The notes: a model not told the origin generated them from the sequence alone. 64,000 nt of DNA from Agathobacter rectalis ATCC 33656 (GCF_000020605.1 NC_012781.1:2419501-2483500), one strand, 5' to 3'; counted from the first letter of the stretch, positions 1 through 64,000 are shown. Translations and numbers: made by a program.

Positions 1-1
1 T

Positions 2-463
<462 letters not shown>

Positions 464-498
464 ACACATTTATTAATTCATATAACGAGGTAAAATAT

Positions 499-1776
499 TT
501 GGACGCTGACGACATATCGCAGATTATATTCTTATTAATACTATTAGCACTCTCCGCATTTTTTTCATCTTCGGAGACCGCTCTTACTACCGTAAACAAA
601 ATACGTATGAGAACCCTGGCTGAGGCTGGCAACACAAAAGCCAAAAAGGTGCTCAAGGTGACTGAGAACTCTCCAAAGATGCTCTCAGCCATCCTTATCG
701 GCAACAACATCGTAAATCTTTCAGCATCATCGCTCACCACCTCGCTTGCCATCAAGCTGTTTGGCAGCGTCGGAGCAGGTGTCGCAACCGGAATACTTAC
801 ATTCCTCATACTGATCTTCGGAGAGGTCTCTCCGAAGACACTTGCGACCATAAAGGCTGACAAGATTTCACTCTCAATCGCAGGCTTTATATCAGTGCTC
901 ATGGTAGTGCTGACACCTGTAATATTTATCATCAACAAGCTTTCACTCGGGGTCATTTTCCTCTTTGGAATAAGACAGAGCGATGCCAAACGCGTCATGA
1001 CCGAGGAGGAGCTTCGTACAATCGTTGATGTAGGACAGGAGGACGGTGTCATCGAGGATGAAGAGCGTGATATGATTCACAATGTATTCGATTTTGGAGA
1101 TGCCGAGGCCAAGGAGGTCATGGTTCCGCGTATTGATATGACGTTTGTCCATGTTGATTCTACTTATGATGATTTGATTTCCATATTCAGAGAGGATAAA
1201 TTCACCAGACTCCCTGTGTATGACGAAAGCACTGACAACGTAATCGGTATCGTAAATGTGAAGGATCTGCTACTCCTTAAGGATGAGGATAAAGAGCATT
1301 TTTCCATCAAAAATATCATGCGTGAGCCTTACTTTACATATGAGCACAAGAATACAGCGAATCTTTTTCTCGAGATGCGCGAATCATCTATATCGCTTGC
1401 CATTGTCTTAGATGAATACGGTGTCACAGCCGGACTCATCACACTTGAGGATCTCTTAGAGGAGATAGTCGGTGAGATTCGTGATGAATACGACTCTGAC
1501 GAGCAGGATGATATCACAAGAATAAATGACTACGAATACATAGTTCTTGGCTCTGCAAATCTCGAGGATGTAAGCGATGAGCTTGGTCTGCACCTCGAAT
1601 CAGACGACTATGACACAATCGGCGGCTACTGCCTTGAAAAGCTTGACCACCTGCCTGAAAAAAATGAAATAATCATCACTGATGACAATATCCTTCTCCG
1701 CATAGAGGCTGTTGATAAAAACCGAATCGAAAAGGTCTATATCAAATTGCCAAAGCCTGCCGAAGAAGAGAATTAA
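499..1776 (+). CDS. CNNM/CorC-type membrane protein with CBS pair (HlyC/CorC family)
   Basis: The 425-residue protein has the full architecture of the hemolysin C/CorC (CNNM) family: a DUF21 membrane domain at about residues 1-185 with several hydrophobic segments, a tandem CBS pair at about 205-325 (including the RLPVYDES and LEDLLEEIVGEIRDE signatures), and a C-terminal CorC/HlyC domain at about 340-420. Members are linked to magnesium or cobalt homeostasis; transport by this copy is inferred from family only. The start chosen is TTG at 499, supported by AACGAGG eight bases upstream; no ATG gives a better fit. The last 75 bases of the gene are duplicated at 2324-2398 without the rest of the gene. 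Confidence 0.9.
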   Translation: MDADDISQIIFLLILLALSAFFSSSETALTTVNKIRMRTLAEAGNTKAKKVLKVTENSPKMLSAILIGNNIVNLSASSLTTSLAIKLFGSVGAGVATGILTFLILIFGEVSPKTLATIKADKISLSIAGFISVLMVVLTPVIFIINKLSLGVIFLFGIRQSDAKRVMTEEELRTIVDVGQEDGVIEDEERDMIHNVFDFGDAEAKEVMVPRIDMTFVHVDSTYDDLISIFREDKFTRLPVYDESTDNVIGIVNVKDLLLLKDEDKEHFSIKNIMREPYFTYEHKNTANLFLEMRESSISLAIVLDEYGVTAGLITLEDLLEEIVGEIRDEYDSDEQDDITRINDYEYIVLGSANLEDVSDELGLHLESDDYDTIGGYCLEKLDHLPEKNEIIITDDNILLRIEAVDKNRIEKVYIKLPKPAEEEN

Positions 1777-1841
1777 ATTCAGGATCGTTTAACCAGCGGG
1801 AGTTCTCCATGAGACCTCCTGCTTTATTTTTGCTGTAATAC
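1742..1841 (-). pseudogene. Remnant of the 3' end of a surface-protein gene
   Basis: Read on the minus strand, this stretch encodes KNKAGGLMENSRWLNDPEFN followed by a short tail and a stop. That is almost identical to the last residues of the intact surface protein at 2364-4097; one visible change is RQAL in place of REAL. Upstream of base 1841 the similarity stops and the frame runs into unrelated sequence next to the stop codon of the pilin-like gene at 1861. The last 35 bases overlap the 3' end of the CorC-like gene on the other strand. It is the second copy of the 140-bp block at 2324-2463. Confidence 0.75.
1795..1831 (+). terminator. Possible rho-independent terminator after the CorC-like gene
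   Basis: AGCGGGAGTTCTC pairs with GAGACCTCCTGCT around a three-base CAT loop, with one mismatch and one G-T wobble, and is followed by TTTATTTTT. It is placed 18 bases after the plus-strand stop. The same bases, read on the minus strand, also match the coding end of the surface protein at 2364-4097, so the hairpin may be partly a by-product of coding sequence. Confidence 0.55.
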
Positions 1842-1860
1842 AAATACCATTCTTCATACG

Positions 1861-2259
1861 CTAGTTATCCTCCATTGGCTGATCTGCTACAATAGTCTTT
1901 TTGCAGCTTATTTTCTTTGTCACACCTGTAGGAAGCTTGAATTCTTCCTCTATTCCTGCTGAAATAATGCCCTTTTCCATATCACATACATAGACTGTGG
2001 CACTTGCAGTACCGCCTGCTGTAAGCCTCTCATTAATGTCCTCTATGACAGCTTTTTCCACATCATAGCTGCTGACGGGCTTTTTATCCACGATATACAT
2101 ATTTGGCTCGTAATATCTGTTCATAGCACCCGAAAGTGCTAATGACAGACTCTTTTCCATCTGGTTCTCCCTGACTGTCATATTGTATACACTAAGCCCA
2201 AGCATCGCTGTATACACTACAATAAGACAGCCTATTATTCCAAGTACTACATTTTTCAT
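1861..2259 (-). CDS. Pilin-like or TadE-like membrane protein, 132 aa
   Basis: The protein starts with a single hydrophobic helix at about residues 4-25 (VVLGIIGCLIVVYTAMLGLS) and continues with about 105 mostly polar residues predicted to lie outside the membrane. This is the layout of TadE/TadF-type pseudopilins and of type II secretion pseudopilins, but I cannot assign a named family. It is the last intact gene of the Tad-like cluster on the minus strand. Just upstream of its start lies the truncated tail of another pilin-like gene (2261-2320), so the promoter-proximal order has been rearranged. The 25 bases 5' of its ATG (AAAGGTAGCAGG) come from that remnant and provide a weak ribosome-binding site. 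Confidence 0.65.
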   Translation of the reverse strand: MKNVVLGIIGCLIVVYTAMLGLSVYNMTVRENQMEKSLSLALSGAMNRYYEPNMYIVDKKPVSSYDVEKAVIEDINERLTAGGTASATVYVCDMEKGIISAGIEEEFKLPTGVTKKISCKKTIVADQPMEDN

Positions 2260-2260
2260 T

Positions 2261-2320
2261 CTATACGCCTGCTACCTTTCTATTAATTGGAACACTTATC
2301 CTCACATGATCCCTTGTGCC
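2261..2320 (-). pseudogene. Truncated 3' end of a pilin-like gene
   Basis: On the minus strand these 60 bases encode GTRDHVRISVPINRKVAGV and a TAG stop. This matches the last residues of the intact gene at 4983-5447 (GTRDHVRISIPINRKVADI). The DNA match runs from 2261 to 2320 against 4983 to 5042 and then breaks off sharply; after three unmatched bases the sequence continues with a copy of the CorC-like gene tail. No start codon or upstream part remains. Confidence 0.85.
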
Positions 2321-2323
2321 ATC

Positions 2324-2463
2324 ATAGAGGCTGTTGATAAAAACCGAATCGGAAAGGTCTATATCAAATTGCCAAGGCCTCCCGAAGAAGAGAATTAAAT
2401 TCAGGATCGTTTAACCAGCGGGAGTTCTCCATGAGGCCTCCTGCTTTATTTTTGCCATAATAC
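2324..2463. repeat. 140-bp direct duplication, copy 2
   Basis: Second copy of the block at 1702-1841, offset by 622 bases. Here the CorC-like tail is a dead fragment, while the minus-strand surface-protein frame reads through it to its stop at 2364. The left edge is a clean junction with the truncated pilin-like tail at 2320. Confidence 0.95.
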
Positions 2464-4097
2464 TTTTCGCTTATGAATCTAATCTTTCCAAAGGCTTTGG
2501 TTCTCTCCTTGACCTGAGTATCTGTAAATGTGATGGATATAGTCTTTTGCGTGATATTTCCATAGCTGTCCTTTGCCTCAAGCACTATCTCTATGATATC
2601 CTTGTCACGTGCACTTTCTATTTTACGGTCATCAAAATTTTTCACTTTCAGATAATTTATCTCGTTATCGCCAAACGCAATATCACCATCCTCCACATCC
2701 GTTGCAGATATAAGGCTTCCTATCAGCTGCTCTGTTATACCGCCATTCCTTGCCTGCTTTATCGAAAAGAACATATCATCCGCCTCTATGGTAGGCTCAT
2801 GCTCCCAAAGTGCATACATACGTATTACCGCCTTATCTGTATACTCTATCCCCAGTATCCTGCATAAATCAGCTACCTGTATACTCTCTCCCGGCGTATA
2901 TTTTATATCAGGATACTCTTCTCCTAAAATCCAGCCTATACACATATGCTGGCTTGGCAATGTCACCGTATCACTATACTTCACAGTGGCAGATACACCG
3001 GTGTCATATTCTATGGTATACTCATTTTCCTGCCATACTGCGTATATATTTTTCGACGGTCTGTTTGACTCAATCCAGCTGTTTGCCACACCACACAATA
3101 ACGGATATACGGCAGTCGTATCATACAAATTATTTCCCCAGCCACTCATATGATACCCGGCCATCTGCCAGCCCACAGCCGGAAAAGCCTGATTGATGCC
3201 TCCATATGTGTAGCTCTTTGAGGTCTTTTCTGAATCAGACGCACTCGTATTCCGCCAGAATGTCACAGCTATAGTACCTGCCTTTGCGTATGCCGTATAA
3301 GTACCACCCGAATTCACATAAAAACCATATGATGATGAGCTCATTGACGAATCATTGTTCCAATTCGTGAAATCATATCCGGCAGAACTGCTTGCACTTA
3401 TTGTCACATATGTACCATAGCAGTATGTACCTCCCCCTGATACACAACTTATGCCTGTAGACTTCCTGACATCAATTGTATGAAACAGTCCTCTCACCGT
3501 CTTGCCATAATACGAATACAGTGCTGATAGTGCGCTGTCCGTCCAGTTTGCCGCTTTGGATATACCTGCATATGTAGTATAAACCTTTCCCCAGGAAGGA
3601 CCATTATCATTCATGCCACCCTTGTTCTTGCCATTTACTCGAAGCACCATGCAGGCATCGAGGATGATAGTGCATGAGCCGGAGCTAAGGGCATTGAGAG
3701 ATTCTTGATTCATTCTGTTTCTAACATATCTCAAAGGAATTTTGTACATCATATATTCCTTCCCACTTGACTTTGCTTGACATTTAAGTGTCATATAGCT
3801 TCCACCCATTTGATAATAAATGGTCTGAATAACATTCCCACTACTATTTTTTACACTCATTTTGTAGCCTATTGTCCTATATTTTGTTCCTGAAGTAGAT
3901 GTATTTCCTGCTGAACAAAAATAAATATCGCCCTCATATATGTTTGTAGGCTTAAAAACTGCACTGTTTCCGTAACTATTATAAAACTTAACCGGCTCAC
4001 TCCATTCATCTGCAATAATATTACTTTTCTCAAAATTTAACCCTATACATATAATTAGCAATACTCCTACTATTAACTTCTTTAAAAATTCTTTCAT
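2364..4097 (-). CDS. Secreted repeat-containing surface protein of the Tad-like locus, 577 aa
   Basis: A signal peptide is visible at the N-terminus (MKEFLKKLIVGVLLIICIGL), followed by a large extracellular region with no further membrane segment. The middle has repeats rich in Gly, Ser and Tyr (for example GGGTYCYGTYVTISASSSAG with FTNWNND) and two YALW/YAVW modules like those of InlB-type B-repeats found in Firmicutes adhesins. A C-terminal segment is an Ig-like fold candidate (DVEDGDI, DSYGNITQKTISITFTD), and the protein ends in a SRWLNDPEF motif. No LPXTG anchor is seen. The start at 4097 is chosen because it gives the signal peptide; an ATG at 4130 in the same frame would add an unlikely extension. 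The gene follows the anchored protein at 4100 by two bases. It may be a pilus-tip or secreted cargo protein; that is inference. Confidence 0.7.
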   Translation of the reverse strand: MKEFLKKLIVGVLLIICIGLNFEKSNIIADEWSEPVKFYNSYGNSAVFKPTNIYEGDIYFCSAGNTSTSGTKYRTIGYKMSVKNSSGNVIQTIYYQMGGSYMTLKCQAKSSGKEYMMYKIPLRYVRNRMNQESLNALSSGSCTIILDACMVLRVNGKNKGGMNDNGPSWGKVYTTYAGISKAANWTDSALSALYSYYGKTVRGLFHTIDVRKSTGISCVSGGGTYCYGTYVTISASSSAGYDFTNWNNDSSMSSSSYGFYVNSGGTYTAYAKAGTIAVTFWRNTSASDSEKTSKSYTYGGINQAFPAVGWQMAGYHMSGWGNNLYDTTAVYPLLCGVANSWIESNRPSKNIYAVWQENEYTIEYDTGVSATVKYSDTVTLPSQHMCIGWILGEEYPDIKYTPGESIQVADLCRILGIEYTDKAVIRMYALWEHEPTIEADDMFFSIKQARNGGITEQLIGSLISATDVEDGDIAFGDNEINYLKVKNFDDRKIESARDKDIIEIVLEAKDSYGNITQKTISITFTDTQVKERTKAFGKIRFISEKYYGKNKAGGLMENSRWLNDPEFNSLLREALAI

Positions 4098-4099
4098 AA

Positions 4100-4981
4100 C
4101 TAAAAAATACCAACTCCCCACATATAGCATATCAGATATCCGTATTCATCATATTCTCCTTTAGTATACAGGCCTGTAAAATTATAAAATCCATATGACT
4201 CAGCTAGAGCCTCATTATAATTAGGTATCTCATTTTTTGACGGATAAATACATCTGTCATCACCAGAAATTCCTACTGAATTCAATGATAATCCCCACTC
4301 TTCTTTCATCTTATGTGCAATCTGTTCCGCTAAATATGAATCAGATATACTTCCATCTGTCCACTGTTTTACCAACGAATCAATATACGCCTTCTGCTCC
4401 CCTGTCATGCCATTTCCAGCCTTACTGCCATAAAATATCCATCCCGGTGCAACATACTCATTTTTTGGTGCTTCCGGCTGCGCAGGCTCACTTTGAGCCG
4501 GCTCAGGTGCGACTGTCTGATTTGATGCTGCCGGTTTTGAATCGTTACCTGCAGGTTGTTGTGTGTTATTGCTGTCTGTCGATGTCTTTTTGCCGCCTGT
4601 CGATGTCTTTTTATCTGCTGCTGTTTTGTCTTCTGATAATTTGTCAGAAGATTTATCTGACGCTGTATTTGCATTATCTGAATTACCGGCTGCCGGTACG
4701 GAATTATCATTTGTATCTGATTGCGTACCGTTATTTTGCTTATTATCTTTATCAACTACATTTGTTTCCTTCAATGCATCCTTTTTCACAAGCTCAAGTG
4801 TCTCGCTTTCAGCTACAATGTCCTGCGTATTTTCTGTCACACTGACAGACCGGGAATCCTTTTTCTTCCCCTTTTCTCCTGATTTTGAGCTTACTGCCAC
4901 TGCTATACATATGATAAGAATTATTGCTATTATCACTGCCGGTATAATAAATAAAAGTCTGTGTTGTTTTTCATTTTTCAT
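4100..4981 (-). CDS. Membrane-anchored low-complexity protein of the Tad-like locus, 293 aa
   Basis: The protein has a short basic start, a strong membrane helix at about residues 8-31 (LLFIIPAVIIAIILIICIAV), then about 140 residues of low-complexity Asp/Ser/Thr/Lys/Asn/Pro-rich linker with short internal repeats (KKTSTGGKKTSTDS, EPAQSEPAQPEAP), and a compact C-terminal domain of about 115 residues rich in aromatic residues. This is the layout of a wall-spanning protein with an outer domain. I do not recognise the C-terminal domain. It starts one base after the stop of the pilin-like gene at 4983, and its end touches the surface-protein gene, so the three are probably one transcript. Confidence 0.65.
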   Translation of the reverse strand: MKNEKQHRLLFIIPAVIIAIILIICIAVAVSSKSGEKGKKKDSRSVSVTENTQDIVAESETLELVKKDALKETNVVDKDNKQNNGTQSDTNDNSVPAAGNSDNANTASDKSSDKLSEDKTAADKKTSTGGKKTSTDSNNTQQPAGNDSKPAASNQTVAPEPAQSEPAQPEAPKNEYVAPGWIFYGSKAGNGMTGEQKAYIDSLVKQWTDGSISDSYLAEQIAHKMKEEWGLSLNSVGISGDDRCIYPSKNEIPNYNEALAESYGFYNFTGLYTKGEYDEYGYLICYMWGVGIF

Positions 4982-4982
4982 T

Positions 4983-5447
4983 TTATATATCCGCTACCTT
5001 TCTATTAATTGGAATACTTATCCTCACATGATCCCTTGTGCCGTTTTTGCAGGTTATCCTGACATGCATATCATACACACCATAATCCGGAAAGCTAAGT
5101 GATGAGCCATCGGCTGATATGCTGCCTGTACAGTCATTTCTGCCCGAATCATACAGGGCATAAACTTCAAGCTTATCCAGATTATCCTCATGCGCTGTAA
5201 CATCAAGCAGGTCATATACACTGTAGCTTACGGCATTCTGACGCATCTTCTCCTTTAGCTCAATACCCGGAACCGGTATATTTTTCATGCTGTCATAGCT
5301 GTCGTTTGCGCTATCGCTGCTCAATATATCCTGTGGTGCAAATGCCACACTCATTTTGTTTTTCAGAGCCCCAAATCCCGACAGCAGCGCAATTCCCACA
5401 ACCACCGCCACTATCATGGCTCCATATGTCTGCATTATCTCCTTCAT
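4983..5447 (-). CDS. Pilin-like membrane protein, 154 aa
   Basis: The N-terminus MKEIMQTYGAMIVAVVVGIA begins with a short charged stretch and runs straight into a hydrophobic helix of about 20 residues. About 125 polar residues follow that look extracellular, including KMRQNAVSYSVYDLLDV and a terminal DHVRISIPINRK strand. The first nine residues resemble the starts of the small proteins at 5466-5612 (MKEVFRQYGG) and 8668-8841 (MKEIFQEYGG), so it belongs to the same paralogous family with a longer outer domain. A truncated copy of its 3' end survives at 2261-2320. Family name unknown; a pseudopilin role is inferred from layout and operon. Confidence 0.7.
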   Translation of the reverse strand: MKEIMQTYGAMIVAVVVGIALLSGFGALKNKMSVAFAPQDILSSDSANDSYDSMKNIPVPGIELKEKMRQNAVSYSVYDLLDVTAHEDNLDKLEVYALYDSGRNDCTGSISADGSSLSFPDYGVYDMHVRITCKNGTRDHVRISIPINRKVADI

Positions 5448-5465
5448 CTATAGTCTCCCGGTTAT

Positions 5466-5612
5466 TTAAATTGCACTGTTACCCCATATATTTATAAGCT
5501 GCGCAAGCATGCCTCCCTGAGCCAGCACAATATTTCCCATCAACACGAGAAATGCACTTGTGGCGGCCGCTGCAATCAGCACGCCTCCATACTGTCTGAA
5601 TACTTCTTTCAT
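5466..5612 (-). CDS. Small pilin-like protein, 48 aa
   Basis: A 48-residue protein beginning MKEVFRQYGGVLIAAAATSA and consisting almost entirely of one hydrophobic helix plus a short Gln/Gly-rich tail that ends LINIWGNSAI. The start shares the MKE-hydrophobic-aromatic pattern, then YGG, with the proteins at 4983-5447 and 8668-8841. A weak ribosome-binding site (AAAGG) lies upstream. It sits between a 32-aa hydrophobic protein and the longer pilin-like protein in an unbroken minus-strand array. Probably a major or minor pilin of the Tad-like machine (inference). Confidence 0.65.
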   Translation of the reverse strand: MKEVFRQYGGVLIAAAATSAFLVLMGNIVLAQGGMLAQLINIWGNSAI

Positions 5613-5654
5613 TTTCTCTTACCTTTACATACTTTTTAATCAATTCAGTTACTA

Positions 5655-5753
5655 TCACAGCAGAGTAGACACATACACGAGCACACCGATTACTCCACTG
5701 CCTAAAAGAAGCATAATAACGCTTCCTCCCAATTCTTCTATTAAAAGCTCCAT
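5655..5753 (-). CDS. Very small hydrophobic protein, 32 aa
   Basis: A 32-residue frame (MELLIEELGGSVIMLLLGSG, then VIGVLVYVSTLL) with an acidic start and one membrane helix. The ribosome-binding site is strong, AGGAGG seven bases before the ATG, which is the main reason to accept it. It lies between the TadE-like gene and the 48-aa pilin-like gene. The ELGG-hydrophobic start resembles the YGG-hydrophobic start of its neighbours, so it may be a further, shorter pilin-like subunit. No family recognised. Confidence 0.55.
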   Translation of the reverse strand: MELLIEELGGSVIMLLLGSGVIGVLVYVSTLL

Positions 5754-5795
5754 CTGTTTTCCTCCTCTTATACAGCCATATCCACAAGAAAAGTA

Positions 5796-6170
5796 CTACA
5801 ACGCATATCCGCTCAGCACATGCTCCTGCTCAATTCCGAAAAATGCTACCGCGTAAGTGAACTTAAGCTCCACTCTTGCCTTTTCTATCTCATCTGATGA
5901 AGTGATTTGTGATGCGTCTGTAACTGTCCTTATGGAATTGTCTGTCATATACAGTTTAAGCTCCAGTGTATCTCCGGCTTTTGATGCATTTTCAAAGCAG
6001 GTCTGCGCAACCGAGCTGTCATAATCACTGTCCTCAAGCTCATTGATGATCTGCGCATGTATGTTCTGTGCCTCAACGACAGTCATAAATCCCGACAGCA
6101 CACCTGATGATGTAACCACCATAAACATAATCAAAAACACACCTAAAAAGGTCTTCATTATCTGACTCAC
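5796..6170 (-). CDS. TadE-like pseudopilin, 124 aa
   Basis: A basic start is followed by one hydrophobic helix at about residues 6-30 (TFLGVFLIMFMVVTSSGVLS), then a QNIHAQIINELEDSDYDSS stretch and a short outer domain. A helix followed by a polar region that begins with a turn and an amphipathic segment is typical of TadE/TadF-type minor pilins. The gene starts ten bases after the stop of the large membrane protein at 6181-7566, so it belongs to the same operon. Sequence identity to known TadE could not be tested here. Confidence 0.6.
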   Translation of the reverse strand: MSQIMKTFLGVFLIMFMVVTSSGVLSGFMTVVEAQNIHAQIINELEDSDYDSSVAQTCFENASKAGDTLELKLYMTDNSIRTVTDASQITSSDEIEKARVELKFTYAVAFFGIEQEHVLSGYAL

Positions 6171-6180
6171 AACACACCCC

Positions 6181-7566
6181 CTACACTACCTTGTATGATA
6201 AAAAGCTTATAAGGAAAATAGCCATATCAACTATCATCTTAAATGATGCTGTGATAACAGGAGCCAAAAACAAAAGATACATGCCGGCGGTCTTATCCTT
6301 AAGCCTCGCGGTGTCTGCTACATCAAGCATCTCCAGATTCTTCGTAATAAGCTCATCAATCTGACTTCCGCAATTGCCACTATTTCCAATCGAAACAGCA
6401 TATAGCATGCCCATGGCTGCGTTTATCTCCGGCAGGTTCAAACAGTCAAGAAATCTGTGATACGGGTCAGAGCTCTCCGGCTCCACGTCCAGTCTCTCCA
6501 CAAGCGTATTTACCTCTTCCTTAAGTATCACCGGTATATGCTCTCTCGACTTTTGTATGGCTACCTGCACATTTTCACTCTGAATCAATAGGGCGAGGTC
6601 CATCAGCCATTTGGGAAATGCACTCTTTACATCCGCTATCAGATTTTTCTTCATAAGCCTGTGACCTATACGGTGCTGATTCAGACATATAAGAGCTGCT
6701 CCCATAGCTGCCACAGCCGGCCATTGTCTGTCAGTATACAGTAAAAATGCACTGGCTAACGCCGGTATAACAGCCATAAGAATTGACGCACGAAGCTCCT
6801 TTGCCGGATTGTATGCCTTGTATTCCTCAAGCTTTTTGGCATGCTTATCATCCTCCGGCAGCAGATCAATTCCAAGATAATCCACTTCAAGAAATTTCTG
6901 CCCCCAGAGTATGATTAAATCATCAAGCACTATAAGAGCTACAGACAGTATCTGCACAATGATATTGCTGCTGATATCCATGCTCAAAACCGGCAGATAA
7001 AGTATGATTCCACTAATGATAACAGAGGTCACAACTGACAGGATAATCTGATGAAACATCCTCTGTCTGTCCTCTATATTGCGCAGTATCCTGCGCTCCC
7101 ATGCACTCTTATCCTTAAGCAGTATCCTGGCTGATTCTTTAATATCACCGCCATAGTACTCAGCGTGTGCCATAAACTCGTGTGCATTTACTATTCGGTT
7201 GCACTTGTACTCATCTTCGATAATCCTCATAGCATCCACAAACACCTCTGTCTCATCAAACGTGAGCATCATATGATCAATAGCCCTGCTCACAGTCTCC
7301 TTCATATGACCATCTGCCAGTGTGCTCTTTACATCCTCAAATGCACGGATTATCTTCTGCTCCTTCAAAAACGAATACAGCAGGGTGTCAATATACAGCG
7401 ATACATCCAGAAAGCGCTTTCGCGCTTCCTGAAATCTTTGGCCTTTGATTCGGTGAAAATGCTGCATAACAAGAAGAAAAACAAGTACCACAGCTGTACA
7501 CACCCAGTTTAACTTGAGCAGAAGATGCAGCACATATGTCAGAAAAAAAATCAATATATACGTCAT
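6181..7566 (-). CDS. Type II secretion F/TadB-TadC-like membrane protein, 461 aa
   Basis: The protein appears to hold two F-type units in one chain. It has an N-terminal membrane helix pair (about 1-35), a cytoplasmic helical domain (about 40-165), a membrane pair near 170-220, a second membrane pair near 262-305, a second cytoplasmic helical domain (about 305-430) and a last helix near 435-458. Separate TadB and TadC proteins are each about 300 residues, so this looks like a reduced fusion of the two; this is inferred from layout. Its gene starts two bases after the stop of the CpaF-like ATPase, the order expected for a motor ATPase and its inner-membrane platform. Confidence 0.7.
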   Translation of the reverse strand: MTYILIFFLTYVLHLLLKLNWVCTAVVLVFLLVMQHFHRIKGQRFQEARKRFLDVSLYIDTLLYSFLKEQKIIRAFEDVKSTLADGHMKETVSRAIDHMMLTFDETEVFVDAMRIIEDEYKCNRIVNAHEFMAHAEYYGGDIKESARILLKDKSAWERRILRNIEDRQRMFHQIILSVVTSVIISGIILYLPVLSMDISSNIIVQILSVALIVLDDLIILWGQKFLEVDYLGIDLLPEDDKHAKKLEEYKAYNPAKELRASILMAVIPALASAFLLYTDRQWPAVAAMGAALICLNQHRIGHRLMKKNLIADVKSAFPKWLMDLALLIQSENVQVAIQKSREHIPVILKEEVNTLVERLDVEPESSDPYHRFLDCLNLPEINAAMGMLYAVSIGNSGNCGSQIDELITKNLEMLDVADTARLKDKTAGMYLLFLAPVITASFKMIVDMAIFLISFLSYKVV

Positions 7567-7568
7567 TC

Positions 7569-8678
7569 CTAAGCCTCCCTCTCCTCACTCATCATGGCCT
7601 CATTCATCCTTATCTCATTGACAAAGGACTCGCCAAACGGCTCATTCACACCCTCTCTTTTAAATCTGCGAAGTATGACCTTTGGTATATCGTGAGTCAC
7701 TATCTGTCCGTCTGATACAAGCATAAACACATGATTGGTATAGTTTTCCCTGTAGAAAAAGCACACCTGATCTATGTATCTGTACACTACTCCGTCTTCA
7801 TTTCTTCTCTTGCGGATCAAAATTCCCACATCAAGTGCCTGATATATGTCATTCTCCATACGCTCTGCATCCACACGGCTCTCTAGCATATTGAGTATTC
7901 TGTCCGGTATATTGCGCACATCATCTGTGTGGAGTGTCGTCATGCCACGCACACCGGTGCTCCAGCTCTGCAGCAGATATTTTACCTCCTTTGAGCGTGC
8001 CTCTGAGAGCATAATCCACTTTGGATTCATTCTAAGACATGACTTGATAGCCTCAGAGTAGCCAAACACATCCTCACTCACCTTCATCTCTATACAGTCC
8101 TTGCCCGGATTTGTCTCGGCATAACGTATCTCAAGAGTATCCTCAATTGTAATCACGCGCTCATTCGCCGGTATAAACTGTGAAAAAAACTTCACGCACT
8201 CCGTCTTTCCGATGCCCGGCATCCCGCAAAAGGTGATATTCATCTTGGTCTTTACGCAGTTTATCAGTACAGCTAAAAGCTCCTCCGAGCAGAATTTCTC
8301 AGCAATTGCAGATTCTGCTGTCAGTCTGATAAGCGGCGGTGTCTTTCGTATGCTGATGCTCCTGCCCGACTTCGCAACCGATTCATGCAGTATCGTCACA
8401 CGAAGCTCGCTCGTCTCGGCCTCAAGCTCCGGATTTCTCTTATTGAACTGTCTGCTTACGACATTGGCGATGCGCTGTGTAAACTGCTCCACAAAAGCAG
8501 GTGTCATATACTGTGTGACAAACTGCTGATTGGCCCTGAAACGCTCATTAAATATATTTGTAAGCCATATTTCTTTGCCGTTATAATCTATATCCGTTAT
8601 CTCGTTGCTGGCTACAAAGCTCCAAAGCGGTCCAAAATATTCTTTTCCAAGCTCCATGTACCACCTCTTATTTGACAC
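7569..8678 (-). CDS. CpaF/TadA-type secretion ATPase, 369 aa
   Basis: This is a VirB11/CpaF-family ATPase that would power assembly of pilin-like subunits at the membrane. Walker A is CGMPGIGKTE at about residues 151-160, the Asp box is VITIEDTLE at 175-183, the Walker B region is WIMLSEARSKE at 221-231, and the His box is GMTTLHTDD at 245-253. At 369 residues it is shorter than many TadA proteins because it lacks a long N-terminal extension. It is preceded by the 57-aa pilin-like gene and followed directly by the membrane platform. The Walker B motif reads SEAR where CpaF proteins commonly have GEVR or GEIR. Confidence 0.85.
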   Translation of the reverse strand: MSNKRWYMELGKEYFGPLWSFVASNEITDIDYNGKEIWLTNIFNERFRANQQFVTQYMTPAFVEQFTQRIANVVSRQFNKRNPELEAETSELRVTILHESVAKSGRSISIRKTPPLIRLTAESAIAEKFCSEELLAVLINCVKTKMNITFCGMPGIGKTECVKFFSQFIPANERVITIEDTLEIRYAETNPGKDCIEMKVSEDVFGYSEAIKSCLRMNPKWIMLSEARSKEVKYLLQSWSTGVRGMTTLHTDDVRNIPDRILNMLESRVDAERMENDIYQALDVGILIRKRRNEDGVVYRYIDQVCFFYRENYTNHVFMLVSDGQIVTHDIPKVILRRFKREGVNEPFGESFVNEIRMNEAMMSEEREA

Positions 8679-8841
8679 TCATATTGGCATGATTTGAAAA
8701 GTTTATAATCAGATCACTAAATGTCTTTCCTACTATGCCTGTTGCATCAGAGCCTATAACCGCTGTTACAACGAGAATGATTGATAAAATAGCTACAACT
8801 GTTATGAGTATTCCGCCATATTCCTGAAAAATTTCCTTCAT
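8668..8841 (-). CDS. Small pilin-like protein, 57 aa, first gene of the Tad-like operon
   Basis: A 57-residue protein that starts MKEIFQEYGGILITVVAILS, has a single hydrophobic helix (about residues 10-30), and ends in a short polar tail (FSDLIINFSNHANMSVK). It is the first gene of the array and overlaps the start of the ATPase gene by 11 bases, so translation may be coupled. The N-terminal pattern is nearly the same as in the 48-aa protein at 5466-5612, which supports both as real genes. The tyrosine and glutamate just before the helix recall Flp-type pilins, but there is no long leader peptide. Confidence 0.7.
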   Translation of the reverse strand: MKEIFQEYGGILITVVAILSIILVVTAVIGSDATGIVGKTFSDLIINFSNHANMSVK

Positions 8842-8874
8842 AATATTTAAATCCTTTCTTCATCTAAGTCTAAA

Positions 8875-8904
8875 ATAATAGTGTTAAATAAAATCAAAAA
8901 TCAA
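8875..8904 (-). promoter_or_regulatory. Candidate promoter of the Tad-like operon
   Basis: On the minus strand TTGATT and TATTAT are separated by 18 bases, about 30 bases before the ATG of the first pilin-like gene. Farther upstream, at 8938-8953, a GTGGC-ATTTCG-GCCAC hairpin followed by a T-run could act as an attenuator if transcription starts earlier. Neither has been tested. Confidence 0.4.
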
Positions 8905-9012
8905 ATATATGAAACTAAAAAACAAGGAAAAAAATAGTGGCCGAAATGCCACAAAAAGAAACCTGCATAGAACATATGCAAGACACAATTTAAAAAGATA
9001 TTTATATCTTAC

Positions 9013-9046
9013 ACAAAAATCGGGATTTGTAAATACCAAATCCCGA
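9013..9046 (-). terminator. Rho-independent terminator downstream of the aminotransferase
   Basis: A perfect 10-bp inverted repeat (TCGGGATTTG at 9020-9029, CAAATCCCGA at 9037-9046) has a 7-base loop. On the minus strand it is followed by TTTTTGTGT. It separates the aminotransferase transcript from the Tad-like operon. The rest of the 8842-9216 gap holds the tandem repeats below and AT-rich sequence with no gene. Confidence 0.75.
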
Positions 9047-9128
9047 AAAAATGTGCACAAATATTCATTTAGTTTTTATACATATATCACATACTTATTT
9101 TAGATAAATATGCCAATCATAAATCTCC

Positions 9129-9213
9129 CCGTTAGGACATAACAGAGAATTGCACATCTATCCGTTAAGACATAACAGTGAATTGTACGTCTGTCCGTTA
9201 AGACATAACAGTG
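9129..9213. repeat. 33-bp tandem repeats (2.5 copies)
   Basis: The unit begins CCGTTAAGACATAACAGTGA and recurs at 9129, 9162 and 9195 with an exact period of 33 bases; the third copy is cut short at the aminotransferase stop codon. The first copy has a few substitutions (TTAGG for TTAAG, AGAGA for AGTGA). It encodes nothing obvious. Copy number may vary among strains, as in minisatellites. Confidence 0.9.
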
Positions 9214-9216
9214 ATT

Positions 9217-10500
9217 TTATGCCTCGAGCAGCTTATTTACGCTGACAAGACGTGTGACAATAACAAACACCTCTGCAGCCTTTTTCAGCTCATCAAGTGA
9301 TGGATATGTCGGAGCAATTCTTATCACGCTGTCATCCGGATCCTTCTTGTAAGGGAAAGGAGAGCCTGCACCTGTCATTGTGACACCAGCTTCCTTGCAC
9401 TTTGCAACGATTTCCTTTGCACAGCCTGAAAGAGCCTCAAATCCGAAGAAGTATCCACCAAGCGGCTTAACCCATGTTCCGATGCCTCTTGAAGCAATTT
9501 CATCTGTGAGGATATTCTCAACCAGCTCGAATTTAGGTCTGATAAGAGCTGCATGCTTTGCCATATGAGCCTTGATACCATCTACATCCTTAAAGAATCT
9601 CGCATGACGAAGCTGATTAATCTTGTCGTGTCCGATTGTCTGTATAGTAAGGCGCTTCTTGATATCCTCACGGTTTTTCTCAGATGTGCATATACCTGCC
9701 ACGCCTGCACCAGGGAATGTCACCTTACTTGTTGAGCAGAACTCAAATACCATATCAGGGTTTCCCTCTTTCTCGCAGAGCTCAAGGATATTTGGAATCT
9801 CTGCCTGCTTATCATCATAGAGATGATGAACTGTGTATGCATTGTCCCAGAAGATTCTAAAATCATCTGCTGCAGGCTTAAGCTTTGCAAAGCGCTCAAC
9901 TGTCTCATCAGAGTATACAACACCCTGTGGGTTAGAGTATTTTGGAACACACCAGATTCCCTTTACAGAGGCATCGTTATTGACATATTTCTCAACCATA
10001 TCCATGTCAGGACCATCCTCAGTCATAGGGATGTTTATCATCTCAACTCCAAACTCCTCTGTGATTGCAAAGTGCCTGTCATAGCCCGGTACAGGACAGA
10101 GGAACTTCACCTTGTCAAGCTTGCACCATGGTGTATTGCCGCAAAGACCAAAGATAAATGCACGTGCAACCTGATCATACATGATATTGAGACTTGAGTT
10201 TCCATATACTATAGCCTGCTCAGGCTTTGCTCCTACCATGCCTGCGATAAGGGCCTTTGCCTCAGGAATTCCGTCCAGACATGCATAGTTTCTCACATCA
10301 AGTCCTGATTCACTTTTCATATCACTGTCTGATTTCAAGACATCGAGCATAGGGAGTGAGAGGTCAAGCTGGTCTGCTCCCGGCTTTCCACGCGACATGT
10401 CAAGGCTTAAGCCAAGATTCTTAATCTTCTCGTACTCAGCCTCAAGTGCTGTCTTTTCCTGCATTAACTCGTCCTTTGTCATTTCTGTATACTTTTTCAT
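9217..10500 (-). CDS. Aspartate aminotransferase-like PLP enzyme, MocR-like subgroup (427 aa)
   Basis: A fold-type I PLP-dependent aminotransferase of the Asp_aminotransf (subgroup 1c) type, predicted to transfer the amino group between aspartate and 2-oxoglutarate in the cytoplasm. Supporting motifs are the substrate-binding DMSRGKPG near the start (residues 34-41), the PLP-contacting FWDNAY at 217-222, and the Schiff-base lysine in CSTSKVTFPGAGV (Lys259). The length fits the family. A good ribosome-binding site (AGGAGGATC) precedes the ATG. The gene lies downstream of rarA on the same strand with an 83-base gap, and a terminator and 33-bp repeats follow it. Confidence 0.85.
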   Translation of the reverse strand: MKKYTEMTKDELMQEKTALEAEYEKIKNLGLSLDMSRGKPGADQLDLSLPMLDVLKSDSDMKSESGLDVRNYACLDGIPEAKALIAGMVGAKPEQAIVYGNSSLNIMYDQVARAFIFGLCGNTPWCKLDKVKFLCPVPGYDRHFAITEEFGVEMINIPMTEDGPDMDMVEKYVNNDASVKGIWCVPKYSNPQGVVYSDETVERFAKLKPAADDFRIFWDNAYTVHHLYDDKQAEIPNILELCEKEGNPDMVFEFCSTSKVTFPGAGVAGICTSEKNREDIKKRLTIQTIGHDKINQLRHARFFKDVDGIKAHMAKHAALIRPKFELVENILTDEIASRGIGTWVKPLGGYFFGFEALSGCAKEIVAKCKEAGVTMTGAGSPFPYKKDPDDSVIRIAPTYPSLDELKKAAEVFVIVTRLVSVNKLLEA

Positions 10501-10583
10501 TTAAAGATCCTCCTGGTCTGATTTTTTAAATATTTATGTTATTATCAACTATTTGCAATTATTCAAGCTTCATCTATGCACTT

Positions 10584-11912
10584 TCATGTATCACAGTCTC
10601 TGTGAAGCTCATCCATGTGTGCTTTTATCTTTGCCTCATAGCCTATATCCGTAAGTTTGTAAAACACTCTGTCTGTAAGGCCATCCGGCAGATACTGCTG
10701 CTTCACATAGTGATTTGGATAGTCGTGTGCGTATTTGTACCCGACTCCGTGCCCGAGCTTTTCTGCCGCACCGTAATGGGCATCCTGCAGATGTGCCGGA
10801 ACAGCCGGTGTCTTAGTCTGCTTCACGCAGCTCATTGCTGCCGATATCGCATTATATGATGCATTGCTCTTTGGCGCGCATGCCATGTATGTGACAGCCT
10901 GTGACAGAATAATCTGTGCCTCCGGCATTCCAACGCGCTCGACCTCTGCCGCCGCCGATGCCGCTACAACCATAGCCATCGGGTCTGCATTGCCTATATC
11001 CTCCGATGCAAGTATCATGATTCGTCTTGCGATAAATTTCACATCTTCTCCGGCATAAAGCATCCTCGCCAGATAATAGACCGCCGCATCCGGGTCTGAG
11101 CCGCGCATGCTCTTTATAAAAGCAGAGATGGTATCGTAATGGTTATCCCCCTTCTTATCATAGGAGATAACTCTTTTTTGTATACATTCGCTCGCCACAT
11201 CGATAGTGATATGAATGATGCCATCGTCTGACCTGTCCGTGGTCAGTACACCAAGCTCTATCGCTGTGAGCGCCGCTCTCGCATCTCCGTTTGACACATC
11301 TGCAAGGAAATCAAGTGCATCATCATCTATCTGTGCATTGTATGCACCCATGCCCTTTTCTGTGTCAGTCAGTGCTCTCTTAAGAAGTACCTTTATATCA
11401 TCCGTTGACAGCTTTTTAAGCTCAAAAATAACTGAGCGTGAAAGCAAAGCACCGTTTACCTCAAAGTAAGGATTCTCAGTGGTAGCTCCTATCAGAATAA
11501 TGGTGCCATCCTCCACAAACGGAAGCAGATAATCCTGCTGCCCCTTGTTGAAGCGATGTATCTCGTCGATAAAAAGTATCGTCTTCTTCTGATACATTCC
11601 CTGATTATTCTTCGCCTGCTCCACGACCTCTTCCATGTCCTTCTTGCCTGCAGAGGTTGCATTAATCTGCATAAACTCAGCACTGGTAGTGTGGGCTATG
11701 ACCTTTGCCAAAGTAGTCTTTCCGGTGCCCGGCGGCCCGTAAAAGATGATGGAGCTGAGCTTATCGGCTTTAATCGCACGATACAAAAGCTTGTCCTTCC
11801 CAACTATGTGCTGCTGCCCGACCACCTCATCAAGTGTTGTCGGACGCATCCTAGAAGCTAAGGGACCGCTTGTCTCCTTATTCTGTTCTCTCATGTAATC
11901 AAATAAATCCAT
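10584..11912 (-). CDS. rarA: Replication-associated recombination protein A (MgsA/RarA family AAA ATPase)
   Basis: The 442-residue protein is a clamp-loader-like AAA+ ATPase that acts at stalled replication forks. It starts MDLFDYMREQNKETSGPLAS with the typical RMRPTTLDEVVGQ segment, has Walker A GPPGTGKTT at residues 59-67, Walker B ILFIDEIHRF, and the sensor region ATTENPYFEVNGALLSR. The C-terminal part includes the GSDPDAAVYYLARML and ASEDIGNADP motifs characteristic of RarA/WRNIP1. Length is normal. It is monocistronic or leads into the aminotransferase gene. Confidence 0.93.
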   Translation of the reverse strand: MDLFDYMREQNKETSGPLASRMRPTTLDEVVGQQHIVGKDKLLYRAIKADKLSSIIFYGPPGTGKTTLAKVIAHTTSAEFMQINATSAGKKDMEEVVEQAKNNQGMYQKKTILFIDEIHRFNKGQQDYLLPFVEDGTIILIGATTENPYFEVNGALLSRSVIFELKKLSTDDIKVLLKRALTDTEKGMGAYNAQIDDDALDFLADVSNGDARAALTAIELGVLTTDRSDDGIIHITIDVASECIQKRVISYDKKGDNHYDTISAFIKSMRGSDPDAAVYYLARMLYAGEDVKFIARRIMILASEDIGNADPMAMVVAASAAAEVERVGMPEAQIILSQAVTYMACAPKSNASYNAISAAMSCVKQTKTPAVPAHLQDAHYGAAEKLGHGVGYKYAHDYPNHYVKQQYLPDGLTDRVFYKLTDIGYEAKIKAHMDELHRDCDT

Positions 11913-12038
11913 ATCATCCCCGCCTGAAATGCATATTTGATATATCTGTTATATCATTTTGCAATTTCTTTTAGCAAAAAATTCATTTTGCATTGATATA
12001 ATCGGCAATTACGTGTTTTATAAGTGCTAATTATGCAT

Positions 12039-12096
12039 AAAAAAGTGGTGCAAAATTCATTTCCTTATAATAAGATACATGAATTTGCACCACTTT
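12039..12096 (-). terminator. Long-stem rho-independent terminator after the xylulokinase gene
   Basis: On the minus strand AAAGTGGTGCAAATTCAT pairs with ATGAATTTTGCACCACTTT over about 18 bp with one bulge and an 18-base AT-rich loop, followed by TTTTTT. It lies in the 215-base gap between the xylulokinase stop and the rarA start. The remaining gap is AT-rich and holds no gene. Confidence 0.85.
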
Positions 12097-12127
12097 ACAA
12101 CACCAAATTTAATTTTCTACGAAATGA

Positions 12128-13594
12128 CTAATATTTGCCCTTTAATGCAGGATAAAACTGCTTAAATTTTGCATAGCCCTTCTCATATTTTTCGACAAGC
12201 TGTGGACTTGGCATGGTTGTATCCTTCTTTCTCACAATAGCCGCTGCCGCAGCCTCCACATTTTCAAAGCAGCCGTTTGCAACTGCAGCCAGTATTGCAC
12301 CGCCGTATGCCGGTCCTTCCTCGACCTCTACCGTGTCAACCTGCATATTCATGACGTTTGCAACTATCTTTCTCCAAAGCACACTTTTTGCACCGCCACC
12401 ACAGATTGTTGTGCTTTTTGGTGCCACACCAAGGCTCTTTGCCACCTCAAGTGAATCTCGAAGACCATATGCCACACCCTCAAACACAGCCTGCAGCATG
12501 TCGGCTCTGTCAGTATCCATGCTCATCCCAATAAACGCTGCCCTTGCAGACGGATCATTGTGCGGAGAGCGCTCTCCCATCAGATAAGGCAGAAAATACA
12601 CATGATTCTCACCAAGTCTGCCATCCTCCTCAAGAGGCTTCTGCTCATTCACAAAGTCATCGGAATGAAGGATATCCTTCATCCACCAGTTGTTGCAGCT
12701 TGCAGCCGAGAGCATGCAGCCCATCAGATGATAGCCGCCGTCAGCATGATCAAACGAATGAAGCGCATTGTGCGAATCCACTCTGAACTCATCACTTGTA
12801 ATAAAAAGTGTGCCGCTTGTTCCAAGAGAGAGGTTACACTTTCCGGCTCCGACTGTACCTGTGCCTATAGCTGCAGCCGCATTATCTCCTGCCCCGGCTG
12901 CAACTATGCAGTCTTTAGGAAAGCCAAGCTCACATGCCACATCAGCTTTCAGAGTGCCTGTCTTTTCACTGCTCTCATAAAGCCCAGGAAGCCACTCCTC
13001 TCTTACATCGCATATGTCAAGCATCTCCTTTGACCAGCACTTATTTTTGACATCCAGAAGAAGCATTCCCGATGCATCAGAATAATCGGTACTAAATACA
13101 CCTGTCATGCGGTATGCAATATAATCCTTTGGCAGCATAAGCTTTTTTATTCTGGCAAAGTTTTCCGGTTCATTTGCTTTTAGCCATAAAATCTTTGGCG
13201 CTGTAAATCCGGCAAACGCTATATTTCCGGTGAGCTCAGACAGCTTTTCTTTTCCTATTACATTATTTAAATAGTCTGTCTCCTTCTGTGTTCTTCCGTC
13301 ATTCCAAAGTATAGCAGGTCTTATTACATTGTCGTTTTCATCCAATACGACAAGTCCATGCATCTGACCTCCGAAGCTGATTCCCGCAACAGCGCTCCTG
13401 TCAAAATCTTTAGTCAGCTCTATAAGCCCAGCCACGGTCTGCTCCCACCAGTCACATGGATTCTGCTCTGACCAGCCCGGCTTTGGAAAGCTGATTGGAT
13501 ACTCCTTTGAGACTATATTTAATACCTTTCCGCTCTCATCCATGAGCAGAAGCTTTACTGCACTTGTGCCTAAATCCACACCTATATATAGCAT
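12128..13594 (-). CDS. xylB: Xylulokinase-like FGGY kinase, 488 aa
   Basis: A sugar kinase of the FGGY family that phosphorylates a ketopentose, most likely D-xylulose, with ATP. It starts with the ATP-binding GVDLGTSAVKLLLMDESG, has the substrate-binding SFGGQMHGLVVLD segment (MHG is the usual xylulokinase motif), AGAGDNAAAAIGTGTVGAG in the second domain, and GGGAKSVLWRKIVANVM near the C-terminus. Length is typical. The partner isomerase gene lies 58 bases upstream on the same strand. Because that isomerase is of the fucose/arabinose type rather than XylA, the true substrate could be another ketopentose such as ribulose. Confidence 0.85.
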   Translation of the reverse strand: MLYIGVDLGTSAVKLLLMDESGKVLNIVSKEYPISFPKPGWSEQNPCDWWEQTVAGLIELTKDFDRSAVAGISFGGQMHGLVVLDENDNVIRPAILWNDGRTQKETDYLNNVIGKEKLSELTGNIAFAGFTAPKILWLKANEPENFARIKKLMLPKDYIAYRMTGVFSTDYSDASGMLLLDVKNKCWSKEMLDICDVREEWLPGLYESSEKTGTLKADVACELGFPKDCIVAAGAGDNAAAAIGTGTVGAGKCNLSLGTSGTLFITSDEFRVDSHNALHSFDHADGGYHLMGCMLSAASCNNWWMKDILHSDDFVNEQKPLEEDGRLGENHVYFLPYLMGERSPHNDPSARAAFIGMSMDTDRADMLQAVFEGVAYGLRDSLEVAKSLGVAPKSTTICGGGAKSVLWRKIVANVMNMQVDTVEVEEGPAYGGAILAAVANGCFENVEAAAAAIVRKKDTTMPSPQLVEKYEKGYAKFKQFYPALKGKY

Positions 13595-13652
13595 ATCTAT
13601 TCTCCATTCACGTAATATGTTTACATCAGATAACGTAACTATTCAGACCCCA

Positions 13653-15137
13653 CTAACAGAAAGGATTTTCTGTCTTGTATGGCAGTGATGCCGGCTGGTT
13701 GTAGTTAATATCCTCAACTGGCACGCCAATATATTTAAATACCTCAAAAAGGGCTTTTCCGTAATGACCGAAAGCTACAGCTCCGTGATGAGGATAATTC
13801 TTCTCAATAAGCACATGACGGTAGAAACGTCCCATCTCCTTTATCGCAAACACTCCGATACTGCCGAATGAACGTGTTGCAACAGGAAGCACCTCACCCT
13901 GAGCCACATAAGCGCGAATCTTACAGTCTGCTGTAGACTGGAGACGGTAAAATGTAATATCTCCCGGCACTATATCTCCCTCGAGAGTTCCGTTTGTCAC
14001 CTCTATAGGAAGGCTTCTTGCCATAATCATCTGATACTTCATCTGTGGGTTGCAAACCTTGCTTGAACAGGTGTTTCCACAATGGAAGCCCATAAATGTA
14101 TCTGTATGCTTGTAGTCAAATCTGCCCTCGATTGACTCCTTGTACATATCCTTCGGCACTGAGTTGTTGATGTCGAGAAGTGTTACTGCATCCTCGCTGA
14201 CGCAGGTTCCGATAAACTCACTGAGCACTCCATAGATGTCAACCTCGCATGAAACCGGGATACCTCTTCCTGTAAGACGGCTGTTTACATAGCATGGTAC
14301 AAATCCAAACTGTGTCTGGAAGGCAGGCCAGCATTTTCCTGCGATTGCCACATACTTTCTGTAGCCCTTATGCTCATCAACCCAGTCTAAAAGTGTGAGT
14401 TCATACTGTGCAAGCTTCTCAAGAATCTCAGGCTTTTTGTTGCCCTCGCCAAGCTCCTTTTCCATATCCTTTACCACATCCGGTATTCTCTCATCACCAG
14501 CATGCTTGTTAAATGCCTCAAACAAATCAAGCTCTGAATTTTCCTCAATCTCAACACCCACGTTGTAGAGCTGCTTGATTGGTGCATTGCATGCAAGGAA
14601 ATTGAGTGGTCTTGGTCCGAATGAAATAATCTTAAGATTATTAAGTCCGTATATAGCCCTTGCTATTGGCAGGAATTCATGTATCATATCTGCGCAGTCA
14701 TCTGCATCGCCCACAGGATACTCCGGAATATACGCTCCTATATTTCTGAGTGCCAGATTGTAGCTTGCGTTTAACATACCACAGTATGCATCTCCACGTC
14801 CCTGAATTAAGTTCTCCTGTGTCTCCTCTGCTGCTGCAACAAACATCTTTGGTCCGTCAAAGTGCTTTGCAAGAAGAGTCTCTGAAATCTCCGGTCCAAA
14901 GTTTCCAAGGTAAACGCAAAGTGCATTGCAGCCTGCTGCCTTTATGTCCTCAAGTGCCTGTACCATATGTATTTCGCTCTCCACGATACATACAGGACAC
15001 TCGTATATGTCTGCTGCATCATATTTTGCAGCGTATGCATCGACAAGTGCTTTTCTTCTGTTTACTGACAGACTTTCCGGAAAACAGTCACGGCTTACCG
15101 CAACTATACCGATTTTCATTTTTGGAATATTGTTCAT
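13653..15137 (-). CDS. L-fucose/L-arabinose isomerase family protein, 494 aa
   Basis: The protein is a metal-dependent aldose-ketose isomerase of the fucose/arabinose isomerase superfamily, predicted to feed a ketose to the downstream kinase. Visible signatures are the N-terminal Rossmann-like domain (KIGIVAVSRDCFPESL), a LGNFGPEISETLLAK loop, a central AGKCWPAFQTQFGF segment, a CEVDIYGVLSEFIG glutamate site, and GFHCGNTCSSK and ENYPHHGAVAFGHYGKAL-type C-terminal motifs with histidines that could hold the metal. It differs clearly from the sulfoquinovose isomerase paralogue at 43475. The natural substrate cannot be read from sequence. It is the first gene of an operon divergent from a LacI-type regulator. 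Confidence 0.75.
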   Translation of the reverse strand: MNNIPKMKIGIVAVSRDCFPESLSVNRRKALVDAYAAKYDAADIYECPVCIVESEIHMVQALEDIKAAGCNALCVYLGNFGPEISETLLAKHFDGPKMFVAAAEETQENLIQGRGDAYCGMLNASYNLALRNIGAYIPEYPVGDADDCADMIHEFLPIARAIYGLNNLKIISFGPRPLNFLACNAPIKQLYNVGVEIEENSELDLFEAFNKHAGDERIPDVVKDMEKELGEGNKKPEILEKLAQYELTLLDWVDEHKGYRKYVAIAGKCWPAFQTQFGFVPCYVNSRLTGRGIPVSCEVDIYGVLSEFIGTCVSEDAVTLLDINNSVPKDMYKESIEGRFDYKHTDTFMGFHCGNTCSSKVCNPQMKYQMIMARSLPIEVTNGTLEGDIVPGDITFYRLQSTADCKIRAYVAQGEVLPVATRSFGSIGVFAIKEMGRFYRHVLIEKNYPHHGAVAFGHYGKALFEVFKYIGVPVEDINYNQPASLPYKTENPFC

Positions 15138-15227
15138 AGTGTAAATCTCCTTCTCTCATATGCCCCATCGGACAGATTAATTGTTCTTATGTGCTAAGTA
15201 TATATCCGGTTTAACTTAATTGATACC

Positions 15228-15279
15228 TATAATTTAGTAAATTTAGTGTATTTTTCAACTTAATTTACTAAATTATAAT
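15228..15279. promoter_or_regulatory. Paired operators between isomerase operon and LacI gene
   Basis: Two 13-bp near-palindromes, AATTTAGTAAATT (15231-15243) and AATTTACTAAATT (15262-15274), lie 31 bp apart centre to centre and together form a 16-bp perfect inverted repeat. The second overlaps a TATAAT (15274-15279) that fits as the regulator's -10 box. This is the arrangement expected for an autoregulated LacI-family protein that also represses the divergent isomerase-kinase operon. Confidence 0.65.
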
Positions 15280-15335
15280 GTTAATACTATATTGTCATGT
15301 TATAATGAGACAAATAAAACATAAGGAGCCATGCC

Positions 15336-16394
15336 ATGTCTATCACAGCAAAAGAACTTGCCAAACAACTTAATCTTTCTGAAGCAGCTATATCGATGGC
15401 ACTTAATAATAAGCCCGGTGTCAGCACACTCACCAGAAAACGTGTGCTCGAAGCTGCGGCCTCTGCCGGATATGATTTTTCAAGAATATCAAATACCAAT
15501 GAATCTCCGGCCTCCAATGGCACATTATATTTTGTAATATACAGAAAGAATGGCGCTGTAGTTCCTAATTCTCCTGTTTACACACATACAGAGCACGGCG
15601 TTTTGGTACAGGATGTTCCATTCTTTTCACAGCTGTCAGAGGGTATTGATTTGGGCTGCAGGCACTGCCACTACTACCTGAATATCAGCTACATATACGA
15701 AAATGACGACATTGAGGCTTTGCTATCTGAGTGGAAAAGGCTTGGAGCAAAGGGTATCCTGCTGCTTGGAACCGAGATGGAAGAGCATGACATAAAGCCC
15801 TTTACAAGGTGCGGTCTGCCTGTTGTGCTAATAGACAACTATTTCGAAGCCTTAAACCTCGATTGCGTGACTATAAATAACCTTCAGGGTGCCTATCTTG
15901 CCACAGACTACCTGATCAAGCAAACACATGCACAACCCGGATATCTGCATTCCGCATACAGTATAACCGGCTTTGAGGAAAGAGCCGACGGCTTCTATAA
16001 AGCAATACGCAAAAACGGTATGTCAACCTCGCGCTCAGTCGTACATCACCTCTCCCCTTCAGTTGACGGTGCTTACTGTGATATGAAGGCAGTTATAAAA
16101 AGCGGTGATGAGCTTGTCCGATGCTACTTTGCTGACAATGACCTGATTGCTGCCGGAGCTATGCGTGCACTTTCAGAGGCAGGCTACCGTATTCCTGAAG
16201 ACATATCAGTAATAGGCTTTGATGATATGCCAATGTGTACCTACATTACACCGCCTCTTTCGACTGTGCATGTGCCGAAGCAGTACATGGGTGAAATTGC
16301 AGTAAAAAGGCTTGCAGAGATAATAAATTCTACCTCTGCAAGCCATGTAAAAATTGAAATAAGTACAGAAATTGTAAAGAGAAAGAGCTGTTAA
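15336..16394 (+). CDS. LacI-family transcriptional regulator, 352 aa
   Basis: The N-terminal helix-turn-helix and hinge are classical (TAKELAKQLNLSEAAISMAL, then NNKPGVSTLTRKRVLEAAASAGYD). A periplasmic-binding-protein-like sensor domain follows (ARCGLPVVLIDNYFE-type core, ISVIGFDDMPMCTYITPPLS near residue 295). The family binds operator DNA as a dimer and leaves it on binding a sugar or sugar phosphate. The gene is divergent from the isomerase-xylulokinase operon and two palindromic sites lie between them, so control of that operon is the likely role. It ends 15 bases from the convergent 3' end of clpB. Confidence 0.88.
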   Translation: MSITAKELAKQLNLSEAAISMALNNKPGVSTLTRKRVLEAAASAGYDFSRISNTNESPASNGTLYFVIYRKNGAVVPNSPVYTHTEHGVLVQDVPFFSQLSEGIDLGCRHCHYYLNISYIYENDDIEALLSEWKRLGAKGILLLGTEMEEHDIKPFTRCGLPVVLIDNYFEALNLDCVTINNLQGAYLATDYLIKQTHAQPGYLHSAYSITGFEERADGFYKAIRKNGMSTSRSVVHHLSPSVDGAYCDMKAVIKSGDELVRCYFADNDLIAAGAMRALSEAGYRIPEDISVIGFDDMPMCTYITPPLSTVHVPKQYMGEIAVKRLAEIINSTSASHVKIEISTEIVKRKSC

Positions 16395-16409
16395 TTTCTA
16401 TACATTTGC

Positions 16410-19010
16410 TTATGCATTTTTCTGAACTGCCGATGCACTAAGCTTGCCATCCTTCACATCTATAAGAATGGTATCTCCTGCTCTCACACCATCTGCCAGA
16501 ATCAGCTTTGCAGCGAGTGTCTCGACATGCTTCTGCAGATATCTCTTGAGCGGTCTTGCTCCGTATACCGGATCGTAGCCATTGTCGGTGATAAACTGCT
16601 TTGCAGTGTCTGTCAGCTCGACTGTGATTTCCTTGTCGACAAGACGCTTGTTTAAGTCTGCCATGAGCAAGGTGATGATATGACCAATGTTATCCTTTGT
16701 GAGAGGCTTGAACATGATGATCTCATCAAGTCTGTTTAAAAACTCCGGTCTGAAATGACCCTTAAGCTCATCCATGACGCGGTTCTCACACTCTGTGCTG
16801 ATGCTGCCGTCTGCCTCTATACCCTCAAGAAGCTCCTGTGAGCCGAGGTTGCTTGTCATAATGATGATAGTGTTTTTGAAATCCACGGTACGTCCCTGTG
16901 AGTCAGTAATTCGTCCGTCATCAAGCACCTGAAGCAGCACATTGAATACATCCGGATGGGCTTTTTCCACCTCATCAAAGAGTACTACTGAGTATGGCTT
17001 ACGCCTTACAGCCTCTGTGAGCTGTCCACCCTCATCATAGCCTACATATCCAGGAGGCGCTCCGATGAGTCGTGACACTGAGTACTTCTCCATGTACTCA
17101 CTCATATCGAGTCTGACCATGTTGTTCTCATCATCAAAAAGACTTGCCGCAAGTGCCTTTGCAAGCTCTGTCTTACCTACACCTGTAGGTCCGAGGAACA
17201 TAAACGAACCTATCGGCTTTGTAGGATCCTTGATGCCTGCCTTTGATCGGATGATAGCCTCTGTCACCTTTGTGACTCCGTCATCCTGTCCTATTACCCT
17301 CTTGTGCAGCTCCTCATCGAGGTGAAGTGTCTTATTACGCTCACTCTCCGTAAGCTTTGCAACAGGTATTCCTGTCCAGCGCGAGATAATGAGTGCAATC
17401 TCCTCATCGCCCACGTTCTCACGTACAAGCGATAAATCCCTGTCCTTAAGCAGTGCTTCCTCTGATTCCAGCTCCTTCTGCAAATTTGGAAGAACGCCGT
17501 ACTGCAGCTCTGCCGCCTTTTCCAGGTCATAGTTCTGCTGCGCTGTCTTGATTTCATTCTTTGTGGACTCAATCTTTTCACGAAGCTTGCTGACCTTGTC
17601 AACAGCGCCCTTCTCGTTCTGCCACTGAGCCTTTTTCGCATTGAAGTCATCACGCAGCTCTGCAAGCTCCTTTTGTAGTGCTGCGAGCCTGTCCTGACTT
17701 AAGTGGTCTGTCTCTTTCTTTAGAGCTGTCTCCTCTATCTCAAGCTGCATAATCTTACGATTCTGCTCATCAAGCTCTGCCGGCATTGAATCAAGCTCCG
17801 TCTTTATCATGGCGCATGCCTCATCCACAAGGTCTATTGCCTTATCAGGCAAAAATCTGTCTGTGATGTATCTGTTTGAAAGCACTGCCGCTGTGACAAG
17901 TGCCGAATCTGTGATTTTAACGCCATGGAATACCTCGTATCTGTCCTTAAGACCACGAAGTATTGAGATAGTGTCCTCTACTGTCGGCTCGTCTACCATA
18001 ACAGGCTGGAAACGTCTCTCAAGAGCTGCATCCTTCTCAATGTACTCACGGTACTCATCAAGTGTGGTGGCGCCCACGCAGTGCAGCTCACCTCTTGCAA
18101 GCATTGGCTTAAGAAGCTGTCCTGCATCCATAGCTCCGTCTGTCTTTCCGGCTCCTACTATTGTGTGAAGCTCATCGATAAAGAGAATTATCTGTCCGTC
18201 AGAGGCTTTTACCTCCTCAAGCACTGCCTTAAGTCTCTCCTCAAACTCGCCCCTGTACTTAGCTCCTGCAATCAGAGAGCCCATATCGAGTGCAAACAGT
18301 TTTTTGTCCTTTAAGCCCTCAGGCACATCGCCCTTTACGATACGCTGCGCCAGTCCCTCAACGACTGCCGTTTTACCAACACCCGGCTCACCGATAAGTA
18401 CCGGGTTATTTTTAGTCTTACGTGAGAGAATACGCACTACATTTCGTATCTCATCATCACGGCCGATAACAGGATCAAGCTTCTGCTGTCTTGCACGCTC
18501 CACCATGTCGTAGCCATATTTCTCAAGTGTATCATATGTGGCCTCAGGGTTATCGGATGTGACCTTCTGATTGCCCCTGACCGTAGAAAGTGCTGTGAGG
18601 AATCTGTCTCTTGTGAGACCATACTCCTTTATCAGCTCCTTCATTGCCTTGTTTGGATACTTCAGCAGACACAGGAAAAGATGCTCTACCGAAACATACT
18701 CATCTCCCATTGCCTTTGCCTCGTCCTCAGCATGGATAAGAACCTTGTTTAAATCATTGCCCACATAGACCTGTGCACTGCTGCCGCTTACTTTTGTACG
18801 CGCTGCCAGATGGCGCTTTGCATTCTCTGTGAAATGCTCTACGTTTATCTCCATCTTGTCAATCAGCTTCGGTATCAGTCCGTCCTCCTGTGAAAGTAAT
18901 GCCACAAGCAGGTGCTCCTGTTCTATCTCCTGATTGCCATAATCATATGCAAGCTTCTCGCAGTCATTGACTGCCTCTATTGATTTCTGTGTAAATTTTT
19001 GAATGTTCAT
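16410..19010 (-). CDS. clpB: ClpB disaggregase (AAA+ chaperone), 866 aa
   Basis: ClpB rescues proteins from aggregates together with DnaK in the cytoplasm. The protein has the N-terminal Clp_N repeats ([20 protein letters not shown] onward), a first AAA+ domain with Walker [10 protein letters not shown], the long coiled-coil middle domain that distinguishes ClpB from ClpC, and a second AAA+ domain with GPTGVGKTE and Walker [13 protein letters not shown]. The start is placed at 19010 because GAAGGGAG lies just upstream; a start at 19040 would place that ribosome-binding site inside the gene. Length fits the family. Expression is predicted to be heat-inducible through CIRCE. Confidence 0.95.
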
Positions 19011-19131
19011 AGTCTCACTCCCTTCTACTATGTTATCCATAAATATGATTCTTATGTGTTATACAGGTAATATCAAAATTTTATCTCTAAATAATCCTTT
19101 AAATAATTCTTCAATATTTCCTTGTGACTAT

Positions 19132-19173
19132 GTTATAGCACGCAGATTAGCACTCGTCAAGTGAGAGTGCTAA
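19132..19173 (-). promoter_or_regulatory. CIRCE operator overlapping the clpB promoter
   Basis: A perfect CIRCE element, TTAGCACTC-N9-GAGTGCTAA, spans 19147-19173. On the minus strand TTGACG (19155-19160, inside the CIRCE spacer) and TATAAC (19132-19137) are exactly 17 bases apart, a good sigma-A promoter. HrcA bound here would cover the -35 box. In many Firmicutes clpB is under CtsR instead, so HrcA control is noteworthy. hrcA is not in this window. Confidence 0.93.
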
Positions 19174-19210
19174 CAATTTTTATTAAATAAATATAAACTT
19201 TTGATTTACA

Positions 19211-19240
19211 AGCAAAAAAGAGTGATTTACATCACTCTCT
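19211..19240 (-). terminator. Terminator of the alarmone synthetase gene
   Basis: On the minus strand AGAGTGATGTAAATCACTCT forms a hairpin with 8 paired bases and is followed by TTTTTTGC. It sits just after the stop of the 19242-19904 gene and before the clpB promoter. Confidence 0.8.
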
Positions 19241-19241
19241 T

Positions 19242-19904
19242 TTACTCAATCGGCTGCACAATCCCCGAAACATTTGCCAGATTCTGCATCTTGTCATCAG
19301 CGTCTGCCATGATATCTGCGCATTTCTTGAGCTCCTGCTGCATCTCCTCCGTGAATATACGGCTCTTCTTGTAGCGGAGCTGATGCTCTGTGCTGGCCCA
19401 GAAATTCATGGCAATGGTACGAAACTGTATCTCTATCGGCACCTTGTCCTTGTGATCCGAAAAATACACATCAACCAGCACTATCATATGAAGACTCCTG
19501 TAGCCATTCTCCTTCGGTTTTTTTATGTAGTCCTTTATTGTGACAATCTCGACATCCGCCTGATTCACAAGCATATTGGCCACCTGATATACATCGGATA
19601 TGAATGGACAAATGACCCTGACGCCGGCTATATCCTTAATCTCACGCTTCATGGCGTTGGTGGTGAGCGGAATGCCCTTTCGCTTCATTTTGTCTATTAT
19701 GCTGTCAAGCGACTTTACACGGCTCTTTATATTCTCAATTGGATTTCTTTCATGATTGTTTTTAAATTCATTATTTAATATCTGCAGCTTTGCGACTATC
19801 TGCTGTATACCCGATTCGTAGTAGAACATGATGTGTTCATACTGCGAGGCAATTGAACTAAATTCGCCCAACATCGGCAGCATCTCTATTTGTGTATCAT
19901 CCAT
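19242..19904 (-). CDS. Small alarmone synthetase (RelQ/YjbM-like GTP pyrophosphokinase), 220 aa
   Basis: This single-domain RelA/SpoT synthetase is predicted to make (p)ppGpp from GTP or GDP and ATP. It lacks the hydrolase, TGS and ACT domains of full-length Rel. Motifs are the SRVKSLDSIIDKMKRKG stretch, DIAGVRVICPFISDVYQVAN with the substrate-binding core, DYIKKPKENGYRSLHMIV (the G-loop NGYRSLH) and EIQFRTIAMNFWASTEHQLR with the catalytic EIQFRT. The length fits RelQ/YjbM. It is a monocistronic minus-strand gene with its own terminator. Confidence 0.92.
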   Translation of the reverse strand: MDDTQIEMLPMLGEFSSIASQYEHIMFYYESGIQQIVAKLQILNNEFKNNHERNPIENIKSRVKSLDSIIDKMKRKGIPLTTNAMKREIKDIAGVRVICPFISDVYQVANMLVNQADVEIVTIKDYIKKPKENGYRSLHMIVLVDVYFSDHKDKVPIEIQFRTIAMNFWASTEHQLRYKKSRIFTEEMQQELKKCADIMADADDKMQNLANVSGIVQPIE

Positions 19905-19965
19905 GTTTATACTCCTTGGTTTTAGGTTTTCTTACTAATTGTATACCTTATACTGTTTATACATA

Positions 19966-20649
19966 TTATGCTTCTGTATTCGATTTTCCTTTTTTAACTG
20001 CCTTTTTAACTATCAGCTTTGAAACCCGGTATGTCACTTCCACCAGCGCAACTCCTGCAACTACATCATATATCACATGCTGCTTCGTAGTCAATGTGGA
20101 TATGAATACTGCTATAGCGCAAATACAAAAGGTTGTACGTATCCACTGCGGTACTTTTTTATTGCCACGAATGCCAATATAGCACAGCCAGCTTACTAGG
20201 CAGTGTATAGATGGAAAAAGATTGTCCGCTGCATCCATACTATATAAAAAGCGCATGAGCTGTGCCCATATGTCTGAGCCCACTATTTCCGGGCGGGTGT
20301 TGGTTGTAGGATACACGACATAACAGATAAAACAGACTGCCTTTGCCAGCCAGTCTGCCATGAGGAAACGATAACAGTGCCTTTTATCCATCGCTGCATT
20401 GTACAGATATCCTATAATCCAAAAAATATAGCAGCCAAAATAAATGACTACTGTAGGGTACACAACCGGTATCATATCATCAAGCGAGGTCTCTATATTG
20501 TGATGGATAAAACCGCCTGCAATAGCACGCGCGCCCCAGTATACACTGAAATTGAGCACTACTGTAAAAAGCAGCGGAATACGACTGTATTTTGGAAGTA
20601 TTCTGTTAAAAAACTGTCCTGTTTGCGATATGCTGTCCCTGGATAACAC
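19966..20649 (-). CDS. PAP2-family membrane phosphatase, 227 aa
   Basis: A multi-pass membrane protein with the PAP2 signature: NLFPSIHCLVSW carries PSxH and KQHVIYDVVAG carries the last His and Asp. The first motif with Lys and Arg is weak in this copy. It may dephosphorylate a lipid phosphate such as phosphatidylglycerol phosphate or undecaprenyl diphosphate. The start is a GTG at 20649, which overlaps the 3' end of psd by 44 bases, with AAGGAG upstream; an in-frame ATG is absent nearby, so the start is uncertain. It closes a pssA-psd-PAP2 operon, hinting at a phospholipid role. Confidence 0.8.
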   Translation of the reverse strand: MLSRDSISQTGQFFNRILPKYSRIPLLFTVVLNFSVYWGARAIAGGFIHHNIETSLDDMIPVVYPTVVIYFGCYIFWIIGYLYNAAMDKRHCYRFLMADWLAKAVCFICYVVYPTTNTRPEIVGSDIWAQLMRFLYSMDAADNLFPSIHCLVSWLCYIGIRGNKKVPQWIRTTFCICAIAVFISTLTTKQHVIYDVVAGVALVEVTYRVSKLIVKKAVKKGKSNTEA

Positions 20650-21427
20650 GTACTTCTTTGTCTCCTTTTATACACTCTTTAATTTCCGGAAGCAGGTCAA
20701 TATGACCTTTTTTAAACAAAAGCACTATTGTGGAGCCAATCAGCTCAAAGTGCCCCATCTCTGCGCCCTTTCTCATCATAACATTCTCGTGGTCATTGAC
20801 TATGCCTCCCACAAGCAGCGCACCTATCTCAATCTGTGCCACCTTGCCAAAATTAACTGTATCCAGAATAGTCCACATACGCCTGTTTTGCCTATATACA
20901 GGAGCATTTTCCAGTGCAATAGGCTGTACACTGTGAAGCAGTCCCTTCACAAAATGATTCCTGCCCTGAAATCCATCATCTATATAGCAGTAATGATGAT
21001 AATCGTTGGCACAAAGACGCAGTATCACGCAGTCTCCTCCAACAAATTCCTTTGCAATTTTTTTGTCGGTGACAAGGTCCGTCACCTTGTACCATGAGCC
21101 CTTGATGTGAAAGCTGTTGTTGCTTTTTATCCTGTATGCACTCAGGTAGCCGTCACACGGGCTGATAAGATGCTCAGCCTGCCTGTCCACCTCAATATCA
21201 TCACGCTTTCTGGAGAAAAAGTCCTGAAAGCTGTTATATTTCTGACCCTTAAAATCAGACATGTCTATATTGTTATTCTTTATATACCGGCTGATAAACG
21301 GCTTAGACAGCGGGGAGCGTGCTACTATTTCTCCGAGCTTAAGTGCACCTGTATGCAGAAGCACCTTAAGTGTCACACGCCCAGGTGCCGTGGTGTAAAG
21401 CCAGTCTACAAACGATTTTTTTGCCAT
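20606..21427 (-). CDS. psd: Phosphatidylserine decarboxylase, 273 aa
   Basis: The enzyme converts phosphatidylserine to phosphatidylethanolamine and is made as a proenzyme that cleaves itself to form a pyruvoyl group. The cleavage site is the serine in ELIGSTIVLLF near the C-terminus, the LGST-type motif. SPCDGYLSAYRI and the YRYHHYCYIDDG-type segment are also typical. The start is ATG 21427, which shares bases with the pssA stop codon (TAATG) and is preceded by GGAGG; a start at 21457 would be too early. The tight coupling supports one transcript with pssA. Confidence 0.92.
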   Translation of the reverse strand: MAKKSFVDWLYTTAPGRVTLKVLLHTGALKLGEIVARSPLSKPFISRYIKNNNIDMSDFKGQKYNSFQDFFSRKRDDIEVDRQAEHLISPCDGYLSAYRIKSNNSFHIKGSWYKVTDLVTDKKIAKEFVGGDCVILRLCANDYHHYCYIDDGFQGRNHFVKGLLHSVQPIALENAPVYRQNRRMWTILDTVNFGKVAQIEIGALLVGGIVNDHENVMMRKGAEMGHFELIGSTIVLLFKKGHIDLLPEIKECIKGDKEVRVIQGQHIANRTVF

Positions 21428-22128
21428 TAAATAAGAACCTCCGCAATGAGAATACAAAACTCAACTGCTCCTATACCTACAAGCAGAACCTCTCCAAAAA
21501 GAGATGGCTTTTTGAGCTTTACAGGGAGCACGTAGCAAATGCCAATGATTAAAAGGGCAAGTGCCGCGATTGTCTGTGTATGTATAGCTGTGAACTCTCC
21601 AATCAGATATACCGCCGGAATAGCAAGCGCACTTGATGTGATTGGAAGCCCCAGATAATACTGTCTGCGCTCTGCTGTCGCTGCCTGCCTGTTGGCCTCA
21701 TCTACATTAAAGTATGCCAGACGGATAAGCCCGCAAAGTATGAATACAAATATGGCGATAAATGCAACTGATATCTTTGGTGTCACGCAAAATACCCACA
21801 CTGCCGGAAGCACACCGAAGCATATGATATCACTTAACGAATCTATCTGTATGCCAAATGTGCGCTCGTCCCTGGTACGATCCTTCTTTGTGGATGCAAT
21901 GGTGCCGTCAAACATATCACAGACACCTGCCAGCATAAGGCAGATTAGTGAACCCACATACCTATCCTTTATGGCAAGCATAACTCCAAGGAAGCCTATC
22001 CACATGCCTATGTATGTAAGCACTACCGTGTAATTATAAAAGCCTATGAGCCCTGTCCTTTTCTCTGTGTCTGTATTCCCTATATCCAGAGTATCTGCTA
22101 TTGCAGAATTAATATTCATATTATTCAT
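21427..22128 (-). CDS. pssA: CDP-diacylglycerol-serine O-phosphatidyltransferase, 233 aa
   Basis: A membrane enzyme that makes phosphatidylserine from CDP-diacylglycerol and serine. The CDP-alcohol phosphotransferase motif is present as DGTIASTKKDR followed by GIQIDSLSDIICFG (DG...G...D...D). At least six hydrophobic segments follow. The first 40 residues form a polar extension before the first helix. It is the first gene of the phosphatidylethanolamine operon; its downstream partner is psd, so the cell can probably make phosphatidylethanolamine. Confidence 0.9.
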   Translation of the reverse strand: MNNMNINSAIADTLDIGNTDTEKRTGLIGFYNYTVVLTYIGMWIGFLGVMLAIKDRYVGSLICLMLAGVCDMFDGTIASTKKDRTRDERTFGIQIDSLSDIICFGVLPAVWVFCVTPKISVAFIAIFVFILCGLIRLAYFNVDEANRQAATAERRQYYLGLPITSSALAIPAVYLIGEFTAIHTQTIAALALLIIGICYVLPVKLKKPSLFGEVLLVGIGAVEFCILIAEVLI

Positions 22129-22302
22129 ATCGATTCCCTTACTTTCATTCTTTTGTTTTTATCAGATAAAACATGATAAGTTTTCTCATTTACCCTTAAC
22201 CGGTAATATTATATGCCCTTACCTGATATATAATAACATATTCATGACATAAACTCATTAATTATTTGTTTAAACTTTTCTTAATATCTCTTATTTTTAG
22301 CA

Positions 22303-22336
22303 AAAAACAAGGCAGAACCCGCTTTCTGATTCTGCC
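22303..22336 (-). terminator. Terminator after the CarD-like gene
   Basis: On the minus strand GGCAGAATCAGAAAGCGGGT ends in TTCTGCC and then TTGTTTTTTG. The stem GGCAGAA/TTCTGCC lies 7 bases after the CarD-like stop. It separates that gene from pssA. Confidence 0.75.
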
Positions 22337-22342
22337 CACATA

Positions 22343-22837
22343 CTATAGCATATCATGAATTATATCTTTAATCTCCTGCTTGTCCTTTTCAAGAACAAAT
22401 GCAAGCTCTGCATTTAAATTGTGCTCTGCCATCTTGCCATAGCGCTCATCGACGGCTGTAGACTTCTTGCCTGCCTGTGCACGCTGCTCATTTCTGATAT
22501 GTAAACACTTTAAGAGACTGATCACACTATCCGGCTCACAGCTTCTGACTGCCTCCTTATAGCGCGTTTCGCGCTCCTTCTCATTGTTTACCGCGAGCGC
22601 CTCTATCTCAGGTACTCTATCGAGCACCGCCAGTGCCTCATCCTGTGTTATTACCTTACGTATCCTCTTATCAGCATTGTCAACAGGTATATACACTCTG
22701 TCATTCTCCTCCTCAACAGGGCGGAGTAAAAAATATGACTTGAGTTGCTTGTCTCCTGACATGTCTAACTCCACGATTTCGCTTATTTTGCAAATTCCAT
22801 TTGTAGCATTTAATACGTAATCACCTATTTCGAACAT
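22343..22837 (-). CDS. CarD-family transcriptional regulator, 164 aa
   Basis: The N-terminal 60 residues match the CarD/CdnL/TRCF RNA-polymerase-interacting domain (FEIGDYVLNATNGICKISEI, then a VYIPVDN strand), and the rest is helical, as in CarD-type regulators of Firmicutes that bind RNA polymerase and modulate promoter opening. The SLLKCLHIRNEQR segment is typical of clostridial members. Size fits. The gene is monocistronic: a terminator follows and the next gene upstream on this strand ends 128 bases away behind its own terminator. Confidence 0.85.
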   Translation of the reverse strand: MFEIGDYVLNATNGICKISEIVELDMSGDKQLKSYFLLRPVEEENDRVYIPVDNADKRIRKVITQDEALAVLDRVPEIEALAVNNEKERETRYKEAVRSCEPDSVISLLKCLHIRNEQRAQAGKKSTAVDERYGKMAEHNLNAELAFVLEKDKQEIKDIIHDML

Positions 22838-22926
22838 ATCACACCTCTTTCGTTATACAATATTATTTTATCACTTTTTCACGAATTTTGTAAGAGGATT
22901 TTTTCAAAAATGTCAAATATATAAAA

Positions 22927-22960
22927 AAAGCGTGTTTTACGTCAATAAAACACGCTTTAA
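22927..22960 (-). terminator. Terminator after the cytidylate-kinase-like gene
   Basis: On the minus strand AAAGCGTGTTTTA and TAAAACACGCTTT form a perfect 13-bp stem with a short loop, followed by TTTTATAT. It lies directly after the stop at 22965. Confidence 0.88.
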
Positions 22961-22964
22961 AAAA

Positions 22965-23960
22965 TTACTCAATCAGCTGCTTCACGCGGTCATCGAGCTG
23001 GAGCATACGGATGATAAGCTCTATTGAGCCCTTAATGCCGTAGCTGGCACTGTTGATACAGATATCATAGTTACTTGCCTTGCTCCACTTTCTGCCGGTA
23101 TAGAATTTGTAGGTCTTCAGATGTCTCTTATCCTCAGATTCTATCCATTTCTTTGCCTGGTTCGGAGTCACATTCTTATTTATCTCAAGGAAACGCTGGA
23201 TTCTTCTCTTCTCCGGTGCTGTGATAAAAATACTTATGTGAGGAATATGATTGTTTGTCAGAATTGCATCTGCAAAACGTCCCATAACAATGAAGTCCTC
23301 CTGCTTTGCCTTCTCTACAAGGAACTTGCTTGTATCAAAGAAAAGCACATCCTCTGATGAAAGTCCGTGGTATTTCTTAAAAGCTTTTATGCGCTTTTTG
23401 ATTCCCATTCGCTCTTTTTTCTGGAAGGTAGCTGTAGCCTGGGCTGCTTCCTCTCCATCCTTCTGTCTGAACACCTCATTCATGACAGACACATCATAGA
23501 AATTCATACGAAGCTTGTCTGCAAGTGCAAATCCAATCTCATTTCCACCACATCCGCAGGAACGTCCTATACAGATAATCAGATGATCGCCCGTCTTGAA
23601 ACGATCCTTCAGGTTTACGGTATTTAAATCCGCTATCTTTGGATCGAGGATATCTCCGTCGGCAAAGCCTGTCGGGAGCTCCGCTATCTCCTCTACTATG
23701 TTGTTGTATCTGACCATGATATCATGCCTTGTATCGTGATCAGGTATTGTTCTTGCCATGTTGCTTATCAGGGCAAGCTCGCTTCGGATTCTTGAGCTGT
23801 TCTGCCTTGAGTGCAGATCCTCCATGATGTTACGGATACATATATCCTTCTCGCCACCAAATACCCTGCCGAGGGATGAGCCTAATTTCTTGTATACTTC
23901 GGCATCAAGCTCATAGATTTCGATGGCAAGAGCTTTAATTTTCTCGTCATAAAATTCCAT
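22965..23960 (-). CDS. Cytidylate-kinase-like protein with N-terminal extension, 331 aa
   Basis: The C-terminal 190 residues match the cytidylate kinase-like family (PF13189 type): ICIGRSCGCGGNEIGFALAD forms a P-loop variant, MNFYDVSVMNEVF follows, and FIVMGRFADAILTN and APEKRRIQRFLE complete the pattern. The N-terminal about 135 residues are an all-helical extension with RNIMEDLHSRQNSSRIRSEL and do not look like a kinase. Activity on CMP is not assured, because this family is distinct from Cmk. The gene follows the NhaD-like antiporter with a 12-base gap, so the two are probably co-transcribed. Confidence 0.75.
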   Translation of the reverse strand: MEFYDEKIKALAIEIYELDAEVYKKLGSSLGRVFGGEKDICIRNIMEDLHSRQNSSRIRSELALISNMARTIPDHDTRHDIMVRYNNIVEEIAELPTGFADGDILDPKIADLNTVNLKDRFKTGDHLIICIGRSCGCGGNEIGFALADKLRMNFYDVSVMNEVFRQKDGEEAAQATATFQKKERMGIKKRIKAFKKYHGLSSEDVLFFDTSKFLVEKAKQEDFIVMGRFADAILTNNHIPHISIFITAPEKRRIQRFLEINKNVTPNQAKKWIESEDKRHLKTYKFYTGRKWSKASNYDICINSASYGIKGSIELIIRMLQLDDRVKQLIE

Positions 23961-23972
23961 AATTCATCCCTC

Positions 23973-25331
23973 CTATAAAAAGAATATGATCATATCTATG
24001 ATGAAAACAGGTATCAGATAACGCAATGACCACCATATGTAACCAAAGAACGATGGCATGTTGATACCGTTTTCGTCTGATAATGACTTGACCATAAAGT
24101 TCGGTGCATTTCCAATATATGTGTTGGCTCCCATAAATACAGCGCCACACGAAATTGCCATAAGCATCTTGACCGGCACCACTCCCAGTGTGGTTGCGAC
24201 ACCTGTAGTAAAGTGCATGGCTCCCGCTGTAGTAAGGAAAACCAGATATGTCGGTGTATTGTCGAGGAAGCTTGAAAGTGCTCCTGTTGCCCAGAACATC
24301 TCAAACGGCTCTGTGATTCCAAGACCTGAACCTGCACTCTTTAATACCATAAGAGCAGGCTGCATTGTGATGAAGATTCCGATAAAAAGCACCGCAACCT
24401 CCTGAATTGCTCCCCATGTGAAATGGTTCTGCACACGAACCTCCTTCGGTGTTGTCTTGAAGGAAAGCAGGGCTGCAAGCAGAATAATAGCAATCTCAAT
24501 AATTGCAGGCACAGTGAGTGTAACCTCCTTGAATATCGGAATACCGATAACCTCTCCTGCAGCGTTCTGGAATGCAGAAAGCTTAGGAAGCACACCGCTT
24601 AGTATAACAGCTATGACAATCATTACGATATATAAAAAGTTGTGGGCACCCTTTATCCTGATGAGGGGCTCATTTTCCTTCACCTCAGGCATAAGTCCCT
24701 TAGTGATATCCTTCTGGTAGGCCTTCTTGTCCAAATGATAAAATATGGTAAGAAGCAGTATCATATTTAATACGAGAACCGGAAACAGCCTCATGCTCCA
24801 GAAGAACGATACTCCTCTTGAAAATCCCATGAGCAGTGGCGGATCTCCGATAGGTGTAAGACATCCTCCGATATTTGACACAAGAAAAATGAAAAATACC
24901 ATGATGTGACGCTTGTTTTTTCTCCATGAGTTCATCTGTATAATCGGCCTTACAAAGAGCATACTGGCTCCTGTAGTTCCTATACAGCTTGAAAAAAAAG
25001 TTCCAACAGCAAGCATGATAACGTTTACCTTTGGGTTGCCGACCAGACTTCCCTCCAGCTTGATATTTCCGGCTACGCAGAACAGTCCAAAGAGCAACAC
25101 GATAAAGGTCAGATAGTCACCTATCAGACACTCCAGTACCGTCTCTACGGCTTTTGGTGCTCCATAGAACAGCGCGAACGGAATGGCAAAAAGCAGTGAC
25201 CATAAGATAACTGCATGAGCTTGATGCTTCTCCCACCATTCAGGCTTCACAAGCGGCATAACTGCTATGCACAGCAATAAGCCCGCAAATGGGATACACA
25301 ACATTAATAATGTGTTTGACATTCTTTTCAC
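23973..25331 (-). CDS. NhaD/CitMHS-type sodium:proton antiporter or anion transporter, 452 aa
   Basis: A 12-helix membrane protein of the ion transporter superfamily. It has the re-entrant-loop signatures SSCIGTTGASMLFVRP and SNIGGCLTPIGDPPLLMGF in the first half and SSFLDNTPTYLVFL with GANTYIGNAPNFMVKS in the second half. Such paired TG/NTP loops occur in NhaD-type Na+/H+ antiporters and related citrate transporters; I cannot separate these functions from sequence. It begins with an insertable helix after MKRMSN. The gene is upstream of the cytidylate-kinase-like gene in an apparent two-gene operon. Confidence 0.75.
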   Translation of the reverse strand: MKRMSNTLLMLCIPFAGLLLCIAVMPLVKPEWWEKHQAHAVILWSLLFAIPFALFYGAPKAVETVLECLIGDYLTFIVLLFGLFCVAGNIKLEGSLVGNPKVNVIMLAVGTFFSSCIGTTGASMLFVRPIIQMNSWRKNKRHIMVFFIFLVSNIGGCLTPIGDPPLLMGFSRGVSFFWSMRLFPVLVLNMILLLTIFYHLDKKAYQKDITKGLMPEVKENEPLIRIKGAHNFLYIVMIVIAVILSGVLPKLSAFQNAAGEVIGIPIFKEVTLTVPAIIEIAIILLAALLSFKTTPKEVRVQNHFTWGAIQEVAVLFIGIFITMQPALMVLKSAGSGLGITEPFEMFWATGALSSFLDNTPTYLVFLTTAGAMHFTTGVATTLGVVPVKMLMAISCGAVFMGANTYIGNAPNFMVKSLSDENGINMPSFFGYIWWSLRYLIPVFIIDMIIFFL

Positions 25332-25470
25332 CTCTACTTTGTTAAAAAATAAACTAATTCAAATCTAGTTCATTTTACACCATTATTTTTTATTTGCAAC
25401 CGTTTATAAAAAGATTTTAATTTATATATGTTTTTTATGTAATATTTACATTTTTATAAACAATAATGCA

Positions 25471-26229
25471 TTACCAGTTGGTAAAATTATCTATAATATA
25501 GTCTGCATCATGAGCCATATCATCCTTTGGTGAAATATTCGATTTCACATAAAAGGCATCCATCCGGCATTCCTTTGCACCCTTGATATCGGTAGTCGAA
25601 TCATTTCCTATAAAAAGCGATTTTGATACGTCAATATCATACTTATTTATCAGCTCCTTATAAAATCTGATATCAGGCTTTTTGGTATTATAATCAGATG
25701 AGATAAATACGTCATCAAACAAATCAAAGATATCAAGTCTTCTCATCTCATAGGCTGTAAATATACGCTGCGCATTTGAAAGCAGATATACATTCTTACC
25801 CGCATTCTTAAGTTCCTTAAGCATCTCCTTTGTGCCCGGATAAAGCTTTACGTATTCGGTGCTCATCACCCTGAAAAACTGGCCTGTATGCACTGGAAGC
25901 TCCTTTGTCGGATTCACGCCCTTTTCCTCATAAAGCTTTTCAAATACATCCTCTATATGTATCTCCGGTGATGCTTCATGGGCATATGAGATGGCAAACC
26001 GCGCATCTGCATCAGACTTTTCAATTTTCTTCTTCAGCTCTGCCTCGCTGCTCTTTACAAGTGTCTCATAGCGCTCCTTAAGCTCCTTTGCCTCATACAG
26101 TGCTCCGTAATAGCCATAGAACATGGCGAGCTTTTCCCAGATTGCAGTGTCACTCTCGTCTGTGTGAATATCCACGAGCGTACCGTAGAGGTCAAATATA
26201 TAGTTATCATATGTGAGTGGAAGTTTCAT
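25471..26229 (-). CDS. HAD-superfamily hydrolase, 252 aa
   Basis: A haloacid dehalogenase-type phosphatase with the nucleophile motif FDLYGTLVDI near residue 12, the second motif YLLSNAQRI, the lysine in KKPDIRFYKEL and the acidic motif SLFIGNDSTTDIKGAKE. The cap is of the C1 type and helical. Length fits a general small-molecule phosphatase; no specific substrate is indicated. AAGGAG precedes the ATG. The 700-base gap upstream contains structured repeats, so this gene has its own promoter. Confidence 0.83.
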   Translation of the reverse strand: MKLPLTYDNYIFDLYGTLVDIHTDESDTAIWEKLAMFYGYYGALYEAKELKERYETLVKSSEAELKKKIEKSDADARFAISYAHEASPEIHIEDVFEKLYEEKGVNPTKELPVHTGQFFRVMSTEYVKLYPGTKEMLKELKNAGKNVYLLSNAQRIFTAYEMRRLDIFDLFDDVFISSDYNTKKPDIRFYKELINKYDIDVSKSLFIGNDSTTDIKGAKECRMDAFYVKSNISPKDDMAHDADYIIDNFTNW

Positions 26230-26340
26230 GCTTTTCTCCTTTCGACAATCCTATTATATTCCTTACCACCCATTGTAATATGCTTTGCGGCTTGGGTGCA
26301 AGTAGTTTTCTTTTTTCAATAGTTTCCAATAGTTTCAATA

Positions 26341-26610
26341 GTACGTAGCATAAGCCGGTGGTGGGGGCAGACGGTGCTGTCGTGCGGGCTACGCTTCGCT
26401 GTTAAGTGTCTGTACGAATTATGCCCGCAGGTTTTCTATGCCCGACGAAACCGTCGAAACTCGCCTTCCATGGCTCGATTTCTCCTTGCCTCGGCGTCCG
26501 TGCCTCGGCATTTCTGTGCTTTACAGCATAATTCTACAGACACTAAACAGCTGCGCTATTCGCCCACCCGACAGCACCGCCTGCCCCCACCACCGGCTTA
26601 CGCCACTTAC
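26341..26610. repeat. Large structured inverted-repeat element 1
   Basis: Two imperfect inverted arms of about 83 bases (26341-26423 and 26526-26610) can fold into a very long stem: GCATAAGCCGGTGGTGGGGG pairs with the CCCCCACCACCGGCTTACGC arm, and AATTATGC at the apex pairs with GCATAATT. The 100-base apex loop holds two smaller hairpins closed by GCC-TTCCAT-GGC and GGC-GTCCGT-GCC. It is markedly more GC-rich than the flanks. The frames across it code for nothing recognisable. It is related to the element at 36127-36411. Confidence 0.85.
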
Positions 26611-26659
26611 GCTGAGATATAATGTGCTGGTCCTCACCTGCGGTTCGGACGGCACGGTG

Positions 26660-26930
26660 CTCTCAGCCTTTATGTGGGAAGCTCCCATCCTACGATGCTT
26701 CCCACTTGACACACTTTATTCGCCGGAGGGCATGCAGTGTGTTCTGAAGAAAATTATGAACTGCCACGAGGTTCCATATTCCCTAATAACAAAAATGCCC
26801 CGGCATATCCACAATCTATCCGTACATGGGCTCGGGGCTGACTTCATAATTTTCTGAAGAATATACTACATGCCCCCCGGCATCCTCTCAGCCTGCACGT
26901 GGGAAGCTCAAAACCTCCACTGCTTCCCAC
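26660..26930. repeat. Structured inverted-repeat element 3, flanked by duplicate hairpins
   Basis: A pair of 39-base inverted arms (26722-26760 and 26843-26881, apex AATTATGAA/TTCATAATT) is bracketed by two direct copies of a hairpin, GTGGGAAGC-N14-GCTTCCCAC at 26674-26705 and 26899-26930. Each hairpin copy is preceded by CTCTCAGCCT. The second hairpin touches the sigF stop codon and may help end that transcript. No gene is seen in this stretch. Confidence 0.8.
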
Positions 26931-27605
26931 TCACATCATCGCCCTGCGAAGCTTCTCCAATGTATTCTTCTCCATTCGTGATATGGCCACCTGGTTGCGT
27001 CCAAGCACTTCTGCCACCTGCTTCTGTGTCTTATCCTGCATATAGCGGAGCATAATCAGTCTGCGCTCGCTATCATCCAGTGAGTTAAACGCCTGCTGCA
27101 TTGCGATGTGATTTATCACTTTATCTGTCTCCGATGGCTTGTCTGATGCTTCTGCGCTCATTTTATTGTCCAAATAATCAAGCACACTTTCATTTTCTAT
27201 TGACGATGCATTTTTATCAGCTTCCATGGCAATTATTATATCCTGTTTTGACATACCGGAAATAATTTCCATTTTTTCAAGTGATATTTCACTATTTTCA
27301 TTCATTCTGTATTTTTCTCTGATAATTGCAATTTTTCTTGCATCATCCAGTATTTTTCGACTGATATGCACCATTCCGTCATCACGTAGAAAGCGCTGTA
27401 TTTCCCCTATTATCAACGGTACTGCGTATGTAGAAAAGGCAAAGCCCTTACTTTCATCAAATCGCTGCGCTGCCTTTGTCAGCCCAACTGCTCCTATCTG
27501 AAATAAATCCTCCCGGTCAACGCCTCTGTTTCTAAAGCGTTTCATAACTAAATAAATCAGGTTTATATTTTCTGTGACAAGTCTGCTGATTTTGTCACTC
27601 TTCAT
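26931..27605 (-). CDS. sigF: Sporulation sigma factor SigF (sigma-70 family), 224 aa
   Basis: The forespore sigma factor has region 2 (NINLIYLVMKRFRNRGVDRE, then DLFQIGAVGLTKAAQRFDES with the GFAFSTYAVPLIIGEIQRFLRD promoter-melting part), a region 3 segment beginning VHISRKILDDARKI, and a region 4 helix-turn-helix (LRYMQDKTQKQVAEVLGRNQ, then VAISRMEK). Length is normal for SigF. Its start overlaps the spoIIAB stop by four bases, so translation is coupled. As in other spore formers it would be held inactive by SpoIIAB until engulfment. Confidence 0.92.
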   Translation of the reverse strand: MKSDKISRLVTENINLIYLVMKRFRNRGVDREDLFQIGAVGLTKAAQRFDESKGFAFSTYAVPLIIGEIQRFLRDDGMVHISRKILDDARKIAIIREKYRMNENSEISLEKMEIISGMSKQDIIIAMEADKNASSIENESVLDYLDNKMSAEASDKPSETDKVINHIAMQQAFNSLDDSERRLIMLRYMQDKTQKQVAEVLGRNQVAISRMEKNTLEKLRRAMM

Positions 27606-28081
27606 AGTACTTTTTTCATCTTTACTGTTGTTCCGTGTCCCGGTTCTGATGTAACTGTCAGCGCGTCCATAAATGCTTCCATGAATGAAAAACCCATGCC
27701 TGATCTGTCAAGCTGTGGTTTGGATGTGTATAACGGTTCCATTGCTTTTGCCACATCCTGTATGCCTACTCCGCTATCTGATATTTCTATGTAAAGCTCC
27801 CTGCCTATGTAGCTGCAATTCATATGTACCTGTGGACAACTTTTTTCTTCTGCTGCCTGGTGATCTGCCTGACCGGATGAAATATTGTCATCCCCCATCT
27901 CATAGCCATGGATAATTGCGTTTGTCACCGCCTCTGACACTGCTGTCTTTACGTCCTCCACGTCATCTAGTGTGGGGTTTAATTGTGCCATAAACATGGC
28001 TGCTGTCATTCTCGCAAATGCCTCATTCTCTGAAATTGCATCAAAGCTAAGCGATATATGATTTGTTTTTGCTGCGTTCAT
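27602..28081 (-). CDS. spoIIAB: Anti-sigma F factor SpoIIAB, 159 aa
   Basis: A GHKL-type kinase that binds SigF and phosphorylates SpoIIAA. The N-box is EAVTNAIIHGYE, and the G1/G2 boxes are SDSGVGIQDVAKAMEPLY and RSGMGFSFMEAFMDAL. Between them is an unusual acidic and Gln-rich insert (DDNISSGQADHQAAEEKSC) of about 20 residues that is not common in SpoIIAB. The gene lies between spoIIAA and sigF in the standard operon order. Confidence 0.92.
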   Translation of the reverse strand: MNAAKTNHISLSFDAISENEAFARMTAAMFMAQLNPTLDDVEDVKTAVSEAVTNAIIHGYEMGDDNISSGQADHQAAEEKSCPQVHMNCSYIGRELYIEISDSGVGIQDVAKAMEPLYTSKPQLDRSGMGFSFMEAFMDALTVTSEPGHGTTVKMKKVL

Positions 28082-28124
28082 TATGCTCCCTTTCTGTCTG
28101 ATTATATTTTAATTTAATTCAGTT

Positions 28125-28433
28125 TTAAAGCTTATGTACAATAGTGTAAATGCCGGCACATTTCAAAAGCTTGTCCACTCTGTCCGACATATTGCAAACT
28201 GACACCGAGCTGTCATTAAAGTACTTAAGTTTCTTTGTTCTTCCTATTATCACCCCAATGCCGGAGCTGTCCATAAATTCTGTCTGTTTCATGTCAAATA
28301 CTATTTTTCTGACACCACAGCCCTCTATAAGTGCATCAAGCTCTGCGATTATCTGCCCGGCGCAGTGGTGATCCACCTCCTTTGGCATAAGGTATGTCAC
28401 CCGGTCTGCTTCCTTGATATAATTTTCTATCAT
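28125..28433 (-). CDS. spoIIAA: Anti-sigma F factor antagonist SpoIIAA, 102 aa
   Basis: A STAS-domain protein whose serine is phosphorylated by SpoIIAB; the dephosphorylated form releases SigF. The phosphorylation motif is EFMDSSGIGVIIGR (DSSG), preceded by KIVFDMKQT. The chain length equals the family norm. It is the first gene of the spoIIA operon; a 43-base gap precedes spoIIAB. Confidence 0.9.
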   Translation of the reverse strand: MIENYIKEADRVTYLMPKEVDHHCAGQIIAELDALIEGCGVRKIVFDMKQTEFMDSSGIGVIIGRTKKLKYFNDSSVSVCNMSDRVDKLLKCAGIYTIVHKL

Positions 28434-28462
28434 GTCACACTCTTCCTTTCCTGCTCATATAA

Positions 28463-28492
28463 AAAAGACACCGGAGATTATCTGGTGTCTTT
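28463..28492 (-). terminator. Terminator after the TPR protein gene
   Basis: On the minus strand AAAGACACC and GGTGTCTTTTTTAT form a 9-bp stem with a 12-base loop and a T-run, 40 bases after the stop at 28532. It separates that gene from spoIIAA. Confidence 0.85.
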
Positions 28493-28531
28493 CGTAATTC
28501 TATATTTAATTATTGCCTCGCAGCAGTTGTT

Positions 28532-29902
28532 TTACTGCTGTTCCTGTGCCAGATAATTCTTTGATGTTCTGGCCTTCTCAGTGCCTGCGTAGTTGTCTAC
28601 CACATACTGATAATATGGCTTTGCAGATGCTAAGTCACCTGACTTCCTGAACGACTGCGCCAGGTAATATGCAGCTGAACCATCCCTGTATGCCTCATCC
28701 ATGCCGACAAGCTTCTGGAATGTAGGGATTGCACTCTGATAATCGCCACTGCTGTATGATGAGTATGCCTGACTGTACAGTGCTTCCTTATATGAATCTG
28801 CAATTGAACCATTGAGCGTATCATATGTCTGCTTAGCCGAGTCACTCAGGTAGCTTGTGTTGATATTTTCAAGTGCTTCTCCTGCCTTTATTACATCATT
28901 GGTTGTATAGTATACATAGGCATTGAGCAAAGCCTCATATGTGGAAATCTGGTCTGATACTCCATCATTTTTCTTCTTCTCGTCCTCAAGCTCCTTCTTT
29001 AGCTTGTCTATCTGATCATTAAGTCCACTGATGGTCTGCCCATTTGTGGAAATCGTATCATTGGCCGATAATAGCTGCTTCTTTGCATCTGTTTTCGCCT
29101 GGCTTTTTATGCCCGGAACCACAAGGAAGCACGTAACCGCCACTCCGACTACCAGACCGATTATAATATAGAGTATATTTGCCCACATTGAGCTCTCCCT
29201 GAATCGCTTTGGCATAATGATTGTTTCGTTTCCACTCTGGTAGGAAATTAAATCATCATTTTTCTTTTTCCTCTCAGTTCCTTTTTCCTTGAGACGCCTG
29301 TTCACTTCTTTTAAGTATCTGAGGGTAGTGGTATTGTCTGTATCTATCTTGCCTGCATCGCGTAAGGCTTTCTTTGCCTTATCCAGATGCCCCTCCTCCA
29401 GATATAAAAGAGCCAAAAGCTGATGTCCCTTTACAAGCTTTGGATTTAAGGATAACACCTTTCGAAGCTGTATAACCGCAAGGTCCTTACTGTCCTGCTT
29501 GCAATAAGTTAAAGCCTGATTATATTTTTTAATGGTCTGATTGATTGTTTCGAGCTGATTTCTGTTATTATGAATCTGATCTATATACTTCTTTGCCAGA
29601 TTATCATCAGGCTGATAGTTTGCACTGATGACCCACTCACTTAAGGCGTCAACCATCTCACCCATCTCATAGTATATGAGACCTAACAGATTCCTTGCCT
29701 GGATATTGTACTTATAAAACTTAAGACTCTGCCTGAGAGAGATAATCGCTCCGGACAGATTTCTCACCTGTGCCTTTTGTAAACCATCATTGTAGTATGA
29801 GTTGGATATTCTAATAGCTCTTTTAAAAAGTGAAAGATCAGCCCCACATACAGGGCATTTATCGTTCCAGCCTGCATCTTGTCCGCATTTATAACAAATC
29901 AT
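28532..29902 (-). CDS. Zinc-ribbon, TPR and coiled-coil membrane protein, 456 aa
   Basis: The protein starts with a zinc ribbon (MICYKCGQDAGWNDKCPVCG: two CxxC pairs), then has tetratricopeptide repeats (about 35-215, such as LVKGHQLLALLYLEEGHLDK), a membrane helix (ANILYIIIGLVVGVAVTCFL near 240-262), a coiled coil (SANDTISTNGQTISGLNDQI onward) and further TPR-like repeats near the C-terminus. It probably scaffolds other proteins at the membrane; no enzymatic role is visible. It overlaps the 51-aa gene upstream (ATGA), so the two are translated in tandem. Function unknown. Confidence 0.75.
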   Translation of the reverse strand: MICYKCGQDAGWNDKCPVCGADLSLFKRAIRISNSYYNDGLQKAQVRNLSGAIISLRQSLKFYKYNIQARNLLGLIYYEMGEMVDALSEWVISANYQPDDNLAKKYIDQIHNNRNQLETINQTIKKYNQALTYCKQDSKDLAVIQLRKVLSLNPKLVKGHQLLALLYLEEGHLDKAKKALRDAGKIDTDNTTTLRYLKEVNRRLKEKGTERKKKNDDLISYQSGNETIIMPKRFRESSMWANILYIIIGLVVGVAVTCFLVVPGIKSQAKTDAKKQLLSANDTISTNGQTISGLNDQIDKLKKELEDEKKKNDGVSDQISTYEALLNAYVYYTTNDVIKAGEALENINTSYLSDSAKQTYDTLNGSIADSYKEALYSQAYSSYSSGDYQSAIPTFQKLVGMDEAYRDGSAAYYLAQSFRKSGDLASAKPYYQYVVDNYAGTEKARTSKNYLAQEQQ

Positions 29903-30054
29903 CTTAATTCACCCTGCCTTTTGTCCTGCTCACGTAATAACTGTGCAATGATATCTGTGACATCTGTCAGATCGTGGCTGTAAATCGCAGATTCAGCCTC
30001 CTCTATCTCTAGACTTGGCTCATAGTTCTTTATTTCTTCATCAAAATTTATCAT
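29899..30054 (-). CDS. Small acidic protein, 51 aa, partner of the TPR protein
   Basis: This short frame begins MINFDEEIKNYEPSLEIEEA and ends REQDKRQGELR. It has a very good ribosome-binding site (GGAGG, seven bases before the ATG) and its stop codon overlaps the start of the zinc-ribbon TPR gene in ATGA, which argues for a genuine coupled gene. It has no membrane segment and contains many acidic residues. No family recognised. Confidence 0.6.
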   Translation of the reverse strand: MINFDEEIKNYEPSLEIEEAESAIYSHDLTDVTDIIAQLLREQDKRQGELR

Positions 30055-30096
30055 AATCCTGCCTCCATAATTACCTGCTAAATAATCCCATCAAAA

Positions 30097-30134
30097 AAGG
30101 GTCACTATATATTATAATAAAGTAACCCCTTTAT
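30097..30134 (-). terminator. Terminator after the FapA-like gene
   Basis: On the minus strand AAAGGGGTTACT pairs with AGTGACCCTTTTTT through an AT-rich loop, with one G-T wobble. It lies 46 bases after the stop at 30180. Confidence 0.8.
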
Positions 30135-30179
30135 GCAAGTATATTTCCATTAAGATTTAATAAAAATATCGCAATTTTT

Positions 30180-31568
30180 TTATTTCATCGACAGCATCAC
30201 GACTGCCTTGTCCTTCTCCTTGAACTCAATCTTGTCGAATTCCTCCTTGGTGACGAGCTTTGAGTTGTTAATACACACCTCGACATTTGGATATACATGC
30301 TCCAAAACCTGTACTGTCGCGCCTGTCGAGCGCTCCACTATGCCCTTAAGCCGCTCCAGCTCCTCCTTATCTTCGGTAAGCTCTGCTGTTTTCTCAATTT
30401 TTGCCCTGACAAGCGCAAGCTTCTTTTCCTCAAGATTCATACCGTCAGCGGCACTGCCCATCATCTGTTCTATCTGCTTTATGCCTGCATTGATATTGTT
30501 AAGCAGCATCTGCTTTTGATCAACAAGCTTTTCAAGCTCTGCTATCTTTATCTTAATCTTTTTATGCACGCCCACATGCACCTCAGTCTTGATAAAGGCA
30601 TCATTACCCAGGTTTTGCACCTCAATGCCTGCACAGCCATATACTTTTCCACCGACTATGCTTGCATGTCCACCATTGAAGATTACCTTATCATTGCTGA
30701 CCACATTGCAGTTGATTGCAGAATCAGCCTCCACAAAGCCATCTACCTCCACATCAGTATACTCCATGAACTTGGCAAACAGATTGCCCTTTACAATAAT
30801 CCGGGCCTTTCCCATACCAATCATGCCATTCCTTAGAATCAGGTCATTGCCGGCCTCAAGCACACAGCCCTCGCAAACACCATCTATCGTGATGGACTTT
30901 GCAGCCCTTATTCTGGCTCCGGTCTTCACACTGCCATGTATGACCACGTCCCCGACAAAATCTATATTTCCTGTTCCCACATCCACATCACCGTTTATTT
31001 CAAGAATAGGAAGAATAATAATTCGATTCTTGTGCCTTTCAATTTTGCCATCGATAGCAGCTGTATATGTAAGTCCATCGACAGATTTGTCAAAGCCACG
31101 CCCCACAAGCGGTGGCAGTCCCTTGCCTTTCTTTGCGGCAATTACCCTGCCAAGCACATCAATACCATCCTCACCTGCAACAGGCTCACAATAGTTTGCA
31201 ATCGTCTGGCCTTTTTTGACCACCTCAACCGAGTGCACACTCCAGTAATCCACTGAGCCATCACTCTTAACCGTTGGGCGGTGGTTCAAGTCACTGTCGA
31301 AGTAAAAATCAAAGTATCCATCAGCCCCGTCAACAGCCGGCTTTCCCTTTGCAAAAAGCACTTCCCTGCCCATAAGTCTTTTTTCTACCATATCTGAAAT
31401 GGTCTCGCAATTGATGCCGTATATCACACCATTGCGGTTTACAGCTTCAAGCACCTCATCCACTGTATAGTGGTATTCTTCTTCAACAGTGGGCAGCATG
31501 ATAAATGCCTCCATCCTGTCGTTGCTTATTCTGATAACTGGCTCTCTCTTTATACCGGTATCATCCAT
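30180..31568 (-). CDS. FapA (DUF342) family protein, 462 aa
   Basis: The protein has the FapA/DUF342 layout: an N-terminal globular part with LPTVEEEYHYTVDEVLEAVN, a right-handed beta-helix-like domain of short repeats (GDVDVGTGNIDFVGDVVIHG, then GSVKTGARIRAAKSITIDG, GVCEGCVLEAGNDL, then VFNGG-type turns) and a C-terminal coiled coil (IAELEKLVDQKQMLLNNINA onward). Related proteins in other bacteria affect flagellar placement, cell division or polymer binding; none of that can be read here. The terminator at 30097-30134 lies between this gene and the small acidic protein/TPR pair, which follow downstream on the same strand. Confidence 0.8.
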   Translation of the reverse strand: MDDTGIKREPVIRISNDRMEAFIMLPTVEEEYHYTVDEVLEAVNRNGVIYGINCETISDMVEKRLMGREVLFAKGKPAVDGADGYFDFYFDSDLNHRPTVKSDGSVDYWSVHSVEVVKKGQTIANYCEPVAGEDGIDVLGRVIAAKKGKGLPPLVGRGFDKSVDGLTYTAAIDGKIERHKNRIIILPILEINGDVDVGTGNIDFVGDVVIHGSVKTGARIRAAKSITIDGVCEGCVLEAGNDLILRNGMIGMGKARIIVKGNLFAKFMEYTDVEVDGFVEADSAINCNVVSNDKVIFNGGHASIVGGKVYGCAGIEVQNLGNDAFIKTEVHVGVHKKIKIKIAELEKLVDQKQMLLNNINAGIKQIEQMMGSAADGMNLEEKKLALVRAKIEKTAELTEDKEELERLKGIVERSTGATVQVLEHVYPNVEVCINNSKLVTKEEFDKIEFKEKDKAVVMLSMK

Positions 31569-31711
31569 ATTTTTTCCTCACTATATATCGGCCTTTTTGT
31601 TCCTGCTAAAGTATAACTATCCTGCTATTTCTTTAATAAATGCATTTATGTATTATTCTCACTTTCACTCATTATATCATCATTTAAATTTTAAGAAAAG
31701 CCACTAAATAT

Positions 31712-31757
31712 AAAAAATCCGGGCAATATCATTCATTGATACTATGCCCGGATTTTT
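31712..31757. terminator. Bidirectional terminator between GH43 and FapA genes
   Basis: AAAAATCCGGGCA and TGCCCGGATTTTT form a 13-bp stem with A and T runs on both sides. It lies between the start of the FapA-like gene and the 3' end region of GH43; on the minus strand it ends anything from upstream and blocks entry into GH43. Confidence 0.8.
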
Positions 31758-31821
31758 CTGCAATCTGAATCTTTTACAGAATTTGAGTAAATTCCGACAC
31801 TTATTTTATGCAGTTCTATCT

Positions 31822-33318
31822 TTATGAGATTTCATCAACATCATAATACTTAAAATCCCGGAAGCAGGCACTTCCTCCTGTTTCCTCTGCCGCATAGCAG
31901 AACAGACCAAACCGGCAACCAGTAAAATGATCCAGTTTGAAGTACAGCTTATGCACGGTTCCGATGGGTAGCCAGTCTCCCTTATTTACCCGGTAATAGC
32001 AGCGTGCTTCATCCTTCATGTTACAGAAATCTGCTTCAAGACGAAAATCCATCTGGTGTGATTCAACAACAGTTCCTTCCGTCATATCCAATATACCATC
32101 TTCTTTTTTATCCAGCATAAGGACTTCATATTTTCCATGATGTTTTGTAATGCCAACTGCAGCATAACAGCCCTGCAACGCACACAAACCTGCGACATCG
32201 CCCTCTTTCAATGCAGAAGCATCAACAGTAACCTCAGCTGCGCAGGACGGATAACTCATCCTTTGCGTAAGCGTATTTACTGCCTGTGTAAGCTCTGTAC
32301 AAACTTCCCGTGTTGTAATTGTATAGGTTCCCTGCGATGCATCCAGATGATAATACCGTGGATCTGGATCATGATTAAACTGCCAGCGCGGAAGCAGCCC
32401 ATTACAGAAATCATCACTTCCCACTAATGGCTGATAAATATATCCTGGTCTGGTACTGTGAACCTCTATTTCTTCCGGCACATGTCCGTTCTGTCCAAAA
32501 ACCGGAAAATGATCCTTCCAGGTAACCGGAAGCAGAATAGGAATCCGTCCAACTGCTCCGGAATCCTGAAACAGCATTGCATACCACTTTCCATCCGGCG
32601 TATCCACTATTCCTCCCTGTGCCACGCCCTGTCCACAATATCCACGATCATCACAAAGTACATCTCCACCAGTGAATTCTCCTTCCAGAGAATCACTGTA
32701 AAAGCATGCTTCCGTCCGCATCCAGCGGTCTCTCAGGGAATGAACCAGAAAAATATAATAATAGCCGTTTATTTTTTGAATATGAGAACCCTCATAGCCT
32801 AGCTCCGGGTTCTTATGATCACTGACTAAAAGACGATGTAATCCGTCCTTCTTTGGTGCAGTCAAATCTTCATTCAATTCTGTAATCCAGATTTCATCAT
32901 TTCCATATACAATATAGTTTCTGCCATCCTCATCAAATAATAAAGAGCCGTCATGATAAAAGCCTTCTATCAGCTGCTTTTTCCATGGACCATCTATTTT
33001 TTCCGAAGTATACAAATAAGTCTTACGGGTATCATTTGCCACAAAGCAAATATAAAATCGGCCTTCATGATAACGCAGGGAAGCTGCCCACATGCCCTGT
33101 CCGTAAATATTATGACCGCTTTTCAGTTGCTGCGCATCCGTATGATCCAACGTCTCATAGACATAAGTCACATGCTCCCAGTGCACCAGATCAAAAGACT
33201 GCAGAATCTCACAGCCCGGCATAAAGTGCATGGTTGTGGATACCATATAATAGGTGTCTTCTACGCGGATCACGTCCGGATCCGGATAATCCAATCTTGT
33301 TATAGGATTTACATTCAT
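31822..33318 (-). CDS. Glycoside hydrolase family 43 (beta-xylosidase/arabinofuranosidase type), 498 aa
   Basis: The enzyme has a five-bladed propeller GH43 domain (about residues 1-300) and a C-terminal beta-sandwich of the GH43_C2 type (about 320-495). The three catalytic acids are visible: Asp in RLDYPDPDVIRVEDTYY, Asp in GFYHDGSLLFDEDGRN and Glu in PELGYEGSHIQK. There is no signal peptide, so it would act in the cytoplasm on imported oligosaccharides. It stands alone on its strand, with no transporter next to it, so its target (xylo- or arabino-oligosaccharide) is inferred. Confidence 0.85.
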   Translation of the reverse strand: MNVNPITRLDYPDPDVIRVEDTYYMVSTTMHFMPGCEILQSFDLVHWEHVTYVYETLDHTDAQQLKSGHNIYGQGMWAASLRYHEGRFYICFVANDTRKTYLYTSEKIDGPWKKQLIEGFYHDGSLLFDEDGRNYIVYGNDEIWITELNEDLTAPKKDGLHRLLVSDHKNPELGYEGSHIQKINGYYYIFLVHSLRDRWMRTEACFYSDSLEGEFTGGDVLCDDRGYCGQGVAQGGIVDTPDGKWYAMLFQDSGAVGRIPILLPVTWKDHFPVFGQNGHVPEEIEVHSTRPGYIYQPLVGSDDFCNGLLPRWQFNHDPDPRYYHLDASQGTYTITTREVCTELTQAVNTLTQRMSYPSCAAEVTVDASALKEGDVAGLCALQGCYAAVGITKHHGKYEVLMLDKKEDGILDMTEGTVVESHQMDFRLEADFCNMKDEARCYYRVNKGDWLPIGTVHKLYFKLDHFTGCRFGLFCYAAEETGGSACFRDFKYYDVDEIS

Positions 33319-33452
33319 TGTTTATTCCTTTCTATTTTATCTCCATATTCTTTCTTTGTTCTATTCTATTCAAGAACCACCGCATTGTGGACGGCCTCCT
33401 TTGCATCCTTGCCCCAGGAAAACAGTGTTCACAAAATATAATCTGTATTTAA

Positions 33453-36101
33453 TTATTTAAACTGAGCCAGACGTTCCTCTACCTGAGCCATCATCTGCTC
33501 ATACTTTGCAAGCTTATCCTTTTCCTCCTGAACCTTTTCAGGCTTTGCATTGTTTAAGAATTTCTCATTTGAGAGCATGCCCCTTGAGCGCGCAAGCTCC
33601 TTTGTGAGCTTATCCTTTTCTTTATTGAGTCTTTCCTTTTCCTTCTCGAAATCAACAAGGTCCTCAAGCGGCAGGTATGCAACCGCATCAGGTATCACTA
33701 CTGATACAGCGTCATCTCCAATACCGGCCTTGCCCTGCTGTACTGCAATCTCGCTGGTAAATGCAAGATTTACATATACCTCCTTGTTGTCCTCGAATAC
33801 CTTTCTGACTGCCTCATCATCACTTGTGATGAAAAGCTTTGCCTTTCTTGAAGGTGGAACATCCATCTGTGTACGGACATTTCTGATACCCTTTACGAGG
33901 TCCTTGCAGTGCTCGATTGCTGCTTCCTCAGCCGGGAAATTCCACTCTTCCTTGTACTCAGGCCATTTAGAGAGCATGATGGTCTCCTCGTCTGACTGAA
34001 GTGTGCAGAAGATTTCCTCTGTGATAAACGGCATATATGGATGAAGGAGCTTCAGTGCATTTACAAGTACTGTCTTAAGTGTCCAGAGTGCTGCATTTGC
34101 TGACTCCGGGTTTTCATCCTTCTTGTAGGTACGAACCTTTGCAATCTCGATATACCAGTCACAGAACTCGTCCCAGATGAAGTCGTATACCTTTTGTACT
34201 GCAATTCCAAGCTCGAACTTGTCCATGTTTTCTGTTGCATCCTTTGCAAGTGTATTTACCCTTGAAAGAATCCACTTGTCTGCTGCATGAAGCTCATCAA
34301 GCTTTGGTTCTCTAAGCTCTACACCTTCAAGGTTCATCATGATAAATCTTGATGCATTCCATACCTTGTTGGCGAAGTTTCTTGAAGCCTCAACTCTCTC
34401 CCAGTAGAAACGCATATCATTTCCCGGTGCATTTCCTGTGATAAGTGTCAGACGAAGCGCATCTGCACCATACTTGTCAATAACCTCAAGAGGATCAATT
34501 CCGTTTCCGAGTGATTTACTCATCTTGCGGCCCTGTGAATCTCTTACGAGTCCGTGGAAAAGCACTGTGTGGAATGGTGCCTTGCCCATCTGCTCATAGC
34601 CTGAGAAAATCATTCTGATTACCCAGAAGAAAATGATATCGTAGCCTGTTACAAGCACATCGTTTGGATAGAAATAATCCAGATCCTCTGTCTTTTCAGG
34701 CCAGCCGAGTGTTGAGAATGGCCAGAGCGCTGATGAGAACCATGTATCAAGTGTATCAGGATCCTGTGTCCAGTGCTCCTTGCCACACTTAGGACATTTG
34801 CCAGGCTTTTCTATTGAAACTACCATCTCTCCACAGTCATCACAGTACCATGCAGGTATTCTGTGTCCCCACCAGAGCTGACGGCTGATGCACCAGTCGC
34901 GGATATTGTCTGTCCAGTTGAAGTATGTCTTGTCCATTCTTGAAGGAAGGAGCTTGATTTCTCCGTTCTTTACTCCCTCAACTGCAGGCTTGATCATCTC
35001 GTCCATCTTGACGAACCACTGCTGCTTGATCATTGGCTCAACTGTTGTGTGACAGCGGTCATGCACACCTACATTGTGTGAGTGTGGTACAACCTTTACT
35101 AAAAGGCCCTGCTCCTTAAGATCCTCAACCAGTGCCTTTCTGCACTCATATCTGTCCATTCCGGCATATTTTCCGGCCTTTTCATTCATTGTGGCATCAT
35201 CATTGATTACAACGATTTCCTCTAAGCTGTGGCGTTTTCCTACCTCGAAATCGTTAGGGTCGTGTGCAGGTGTAATCTTTACACAGCCTGTTCCAAACTC
35301 TTTATCTACGTATGAATCTGCGATTACAGGAATCTCTCTGTCTGTGCATGGAAGCTTTAAGGTCTTTCCGATGATATCCTGATAACGCTCATCATCAGGG
35401 TTTACAGCTACGGCTGTATCTCCGAAAAGTGTCTCAGGACGTGTTGTTGCTATCTCTACGAATCTGCCTTCCTCGCCAACTACAGGATAGTTGATGTGCC
35501 AGAAGAAGCCGTCCTGCTCCTCATGCTCTACCTCTGCATCTGAAATAGATGTCTTACATACCGGACACCAGTTTACGATTCTTGAGCCCTTATAAATCCA
35601 GCCCTTCTTATAAAGCTTTGTAAATACCTCCTGTACTGCGTGTGAGCATCCCTCATCCATGGTAAATCTCTCACGCTGCCAGTCTGCTGATGATCCAAGC
35701 TTACGAAGCTGCTTTACGATACGTCCGCCGTACTCTTTTCTCCAGTCCCAGCATTTCTCCAGGAACTCTTCTCTTGTAAGGTCTGCCTTGTTGATTCCCT
35801 GCTCTTTAAGTGCCTGGATGACCTTTACCTCTGTTGCGATGGATGCGTGGTCTGTTCCCGGCTGCCAGAGTGCATTGTAGCCCTGCATTCTCTTGTATCT
35901 GATAAGGATATCCTGCATGGTGTTGTCAAGGGCATGTCCCATGTGCAGCTGTCCTGTGATGTTTGGTGGTGGCATCACGATTGTGAATGGTTTTTTGCTG
36001 CGGTCTACCTCAGCATGGAAGTAGCCATTGTCTTCCCACTTTTTGTAAAGACGGTCCTCGATGTCCTTTGGATCGTAGGTTTTGTTTAGTTCTTTGCTCA
36101 T
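33453..36101 (-). CDS. valS: Valyl-tRNA synthetase, 882 aa
   Basis: A class I aminoacyl-tRNA synthetase with the HIGH-type motif PPNITGQLHMGHAL at the N-terminus, a CP1 editing domain (TTRPETLFGDTAVAVNP), the KMSKS motif GRKMSKSLGNGIDP near residue 545, an anticodon-binding domain, and the C-terminal coiled coil (FEKEKERLNKEKDKLTKEL) that valine enzymes have. The gene has a T-box leader with a valine specifier codon, which confirms its identity independently. Length is normal. Confidence 0.96.
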   Translation of the reverse strand: MSKELNKTYDPKDIEDRLYKKWEDNGYFHAEVDRSKKPFTIVMPPPNITGQLHMGHALDNTMQDILIRYKRMQGYNALWQPGTDHASIATEVKVIQALKEQGINKADLTREEFLEKCWDWRKEYGGRIVKQLRKLGSSADWQRERFTMDEGCSHAVQEVFTKLYKKGWIYKGSRIVNWCPVCKTSISDAEVEHEEQDGFFWHINYPVVGEEGRFVEIATTRPETLFGDTAVAVNPDDERYQDIIGKTLKLPCTDREIPVIADSYVDKEFGTGCVKITPAHDPNDFEVGKRHSLEEIVVINDDATMNEKAGKYAGMDRYECRKALVEDLKEQGLLVKVVPHSHNVGVHDRCHTTVEPMIKQQWFVKMDEMIKPAVEGVKNGEIKLLPSRMDKTYFNWTDNIRDWCISRQLWWGHRIPAWYCDDCGEMVVSIEKPGKCPKCGKEHWTQDPDTLDTWFSSALWPFSTLGWPEKTEDLDYFYPNDVLVTGYDIIFFWVIRMIFSGYEQMGKAPFHTVLFHGLVRDSQGRKMSKSLGNGIDPLEVIDKYGADALRLTLITGNAPGNDMRFYWERVEASRNFANKVWNASRFIMMNLEGVELREPKLDELHAADKWILSRVNTLAKDATENMDKFELGIAVQKVYDFIWDEFCDWYIEIAKVRTYKKDENPESANAALWTLKTVLVNALKLLHPYMPFITEEIFCTLQSDEETIMLSKWPEYKEEWNFPAEEAAIEHCKDLVKGIRNVRTQMDVPPSRKAKLFITSDDEAVRKVFEDNKEVYVNLAFTSEIAVQQGKAGIGDDAVSVVIPDAVAYLPLEDLVDFEKEKERLNKEKDKLTKELARSRGMLSNEKFLNNAKPEKVQEEKDKLAKYEQMMAQVEERLAQFK

Positions 36102-36126
36102 GTTTTCCTCCTTTTATATGAATGAC

Positions 36127-36411
36127 GCAAAAGCTTTGGGGGCTTTGTTGTGTCAGGTCGCGCATTATGTATGGAATTATGTTCATGATTACGCTGCCAA
36201 GACACTGTAAAAATTATGATTAGGGATTGCTTAGGCCATGACGCAACCGGCTTTTAGCGCCGTCCATGGCGCTAACGCCTCGCCCGCACGTCCATGTGCG
36301 TGCGTTGCTGGGCTGTGTACATAATTTTAACAGTCTCTAGGCAGCTCCATAAATCACATAATTCCATACATAATGCGCGGCCTGATAATTCAGGCTGTGA
36401 GCTTTTGCTGT
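36127..36411. repeat. Large structured inverted-repeat element 2, inside the valS leader
   Basis: Inverted arms of about 92 bases (36127-36219 and 36321-36411) pair well: GCGCATTATGTATGGAATTA on the left matches the right arm CATAATTCCATACATAATGC closely, and AATTATG/CATAATT closes the apex. The apex loop of about 100 bases holds two GTCCAT hairpins, TTAGCGCC-GTCCAT-GGCGCTAA and CGCAC-GTCCAT-GTGCG. It lies between the T-box terminator and the valS start codon. It is related to element 1 at 26341-26610. Confidence 0.88.
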
Positions 36412-36476
36412 TTTTCTTTTCATTTAGCTATGGGCGACCGATTGGATTGCATGCGCAATCTTCCGGTCTGGGTACA

Positions 36477-36786
36477 TAAAAAGACCCTCCCGATCATTGA
36501 CCGGAAGGGCGAATTAGCGCTGTACCACCTTCGTTTACATCGGAGCATATATATGCATATAAACTCGAATGCCTCTTGTCCTGTAACGTGGACGAATCGG
36601 AAGAACTTATGCCGCTTGCGGCTTTCTGGGTTCTTCGGCTCAAAAGCTACCTTCCATGATTTCTGTCTTAAGCATCTTTCAGCCTGCCCAAAATGTATCA
36701 CCATCTTACGGACCGGATGCTCTCTCTGAAAGCTTTCGTCATGTACTCCTCTTTCTTATGCCTTTAAATATTTGCCTGTTTCTTTC
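36477..36786 (-). promoter_or_regulatory. Valine T-box riboswitch controlling valS
   Basis: On the minus strand the leader has Stem I with GAGAGAGC, a specifier codon GTA (valine) in the GAAG-GTA-GCTTTTGAGCC context (plus bases 36648-36650), the T-box sequence AAGGTGGTACAGCG (36517-36533) and a terminator hairpin CCCTTCCG/CGGGAGGG followed by TTTTT (36478-36510). Uncharged tRNA-Val would stabilise the antiterminator and allow valS transcription. The promoter at 36793-36821 fits the start of this leader. The leader is unusually long because an inverted-repeat element follows. Confidence 0.93.
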
Positions 36787-36792
36787 TACAAT

Positions 36793-36821
36793 ATTAAAGT
36801 GCATTGGGTGATTTGTCAATA
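36793..36821 (-). promoter_or_regulatory. Sigma-A promoter of the valS T-box transcript
   Basis: TTGACA and TAATAT are separated by exactly 17 bases on the minus strand. The predicted start near 36785 leads into the T-box leader. Confidence 0.85.
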
Positions 36822-36828
36822 TGATTTT

Positions 36829-37089
36829 TCAATCATCATAATGACCTTTACATGAAACAATATAAATTATCTCATCTTTTTCATAATAAACAATTCGATT
36901 AGTGTCATCAATGCGTCTGCTCCACATACCACTAAGATTTTCCTTTAATGGTTCCGGTTTACCTATACCCTCAAACGTACTTCGCTGAATATCCTTGATA
37001 AGTCCATTAATTCTTTTCAGTGTTTTCTTATCCTGCGTCTGCCAGTATAAATAATCGCTCCATGCCCTATCTTCCCATAGTAACCTCAT
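36829..37089 (-). CDS. YoeB/Txe-type toxin, 86 aa
   Basis: A RelE-superfamily mRNA interferase of the YoeB/Txe type that would cut mRNA at the ribosome. Supporting residues: RLLWEDRAWSDYLYWQTQDK at the start, LSGMWSRRIDDTNRIVYYE in the core, and the C-terminal VSCKGHYDD with the conserved His-Tyr end. Size is exact for the family. Its start codon shares one base with the antitoxin stop (TAATG), the usual layout. It sits just upstream of the valS T-box promoter. Confidence 0.88.
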   Translation of the reverse strand: MRLLWEDRAWSDYLYWQTQDKKTLKRINGLIKDIQRSTFEGIGKPEPLKENLSGMWSRRIDDTNRIVYYEKDEIIYIVSCKGHYDD

Positions 37090-37355
37090 TAGTCCTCCTC
37101 TATCAAATCATGCTCTGCGAAGTGAGCTTTGCCATCCTTAATATCGCGCACGATATTTTCCAAATAACGGATATTGCTATCAGAATAAAACGGATCTACC
37201 GATACCTCAAAAGGAATACGCTTTTCTCTGCCTACTTTTTTTGCAAAAACGGTGAACGCTGCACTCATAGAAAGACCTAATTCCGAACACACCTGTTCCA
37301 TGCTTTTTTTTACATCTGCATCCAATTTAAAATTAACATTAACTGACTGTGACAT
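37089..37355 (-). CDS. RelB/DinJ-type antitoxin, 88 aa
   Basis: A ribbon-helix-helix antitoxin of the RelB/DinJ family: SVNVNFKLDADVKKSMEQVC is the DNA-binding ribbon and helix and LGLSMSAAFTVFAKKVGREKRIPF the next helix and linker. The acidic C-terminus (AHFAEHDLIEED) would wrap the toxin. The start is ATG 37355, eight bases after AAAGGAG; a GTG at 37364 would place the site too close. It is the first gene of the two-gene module. Confidence 0.85.
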   Translation of the reverse strand: MSQSVNVNFKLDADVKKSMEQVCSELGLSMSAAFTVFAKKVGREKRIPFEVSVDPFYSDSNIRYLENIVRDIKDGKAHFAEHDLIEED

Positions 37356-37432
37356 ATACAACACTCCTTTCTTACTTATAGTATATGCAACAATAAAGAA
37401 AATATCAATAAGATTTCTTCATTTTTTCTTTA

Positions 37433-38671
37433 TTATAAATTTTTACTTTCAAAGAAATAAGTGCTCGCTATAAGTGCTGTTCCGCCTATATATGCCATCT
37501 TATCGCTCAAGTGTGAACGGCTGATAAGCTTGTCAGTATAGTTTTCATCATATTTTGTGCAGTACTGTATAAAAAGCTTATATATACTTGTATTTTCAAA
37601 CATTGAACCAAACACTATCGTGCAATCCGGAGCCAGAATAGTCAACACATTTACAGCGACACGTGCCATTCGTTCTATTGCTCCAACAAGTATCTCAGAA
37701 ATTGTCTTATCCATCCTTGTTATGTAGCCGTTGCCCTCATTTTCTACCCACGAAGTCAAGAGCTCTCTTGTTATAAGATTTTTATCACCGGCTGTTTCTT
37801 CGTATAGCACAGGGGTATTTTCCTTGGAATATATCTCCTTTATGCGGTCACACAGGGCAAACATGGATACTCTTGTTTCAAGACAGCCCTGTCTGCCACA
37901 TCTGCACTTAAGTCCATCAGGCTCTATGATGTAGTGTCCTATTTCTGCTGCGTTGTGCTGATTGCCCTCATATAGCTTATTGTCCACAACTATCGCAGAG
38001 CCGACACCCGGGCCCCACTTAATAAAAACAATATTGTTTCCATATTTTCCGACACCATAAAGCATTTCGGCTTCCGCAAATGCTTTGACGTTGTTTTCAA
38101 GTATTACCGGACACTGAATCTGTTTTTCAAGTATTTCTCTTATTTTTACTTGATTGTTCCATATGCCATAAGCGTGTATACTGATGCCATTATTCCTGTC
38201 AACTATTCCCGGAACACATATTCCGATTCCAAGAATATCTGACAGCTTAAGTTCCTTTTCCCAAAGCTGAAGCTTTATTTCCTTTGCCAGTTCTTCTAAA
38301 AACAGCTGTGGTTCAATGTCCGTCCGGGTATGTACCTTAGTTTCAACAAGCACATTTCCCCTGATATTGGTAACTGTAATGCTCGTGTCTACAGCCTCAA
38401 TATTTACAGATACTATATACTTAAAATCATAATTGATATCCACAAGCACCTTCTTACGGCCCGCTCTCTTCTGCTCCTTCATCTCACCCTTTTCAAGTAT
38501 CATGTGAGCTTCCATCATATCATTGCACAGCATGGTCACAGCCGCCGGTGTGAGTCCTATCTGATTGGCAATATCCTTCCTTGACATTGCGCCGTTTTTC
38601 TGCAGTATCTTAAGTATCTGAGATTTATTATTGTTTTTTACACTATCAAGGGAAATTCCGGTTTTAACCAT
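37433..38671 (-). CDS. ROK-family transcriptional regulator, 412 aa
   Basis: The N-terminal helix-turn-helix (MSRKDIANQIGLTPAAVTML) is followed by a ROK sugar-kinase-like domain with the zinc motif CRCGRQGCLETRVS and the phosphate loop IGHYIIEP and GVGSAIVV. ROK regulators such as NagC and XylR bind sugars or sugar phosphates. The gene is alone between the toxin-antitoxin pair and the glycerol operon; its target is unknown. It could control either neighbour but no operator was identified. Confidence 0.83.
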   Translation of the reverse strand: MVKTGISLDSVKNNNKSQILKILQKNGAMSRKDIANQIGLTPAAVTMLCNDMMEAHMILEKGEMKEQKRAGRKKVLVDINYDFKYIVSVNIEAVDTSITVTNIRGNVLVETKVHTRTDIEPQLFLEELAKEIKLQLWEKELKLSDILGIGICVPGIVDRNNGISIHAYGIWNNQVKIREILEKQIQCPVILENNVKAFAEAEMLYGVGKYGNNIVFIKWGPGVGSAIVVDNKLYEGNQHNAAEIGHYIIEPDGLKCRCGRQGCLETRVSMFALCDRIKEIYSKENTPVLYEETAGDKNLITRELLTSWVENEGNGYITRMDKTISEILVGAIERMARVAVNVLTILAPDCTIVFGSMFENTSIYKLFIQYCTKYDENYTDKLISRSHLSDKMAYIGGTALIASTYFFESKNL

Positions 38672-38688
38672 TAATTCATGCTACTTAT

Positions 38689-39048
38689 TTATGCTTCAAC
38701 ATTCTTTGTTGCAACTATATCCACACCGGTTGCAGCAGCATCACTTAGCAGTACATCACCTATATGCACCGGTGCCTCTACCGTGATCCGGTTGATACAG
38801 TCCATCACATCCATTATCTTTTCCTTTGGAATATCCTGTGCCGTCTTTACGGATACCATAGGTATTGTGCCGTTTTTCACACAGACTGTGCTTGTCACGA
38901 TTCGCGTCGGATGTGTCACTTCATTTGCTCCGTAGTCTGCTCCGCGCTTGCAGGTATTTCCGGTTACTGTGACATTTTCTCCGTCTATTGTCACCTTAAG
39001 GGCACAGCCCAGAGGGCAGCCTATACATGTCAAATTTCTCTCTTCCAT
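38689..39048 (-). CDS. DUF1667 protein of the glycerol operon, 119 aa
   Basis: A small protein with four to five cysteines in LTCIGCPLGCALKV and VTGNTCKRGADYG, which could hold an iron-sulfur cluster or a metal. DUF1667 proteins are found after GlpA-like and FAD oxidoreductase genes in Firmicutes, where they may pass electrons from glycerol-3-phosphate oxidation. The start is ATG 39048, preceded by GGAGG; an ATG at 39066 lies upstream but the ribosome-binding site would be inside the gene. Its first codons overlap the 3' end of the oxidoreductase gene. Confidence 0.75.
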   Translation of the reverse strand: MEERNLTCIGCPLGCALKVTIDGENVTVTGNTCKRGADYGANEVTHPTRIVTSTVCVKNGTIPMVSVKTAQDIPKEKIMDVMDCINRITVEAPVHIGDVLLSDAAATGVDIVATKNVEA

Positions 39049-39052
39049 GATA

Positions 39053-40348
39053 CTATGCCTCCTCAATCTTTATCGTAATTGTGCAGGGATTGTCTGTTTC
39101 GATGAGCTGCTTCTTCTGCAGCACTACCTGCTCCATCTCACCCGGTGCCATTACAGGGCGCTTGCGGTGCTGTAATTGTTTATCATCCAGATATACTGCA
39201 ATATAACAATTCTTATACACAGCTCCCACTCGAAATCTTACCGTCACAGTATCATCCATCTGTGCAGTATTTATAGTGCTTGGGACAGTATATCTGACTC
39301 CGCCTGTAGCAGTTATCGATATTTCTTTGCCATCGCAACTCTTATCACCGCCGTTTTTCACATACTCTGCGGCATGGCGGCCTGCTGCTGTTGCTTCCTC
39401 TGACACATAATCCACGAGGTCGTGCACATGAAGCACATTTCCACAGGCAAATACACCCGGCACATTGGTCTCAAGGCTTTCGTTTACAACAGGTCCGCTT
39501 GTTACAGGATTGAGCTCTACACCTGCTGTTTTTGAAATCTCATTTTCCGGAATGAGTCCGCATGAGAGTAAAAGCGTATCGCACTCGTAAAACTCCTCTG
39601 TTCCCTCAATAGGCTTGTTATGCTCGTCAACCTGAGCGAGAGTGATGCCCTCCACACGCTCCCTGCCCTTTATATCAACCACTGTGTGGCTAAGCTTAAG
39701 CGGGATATTAAAATCATCAAGGCACTGCACAATATTACGCTTCAAGCCTCCTGAATACGGCATGAGTTCTGCAACCACCTGCACCTTGGCACCCTCCAAG
39801 GTCATTCTTCTTGCCATGATAAGACCGATATCTCCTGAGCCAAGTATTACTACCTTTCGTCCCGGCATGTATCCCTCTATATTCACCAGTCTCTGAGCTG
39901 TACCCGCCGAGAAAATTCCTGCCGGTCTGTAGCCTGGTATGTTTAGGGCACCTCTTGCTCTCTCCCTGCAGCCCATCGCAAGTATTACTGTCTTTGCAGC
40001 GATATGGAAAAGTCCGTCTGTACGGTTCATAGCCGTGACTATTTTATCGTTTGACCCATTTTCGGACTCGTCACCGGTTGAGATATCCATGACCATCGTA
40101 TTCAGTCTGTACTCTATGCCAAGCTCTTTGACCTCTTTGATAAATCTGCCGGCATATTCAGGACCTGTGAGTTCCTCCTTAAAGGTGTGCAGGCCAAAGC
40201 CATTGTGTATACACTGGTTTAATATGCCGCCAAGCTCGCAGTCTCTTTCCAGTATAAGTATTTTATCTATTTTATTTTTCTTAGCGGAAGCTGCTGCCGC
40301 AAGACCTGCCGGGCCGCCTCCTACTATCACAATATCGTAAAATTCCAT
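39053..40348 (-). CDS. FAD-dependent NAD(P)-linked oxidoreductase of the glycerol operon, 431 aa
   Basis: The enzyme has an N-terminal FAD-binding Rossmann motif (IVIVGGGPAGLAAAASAKK), a second nucleotide-binding motif (KVVILGSGDIGLIMARRM), and an FAD-closing motif VPGVFACGNVLHVHDLVDYVSEEA. It resembles the flavoprotein partner (GlpB-like or related to alpha-GPO type partners) found after glpA in clostridia. Its C-terminal 80 residues are an added beta-rich domain. It would accept electrons from the GlpA-like enzyme, although direct reactions cannot be read from sequence. Confidence 0.8.
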   Translation of the reverse strand: MEFYDIVIVGGGPAGLAAAASAKKNKIDKILILERDCELGGILNQCIHNGFGLHTFKEELTGPEYAGRFIKEVKELGIEYRLNTMVMDISTGDESENGSNDKIVTAMNRTDGLFHIAAKTVILAMGCRERARGALNIPGYRPAGIFSAGTAQRLVNIEGYMPGRKVVILGSGDIGLIMARRMTLEGAKVQVVAELMPYSGGLKRNIVQCLDDFNIPLKLSHTVVDIKGRERVEGITLAQVDEHNKPIEGTEEFYECDTLLLSCGLIPENEISKTAGVELNPVTSGPVVNESLETNVPGVFACGNVLHVHDLVDYVSEEATAAGRHAAEYVKNGGDKSCDGKEISITATGGVRYTVPSTINTAQMDDTVTVRFRVGAVYKNCYIAVYLDDKQLQHRKRPVMAPGEMEQVVLQKKQLIETDNPCTITIKIEEA

Positions 40349-40422
40349 ATTGTCCCCCTATGTTAATCTGATATTAACCCAATATCAATCTTTCGTTACC
40401 TGTCTCTTTGAAGTAAGACAGA

Positions 40423-41859
40423 CTATCCGCGATTCTTGCTCATTCCAACAACTATCTTTGACTTTCCACCGCTTTTAGTGATGTCAAGCTGCGAAACGCC
40501 TCTCTCCCTGGCGATAATCTCCATAGTTCTCGGAGAACAGAAGCCTGCCTGGCACCTGCCCATTCCGGCTCTGGTGCGTCTCTTCACACCATCAAGCGAC
40601 TTTGCGCCTAACGGTCTGTTTACCGCATCCATTATCTCGCCCTCCGTAATCATCTCACAGCGGCAGATTATGTTACCATACTCAGGCTTTTCTTTTATCA
40701 GCTCTTTATACTCATCCTCTGAAAGCTTCTTTGGATTTAAAATACCTTTTCTTGTCTCGATAAAGTCCGCATTTTTAGAAGGCTTAAAAAGCCTCTCAAC
40801 TATTGCTGCCACTCTCTCACCGATAGCCGGTGCACTTGATAAGCCCGGTGACTCTATACCTGCACAGTCCACAAAAAATGGTGCATCTTTAAGCTCCTCG
40901 ATGATAAACTCATGTCCGTCCTCATGTGCACGGTTTCCTGCAAACGATGTGATGACCTGACGCATAGGAAGTGACGGCACCGAACGTGTGCCGGATGTCG
41001 TAACATGCGCTAAGCCCGCTCTTGTTGTATTTGTACCATCCTTGTCATCATGATCATCTGCTGTAGGTCCGATTAGGATATTTCCGTGTACTGTCGGGGT
41101 TACAAGCACGCCCTTGCCGTATTTTCCCGGAAGCTGGAAGATTGTCTTGTCAACGATACCACCAGCTGCCCTGTCTAATAGCTCGTACTCTCCGCGCCTT
41201 GGTGTGATATGGATTTTGTTTTCACTCACCATGTTGTGAAATACATCAGCATATACACCAGCTGCATTTACAACGCAGCGTGCATGAATTTCTCCATTTT
41301 GAGTAATGAGAATATAGCCTGTCTGCTCCTTTTGTATCTCCTTCACCTCGGTGTTAAATAAAAACTCCACACCGTTTGCCGCAGCATTCTCAGCAAATGC
41401 AATATTCATGCCAAACGGACATACAATGCCTCCTGTCGGGCAGTAAATAGCTGCCACCACCTCATCAGACAGATTCGGCTCCATCTCATGTGCTTTCTTT
41501 GAATCAAGAATTTCAAGTCCCGGCACGCCATTTGCGATTCCCTGATTGTAAAGCTCCTTAAGCCTTGGCATATCGTCCTCGCTAAAGCACACTATCAGCG
41601 AGCCGTTTCTTCTGAACTCAAAATCAAGCTGCTTCGAAAGCTCGTCCATCATCTCATTTCCACGGATATTCATCTGTGCCATAAGTGTACCGGTCTTACA
41701 GTCAATTCCGGAATGGACAATAGCACTGTTGGCCTTTGAGGTGCCACAGCACACGTCCTCCTCCTTTTCCACTACGCAGATGGACAGGTTATATTTCGAT
41801 AGCTCTCTTGCACAGGCGCTTCCCGATACTCCCGCTCCTATAATTACTACATCATACAT
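40423..41859 (-). CDS. Glycerol-3-phosphate dehydrogenase-like FAD protein (GlpA-like), 478 aa
   Basis: The protein combines an FAD domain of the DAO/GlpA type (VVIIGAGVSGSACARELSKY, EKEEDVCCGTSKANSAIVHSG-like segment) with a C-terminal BFD-like [2Fe-2S] domain carrying CRCEMITEGE and GRCQAGFC. It would oxidise glycerol 3-phosphate to dihydroxyacetone phosphate. The start is ATG 41859 with TAGGAG upstream. It follows glpK with a 39-base gap and precedes the FAD oxidoreductase and DUF1667 genes, so the operon converts glycerol to DHAP with linked electron transfer. Confidence 0.85.
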   Translation of the reverse strand: MYDVVIIGAGVSGSACARELSKYNLSICVVEKEEDVCCGTSKANSAIVHSGIDCKTGTLMAQMNIRGNEMMDELSKQLDFEFRRNGSLIVCFSEDDMPRLKELYNQGIANGVPGLEILDSKKAHEMEPNLSDEVVAAIYCPTGGIVCPFGMNIAFAENAAANGVEFLFNTEVKEIQKEQTGYILITQNGEIHARCVVNAAGVYADVFHNMVSENKIHITPRRGEYELLDRAAGGIVDKTIFQLPGKYGKGVLVTPTVHGNILIGPTADDHDDKDGTNTTRAGLAHVTTSGTRSVPSLPMRQVITSFAGNRAHEDGHEFIIEELKDAPFFVDCAGIESPGLSSAPAIGERVAAIVERLFKPSKNADFIETRKGILNPKKLSEDEYKELIKEKPEYGNIICRCEMITEGEIMDAVNRPLGAKSLDGVKRRTRAGMGRCQAGFCSPRTMEIIARERGVSQLDITKSGGKSKIVVGMSKNRG

Positions 41860-41898
41860 GTTATTTTCTCCTACCAATTTCCATATATATTTTTACTT

Positions 41899-43425
<1,527 letters not shown>

Positions 43426-43440
43426 CTAAATACTACTATT

Positions 43441-43469
43441 ATTATAGCATGATATTTAAGCTATTTCCA
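43441..43469 (-). promoter_or_regulatory. Promoter of the glycerol operon
   Basis: On the minus strand TGGAAA and TATAAT are separated by 17 bases, and TGC precedes the -10 box (extended type). It lies between the last sulfoquinovose gene and glpK. The first bases of this element lie only a few bases before the sulfoquinovose isomerase stop; no terminator was found between the two operons. Confidence 0.7.
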
Positions 43470-43474
43470 TAAAA

Positions 43475-44815
43475 TCAGTACTCACAGACTTCGATTTCAA
43501 GCATATGTCCTAAAACCTTTAACTCATCTGAACAATCTCCGTAAATCACCACAAAATGAGGCTCCCAACCATCCTTTACACTTTGATTTACAATATCATA
43601 GCTATTTTTGTCTGTCCTGACTACAATTGATGTTCCGCAAAACTGCTTAGGCTTGTCGAGAGCACTTCCTGTTGTGACAAAAAATCTAAAGCTTCCATCT
43701 GCTTTTTGTCCTACTCTGAACACTGTGACTTTGTCAGCCGCCTTACAGCCAAAGTCCATTACAGGGCCAATCTTTCTGTTCGGATGCACTCCGATTGTTG
43801 CACCTGTGTCCTCTCTTGCGATAGAGCATGCAGCTGTTCCGCAATGCCAGAATGTAATTGTATTTTCACTCTCATCAAGAGACACCGGATCTCCGAAAAA
43901 TACAGCCTGCTCAGATAATTTCATTCCCATATACATAGAGAGTGCTCCATATGTATCAGCCTCGCAGCTTGCAGCAACCCCCATATCATTTAGCATAGCA
44001 AGCACGCCACAAACAGGTGTTCCAAACGCGGTAAAGAAATCAGGCCAACATCTTGAAGAAAGTGCTCCAATATTATTTTCATCTACATACTCCTTATAGG
44101 CCTTGCACAGTCTCGCAAAATCCTTTCGATTATTGTCAGGAGTCTTGTCAAGACCAACAGTACACTTAGTCATTTTATCGAGATATTCACTGCACTCATC
44201 ATCAGTATATCCCTTTGCCATATCAATAAGCTCTCTCACCTCAATTGACTCAAGTGTTGCTCCGAATACCTTTTGCATGTCAGCATCCATTGCACGTCCA
44301 AATCCAAATCCCTGAGGTGTATGTCCGACTGAGGCAATCCTTAGATTTTTAAGCTCATTTTTAAGCCATGCTGCACGAATACAGGCACTAATTGTTTTCT
44401 TTGTCCTCTCCTCCTGTGGAGCTCCAAAGATATATTCAAAGTTACCATCCCTAAACGCAGCCAGTGCATTTCCTGCCGAATATGCTCCCGTCAATGAATT
44501 TAATCTCAACCGGCCTCCATCTATAACCGGCTCACGAAGTGTCCAAAGCAATACCGGACACGAAAATCTTTTAAGAACCTCACTCGCATAAGCTGCATTT
44601 GCAAAGGTTATATTCTGTAAAATTATCAGGGATGGCTCTATTGTATCAAGAAAATTAGTTAAATCCTGAATTGATAAAAGCATTTTATCCGGTACAATTG
44701 CAGCATCCGTTATTGTATTTAATAAGTCTATTGATTTTTCAAATTCCTTCTGTGCGCTCTCCAAATGAAATGTCGGAACCCCGACCGGCACATATGCCAC
44801 CTGAAATTTTGTCAT
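43475..44815 (-). CDS. sftI: Sulfoquinovose isomerase (fucose/arabinose isomerase fold), 446 aa
   Basis: A member of the fucose/arabinose isomerase superfamily that is predicted to convert sulfoquinovose into 6-deoxy-6-sulfofructose. It has the two-domain layout, with central SRCWPDFFTAFGTPVCGVLA, CEADTYGALSMYMGMKLS and the metal-binding ENTITFWHCGTAACS. Its operon partners are a GH31 sulfoquinovosidase, a transaldolase and a sulfolactaldehyde reductase, and that context, more than sequence, sets the substrate. The start is ATG 44815, preceded by GGAGG; a start at 44842 would be too early. Confidence 0.78.
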   Translation of the reverse strand: MTKFQVAYVPVGVPTFHLESAQKEFEKSIDLLNTITDAAIVPDKMLLSIQDLTNFLDTIEPSLIILQNITFANAAYASEVLKRFSCPVLLWTLREPVIDGGRLRLNSLTGAYSAGNALAAFRDGNFEYIFGAPQEERTKKTISACIRAAWLKNELKNLRIASVGHTPQGFGFGRAMDADMQKVFGATLESIEVRELIDMAKGYTDDECSEYLDKMTKCTVGLDKTPDNNRKDFARLCKAYKEYVDENNIGALSSRCWPDFFTAFGTPVCGVLAMLNDMGVAASCEADTYGALSMYMGMKLSEQAVFFGDPVSLDESENTITFWHCGTAACSIAREDTGATIGVHPNRKIGPVMDFGCKAADKVTVFRVGQKADGSFRFFVTTGSALDKPKQFCGTSIVVRTDKNSYDIVNQSVKDGWEPHFVVIYGDCSDELKVLGHMLEIEVCEY

Positions 44816-44845
44816 ATATTTTACCTCCAATAAAATTTTCAAAAA

Positions 44846-45580
44846 CTACTTAACCATAAGCAGTATTCCTGATATAAAAAGTAATATGTAGGTGAGCTTC
44901 ATAAATATTTCCTGGCTCATCCTCTTTACAAGCACTGAGCCTGCTGCCATTCCCGCTATCAAAAACGGAATCGATATGCATTGAGTCATAACAAGCCCTG
45001 CATTCCACATTCCCGCGCATATATCCTGAACAAGTATCATCGAATTTAATATAATCCAAACAGTAGAAATAGTTGCTCTAAAGCTTGTCTTTTCCTTTAT
45101 CTCATTGGATAAATACCCTATCAGAAGCGGTCCGCCTGACACAAACATACCATGAACTATTCCCGCACCAATAAGTAACAGCATTGATTTCCATGATGAT
45201 TTTTCTTTTGTATCACGCTGCCTTTGCCCATATATGCTGTAAAACCCATGTATTGCAAGAAATATCACAAAAATACCCAGAAACTTGTATAATACTGCAT
45301 CATATCCTGCAAGTGCGTTCTTTAGAAAAAAGCCGCCAAAGATTCCTATAGCCATGACGATGACTACCTTTTTCAACTGCTTCCAGTCTACATGTTTCCA
45401 TTGTGTAACAAAGACATACACTCCGGCAAGAATACCAAGTACATTTAATATCGGCTTAGCGACATCATATCCCACCAGAATTAGGCTAGGAGGCATTGCG
45501 AGGATGGTCCCCGCAAAGCCTGTAATGCCCTGAATCACATTTGTCAGAAAAATTATTATGTAAAATAAAACAGTGTTCAT
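44846..45580 (-). CDS. TauE/SafE-family sulfonate exporter, 244 aa
   Basis: A membrane protein of about eight helices of the TauE/SafE family (IIIFLTNVIQGITGFAGTIL at the start, VHGMFVSGGPLLIGYLSNEI in the middle). In sulfoglycolysis operons such proteins are proposed to export 2,3-dihydroxypropane-1-sulfonate or sulfolactate. The ATG begins directly at the base after the GH31 stop, so the genes are coupled. Export of DHPS here follows from operon content. Confidence 0.8.
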   Translation of the reverse strand: MNTVLFYIIIFLTNVIQGITGFAGTILAMPPSLILVGYDVAKPILNVLGILAGVYVFVTQWKHVDWKQLKKVVIVMAIGIFGGFFLKNALAGYDAVLYKFLGIFVIFLAIHGFYSIYGQRQRDTKEKSSWKSMLLLIGAGIVHGMFVSGGPLLIGYLSNEIKEKTSFRATISTVWIILNSMILVQDICAGMWNAGLVMTQCISIPFLIAGMAAGSVLVKRMSQEIFMKLTYILLFISGILLMVK

Positions 45581-47587
45581 TTATTTGACTCCATATTTTT
45601 CTCTGATTTCTTCAAATATATCAGCAAACTCACTATTTTTTCTGTAGAAGGCAGGTGTATAGCCAAGCTCGGCTGATACTGTTATTTCTCCGCCGTGATA
45701 CTCTTCGCCTGTCCACAAATGTACCCATTCATCCTGTGGCAGATACACATCCCATTCATGCTTATCCTGCTCATAAACAGGTGCTATCAGCATATCTCTT
45801 CCAAAAAGATACTCATACTGTATGTCATAAGCTTTCGCATCAGACTCATAATGCATGAACAAAGGTCTTTGCACCGGATGTCCACTGTCTGCATTCTCTT
45901 CAACAAGTGTCTTTGTATACGGTGCAAGCATCGTGTATACATCAACGAGTCTCGCCAGCCGCTCCATGGTATCCTCATCATCGTAATACTGAAAATTGGT
46001 ATCCGGTCTGTTTCCCTCATGTGTCCTCATAAATGGTGTAAACATCGCCATCTCAGCCCATCTGAGAAACAGCTCCTTTGTACGAGTATTATCAAAAAGC
46101 GATGTATAGCCTCCAATATCACTATGCGTGAGCCCACATCCCATCATTCCTGCACTAAGTGCTCCGCAGATAACAGATGCGAGTCCATCATGTATTGTAA
46201 AGTCAACAGACTGATCGCCGGCCCACAGCAATGTGCAGTATTTCTGGCTTCCTGCACCTCCGGCACGCATGAAGTAAACCACATCTCCAAGCTTTCCTGA
46301 CTCTTTTACTGCCTCATAGTTACACTTTGCCCATAGCACCGGCCAGTGATTGTGCTCAATCATAGGTGATTTACCGCTGTATAAGCATATATCATCTGTA
46401 GGCAGATACTCTCCAAAGTCTGCCATCCAGCCATCAATGCCTATACCAAGTGTGTATTCTTTAATAATATCCTTAAACCACTCGAATGCCTCCGGATTTG
46501 TGAGATCCACAACTCCACAATAAAATTCACCAAAATCCACGAGATAATCACTGCCATCTGCCTTTGTTGCAAAATAGCCTTTTTCCTTGCCTTCCTTATA
46601 GAGCTCACCATCATTTACCAGATATGGATTAACATATCCCAAAAATTTTATGCCCTTTGCATTTATCTCTTTAATCTTCTTTGGCAGATCCGGATACATT
46701 TCCTTGTGGTATTTCCAGTCCCATTGGAGTCTCTTTCCGAATGATGTCACTCTCTTTCCGCACCAATCCTGGCACCATATGCCAGCTACCTTGATGTTCC
46801 TATCAAGGGTCTTATCAAGCAATCCAAATGACCTTTCATTTCCACCCTGAACACCGATTATGAGACCATTGTATACCCAATCCGGGAGCTTTGGCTGTCT
46901 TCCAAAATATGTTGTGATTCTCTCAAGCAGTTTGAGATATGTATCAGCACACTCTATGCGGATCTGCTTAGGCACCTCCCATATCTGCAGCTCATGAAAG
47001 CTGTCATTTCTGAAATCAAAATCAGCATATGCTGTTGAATCCACATGCAGATAATATTTATTTGTGGAAACAAAGGTTGGCTGTGGATAATTTGTGTTGT
47101 AATAGTCTCCTCCAGCTTTATTTTCTACATCCGAACGCCATGTAACGTAAGTTGTCTTATCACGTCCGACACCTGGTTCAGATGTCCAGATAGGAAAATT
47201 TCTTCCACGCAGATTAAAGTAAGACATCTGCTCACCGCAGCCATAGCATTTTTCCTCTTTATCCGCGGCTACCCTAAACCAGAATCGGTTAATCCTGTCA
47301 TCCTTTTGTTCAAAATCAATGGTACACAGATTTTCGTCACATTTAATTTTCGCAATGATATAGCTTTCAAAGCATAGTCTGACTGTATCAGCTGTCTGAA
47401 TCACATCTGTGAGCTTTAGTGGAAAACGCTCGGTAACATAATCTGTTATCTTGAAGTTACCTCTGTACATATCAACATCTTCCTGTCCTACTCCGACATA
47501 AATCATCGGTCTTTCTTTGCTATGCTCCAGAATCCTTTTTTCTCCCACAAAAAGCTGAAATTCATTATCATTTACTTTAATCTGCAT
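45581..47587 (-). CDS. sftG: Sulfoquinovosidase, glycoside hydrolase family 31, 668 aa
   Basis: The enzyme releases sulfoquinovose from glycosides such as sulfoquinovosyl glycerol. It matches E. coli YihQ in its key regions: the nucleophile Asp is in GWMADFGEYLPTDD, the acid/base Asp in WAGDQSVDFTIHDG, and the sulfonate-recognition stretch SFGKRLQWDW contains the Arg and Trp of the known substrate pocket. There is no signal peptide, so it acts in the cytoplasm after uptake. The gene lies between the symporter and the exporter in the operon. Confidence 0.93.
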   Translation of the reverse strand: MQIKVNDNEFQLFVGEKRILEHSKERPMIYVGVGQEDVDMYRGNFKITDYVTERFPLKLTDVIQTADTVRLCFESYIIAKIKCDENLCTIDFEQKDDRINRFWFRVAADKEEKCYGCGEQMSYFNLRGRNFPIWTSEPGVGRDKTTYVTWRSDVENKAGGDYYNTNYPQPTFVSTNKYYLHVDSTAYADFDFRNDSFHELQIWEVPKQIRIECADTYLKLLERITTYFGRQPKLPDWVYNGLIIGVQGGNERSFGLLDKTLDRNIKVAGIWCQDWCGKRVTSFGKRLQWDWKYHKEMYPDLPKKIKEINAKGIKFLGYVNPYLVNDGELYKEGKEKGYFATKADGSDYLVDFGEFYCGVVDLTNPEAFEWFKDIIKEYTLGIGIDGWMADFGEYLPTDDICLYSGKSPMIEHNHWPVLWAKCNYEAVKESGKLGDVVYFMRAGGAGSQKYCTLLWAGDQSVDFTIHDGLASVICGALSAGMMGCGLTHSDIGGYTSLFDNTRTKELFLRWAEMAMFTPFMRTHEGNRPDTNFQYYDDEDTMERLARLVDVYTMLAPYTKTLVEENADSGHPVQRPLFMHYESDAKAYDIQYEYLFGRDMLIAPVYEQDKHEWDVYLPQDEWVHLWTGEEYHGGEITVSAELGYTPAFYRKNSEFADIFEEIREKYGVK

Positions 47588-47599
47588 TTAATAACCTCC

Positions 47600-49345
47600 C
47601 TAAGCTGTCTTTTTACGCTTGTTCATCTCTTTCACAATCAGAACAATTGTCTCAATCACAAATATTGCTGTTACAATAGCAATTCTTACTACATTTTTGT
47701 TCTCTGTTGCAATTCCTGCAGGCGAGAAAATGAAATACTCATATACCAGGAATGAAACAAGCCAGATTGCAAAAGCATTTTTATGCTTCCATGCTGTCAT
47801 ATCATAGCCATCATTTCTTGAAGCACTCTTGTCAAATACCTTTGTATTTGGTGCAATCTTGCTGCATACAAAGATGATTACAAGCATGATAACAAATGAG
47901 ATAGCGTATATATACATATAATTAATTCCACTAACAGCATTTGTGAATGGTGTATCAATATGTGGGAAGATAAACTTGTAGCATGCGTAAAATGCAATAT
48001 GGAATATTGTTGCACATATTGCTCCAAGCTTAGAGCCCTTCTTTGAGAACATTCCTACAAGCACCATTGTAATGATAGGAATATTATAAAAACCTGTAAA
48101 GCTTCGTCCGAAATCATAAAGTCCTGTGCTAAGCACATCAAGGAATGGTGTAAAGATAATGGCAAATGCTGCAAAGCCCCATCCAATTTTCTTTGCAAGT
48201 TTTACTGTAGCTTCCTCTGAGAGATTTGGGTTAAAAATCGGCTTATAAATATCAATCATAAATACGGTACTAGCTGCATTGAGAAATGAATTATAAGTTG
48301 AGATAATTGATCCAAACAATGCTGCACAAAACAGTCCTACAACCGGCCATGGCAATGACCTAGCTACAAGTGAAGGATATGCAAAATCCTTGCTTGTAAG
48401 ACCTGGTACAAGTCTTGCTGCGATTACTCCGGGAATAACAAGAAGTAACGGTACCATCATCTTTAAAAAGCCTGAAAGTAAAACTCCCTTTTGTCCTTCC
48501 TTTAAGTTTTCAGCACCAAGTGCTCTCTGAATAAGTACTTGGTTAGTACCCCAGTAAAACAGATTTGCAAGCAGCATACCTGTAAAAATACATGCAAATG
48601 GTACAGGATCATTCTTTCCACCAATCGCATTGAGCTTTGCCGGTTCATATGTAATAACATCCTTCACACCGACAATAAATCCACCTCCGCTTAATTTTCC
48701 AACAGCTATAAAACCAAATACGACTACAAGCACTGAGCCTAAAACAAGTAAAATTCCATTGATTGTGTCTGATACAGCTACTGCTCTCATACCTCCAAGT
48801 ACGGCATATAGTGCACCAATAATACCTACAAGCACTATAAGAATTGTAAGTGCCATACCCTCGCTGATTCCAAATACTGTAGCAAAATCAAAAATCTGCT
48901 CAAATGCTATAGCGCCTGCGTACAGACATACAGGAATTCCGATTACTAAATATCCAATAAGAAATAGGATAGAAACCATACGGCGTACACCAACGCCATA
49001 CCTCTCCTCCATAAACTCCGGCAGCGTTGTATATCCTTTTCTAAGATACATCGGCAAAAACACAAAAGCCATAATAATTGTGGCTATAACCGCTGTTGCT
49101 TCCCATGCCATGCCTGACATATTAGCTGCATATGACTGTCCCGACAAACCTACCAGATTTTCTGCCGACAGATTCGTAAGCAGCATTGAGCCTGCAATGA
49201 AAAAACCTCCAAGTCCATTTCCGGCAAGGAAATAACCCTTTGCCGTTTTCTGGTCATCGCTATTCTTCACTATCTTTCCTGAAATAATTCCAACCAGTGC
49301 TGTGAAAAGCACAAATGTCACCAAAGTAAATACTAAATGCTCCAT
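47600..49345 (-). CDS. Sodium:solute symporter (SSS family), likely sulfoquinovose or glycoside importer, 581 aa
   Basis: A 13-14 helix symporter of the SSS family, with FIAGSMLLTNLSAENLVGLS and GMALTILIVLVGIIGALYAV typical of the core and a glycoside-transporter-like C-terminal tail. It is placed directly upstream of sulfoquinovosidase, so sulfoquinovosyl glycerol or sulfoquinovose is the likely substrate. Start ATG 49345 is preceded by GGAGG. Confidence 0.82.
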   Translation of the reverse strand: MEHLVFTLVTFVLFTALVGIISGKIVKNSDDQKTAKGYFLAGNGLGGFFIAGSMLLTNLSAENLVGLSGQSYAANMSGMAWEATAVIATIIMAFVFLPMYLRKGYTTLPEFMEERYGVGVRRMVSILFLIGYLVIGIPVCLYAGAIAFEQIFDFATVFGISEGMALTILIVLVGIIGALYAVLGGMRAVAVSDTINGILLVLGSVLVVVFGFIAVGKLSGGGFIVGVKDVITYEPAKLNAIGGKNDPVPFACIFTGMLLANLFYWGTNQVLIQRALGAENLKEGQKGVLLSGFLKMMVPLLLVIPGVIAARLVPGLTSKDFAYPSLVARSLPWPVVGLFCAALFGSIISTYNSFLNAASTVFMIDIYKPIFNPNLSEEATVKLAKKIGWGFAAFAIIFTPFLDVLSTGLYDFGRSFTGFYNIPIITMVLVGMFSKKGSKLGAICATIFHIAFYACYKFIFPHIDTPFTNAVSGINYMYIYAISFVIMLVIIFVCSKIAPNTKVFDKSASRNDGYDMTAWKHKNAFAIWLVSFLVYEYFIFSPAGIATENKNVVRIAIVTAIFVIETIVLIVKEMNKRKKTA

Positions 49346-49505
49346 AAAATCCTCCAATTTAATAGAAAAAATATACATCGATTTGTTGAAACTAACTATT
49401 CACATTCAATCTCTCACATGATATACTTTTTCTGAAAATTATTTCCCACGCAACCGAAAGTACAGTAATATGTCCAGTATTCAGTCTTTCGGTCACGTGG
49501 TTTTT

Positions 49506-50177
49506 TTAATAATAAAGTTCCTTATTCTCTCCAAGCAATCCAGGATATGCCCCTTGTTTTATCAATGGTTCTCTATCGGGATGTGCTATTACCCACTTAT
49601 TTCTTTGCAAAAGCAGTCTCTCTTCTCCTATAGCAGTTTCATCTGTCCCTCCATTATTGAGTGGTGTATTGGTTCCCCTTGGAAGAATCACAACATCCTT
49701 AAATCCAATATCTGACACCCTGCATGGTGATAGATGAAGTGTCGTCTGGTACATCTCTATTGCTGTACCCTTTTCCACAAAAAATACCTTTGCATCTTCA
49801 ATACGGTATGTATTGTCTTTTATCTCCCAGGTATGTCCCAGCACCAGCATAAAGTCAGTTACCGCTATATTGATTTCGCTGCCCTTATGGTACTCAAAAC
49901 CATTGTATGTGGTGTTTCTGCCATTACAGTAGCCTATCTGTATAGGCATCTCTCCATATATACGATTTTTAAAAAACTCTGCTATATGTGTACGTTCAAG
50001 CTCTTCTACTGAAGCCACATATATATTTCCTTTCTCAGGAATTACAGTATTTTGTTCCATAAATGAGATAAGTTCGTTGCAATTGATATTTGAAATCACC
50101 CTTCCGTAGGTTTCAAAACATGGATCAGTGACACTGTATATAGTCACAGAATTTTTTTCATTCAAATGTTTTAACAT
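49506..50177 (-). CDS. DUF4867-family protein of the sulfoquinovose operon, 223 aa
   Basis: The protein has a cupin-like content (GYCNGRNTTYNGFEYHKGSE, then INIAVTDFMLVLGHTWEI, HLSPCRVSDIGFKDVVILPR) and no membrane segment. It matches a family of unknown function that is found in other sulfo-TAL clusters as an unassigned member. A role as an epimerase or mutarotase acting on sulfoquinovose or a related sugar is possible, because sugar-acid epimerases of this fold exist; this is inference. It sits between the reductase and the symporter. Confidence 0.65.
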   Translation of the reverse strand: MLKHLNEKNSVTIYSVTDPCFETYGRVISNINCNELISFMEQNTVIPEKGNIYVASVEELERTHIAEFFKNRIYGEMPIQIGYCNGRNTTYNGFEYHKGSEINIAVTDFMLVLGHTWEIKDNTYRIEDAKVFFVEKGTAIEMYQTTLHLSPCRVSDIGFKDVVILPRGTNTPLNNGGTDETAIGEERLLLQRNKWVIAHPDREPLIKQGAYPGLLGENKELYY

Positions 50178-50188
50178 ATTTCCCCCAC

Positions 50189-51052
50189 TTATCTTTGCAT
50201 TGCCTTGACAGCCTTTATAGTAGCGCAGAAATCTTCTTTTCCAAAGCCAAGTTCCATTGCCTTGTCATATACCTGCTTTGCAGCGTTTTCTCCTTGAAGC
50301 TTTAATCCACTCTCCTTTGCCATATTCATGCAGATATTCACATCCTTGTACATGTTTTCAATCGAAAAGGCAGTGGTGTAATCCTCATTTTTGATTGGCA
50401 CATTTTTGGAATCCAGATAAAAGTTCTGTCCACCGCCATATGAGATAGCTGTAGTATAGCTTTCTATATCTATTCCATATGCCCTTGCAAGTGTCAGTGT
50501 CTCATTTACACCATTTTGAATCTGTGATACAAGCGCGTTATGGCAGATTTTCATGACCAGACCTTTTCCGTTTCCACCCATCCTGATGATATTTTCTCCC
50601 ATATAGGAAAGAATCGGCATAGCCTTCTCACATGCTTTTTCATCTCCACCGACATATATTCCGAGCTTTCCTGCAATAGCAGCAGGCTTCGATTTCACAA
50701 CCGGTGCGTCCACAAACTCTGCGCCCGTCTTCTTTACCATTTCAGAAATCTCCACAGAAACAGATGGATCTATCGTGCTCATATCAATACAGAGCTTTGT
50801 ATCATCAAGTGCCGGTAAAACCTCCTTATAAACAGCCATCGAATGCTCTGACTTTGGAACCATTGATATAATTACGTCTGATTTTTCTGCCAGCTTAAGC
50901 GAACTGCTGCAGCCGATTGCACCCTTGCTCTCCAATAGCTCTACCTTCTCCTTTACGAAATCAAATACATATACCTCATCATCATGCTTCTTCACTATAT
51001 TCTCACTCATGGACTCCCCCATGATTCCGAGTCCTACAAATCCAATTTTCAT
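50189..51052 (-). CDS. Sulfolactaldehyde reductase (3-hydroxyisobutyrate dehydrogenase family), 287 aa
   Basis: A beta-hydroxyacid dehydrogenase predicted to reduce 3-sulfolactaldehyde to 2,3-dihydroxypropane-1-sulfonate with NADH. It has the N-terminal dinucleotide motif GFVGLGIMGESMSENI, the DAPVVKSKPAAIAGKLGIYV substrate segment (SG motif modified), and the catalytic Lys in GKGLVMKICHNALV. The C-terminal helical domain is normal. The overall plan is that of the E. coli YihU enzyme. In fermenting gut bacteria this step regenerates NAD. Confidence 0.85.
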   Translation of the reverse strand: MKIGFVGLGIMGESMSENIVKKHDDEVYVFDFVKEKVELLESKGAIGCSSSLKLAEKSDVIISMVPKSEHSMAVYKEVLPALDDTKLCIDMSTIDPSVSVEISEMVKKTGAEFVDAPVVKSKPAAIAGKLGIYVGGDEKACEKAMPILSYMGENIIRMGGNGKGLVMKICHNALVSQIQNGVNETLTLARAYGIDIESYTTAISYGGGQNFYLDSKNVPIKNEDYTTAFSIENMYKDVNICMNMAKESGLKLQGENAAKQVYDKAMELGFGKEDFCATIKAVKAMQR

Positions 51053-51078
51053 TGCCTACAAACACCTCCCTGTTTCAT

Positions 51079-51765
51079 CTATTCTGTAACTGTATTATCC
51101 CATGCATTCTGGAATGTCTCAAGTCCCTGTCTGGTATATGCATGTTTGATACTGTCCTTGTATACTGCAAGGCCTGTTGTAACGATATCTGCTCCTGCAA
51201 CCGCACAGTCTACAATCTGCTTAGGTGTACGGATAGCCGCACAGATAATCTGTGTCTTTCCCTTATATCCGTAATTGTCATAGATATCTGAAATAGCCTG
51301 AATGTACGCTTTACAATCCTCTCCATTTGCCTCTTTCCAGCCGATGAAAGGTGAAACAAAAAGCGAATTATTCTTTGCCGGCAGAATAGCCTGTGCTGGT
51401 GAGAATACGAGTGTCACATTTGTTCTGATTCCCTCTGCCTCGAGTCTTCTTGCTGCCTGAATACCGGCCTCTGTGCACGGAATCTTGATAACAAAGTTGC
51501 TGCAGATAGCTGAAATCTTTCTTGCCTCTGCTACCATCTCATCTGCATCATCAAGGTGTGGGTTGATTTCAACGGAAATAGGGAATTTCTCGTATCCCTC
51601 GATTCCTTCCGCCTTAACCCAGTCTGCCATCTCACTGATTACAGTAAGGAAAGGCTTTCCGCTTACCATTATGTGGCGTGGATTTGTTGTCACTCCATCA
51701 ATACCAAATGTATGGTAGGCCTCCTTGATTTCTTCGATTTTTGCACTGTCCAGAAAATACTTCAT
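51079..51765 (-). CDS. sftT: Sulfofructose transaldolase, 228 aa
   Basis: A short transaldolase of the TalC/MipB type that is predicted to cleave 6-deoxy-6-sulfofructose, keeping dihydroxyacetone on an enzyme lysine and releasing sulfolactaldehyde; the C3 unit passes to glyceraldehyde 3-phosphate to give fructose 6-phosphate. Motifs are DGVTTNPRHI near the start, the Schiff-base Lys in SNFVIKIPCTEAG, and NVTLVFSPAQAILPA. It is the first gene of the operon. Identity rests on the company it keeps; an ordinary transaldolase would not travel with sulfoquinovosidase and TauE. Confidence 0.85.
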   Translation of the reverse strand: MKYFLDSAKIEEIKEAYHTFGIDGVTTNPRHIMVSGKPFLTVISEMADWVKAEGIEGYEKFPISVEINPHLDDADEMVAEARKISAICSNFVIKIPCTEAGIQAARRLEAEGIRTNVTLVFSPAQAILPAKNNSLFVSPFIGWKEANGEDCKAYIQAISDIYDNYGYKGKTQIICAAIRTPKQIVDCAVAGADIVTTGLAVYKDSIKHAYTRQGLETFQNAWDNTVTE

Positions 51766-51856
51766 GATTGCTTCCTCCTTGATAGTTAGTTAAATTTGTT
51801 AATTAATTGTTGTAAAAAATATAAGCCGTTATGTTTTTCTCTTGGCTTCTGTTTGT

Positions 51857-51885
51857 ATTATATTACTATAGCATTGACTTTTCAA
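51857..51885 (-). promoter_or_regulatory. Promoter of the sulfoquinovose operon
   Basis: On the minus strand TTGAAA (51880-51885) and TATAAT (51857-51862) are separated by 17 bases, about 90 bases before the sftT start. No regulator gene is linked to the operon and no clear operator palindrome was found. The rest of the 51766-52099 gap is AT-rich with the terminator below and no gene. Confidence 0.75.
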
Positions 51886-51999
51886 TAGTATATAACGTTG
51901 CAAAAGCATTTTCAGCTATTTGTTTAAATTTATTAATCATTTTTTGTGCAATATGCAATAGCCATAAAAAATAAGCAGATAAAACTACTTTTTATTATA

Positions 52000-52042
52000 A
52001 AAAACCACCCGGAACTTTTTTTGCGTTCCGAGCGGTTTTTTA
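52000..52042. terminator. Strong bidirectional terminator after the RND exporter gene
   Basis: AAAAAACCACCCGGAAC and GTTCCGAGCGGTTTTTT form a stem with two mismatches, flanked by an A-run and a T-run. It ends the RND gene (stop at 52100) and insulates the sulfoquinovose promoter. Confidence 0.85.
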
Positions 52043-52099
52043 GTTAATCCTGTGATTGTACAGCTCTATCCTTATATGTCAGCTATTATTATCTACTTG

Positions 52100-55000
52100 C
52101 TACAGCTCTTCCTCTACCATGCTCTTCTCTCTGTTGAACGCATCATAGATACATGGAATTACTATAAGCGTAAGGATGGTTCCGTATACGAGACCTCCTA
52201 TTATTGCGATTGCCATCGGCTTTATCATATCTGAGCCATCTCCGATACCTATCGCTGATGTAAACATTGCAAGTATGGTGGTCATCGCTGTCATCAGTAT
52301 TGGACGAAGCCTTGTACGGCCTGCGTCTATGATTGCCTCATGCTTGCTCATGCCCTCTCTCCTAGCCTGATTGATGTAATCAATGAGCACGATTCCATTA
52401 TTTACAATGAGACCTGCCAGCATGATAAAGCCAAGCATTGATATGATTCCGAGCTCATTTCCCGTGATGAAAAGAGCTATAAAGCCTCCTGTAAACGCAA
52501 GAGGTATACAGAACATGATAATAAACGGTGAAAGCAATGACTGGAACTGCGCCACCATGATAAGATAGATAAATATCACTGCAAGCACAAGCATAAGTCC
52601 AAGCTGACTCATTGACTCATTTATTGTCTCATCCTCGCCCTCCATATCTATTGAATAGCCATCAGGAATACTAAGTTTATTAATTTTTGATTTAATTTTA
52701 TCGCTTAGTAATGTTACATTATGGTTTTCATCAACCGCACCTGATACTGTAATATATCTTGTCTGAGCATCTCGATGAATGGTACTCAGTGTCTGTTCCT
52801 GCGAAATAGTGCAGATATCACTGAGCGGAATCTCCTTTTCACTGCCATCATTATCCTTATAGGTAAATGTAAGGTTTTTGATGTCGTCCACAGTCACATC
52901 AGACTGCTCTGCAGATTGTAAGTATACCTCATAGTCCTTTATGTCGGTCGTAATGGTTGTTGCGCTCTTTTGAGATGATATCTCACCGGATACGAGCTGG
53001 TATACCTGAGCCACCGTATAGCCATACTTTGCTGCTTTTTCCTTATCCACAGTTATCTTAAGCTCATTGATTGTATCTCCAAGACCGTCATCTATATCTG
53101 TCACTCCATTTGTGTCCTTAAGGATATCTGCCACATCACCTGCAAGCTTCTGCAGCTTGTCTATATCATTACCCTTAATCCTGACAGAGAGACCACTTCC
53201 GAAAAACTCTGATGAGTCCATAGCCTGCGAAGATGCTGTTACCTTACAGTCCAGATTCTTTGTGAGTTTTTCAATTTCATCTATTACCTTATCCGATGAA
53301 ACATCCGACTTCTCATCAAGCAATATATACATGCTCACGCTGTCGCTTCCTGAGCTCATCAGGTTCATGGTCGAGCTGCCGCCTGCTGTAGCTCCTATTG
53401 TGTCTATGCCCTTTATATCAGATATTTTGTCCATGACCTTATCAGACAGCTCTGTAAGCTGCTTGAAGTCAAGCTTTTCGTCATCCTTTGCCTCTATGGT
53501 AAGTGAAATCTGATTTGACTCCATGTCCATATCCATAAATGTCATTCCCCTTGACATGCAAAGTGCGCCACTGCCGACTAAAAGCACTACTGCCGCAATA
53601 AATACCACCGGCTTAAATCTAAGACATGTGCCGAGCACATTTCCATACCAGTTCTTAAAACGTTCAAACCATGGATGCTTTATATCCTTCGTCTTTTTGA
53701 GCATGCCTGAAGCAATTGCCGGTACAAATGTGAGTGCCACTACAAGAGATGCCATAAGAGTAAACGCTACCGTAAGTGCCAAATCTACAAAGAGCTGTCT
53801 CGTGATTCCATCAGTAAAAATGATTGGCGCGTACACACTTACCGTGGTAAGTGTAGAGGCAAAAATGGCTCCTGCCACCTGATTTGCACCCTCAACAGCC
53901 GCCTTCTTTACCGAATATCCTTCTCCCCTTAATCTGTAGATATTCTCTATTACTACAATTGAATTATCCACCAGCATTCCTATTCCAAGCACAAGTCCCG
54001 ACATTGAAATGATATTTAAGGTGATATCCGTAAAATACATAAGCACCACTGCCACAATAACCGATAGTGGTATAGATGCTGCGATAACAAGTGTCGGCTT
54101 TATATCCTTTAAGAACAAAAGCAATACGAAAATGGCAAGTATTGCTCCCACTATCATATTCTGCATCACACTTTTTACAACCATGTCGATGTATACGCCC
54201 TGGTTCATAAGCACTGTGGCGTGTAATCCGTCATTTTCCTTTTCCAGCGAATCAAGCTTGTCCAAAAGACGGTCTGTGACATCTCCTGTAGAGTAGCCGG
54301 TCTGCTTCTCCATGGAGAGTATTATTCCGGGATTACCGTTGACTATCGCATATGTCTCATCCGAGTTGTCAGTCATCTCAACATCTGCCACATCACCGAC
54401 ATGAATAGGAGCTATTCCATCAAGCTTCATATCCATAAGCACTAGATTTGTTAAATCATCAATTGATTTTATCTCATCTCCCACCTGTACTATGTACTGC
54501 GTGCCATTTGAATCATTTACATAGCCTGCAGGCATATCAAAGTTCTGTGCGACGAGCAGCTGCGAGAGTGAGTCAATTGTTAAAACTGCATTTAAGTTTG
54601 ACTTGTCAAGTGCATCATCCTTACTCTTTTCAAGCTCCTTCTTTGAGCTGTCAAGAGATGCCGCTGCTGTTGCAAGCTGTGCCGACTGCTGTCCTATGCT
54701 TATCGAGCTTATAGCTGCCTGACTGTTTAGATTATCATAGGCATCTAAAAGTGCTGTCTCTCCTTGTGCTATCTGGTCAAGCCCGCTTTGGCACTGCTCT
54801 ATACCTGTATTCACCTGAATGAGAGTCTGTGCTATCGCTGACGCTGCCGCAGGCAGATCATCTGCTGTGTTTACGGTGATTCCAAGCGCCGAGAGACCTG
54901 AAAACTGTGTTGCAATCTGCTTATTAACCTGCTCAAGCTGCGCTTTGAGTGCTGTGCCCGCTTCACCCGGTGCATTTGCGCCCTCTTTGAGTGACGGAAT

Positions 55001-55867
55001 TGTCTTTGTATATGTATCACTATTCATGAAGTCTGAAAGAGCTGACTGAATTGTTTCAAGCTGGCTCTTCTGCTCATTTAAGCTTGCAAGAGTACTCTCC
55101 AGCTGAGTTTTCTGCTCTGCAAGCTTTGCCTTTTGCTCCTTTAGCGTATCCACTCCCGCGCTCATCTGATCCGCTGCAGATGTGATTGCGTTTTGTCCGC
55201 TCTCTATCTTTGCGCTTGCATCATCCATCTGACTTTTTGCATCGTCAAATTTCTTTGAAACGGCATTATTTATTTTCTCATTGAGCGCATCTATCTTGGC
55301 CTGATTCATCGTGACCTGTATCTGCTCGGTGAGCTCACCTGTTGCAGTCACTGATGCGACTCCCTCTGTACTCTCAATTGCAGGCTTAAGTGTGTTTTCC
55401 ACAAAGTCGGTGATTTCCGACTTGCTTTTCCCATCCATATCCACAGCAGTCATCATGATTGGAAGCATGTCCGGATTTATCTTCATAATGGTCGGAGTAC
55501 CCACTCCATCCTTCCAGCCAGCCTTGACCTGATCTATTTTCTGCTGCATCTCTATCACTACAGAATCCATGTTGGCATTCTGCTCATACTCGCATGTCAC
55601 CAGCGAATAGCTGTTATATGACATTGAGCTTACGTTTTTGATATTGGACGTAGTTGCCATAGCTGCTTCAAGTGGCGCGGTGACATCGCTCTCCACCTCC
55701 TGTGGACTTGCTCCCATATCTGTTGTCACGATAAGTGCATACTGAAAGCTCATATCCGGCAGCAGATCTGTCGTCATCCTGCCGAGCGATACAACACCGA
55801 GTACTATTACCAGCAGTACTCCTACAAGTACAGTAAAAGGTTTTTTTACACTATATCTGGATATCAT
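52100..55867 (-). CDS. RND-family efflux transporter with long coiled-coil insert, 1255 aa
   Basis: A large AcrB/MmpL-like membrane transporter with 12 predicted helices in two halves: an N-terminal helix, a large external loop, TM2-6 (QNMIVGAILAIFVLLLFLKD onward; ISMSGLVLGIGMLVDNSIVVIENI is the RND signature with Asp), a second half with GFIMLAGLIVNNGIVLIDYINQ, and a short end. Unlike AcrB, the first outer loop has about 230 extra residues (about 200-430) predicted as coiled coil (NAVSKKFDDAKSQMDDASAK and onward, KSQLETIQSAL). No partner fusion protein is adjacent. Such proteins in Gram-positives export lipids or toxic compounds, but the cargo here is unknown. Confidence 0.85.
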   Translation of the reverse strand: MISRYSVKKPFTVLVGVLLVIVLGVVSLGRMTTDLLPDMSFQYALIVTTDMGASPQEVESDVTAPLEAAMATTSNIKNVSSMSYNSYSLVTCEYEQNANMDSVVIEMQQKIDQVKAGWKDGVGTPTIMKINPDMLPIMMTAVDMDGKSKSEITDFVENTLKPAIESTEGVASVTATGELTEQIQVTMNQAKIDALNEKINNAVSKKFDDAKSQMDDASAKIESGQNAITSAADQMSAGVDTLKEQKAKLAEQKTQLESTLASLNEQKSQLETIQSALSDFMNSDTYTKTIPSLKEGANAPGEAGTALKAQLEQVNKQIATQFSGLSALGITVNTADDLPAAASAIAQTLIQVNTGIEQCQSGLDQIAQGETALLDAYDNLNSQAAISSISIGQQSAQLATAAASLDSSKKELEKSKDDALDKSNLNAVLTIDSLSQLLVAQNFDMPAGYVNDSNGTQYIVQVGDEIKSIDDLTNLVLMDMKLDGIAPIHVGDVADVEMTDNSDETYAIVNGNPGIILSMEKQTGYSTGDVTDRLLDKLDSLEKENDGLHATVLMNQGVYIDMVVKSVMQNMIVGAILAIFVLLLFLKDIKPTLVIAASIPLSVIVAVVLMYFTDITLNIISMSGLVLGIGMLVDNSIVVIENIYRLRGEGYSVKKAAVEGANQVAGAIFASTLTTVSVYAPIIFTDGITRQLFVDLALTVAFTLMASLVVALTFVPAIASGMLKKTKDIKHPWFERFKNWYGNVLGTCLRFKPVVFIAAVVLLVGSGALCMSRGMTFMDMDMESNQISLTIEAKDDEKLDFKQLTELSDKVMDKISDIKGIDTIGATAGGSSTMNLMSSGSDSVSMYILLDEKSDVSSDKVIDEIEKLTKNLDCKVTASSQAMDSSEFFGSGLSVRIKGNDIDKLQKLAGDVADILKDTNGVTDIDDGLGDTINELKITVDKEKAAKYGYTVAQVYQLVSGEISSQKSATTITTDIKDYEVYLQSAEQSDVTVDDIKNLTFTYKDNDGSEKEIPLSDICTISQEQTLSTIHRDAQTRYITVSGAVDENHNVTLLSDKIKSKINKLSIPDGYSIDMEGEDETINESMSQLGLMLVLAVIFIYLIMVAQFQSLLSPFIIMFCIPLAFTGGFIALFITGNELGIISMLGFIMLAGLIVNNGIVLIDYINQARREGMSKHEAIIDAGRTRLRPILMTAMTTILAMFTSAIGIGDGSDMIKPMAIAIIGGLVYGTILTLIVIPCIYDAFNREKSMVEEEL

Positions 55868-55971
55868 CTGACCCCTCCTTTTTCTTTTCTTTGATAATGT
55901 CCTGCCTTAGTTTAATAGACAATGTGATTACTGCGATTTTCACAATAAATTTAATTCGCTGTTATACTTTT

Positions 55972-56000
55972 ATTATACAATGTGTCGGATTGCAACTCAA
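55972..56000 (-). promoter_or_regulatory. Promoter of the RND exporter gene
   Basis: TTGAGT and TATAAT are 17 bases apart on the minus strand, about 105 bases before the ATG at 55867. It lies just downstream of the terminator at 56035-56078. Confidence 0.65.
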
Positions 56001-56034
56001 TTGGTTTATACTTTTTTAAGAGATTTTGACAATA

Positions 56035-56078
56035 AAAAGACACCCAATTATACGATCAATATAATTCGATGTCTTTAA
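56035..56078 (-). terminator. Terminator after the 48-aa membrane protein
   Basis: On the minus strand AAAGACATCGAATTATA and TATAATTGGGTGTCTTTTTA form a long imperfect stem with a T-run. It closes the small gene at 56111. Confidence 0.75.
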
Positions 56079-56110
56079 ATATCTTTTAATATCTTTTATT
56101 GATTTTAGCT

Positions 56111-56257
56111 TCAGATGCCCTCTTCCTCTGTCTCATCCTCATCATCATTGATACCTGCAACAGCACTTGTAACGGCTCCGATTACAGCGACAAGCGCAAA
56201 GATGATAACTAAAAAAATAACTATAAAGAATGCTACTAAAAAACCTGTATCTGTCAT
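56111..56257 (-). CDS. Small membrane protein with acidic tail, 48 aa
   Basis: The frame begins MTDTGFLVAFFIVIFLVIIF and has one long hydrophobic segment, then an acidic end (INDDEDETEEEGI). A good ribosome-binding site (GGGGG, eight bases before the ATG) and a terminator just downstream argue that this is a real, separately transcribed gene. No family is recognised. It could be a small regulatory membrane peptide. Confidence 0.55.
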   Translation of the reverse strand: MTDTGFLVAFFIVIFLVIIFALVAVIGAVTSAVAGINDDEDETEEEGI

Positions 56258-56383
56258 ATAATTTACCCCCATAGCTGTCTCACAGCTTCTTTAAAATATA
56301 GTTTTAGTTTAACACACTTGTCTGTAAATAACAATATCGTAAGGGGCTAAAATATTGACTAAAATATTGATTTATGAAATTGA

Positions 56384-57235
56384 TCAGTCCTTGATCTGCA
56401 TACCGTTTGCATCCATATGATAGCCTTCATTCATGATCAGCTTTGATACCGGAACTATCTCATAGCCCATGTCCTGCAGCTTCGTGAGCATTTCATCGAG
56501 TGCCTGCGAGGTGTATTTGGCGCCTAGATGGCAGAGTATTATCGAGCCACAATCCAGGCTTTTGTGATTGCACACTGTATCTATGATGTTTTGCACACCA
56601 TAGTTTTTCCAGTCGAGCGAATCCACATCCCACTGGATTGGATAATAGTCACAGCCATAAACTGTGTCAATCAGTTCATTGTTGTACGAGCCGTATGGCG
56701 GTCTGAATACCTTCATATCCTTTCCGGTCAGCTCCTTGACCTTTTTGTGCACATCCATTATCTCCGTCTTCATCTCGCCTGCCGTGATTGTTGCCATATC
56801 ATAGTGGTGCTCACTGTGATTTCCGGGCTCATGCCCTTTTTCAACCAGCGTCTTTACACATTCAGGATTATCACTCACAAACCCTCCTGTCATAAAAAAT
56901 GTAGCCTTTACGTTGTGCTTGTCAAGTGTCTCCATCATACTGTCAAAATCCTCTGCTCCCCAGGCACAGTCAAATGAAAGGGCTATCTTTTTTTCCGTTG
57001 TCTGAACCGAATATACAGGCAGCTTTCTGTCTCCGAACTGACTCACAGCACTGCTAAGTGTCTCCATCACCTCTATATTTTTCAGCTGCGATATGTCATA
57101 CTCTCTGCCATATAAAGCGCCTGTAATAAGAAGCGCCGACAGCAGCACTCCAAAAAGGAATCTGTGTCGGCGTTTCTTTCGTTTTGTCCCATTATGTAGT
57201 TTTGTATTTTGCATGTATGCTCTGTATTCACTCAT
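56384..57235 (-). CDS. PdaB-like polysaccharide deacetylase, 283 aa
   Basis: A carbohydrate esterase family 4 (NodB) domain behind a membrane helix (residues about 24-42). Active-site motifs are SFDCAWGAEDFD (FDxxWG as in sporulation PdaB, where common CE4 proteins have FDDG), GNHSEHHYDM with metal histidines, RPPYGSYNNELID, and IILCHLGAKYT. It would deacetylate peptidoglycan or cortex sugars at the outer face of the membrane. A sporulation role is possible given the spoIIA genes. It is monocistronic. Confidence 0.85.
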   Translation of the reverse strand: MSEYRAYMQNTKLHNGTKRKKRRHRFLFGVLLSALLITGALYGREYDISQLKNIEVMETLSSAVSQFGDRKLPVYSVQTTEKKIALSFDCAWGAEDFDSMMETLDKHNVKATFFMTGGFVSDNPECVKTLVEKGHEPGNHSEHHYDMATITAGEMKTEIMDVHKKVKELTGKDMKVFRPPYGSYNNELIDTVYGCDYYPIQWDVDSLDWKNYGVQNIIDTVCNHKSLDCGSIILCHLGAKYTSQALDEMLTKLQDMGYEIVPVSKLIMNEGYHMDANGMQIKD

Positions 57236-57283
57236 GCTATATACTATTCTTTATTATCACAAATTATGAATAATGAAATAACT

Positions 57284-57979
57284 CTATTTCAGTTCTTCTG
57301 CCCTTCCGATAAACTCAAGCACTACCTCAATCGACTGATGCGCAGCCTTCTCCGCAAAGGTCTGGTAGTCTGTCTCGCCGCCATCGCCGTCTGATATTGA
57401 ACGAAGAATAGCAAATGGCACATTGTTCACATAGCACACATGACCGATGCTGCCTCCCTCCATCTCTGCTGCGATTGCATCAAAGGTATTCGAAATATAA
57501 TCCTTCTGCTCCTTTGTGGCAATAAACTGATCTCCTGTTGCGATATTGCCCTTTTTGTAGTGGATATTCCTGTCAGCTAAGCATGAGCACATGAGCTCCA
57601 CCATTTTTGTATCTGCCGGAAGCAGAATCATATTGATGCCTGAAAGAAGTCCCTTCGGATCTCCGATTGGCGATGTATCCATATCGTGCTGCAGCACGTT
57701 TGTGGCTACTGCCACGTCAAGCACATTTAAGTCCTTTGTCAAAGTACCAGCCACTCCGATATTGACAATCATATCTACATCATATTTCAAAATCATGGTC
57801 TCTGCACATATTGCCGCAAATACCTTTCCTATTCCGCATTTTGCCGCAACTACATACTGATCACCGATTTTACCCTCAACAAACTCCACACCGCTGTAAA
57901 CCTCTGTCTGTGTGTCTGTCATCTGAGCCTTTAGGTCATCGACCTCCATCTGCATTGCACCAATTACACCTATTGTCAT
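57284..57979 (-). CDS. mtnN: 5'-methylthioadenosine/S-adenosylhomocysteine nucleosidase, 231 aa
   Basis: The enzyme cleaves adenine from methylthioadenosine and S-adenosylhomocysteine. It has IGVIGAMQMEVDDLKAQM at the start, DMIVNIGVAGTL, and the catalytic AAEMEGGSIGHVCY with SISDGDGG (the purine Asp) near the end. Together with the LuxS gene 48 bases upstream it forms the two-step activated methyl recycling and AI-2 pathway. Length is normal. Confidence 0.93.
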   Translation of the reverse strand: MTIGVIGAMQMEVDDLKAQMTDTQTEVYSGVEFVEGKIGDQYVVAAKCGIGKVFAAICAETMILKYDVDMIVNIGVAGTLTKDLNVLDVAVATNVLQHDMDTSPIGDPKGLLSGINMILLPADTKMVELMCSCLADRNIHYKKGNIATGDQFIATKEQKDYISNTFDAIAAEMEGGSIGHVCYVNNVPFAILRSISDGDGGETDYQTFAEKAAHQSIEVVLEFIGRAEELK

Positions 57980-58027
57980 TTTATTTCTCCATTCCTGCTA
58001 TCTTGCTATTATATTTTTAGTCCTCGT

Positions 58028-58486
58028 TTACTGTGGATAAGTAAACTCCATATTTGTCTGACTCTCAAGCACCTTAAGATATGCACGACACTCCTTCTTT
58101 GCCTCGTCAAGTGACAGATTCTCGTAATGTCCGCACTCTATGGCTGATGCACCAAACACCGGTCCATCATACTCAAGTATCTGCTTTAAGACCTCTTTGG
58201 TGATTTCAAAAACCTTTCCCGGCTCGACATCCCTCACTACGAGATAGAAGCCTGTCTGACATCCCATCGGTCCAAAATATACCACATCATCTGCAATCTC
58301 AGAGTTTCTCACACATGTCGCAAACATATGCTCCACTGAGTGCATAGCTGAATTGGACATATAATCTCCTGCATTAGGTTTTCTTGTACGAAGGTCGTAT
58401 GTAACGATTTCTCCGTCTTTTCTTGAAATATAAAATCCAGGTTTAAGAATATTATGATTGATTGTAAAGCTTTTAATTCTTTCCAT
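58028..58486 (-). CDS. luxS: S-ribosylhomocysteine lyase LuxS, 152 aa
   Basis: The enzyme splits S-ribosylhomocysteine to homocysteine and the AI-2 precursor. The iron site is HSVEHMFAT (HxxEH) with a third ligand, Cys in AIECGHYEN, and FGPMGCQTGFYL is the family signature. Length is exact. The gene lies between pepF and mtnN, in the order luxS then mtnN on the minus strand, so both are probably in one transcript. Confidence 0.96.
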   Translation of the reverse strand: MERIKSFTINHNILKPGFYISRKDGEIVTYDLRTRKPNAGDYMSNSAMHSVEHMFATCVRNSEIADDVVYFGPMGCQTGFYLVVRDVEPGKVFEITKEVLKQILEYDGPVFGASAIECGHYENLSLDEAKKECRAYLKVLESQTNMEFTYPQ

Positions 58487-58500
58487 AAAAATGTTTCTCC

Positions 58501-60306
58501 TTACTTAGTTGCTGTCTCAAACTGCTTCAGATAATCCTCAAATACATTGAGTGCATCATCCACAGGCTTTGGTGTGCTCATATCGACACCGGCACTCTTT
58601 AGCAGCTCGATTGGATTCTTCGAGCATCCACCGCACAGGAAATTTCCTATATACTTATCCACAGCAGGCTTTCCCTCCTCAAGTATCTTTTTTGAAAAAG
58701 CAACTGCTGCCGAATAGCCCGTCGAGTACTGATATACATAGTACGGTGTGTAAAAATGCGGTATGCGCATCCACTCATATGATATCTCATCATCCACGCG
58801 CATATCTGGTCCGTAGTACTGCACATTCAGCTCATACCACAGTTCATTTAGCACATCCTTGGTAACCGGCTCGCCCTTTTGCATTTTCCGGTGAGCTATA
58901 TGCTCAAACTCAGCAAACTGCGCCTGCCTGAAAAGTGTCGTCCTGAAGCCGTCCAGAAAATGTGTCATGAGATATTTTCTCTCATTCTCATCCTCACAAT
59001 GCTCAAGCATATAGTGCATTAGAAGCGACTCATTGCAGGTGGATGCAACCTCTGCCACAAAAATCAGGTATCCTGCGTAGGTGATACTCTGATGCTCATT
59101 TGAATAGTATGTATGCATCGCATGTCCCATCTCATGAGCCAGCGTAAACACACTGTCCAGATTGTCGGCATAGTTCAAAAGCACATACGGATGAGTGCCG
59201 TAAGCGCCCCATGAATACGCTCCGCTTCTCTTGTTCTCATTCTCATATACATCTATCCAGCCACTCTCCATGCCAGCCTTAAGTGTGCTGACATACTCAT
59301 CGCCCATAGGCTCAAGCGCCTTTGCCACAAGCTTTTTCGCCTCATCATAGGTGTAGGTGGTCTGTACATTGTCCACAATCGGTGCAAACAAATCATACAT
59401 ATGCAGATGCTCCACACCTAAAAGCTTCTTCCTAAGCGCCATGTACCTGTGCAGAGCCGGTAGATGTGCGTGAACCGTCTCGATCAGATTGTCATAGACA
59501 CTCTCAGGAATATCACCACCTGATAAATACATGGTCCTTGCGCTGTCATATTTTCTTACCCTTGCATAAAAAGTGTCATTTTTCAGCTTGCTGATGTACA
59601 TCATGGAAACAGTATTGCTCCACTTCTTGTACGAATCATACACTCCACGGAACACCTGCTTGCGCAGGCTTCTGTCCTTGCTGCTTAAAAAATCTATGAA
59701 ATTGCCATGCGTGATACGGATTTTATTTCCCTCGACATCAGTGATATACGGGAATTTGATATCCGCGTTGTTGAACATGCTGAATATATTCTCCGGTGCT
59801 GCAGCCATCTCACCGCACTGTGCCAGGATATTCTCCTCTGCAGCCGATAAGGTATGCTCTTTCTGACGCATTATCTCATCAATCGCACGCTTATAGTGCA
59901 TAAGCTCATTGCTCTCACTGTAAAAGCTCTCAAGCCTTTTATCATCTATCTGCAAAATCTCCGGACTCGCAAATGCCAGCGCACCTGATGCCTGAACAGT
60001 CAGTGTCTCTGCCTTTGACACATATGCCTGATATTTCGACACAGCAGTGTCCTGATGTGAGCGCTCATTCGCATAGACCACTATACGCTCCAAATAATAA
60101 GACAGCTCATCCTGCTTCTTAAAAAAATCAAGCAGCGTTGCTGCACTGTCGGCCAGATGTCCCTTAAATCCAGATAGCTTTTCTGCAATCTGTGACGCTT
60201 TTTCACACTCAGCCTCCCACAGCTCATCTGTCTCATACATATCCTCAAGCTTCCATTTGTACTCATCTGAGATTTCATCTCTCTTTTGAAGCCTTTTCTC
60301 ACTCAT
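58501..60306 (-). CDS. pepF: Oligoendopeptidase F, 601 aa
   Basis: A cytosolic zinc metallopeptidase of family M3B that cuts short peptides. The zinc site is FTLAHEMGHAMHTYYSNEHQ (HExxH with a distant Glu in EVASTCNE). The helical N-terminal half and the GYSAAVAFSKKI end fit the family. It is a normal-length copy. The gene ends 15 bases before luxS. Confidence 0.94.
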   Translation of the reverse strand: MSEKRLQKRDEISDEYKWKLEDMYETDELWEAECEKASQIAEKLSGFKGHLADSAATLLDFFKKQDELSYYLERIVVYANERSHQDTAVSKYQAYVSKAETLTVQASGALAFASPEILQIDDKRLESFYSESNELMHYKRAIDEIMRQKEHTLSAAEENILAQCGEMAAAPENIFSMFNNADIKFPYITDVEGNKIRITHGNFIDFLSSKDRSLRKQVFRGVYDSYKKWSNTVSMMYISKLKNDTFYARVRKYDSARTMYLSGGDIPESVYDNLIETVHAHLPALHRYMALRKKLLGVEHLHMYDLFAPIVDNVQTTYTYDEAKKLVAKALEPMGDEYVSTLKAGMESGWIDVYENENKRSGAYSWGAYGTHPYVLLNYADNLDSVFTLAHEMGHAMHTYYSNEHQSITYAGYLIFVAEVASTCNESLLMHYMLEHCEDENERKYLMTHFLDGFRTTLFRQAQFAEFEHIAHRKMQKGEPVTKDVLNELWYELNVQYYGPDMRVDDEISYEWMRIPHFYTPYYVYQYSTGYSAAVAFSKKILEEGKPAVDKYIGNFLCGGCSKNPIELLKSAGVDMSTPKPVDDALNVFEDYLKQFETATK

Positions 60307-60411
60307 TTTGTGTTACCTTCTATCTTACTCTTTTTATTTAGAATCCCACACATCTGCTCTGCAAAATGCATATAGACGTGTGGGATATATGTGAATTATA
60401 ACAATTAAGCT

Positions 60412-61344
60412 CTACTTTGTAATTAAAGTGCCCATACCACCTGAAACTGTCTTGCCCTCTTTATTGAGCTTTGTGATAAGCACTGAACGGATGGCAGAGT
60501 CACCGATAAAGTCGATAGCCGCCTCAATCTTTGGAGCCATGGTACCTTCATCAAACTCGCCTGCTGCAAGGTACTTCTTTGCCTCATCGACAGTCATGGT
60601 ATCAAGCGGCTTCTCATCCTCCTTGCCATAGTTCAGGCAGACCTTGTCAACGCTTGTAAGTATAACAAGTCTGTCAGCATCAAGAGTATCTGCAAGCTTT
60701 CCGGCTGCAAGATCCTTCTCGATAACAGCGCTTGCGCCCTGAAGCTTATTGTCCTGTGCTAAAACAGGGATTCCGCCGCCACCACATGCGATAACAACCT
60801 GATCCGCATCAACAAGAGCCTTAATAGCATCCTTTTCCACTATATCAACAGGCTTTGGAGCTGCCACAACTCTTCTGTAGCCTCCCTCAACCTGTGTCAC
60901 ATGGTTGCCCTTCTTCTCCTCTTCCTCAGCCTCAGCCTCTGTCATAACACGGCCAATGATCTTTGTCGGATGATAAAAAGCCTCATCATATGGGTCAACA
61001 ACCACCTGTGTAAGTATTGTTGAAACGGTCTTGTAAATTCCTCTGCCAAGAAGCTCTGTACGGATAGCATTCTGTAAATCATATCCTATATAGCCCTGGC
61101 TCATTGCAGAGCAGACTGCTGTAGGTGTAGCTGTATACTCAGGATAAATCCTGCAAAACTCAGACATAGCGGTGTGAATCATGCCCACCTGCGGTCCGTT
61201 GCTGTGTGTGATAACAACCTCATAATCGTCTCTAATAAAATCTGCAACTGCCTTTGCTGTATGCTTTGTAGCCTCGTGCTGCTCCGGAAGAGTTGTTCCA
61301 AGAGCATCATGTCCGAGTGCAATAACTATTTTTTTCTTCTTCAT
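60412..61344 (-). CDS. arcC: Carbamate kinase, 310 aa
   Basis: The enzyme makes ATP from carbamoyl phosphate. It has VIALGHDALGTTLPEQHEAT at the start, ITHSNGPQVGMIHTAM, and VIACGGGGIPVLAQDN with VILTSVDKVCLNYG in the C-terminal half. The length is normal. There is no arginine deiminase or ornithine carbamoyltransferase next to it, so its carbamoyl phosphate source (agmatine, allantoin or citrulline) is not shown. Confidence 0.93.
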   Translation of the reverse strand: MKKKKIVIALGHDALGTTLPEQHEATKHTAKAVADFIRDDYEVVITHSNGPQVGMIHTAMSEFCRIYPEYTATPTAVCSAMSQGYIGYDLQNAIRTELLGRGIYKTVSTILTQVVVDPYDEAFYHPTKIIGRVMTEAEAEEEEKKGNHVTQVEGGYRRVVAAPKPVDIVEKDAIKALVDADQVVIACGGGGIPVLAQDNKLQGASAVIEKDLAAGKLADTLDADRLVILTSVDKVCLNYGKEDEKPLDTMTVDEAKKYLAAGEFDEGTMAPKIEAAIDFIGDSAIRSVLITKLNKEGKTVSGGMGTLITK

Positions 61345-61571
61345 GCCGACCTCCTATGCTGCATCCGCTCAATGTGTATTATATCTCATAATCATAAACC
61401 GATGTGTATACTATGATAAATCTACATATAAACCATCAATTTTGAAGAATTCCTATGCGGTGCAAAAGTAAAATTATTTATATACATTATCTAATATTTT
61501 AGGGAATTTGTCTAGTACTTTGAACTGATTTGAACAACATTTCCGCCACAGTGTAAGGGACGTAAGCGAAA

Positions 61572-61609
61572 AAAGAATGCTCCTACTACCATGTAGCGAA
61601 GCATTCTTA
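61572..61609 (-). terminator. Terminator after the BCCT gene
   Basis: On the minus strand AAGAATGCTTCG and a matching GGAGCATTCTTTTTT form a stem with a 14-base loop and a T-run. It lies just after the stop at 61628. The gap to arcC contains no further feature. Confidence 0.8.
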
Positions 61610-61627
61610 CACATATATTGAACTATT

Positions 61628-63151
61628 TTATTTCTGTTTATTCTTTAATTCACCCATATATTTCTTCGCATCCTTCATAAAGCTGATTGTTATCAAAACA
61701 ATAACTATGCCTATCGGAAATGCAGCAACTATACTTACAGACTGCAAGTTACTCATAGAGCTCTCAGCAAATAACAGAGCAATTGGTAAAAGTATAAGCA
61801 GTATGCACCACATCAGCTGAATGAGTTTGTGCGGCTGCTCATCCTCACCTAATTTCCTATAGCTGTAACATGATACAGTTAAAGCAATAGAATCAAATGA
61901 TGTAGCATAAAAAGCAATCATTGTCACTAAAACTATTATCATTATCAAAGGTGCACATGGCAATGTCTTAAGAATAGTAACTATCAACTCATATAAATCG
62001 CCACTCTTGTTGTACTGCGCAATAAAATCTGCTGCTCCTGACATCTGTTTTCCCATTGAATAGTTACCTAAGATGATAAAGCTGATGAGCGTAGAGCCAA
62101 CACCAAATCCATATCCTCCAAGAATTGTCTGTCTGATAGTTCTGCCTCTTGATATATTTCCAATAAAGAAAGGAGCTGCTACACACCATACCATCCAGTA
62201 AGCCCAGTAATATATAGTCCAGTCCTGTGGGAAGTTGGTTTTACGTAATGGATCGGTATACGTAGATAATCCTATAAAATTCTGCACCATAGTGCCAAGA
62301 GATGACAATCCGGTCTCAAGAATATATCTTGTTTCACCGCCAAACAGCAGTACAATAGCAAGCAGTCCAAAGAAGAAATAGATACAGACTTTTGCCAAAA
62401 TGCTTATTCCCTTAAATCCATGTAATAATGAATATGTATAAACTATACATGTAATTATAAGGATAATGATATTGATTGCTGTTCTGCTAAGCGATATATG
62501 GAACACATCTCCAATAATTGTTGCCATAAGAGGTGTTGCAACACTAAATGTGGTTGCTGTTCCTGCTAAAAGTGCAAATACAGCTAACAGGTCTATAATA
62601 CGTCCTGCAAAACCATCTGTGTGTTTTCCAAGAACAGGTCTGCATGCTTCCGAATATTTCTGACGGTTTCTTTTCCTTACATGAAGCATAAAACCAAATG
62701 CAACTGCTAAAACAAGATAAAATGCCCACGGAATAAAGCTCCAGTGAAACAGAGGAAATACACCGGCCCATTCCTGTATACTTCCAAGCTCCTTAATGTG
62801 TGGATTTGTTGCATACATAATCCACTCAGAAAATGAGTAGAATAAAATATCTGCTGCCAGACCACATGTGAACATCATACATCCCCATGAAAAGAATGAG
62901 TACTTTGGTTTTTCATCCGGCTCTCCAAGAACAATATCTCCATACTTCGAACCAGCTATAAATATAGATATCAAAAATATTCCTAAACCTATAATCAGGT
63001 AATAAATGCCAAACGTATCTCCAAAGAAAAATCTTACCTGACTGAGTATGGCATTTGACTGCTCAGGTAATGCAAAAAATAGAATACACAATGCCACAAT
63101 TATTGCTAATGGCACAAGTGTAATAATCCAATCAATTTTTTTCTCTTTCAT
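61628..63151 (-). CDS. BCCT-family transporter (betaine/carnitine/choline type), 507 aa
   Basis: A 12-helix secondary transporter of the betaine-choline-carnitine family. The tryptophan-rich signature FTCGLAADILFYSFSEW is visible, as is GMFTCG-like and the long loop with EWAGVFPLFHWSFIPWAFYL. The substrate may be glycine betaine, carnitine or choline; none can be assigned. The start is ATG 63151 after CGAGGATTAG; an earlier start at 63205 would be too long. The IS110 leader lies just beyond. Confidence 0.85.
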   Translation of the reverse strand: MKEKKIDWIITLVPLAIIVALCILFFALPEQSNAILSQVRFFFGDTFGIYYLIIGLGIFLISIFIAGSKYGDIVLGEPDEKPKYSFFSWGCMMFTCGLAADILFYSFSEWIMYATNPHIKELGSIQEWAGVFPLFHWSFIPWAFYLVLAVAFGFMLHVRKRNRQKYSEACRPVLGKHTDGFAGRIIDLLAVFALLAGTATTFSVATPLMATIIGDVFHISLSRTAINIIILIITCIVYTYSLLHGFKGISILAKVCIYFFFGLLAIVLLFGGETRYILETGLSSLGTMVQNFIGLSTYTDPLRKTNFPQDWTIYYWAYWMVWCVAAPFFIGNISRGRTIRQTILGGYGFGVGSTLISFIILGNYSMGKQMSGAADFIAQYNKSGDLYELIVTILKTLPCAPLIMIIVLVTMIAFYATSFDSIALTVSCYSYRKLGEDEQPHKLIQLMWCILLILLPIALLFAESSMSNLQSVSIVAAFPIGIVIVLITISFMKDAKKYMGELKNKQK

Positions 63152-63205
63152 AATACTAATCCTCGTATAATAAGTGTATAGCCAGTAGAAATGATGGTTA
63201 TGCAC

Positions 63206-63567
63206 TTATCCTTTCTATAAATTTATAGATGATCTGAGACACCTGGGATAAACCCTTTCCATCTCATCTACATTGGTTATTAGTTTCATAGGTTATTCTG
63301 TGGTATGATATCAGCAGAGTCTGATGTCTAGAGGCACTGCTTTTAATCCTTTCAGCCCGGTCTCCGGTGCCTGCTTATGGAGCTTGCAGCCTGAATCATA
63401 TGTCACATTCCGCTTACACAGATGTTTCATCCCCTGGCGTACAGCACCAGCAAAAGAGCTGCCAGGGTACATGCTTATTACGCGAGGTTTCGGTCAGCAT
63501 ATGATTCCCAGGATAAACCTTTTTCTTCAGGTTCCAAGAATACTTAATCGGAAAGGCGGGTGATATC
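63206..63567 (+). mobile_element. Noncoding left part of an IS110-family element, possible bridge RNA region
   Basis: No gene is found in these 362 bases before the transposase start. They contain CCCTGGC-N22-GCCAGGG (63432-63467 region) and the motif GATAAACC twice (CTGGGATAAACCCTTT near 63245 and CCCAGGATAAACCTTTTT near 63510). In IS110-family elements the region 5' of the transposase can encode the bridge RNA that pairs with target and donor DNA; that assignment here is inferred from position and structure. The exact left end of the element was not located. Confidence 0.55.
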
Positions 63568-64000
63568 ATGTTAAAGATTAACCCATTATCTACACTTTAC
63601 GTCGGTATTGACGTCAGTTCAAAATCCAACTATGTTTGCGCTTTGGATTTTTATAAAAATAAATACATAAACTCTTCTTTTGCTAACAATCAGCCTGGTG
63701 CTGAAGAACTAGCCAAGAAGATTCTTGAGTGTTTGAAAGAACACCCTGATCTTAATACGATTGTTGCTGCTCTGGAGTCTACCTCTGTTTACAGCATTCA
63801 CATTGCAAATTTTCTCTCTTCCTGCGAGGAACTGATGCATTTCAAACCTTATGTTTTTGTGCTCAATCCCAAATGCACAGCTAATTACAAAAAGTCTTAT
63901 ATCGGATTAGGTAAGTCTGATCCTATTGATGCCTTTGTTATTGCCGATTATGCACGTGCAGGAAATATCGAAACTGAGCCATGGCGTGGAAGCCAGTTCT
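63568..64000 (+). CDS. IS110-family transposase, N-terminal part (cut by window edge)
   Basis: The first 144 residues of a DEDD-type IS110 recombinase. The catalytic acids are visible: Asp15 in LYVGIDVSSKSNY, Glu70 in VAALESTSVY, and Asp118 and Asp121 in GKSDPIDAFVIADYAR. The start ATG is preceded by a GAAAGGCGGG ribosome-binding site. The C-terminal Ser-type domain and right end of the element lie beyond the window. No frame breaks are seen. Confidence 0.92.
   Translation, partial: MLKINPLSTLYVGIDVSSKSNYVCALDFYKNKYINSSFANNQPGAEELAKKILECLKEHPDLNTIVAALESTSVYSIHIANFLSSCEELMHFKPYVFVLNPKCTANYKKSYIGLGKSDPIDAFVIADYARAGNIETEPWRGSQF

Follow-up and report, generated by a model that had tools for sequence, protein, structure and literature searches.

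A Tad-like operon with leaderless pilin-like proteins, conserved in gut Lachnospiraceae

The operon described here represents a real, conserved and unannotated Tad-like system of gut Lachnospiraceae. Its best reading is a Tad-like pilus or pseudopilus that works independently of a prepilin peptidase and serves a cognate surface protein, and we consider it reasonably probable that the operon encodes, on the chromosome, a Tad-like machine of the type IV filament kind that does without the processing of prepilins. A leaderless pilin-like family beside a reduced Tad-like motor and platform had been proposed in an earlier note on this DNA, and the leaderless starts and conserved loci reported below support it. 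As a prepilin-peptidase-independent branch, the system stands a fair chance. If conserved pilin-like subunits do begin at about the position where a mature pilin begins, this would mean that the processing step is dispensable, and what it is for could then be tested. Among gut butyrate producers, a common group carries the system widely.

Gene content and distribution

The window, a stretch of 64,000 nucleotides from Agathobacter rectalis ATCC 33656, holds a minus-strand operon of ten genes (8841-1861): one ATPase, one platform protein, six small membrane proteins, p293 and a surface protein. They are transcribed in the order p57, ATPase, platform, p124, p32, p48, p154, p293, surface protein, p132, with intergenic gaps of -11 to +42 bp and 104 bp ahead of the last gene, p132. 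The frames singled out in the earlier note (p57, p48, p154, p32 and p124) are all present on the minus strand at the coordinates below, and the single CpaF-type ATPase and single platform protein that it described are likewise there, one of each. The features are as follows.

8668..8841, minus strand: p57, leaderless Flp-like small protein, candidate main subunit, 57 aa, beginning MKEIFQEYGG
7569..8657, minus strand: CpaF/VirB11-class ATPase with Walker A motif GMPGIGKTE; the frame is open from GTG 8678, the conserved start being ATG 8657
6181..7566, minus strand: platform protein, a single gene of TadB+TadC size, putative distant T2SSF relative, 461 aa
5796..6170, minus strand: p124, membrane-anchored small protein of the same start architecture (MSQIMKTFLG) but lacking a Glu+5 equivalent, 124 aa
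5655..5753, minus strand: p32, one-helix protein, 32 aa, beginning MELLIEELGG
5466..5612, minus strand: p48, leaderless small protein, 48 aa, beginning MKEVFRQYGG
4983..5447, minus strand: p154, with a leaderless N-terminal helix ahead of a PKD/Ig-like beta domain, 154 aa, beginning MKEIMQTYGA
4100..4981, minus strand: p293, N-terminal membrane anchor, low-complexity linker and a C-terminal domain with no family match at the cut-off
2364..4097, minus strand: surface protein with Sec-type signal, InlB B-repeat and a C-terminal RFIS..Y..GGL..NSRW module (codons 2367-2555)
1861..2259, minus strand: p132, TadE/F-like in layout, with an N-terminal membrane helix and an extracytoplasmic domain; putative role
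1748..1840, minus strand: relic of another surface-protein 3' end, a duplicate of the C-terminal module

The operon carries a secretion ATPase of the PilB/TadA/VirB11 class, which matches CpaF and is placed in the CpaF/VirB11 class by the family libraries. Its start is probably the ATG at 8657, as relatives begin MELGKEYFGPL. In a maximum-likelihood tree of the ATPases, the sequences of this system group together (100/100), and those of canonical Tad have a clade of their own (100/94) that does not include the operon ATPase. A single gene encodes the platform (461 aa in the window, about 440-540 aa in relatives), and separate TadB and TadC genes were not encountered. T2SSF matches appeared in 11 of 47 platform members (best E=1.2e-4), the window protein itself having none, and the family is colinear with TadC by hhalign (probability 35%, E=3.9e-4). 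The structural model is confident and all-helical (pLDDT 88), and a PDB fold search returned no solved-fold match for it. Judged by these alignments, the platform is probably a distant relative of T2SSF/TadC.

The operon layout was found in 27 of 30 Agathobacter genomes and in 50 of 397 Lachnospiraceae genomes. A search seeded with one platform sequence reached relatives in 22 of 150 Lachnospiraceae genera and again in 27 of the 30 Agathobacter genomes, and a profile search reached 50 of 397 genomes of the family, or 43 of 334 genera. Run on 391 genomes drawn from the class, the profile gave five matches, three of them outside Lachnospiraceae; two of these three loci (L127 and L128) carry motif proteins, while the weak third (L129) does not. 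Gene order is largely kept at ~30% platform identity, with some rearrangement after the platform. Family libraries and the literature yielded no description of the system, most subscription papers lying outside the coverage of that search. The earlier note had made its proposal depend on conservation of the short frames at the protein level in related genomes, a test that they pass: dN/dS against the nearest relative is 0.23 for p57, 0.23 for p32, 0.20 for p48 and 0.10 for p124, and these four frames evolve as proteins under purifying selection.

Start motif and relationships of the small proteins

None of the six small proteins has a prepilin leader, and four of them share the start M-x5-[EQ]-[YF]-G. 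The common start previously picked out for this operon holds for p57, p48 and p154, whereas the 32-aa and 124-aa proteins show only variants of it. Across 50 homologous loci, frames with the pattern start-x5-[EQDTKNHRSA]-[YFH]-[GAS] and a hydrophobic stretch number 147 in 279 kb inside operons against 4 in 807 kb of control taken from the flanking sequence and the opposite strand at these loci, a ratio of ~106-fold that is to be read as descriptive, since the pattern was written after the family had been seen. The recurrence of the start motif in these operons is not chance, as had been argued from the alike starts of a single operon. A ribosome site lies at 136 of the 147 motif frames, the upstream in-frame stop lies a median of 7 codons before their start, and 96 have no alternative start before the upstream stop.

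The register of the motif is that of a mature Tad pilin. The mature Caulobacter Tad pilin starts ATAIEYG, and its sequence matched chain 8u1k_A over the whole length. Glu-Tyr-Gly at residues 7-9 of the small proteins then corresponds to positions +5 to +7 of that pilin, and on this alignment the small proteins begin two residues ahead of the mature pilin start. Residue 2 accordingly takes the -1 position, where Gly is expected, and is Gly in just 0-6%. All 19 canonical Flp pilins from these genomes carry a leader whose -1 residue is Gly or Ala. Imam et al. (2011, PMC3244431) describe Flp pilins by an acidic residue at +5 followed by Tyr at +6, counted from the mature N-terminus. This feature is present in the p57, p32, p48 and p154 families, in which residue 7 is Glu in 52-81%, residue 8 Tyr in 81-97% and residue 9 Gly in 93-97%. 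As far as can be read from sequence, no class III signal peptide is apparent in them, there being neither a leader nor a conserved Gly at -1 in the Flp register.

Profile comparison joins p57, p32, p48 and p154 in one N-terminal family (97% probabilities). The model of p154 has a helix over residues 2-35 followed by a PKD/Ig-like domain (pLDDT 88). The link of this family to canonical Flp is weak: the p57 profile aligns with Flp over 21 C-terminal columns only, and Flp family matches were obtained for 2 of 41 p57 members (E=0.01). Small proteins were assigned by position and motif, since the p32, p48 and p154 paralogues cross-match in HMM hits and the model for p132 strayed to the surface proteins. 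Neither Pfam nor NCBIfam has a match for any of the small proteins, so searches for pili that rely on leaders would miss the system. It could be argued that these are unrelated short membrane proteins rather than pilins, with the motor acting on something else, as one-helix proteins easily look alike and the family libraries are silent. The fixed EYG register, the common N-terminal family, the architecture of p154 and the constant linkage to a CpaF-class motor and platform make that account very improbable. The small proteins look like filament subunits.

Prepilin peptidases and a model without cleavage

The defining feature of type IV pilins is a class III signal peptide, which a prepilin peptidase has to process before assembly (PMC10191384). 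No A24 prepilin peptidase (TadV) is encoded within the window, and the four A24 genes of the genome are all remote, at ~380 kb or more, beside two canonical Tad loci and one T4P locus; the earlier remark that no such gene lies nearby was thus correct. Its absence near the operon is weak evidence, since MSH loci also lack a peptidase and are thought to borrow one (PMC6668835). An A24 gene is found in all 64 genomes tested that have the system, none of the 64 being without one, and its presence is uninformative, since 79 of 80 genomes without the system have it too.

A borrowed enzyme is central to the first alternative, a peptidase-dependent pilus with a fixed nine-residue leader, in which an A24 peptidase supplied by one of the cell's Tad or T4P loci would cut off MKEIFQEYG after Gly9. 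The strong conservation of Gly9 in p57, p32, p48 and p154 would suit such a cut, as would an A24 enzyme in every genome with the system and the example of MSH loci, although the near-universal occurrence of A24 genes takes the force from the second point. The cut would, however, remove the very Glu-Tyr pair that marks Flp, leaving no acid at +5. All paralogues keep the same spacing between Met1 and EYG, in contrast to canonical Flp leaders. Nor do p124 and p132 fit cutting at Gly9, since they have no conserved Gly: none exceeds 51% and 50%, respectively, at any of residues 2-16 (the p132 N-termini in these counts were assembled by hand from locus layouts). We consider cleavage at Gly9, the strongest rival on sequence grounds, unlikely.

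Returning to the reading without a peptidase, we infer polymerisation, the absence of cleavage, topology, subunit roles, docking and adhesion as follows. Subunits would be translated starting about at the mature pilin start (Met-Lys-x-Ile-x-x-Glu-Tyr-Gly) and would insert as N-in/C-out signal anchors. The ATPase and platform would then lift the untrimmed subunits from the membrane into a short pilus or pseudopilus, with p57 as the likely main subunit and p32, p48 and p154 as minor ones. Since known tip complexes are capped by a subunit lacking Glu5 (PMC10191384), p124 and p132, which have no Glu+5 equivalent, are candidates for a tip complex. The cognate surface protein, exported by Sec, would attach by the conserved module at its C-terminus, to be presented as an adhesin.

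Surface proteins and kinship with known systems

The surface protein at 2364-4097 had been grouped with the small proteins for its MKEF start. This candidate member of the MKE family was rejected, as the protein has what looks like an ordinary Sec-type signal peptide and no EYG. The large proteins that neighbour the system vary in body, with ChW and beta-helix, subtilase or InlB-repeat domains, and 21 of them have in common the C-terminal module RF[IV]..Y..GGL..xSxW, in which Arg, Gly-Gly and Ser are invariant among the 20 aligned. In a search of 32 genomes, the motif occurred in 26 of 27 with the system, usually once, and in none of five without it. Genomes with more copies (three in G168, two each in G171 and G762) have equal numbers of platforms, and one genome with the system, G066, has no copy. 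A few of the matches are weak or lie on another contig. Broadly, the motif tracks the system, which suggests a dedicated partner protein that may dock to the machine.

Each system has about one cognate large protein, and these proteins carry a common C-terminal module on bodies that include subtilase, beta-helix, ChW and InlB-repeat domains. This would also suit a pseudopilus-type device, a T2SS-like piston that exports or displays the surface protein while the small proteins never form a surface filament. These surface proteins, however, have Sec-type signals of their own, and p57 resembles an Flp major pilin in size and layout, with two tandem copies in one relative (L039). An export or display device of this kind, in place of an extended pilus, seems improbable.

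Among the closest known systems is the Tad/Flp (type IVc) pilus, including the two canonical loci of this genome (L108 and L109), which shares with the operon a CpaF-class ATPase, tiny pilin-like proteins with Glu-Tyr-Gly and, by layout, TadE/F-like extra subunits, and probably a TadC-like platform. The operon is Tad-like in design, yet departs from that group on four counts: no subunit has a leader, no TadV is encoded at the locus, one platform gene stands in place of TadB plus TadC, and the ATPase belongs to a separate clade.

The sister clade of the ATPase (support 95/87) consists of CpaF/VirB11 proteins from plasmids of Bacillus, Listeria, Enterococcus and Paraclostridium. These belong to modules of conjugative Bacillota plasmids, of the pLS20 type by content, and in Paraclostridium of a mobilizable plasmid. 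There too the motor is followed by platform-position proteins, a protein of about 120 aa and leaderless membrane proteins of 47-50 aa, with a large surface protein upstream that is in some cases annotated with a thioester domain; in pLS20, a thioester adhesin is required for efficient conjugation (PMC8092201). The plasmid modules differ in having two platform genes and adjacent conjugation genes, and their small proteins begin MLDQNTDR rather than MKEIxxEYG. Beyond the ATPase, profile links to these modules are weak or absent, and p48 gave no profile match to the plasmid small proteins. The sister ATPases and similar gene order could mean that the operon is what remains of a mating module associated with conjugation, or a chromosomal relative of one. 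Its ten genes, however, include no VirB4, VirD4 or relaxase, and the system is near-universal in the genus with its small genes under purifying selection, so that we give this origin very little credence.

According to a recent review, VirB11 is universally absent from the T4SSs of Gram-positive bacteria (PMC12857230). The sister plasmid module suggests that what is annotated as 'VirB11' on some of their conjugative plasmids is no T4SS part but a Tad-like motor. More tentatively, we propose a type IV filament-like branch, chromosomal in gut Lachnospiraceae and perhaps plasmid-borne in other Bacillota, whose subunits would be translated mature with Met1 retained, with no prepilin peptidase, and which would recruit its cognate surface protein through a new C-terminal module.

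The Gram-positive tad-like loci of Imam et al. likewise include Clostridia with Tad-like genes and no protein bearing an apparent prepilin signal (PMC3244431). By their description those loci are set apart from the present one: they have tadV, tadZ and rcpC (PMC3244431), whereas the present operon lacks tadV and its leaderless subunits can be named. Neither TadZ nor RcpC genes are evident within the window operon. In some relatives' loci, a ParA/TadZ-like N-terminus is seen upstream.

Direct repeats around the surface gene and p154

In the window, the surface gene and p154 each have a 3' end that is flanked and copied by direct repeats, one of 141 nt and one of 71 nt, and a remnant of a second C-terminal module lies nearby:

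1701-1841 and 2323-2463: direct repeat, 141 nt, 96%
2250-2320 and 4972-5042: direct repeat, 71 nt, 92%
1748-1840, minus strand: relic of another surface-protein C-terminus

From these repeats and the relic, p293 and the surface gene look like a cassette that would have been gained or swapped.

Related loci and plasmid modules

One relative (locus L039) carries p57 twice in tandem, at 5461-5628 and 5687-5854, the two protein sequences being identical, which might be what one would expect of a main subunit. The plasmid "CpaF/VirB11" genes (loci L207, L208, L209 and L210) are housed in a Tad-like module, together with a large surface protein and leaderless membrane proteins of 47-50 aa (MLDQNTDR...). 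In contrast to these gene labels, VirB11 is absent from Gram-positive T4SSs according to a review (PMC12857230).

Upstream region and RNA motifs

In some relatives (homologous loci L038, L102, L104, L114, L118 and L120), the gene 5' of p57 and the operon has a ParA/TadZ-like N-terminus (e.g. MKIAFWSVDSRCGTTCNMLAVAAIFS). In the window, a 33-nt unit is present 5' of the operon in three tandem copies (9123-9221), adjoined by several terminator-like hairpins (8937-9149). Elsewhere, two RNA motifs lie 10 kb apart:

26391-26558, minus strand: TwoAYGGAY RNA motif (RF01731), about 130 bits
36186-36352, minus strand: TwoAYGGAY RNA motif (RF01731), about 130 bits
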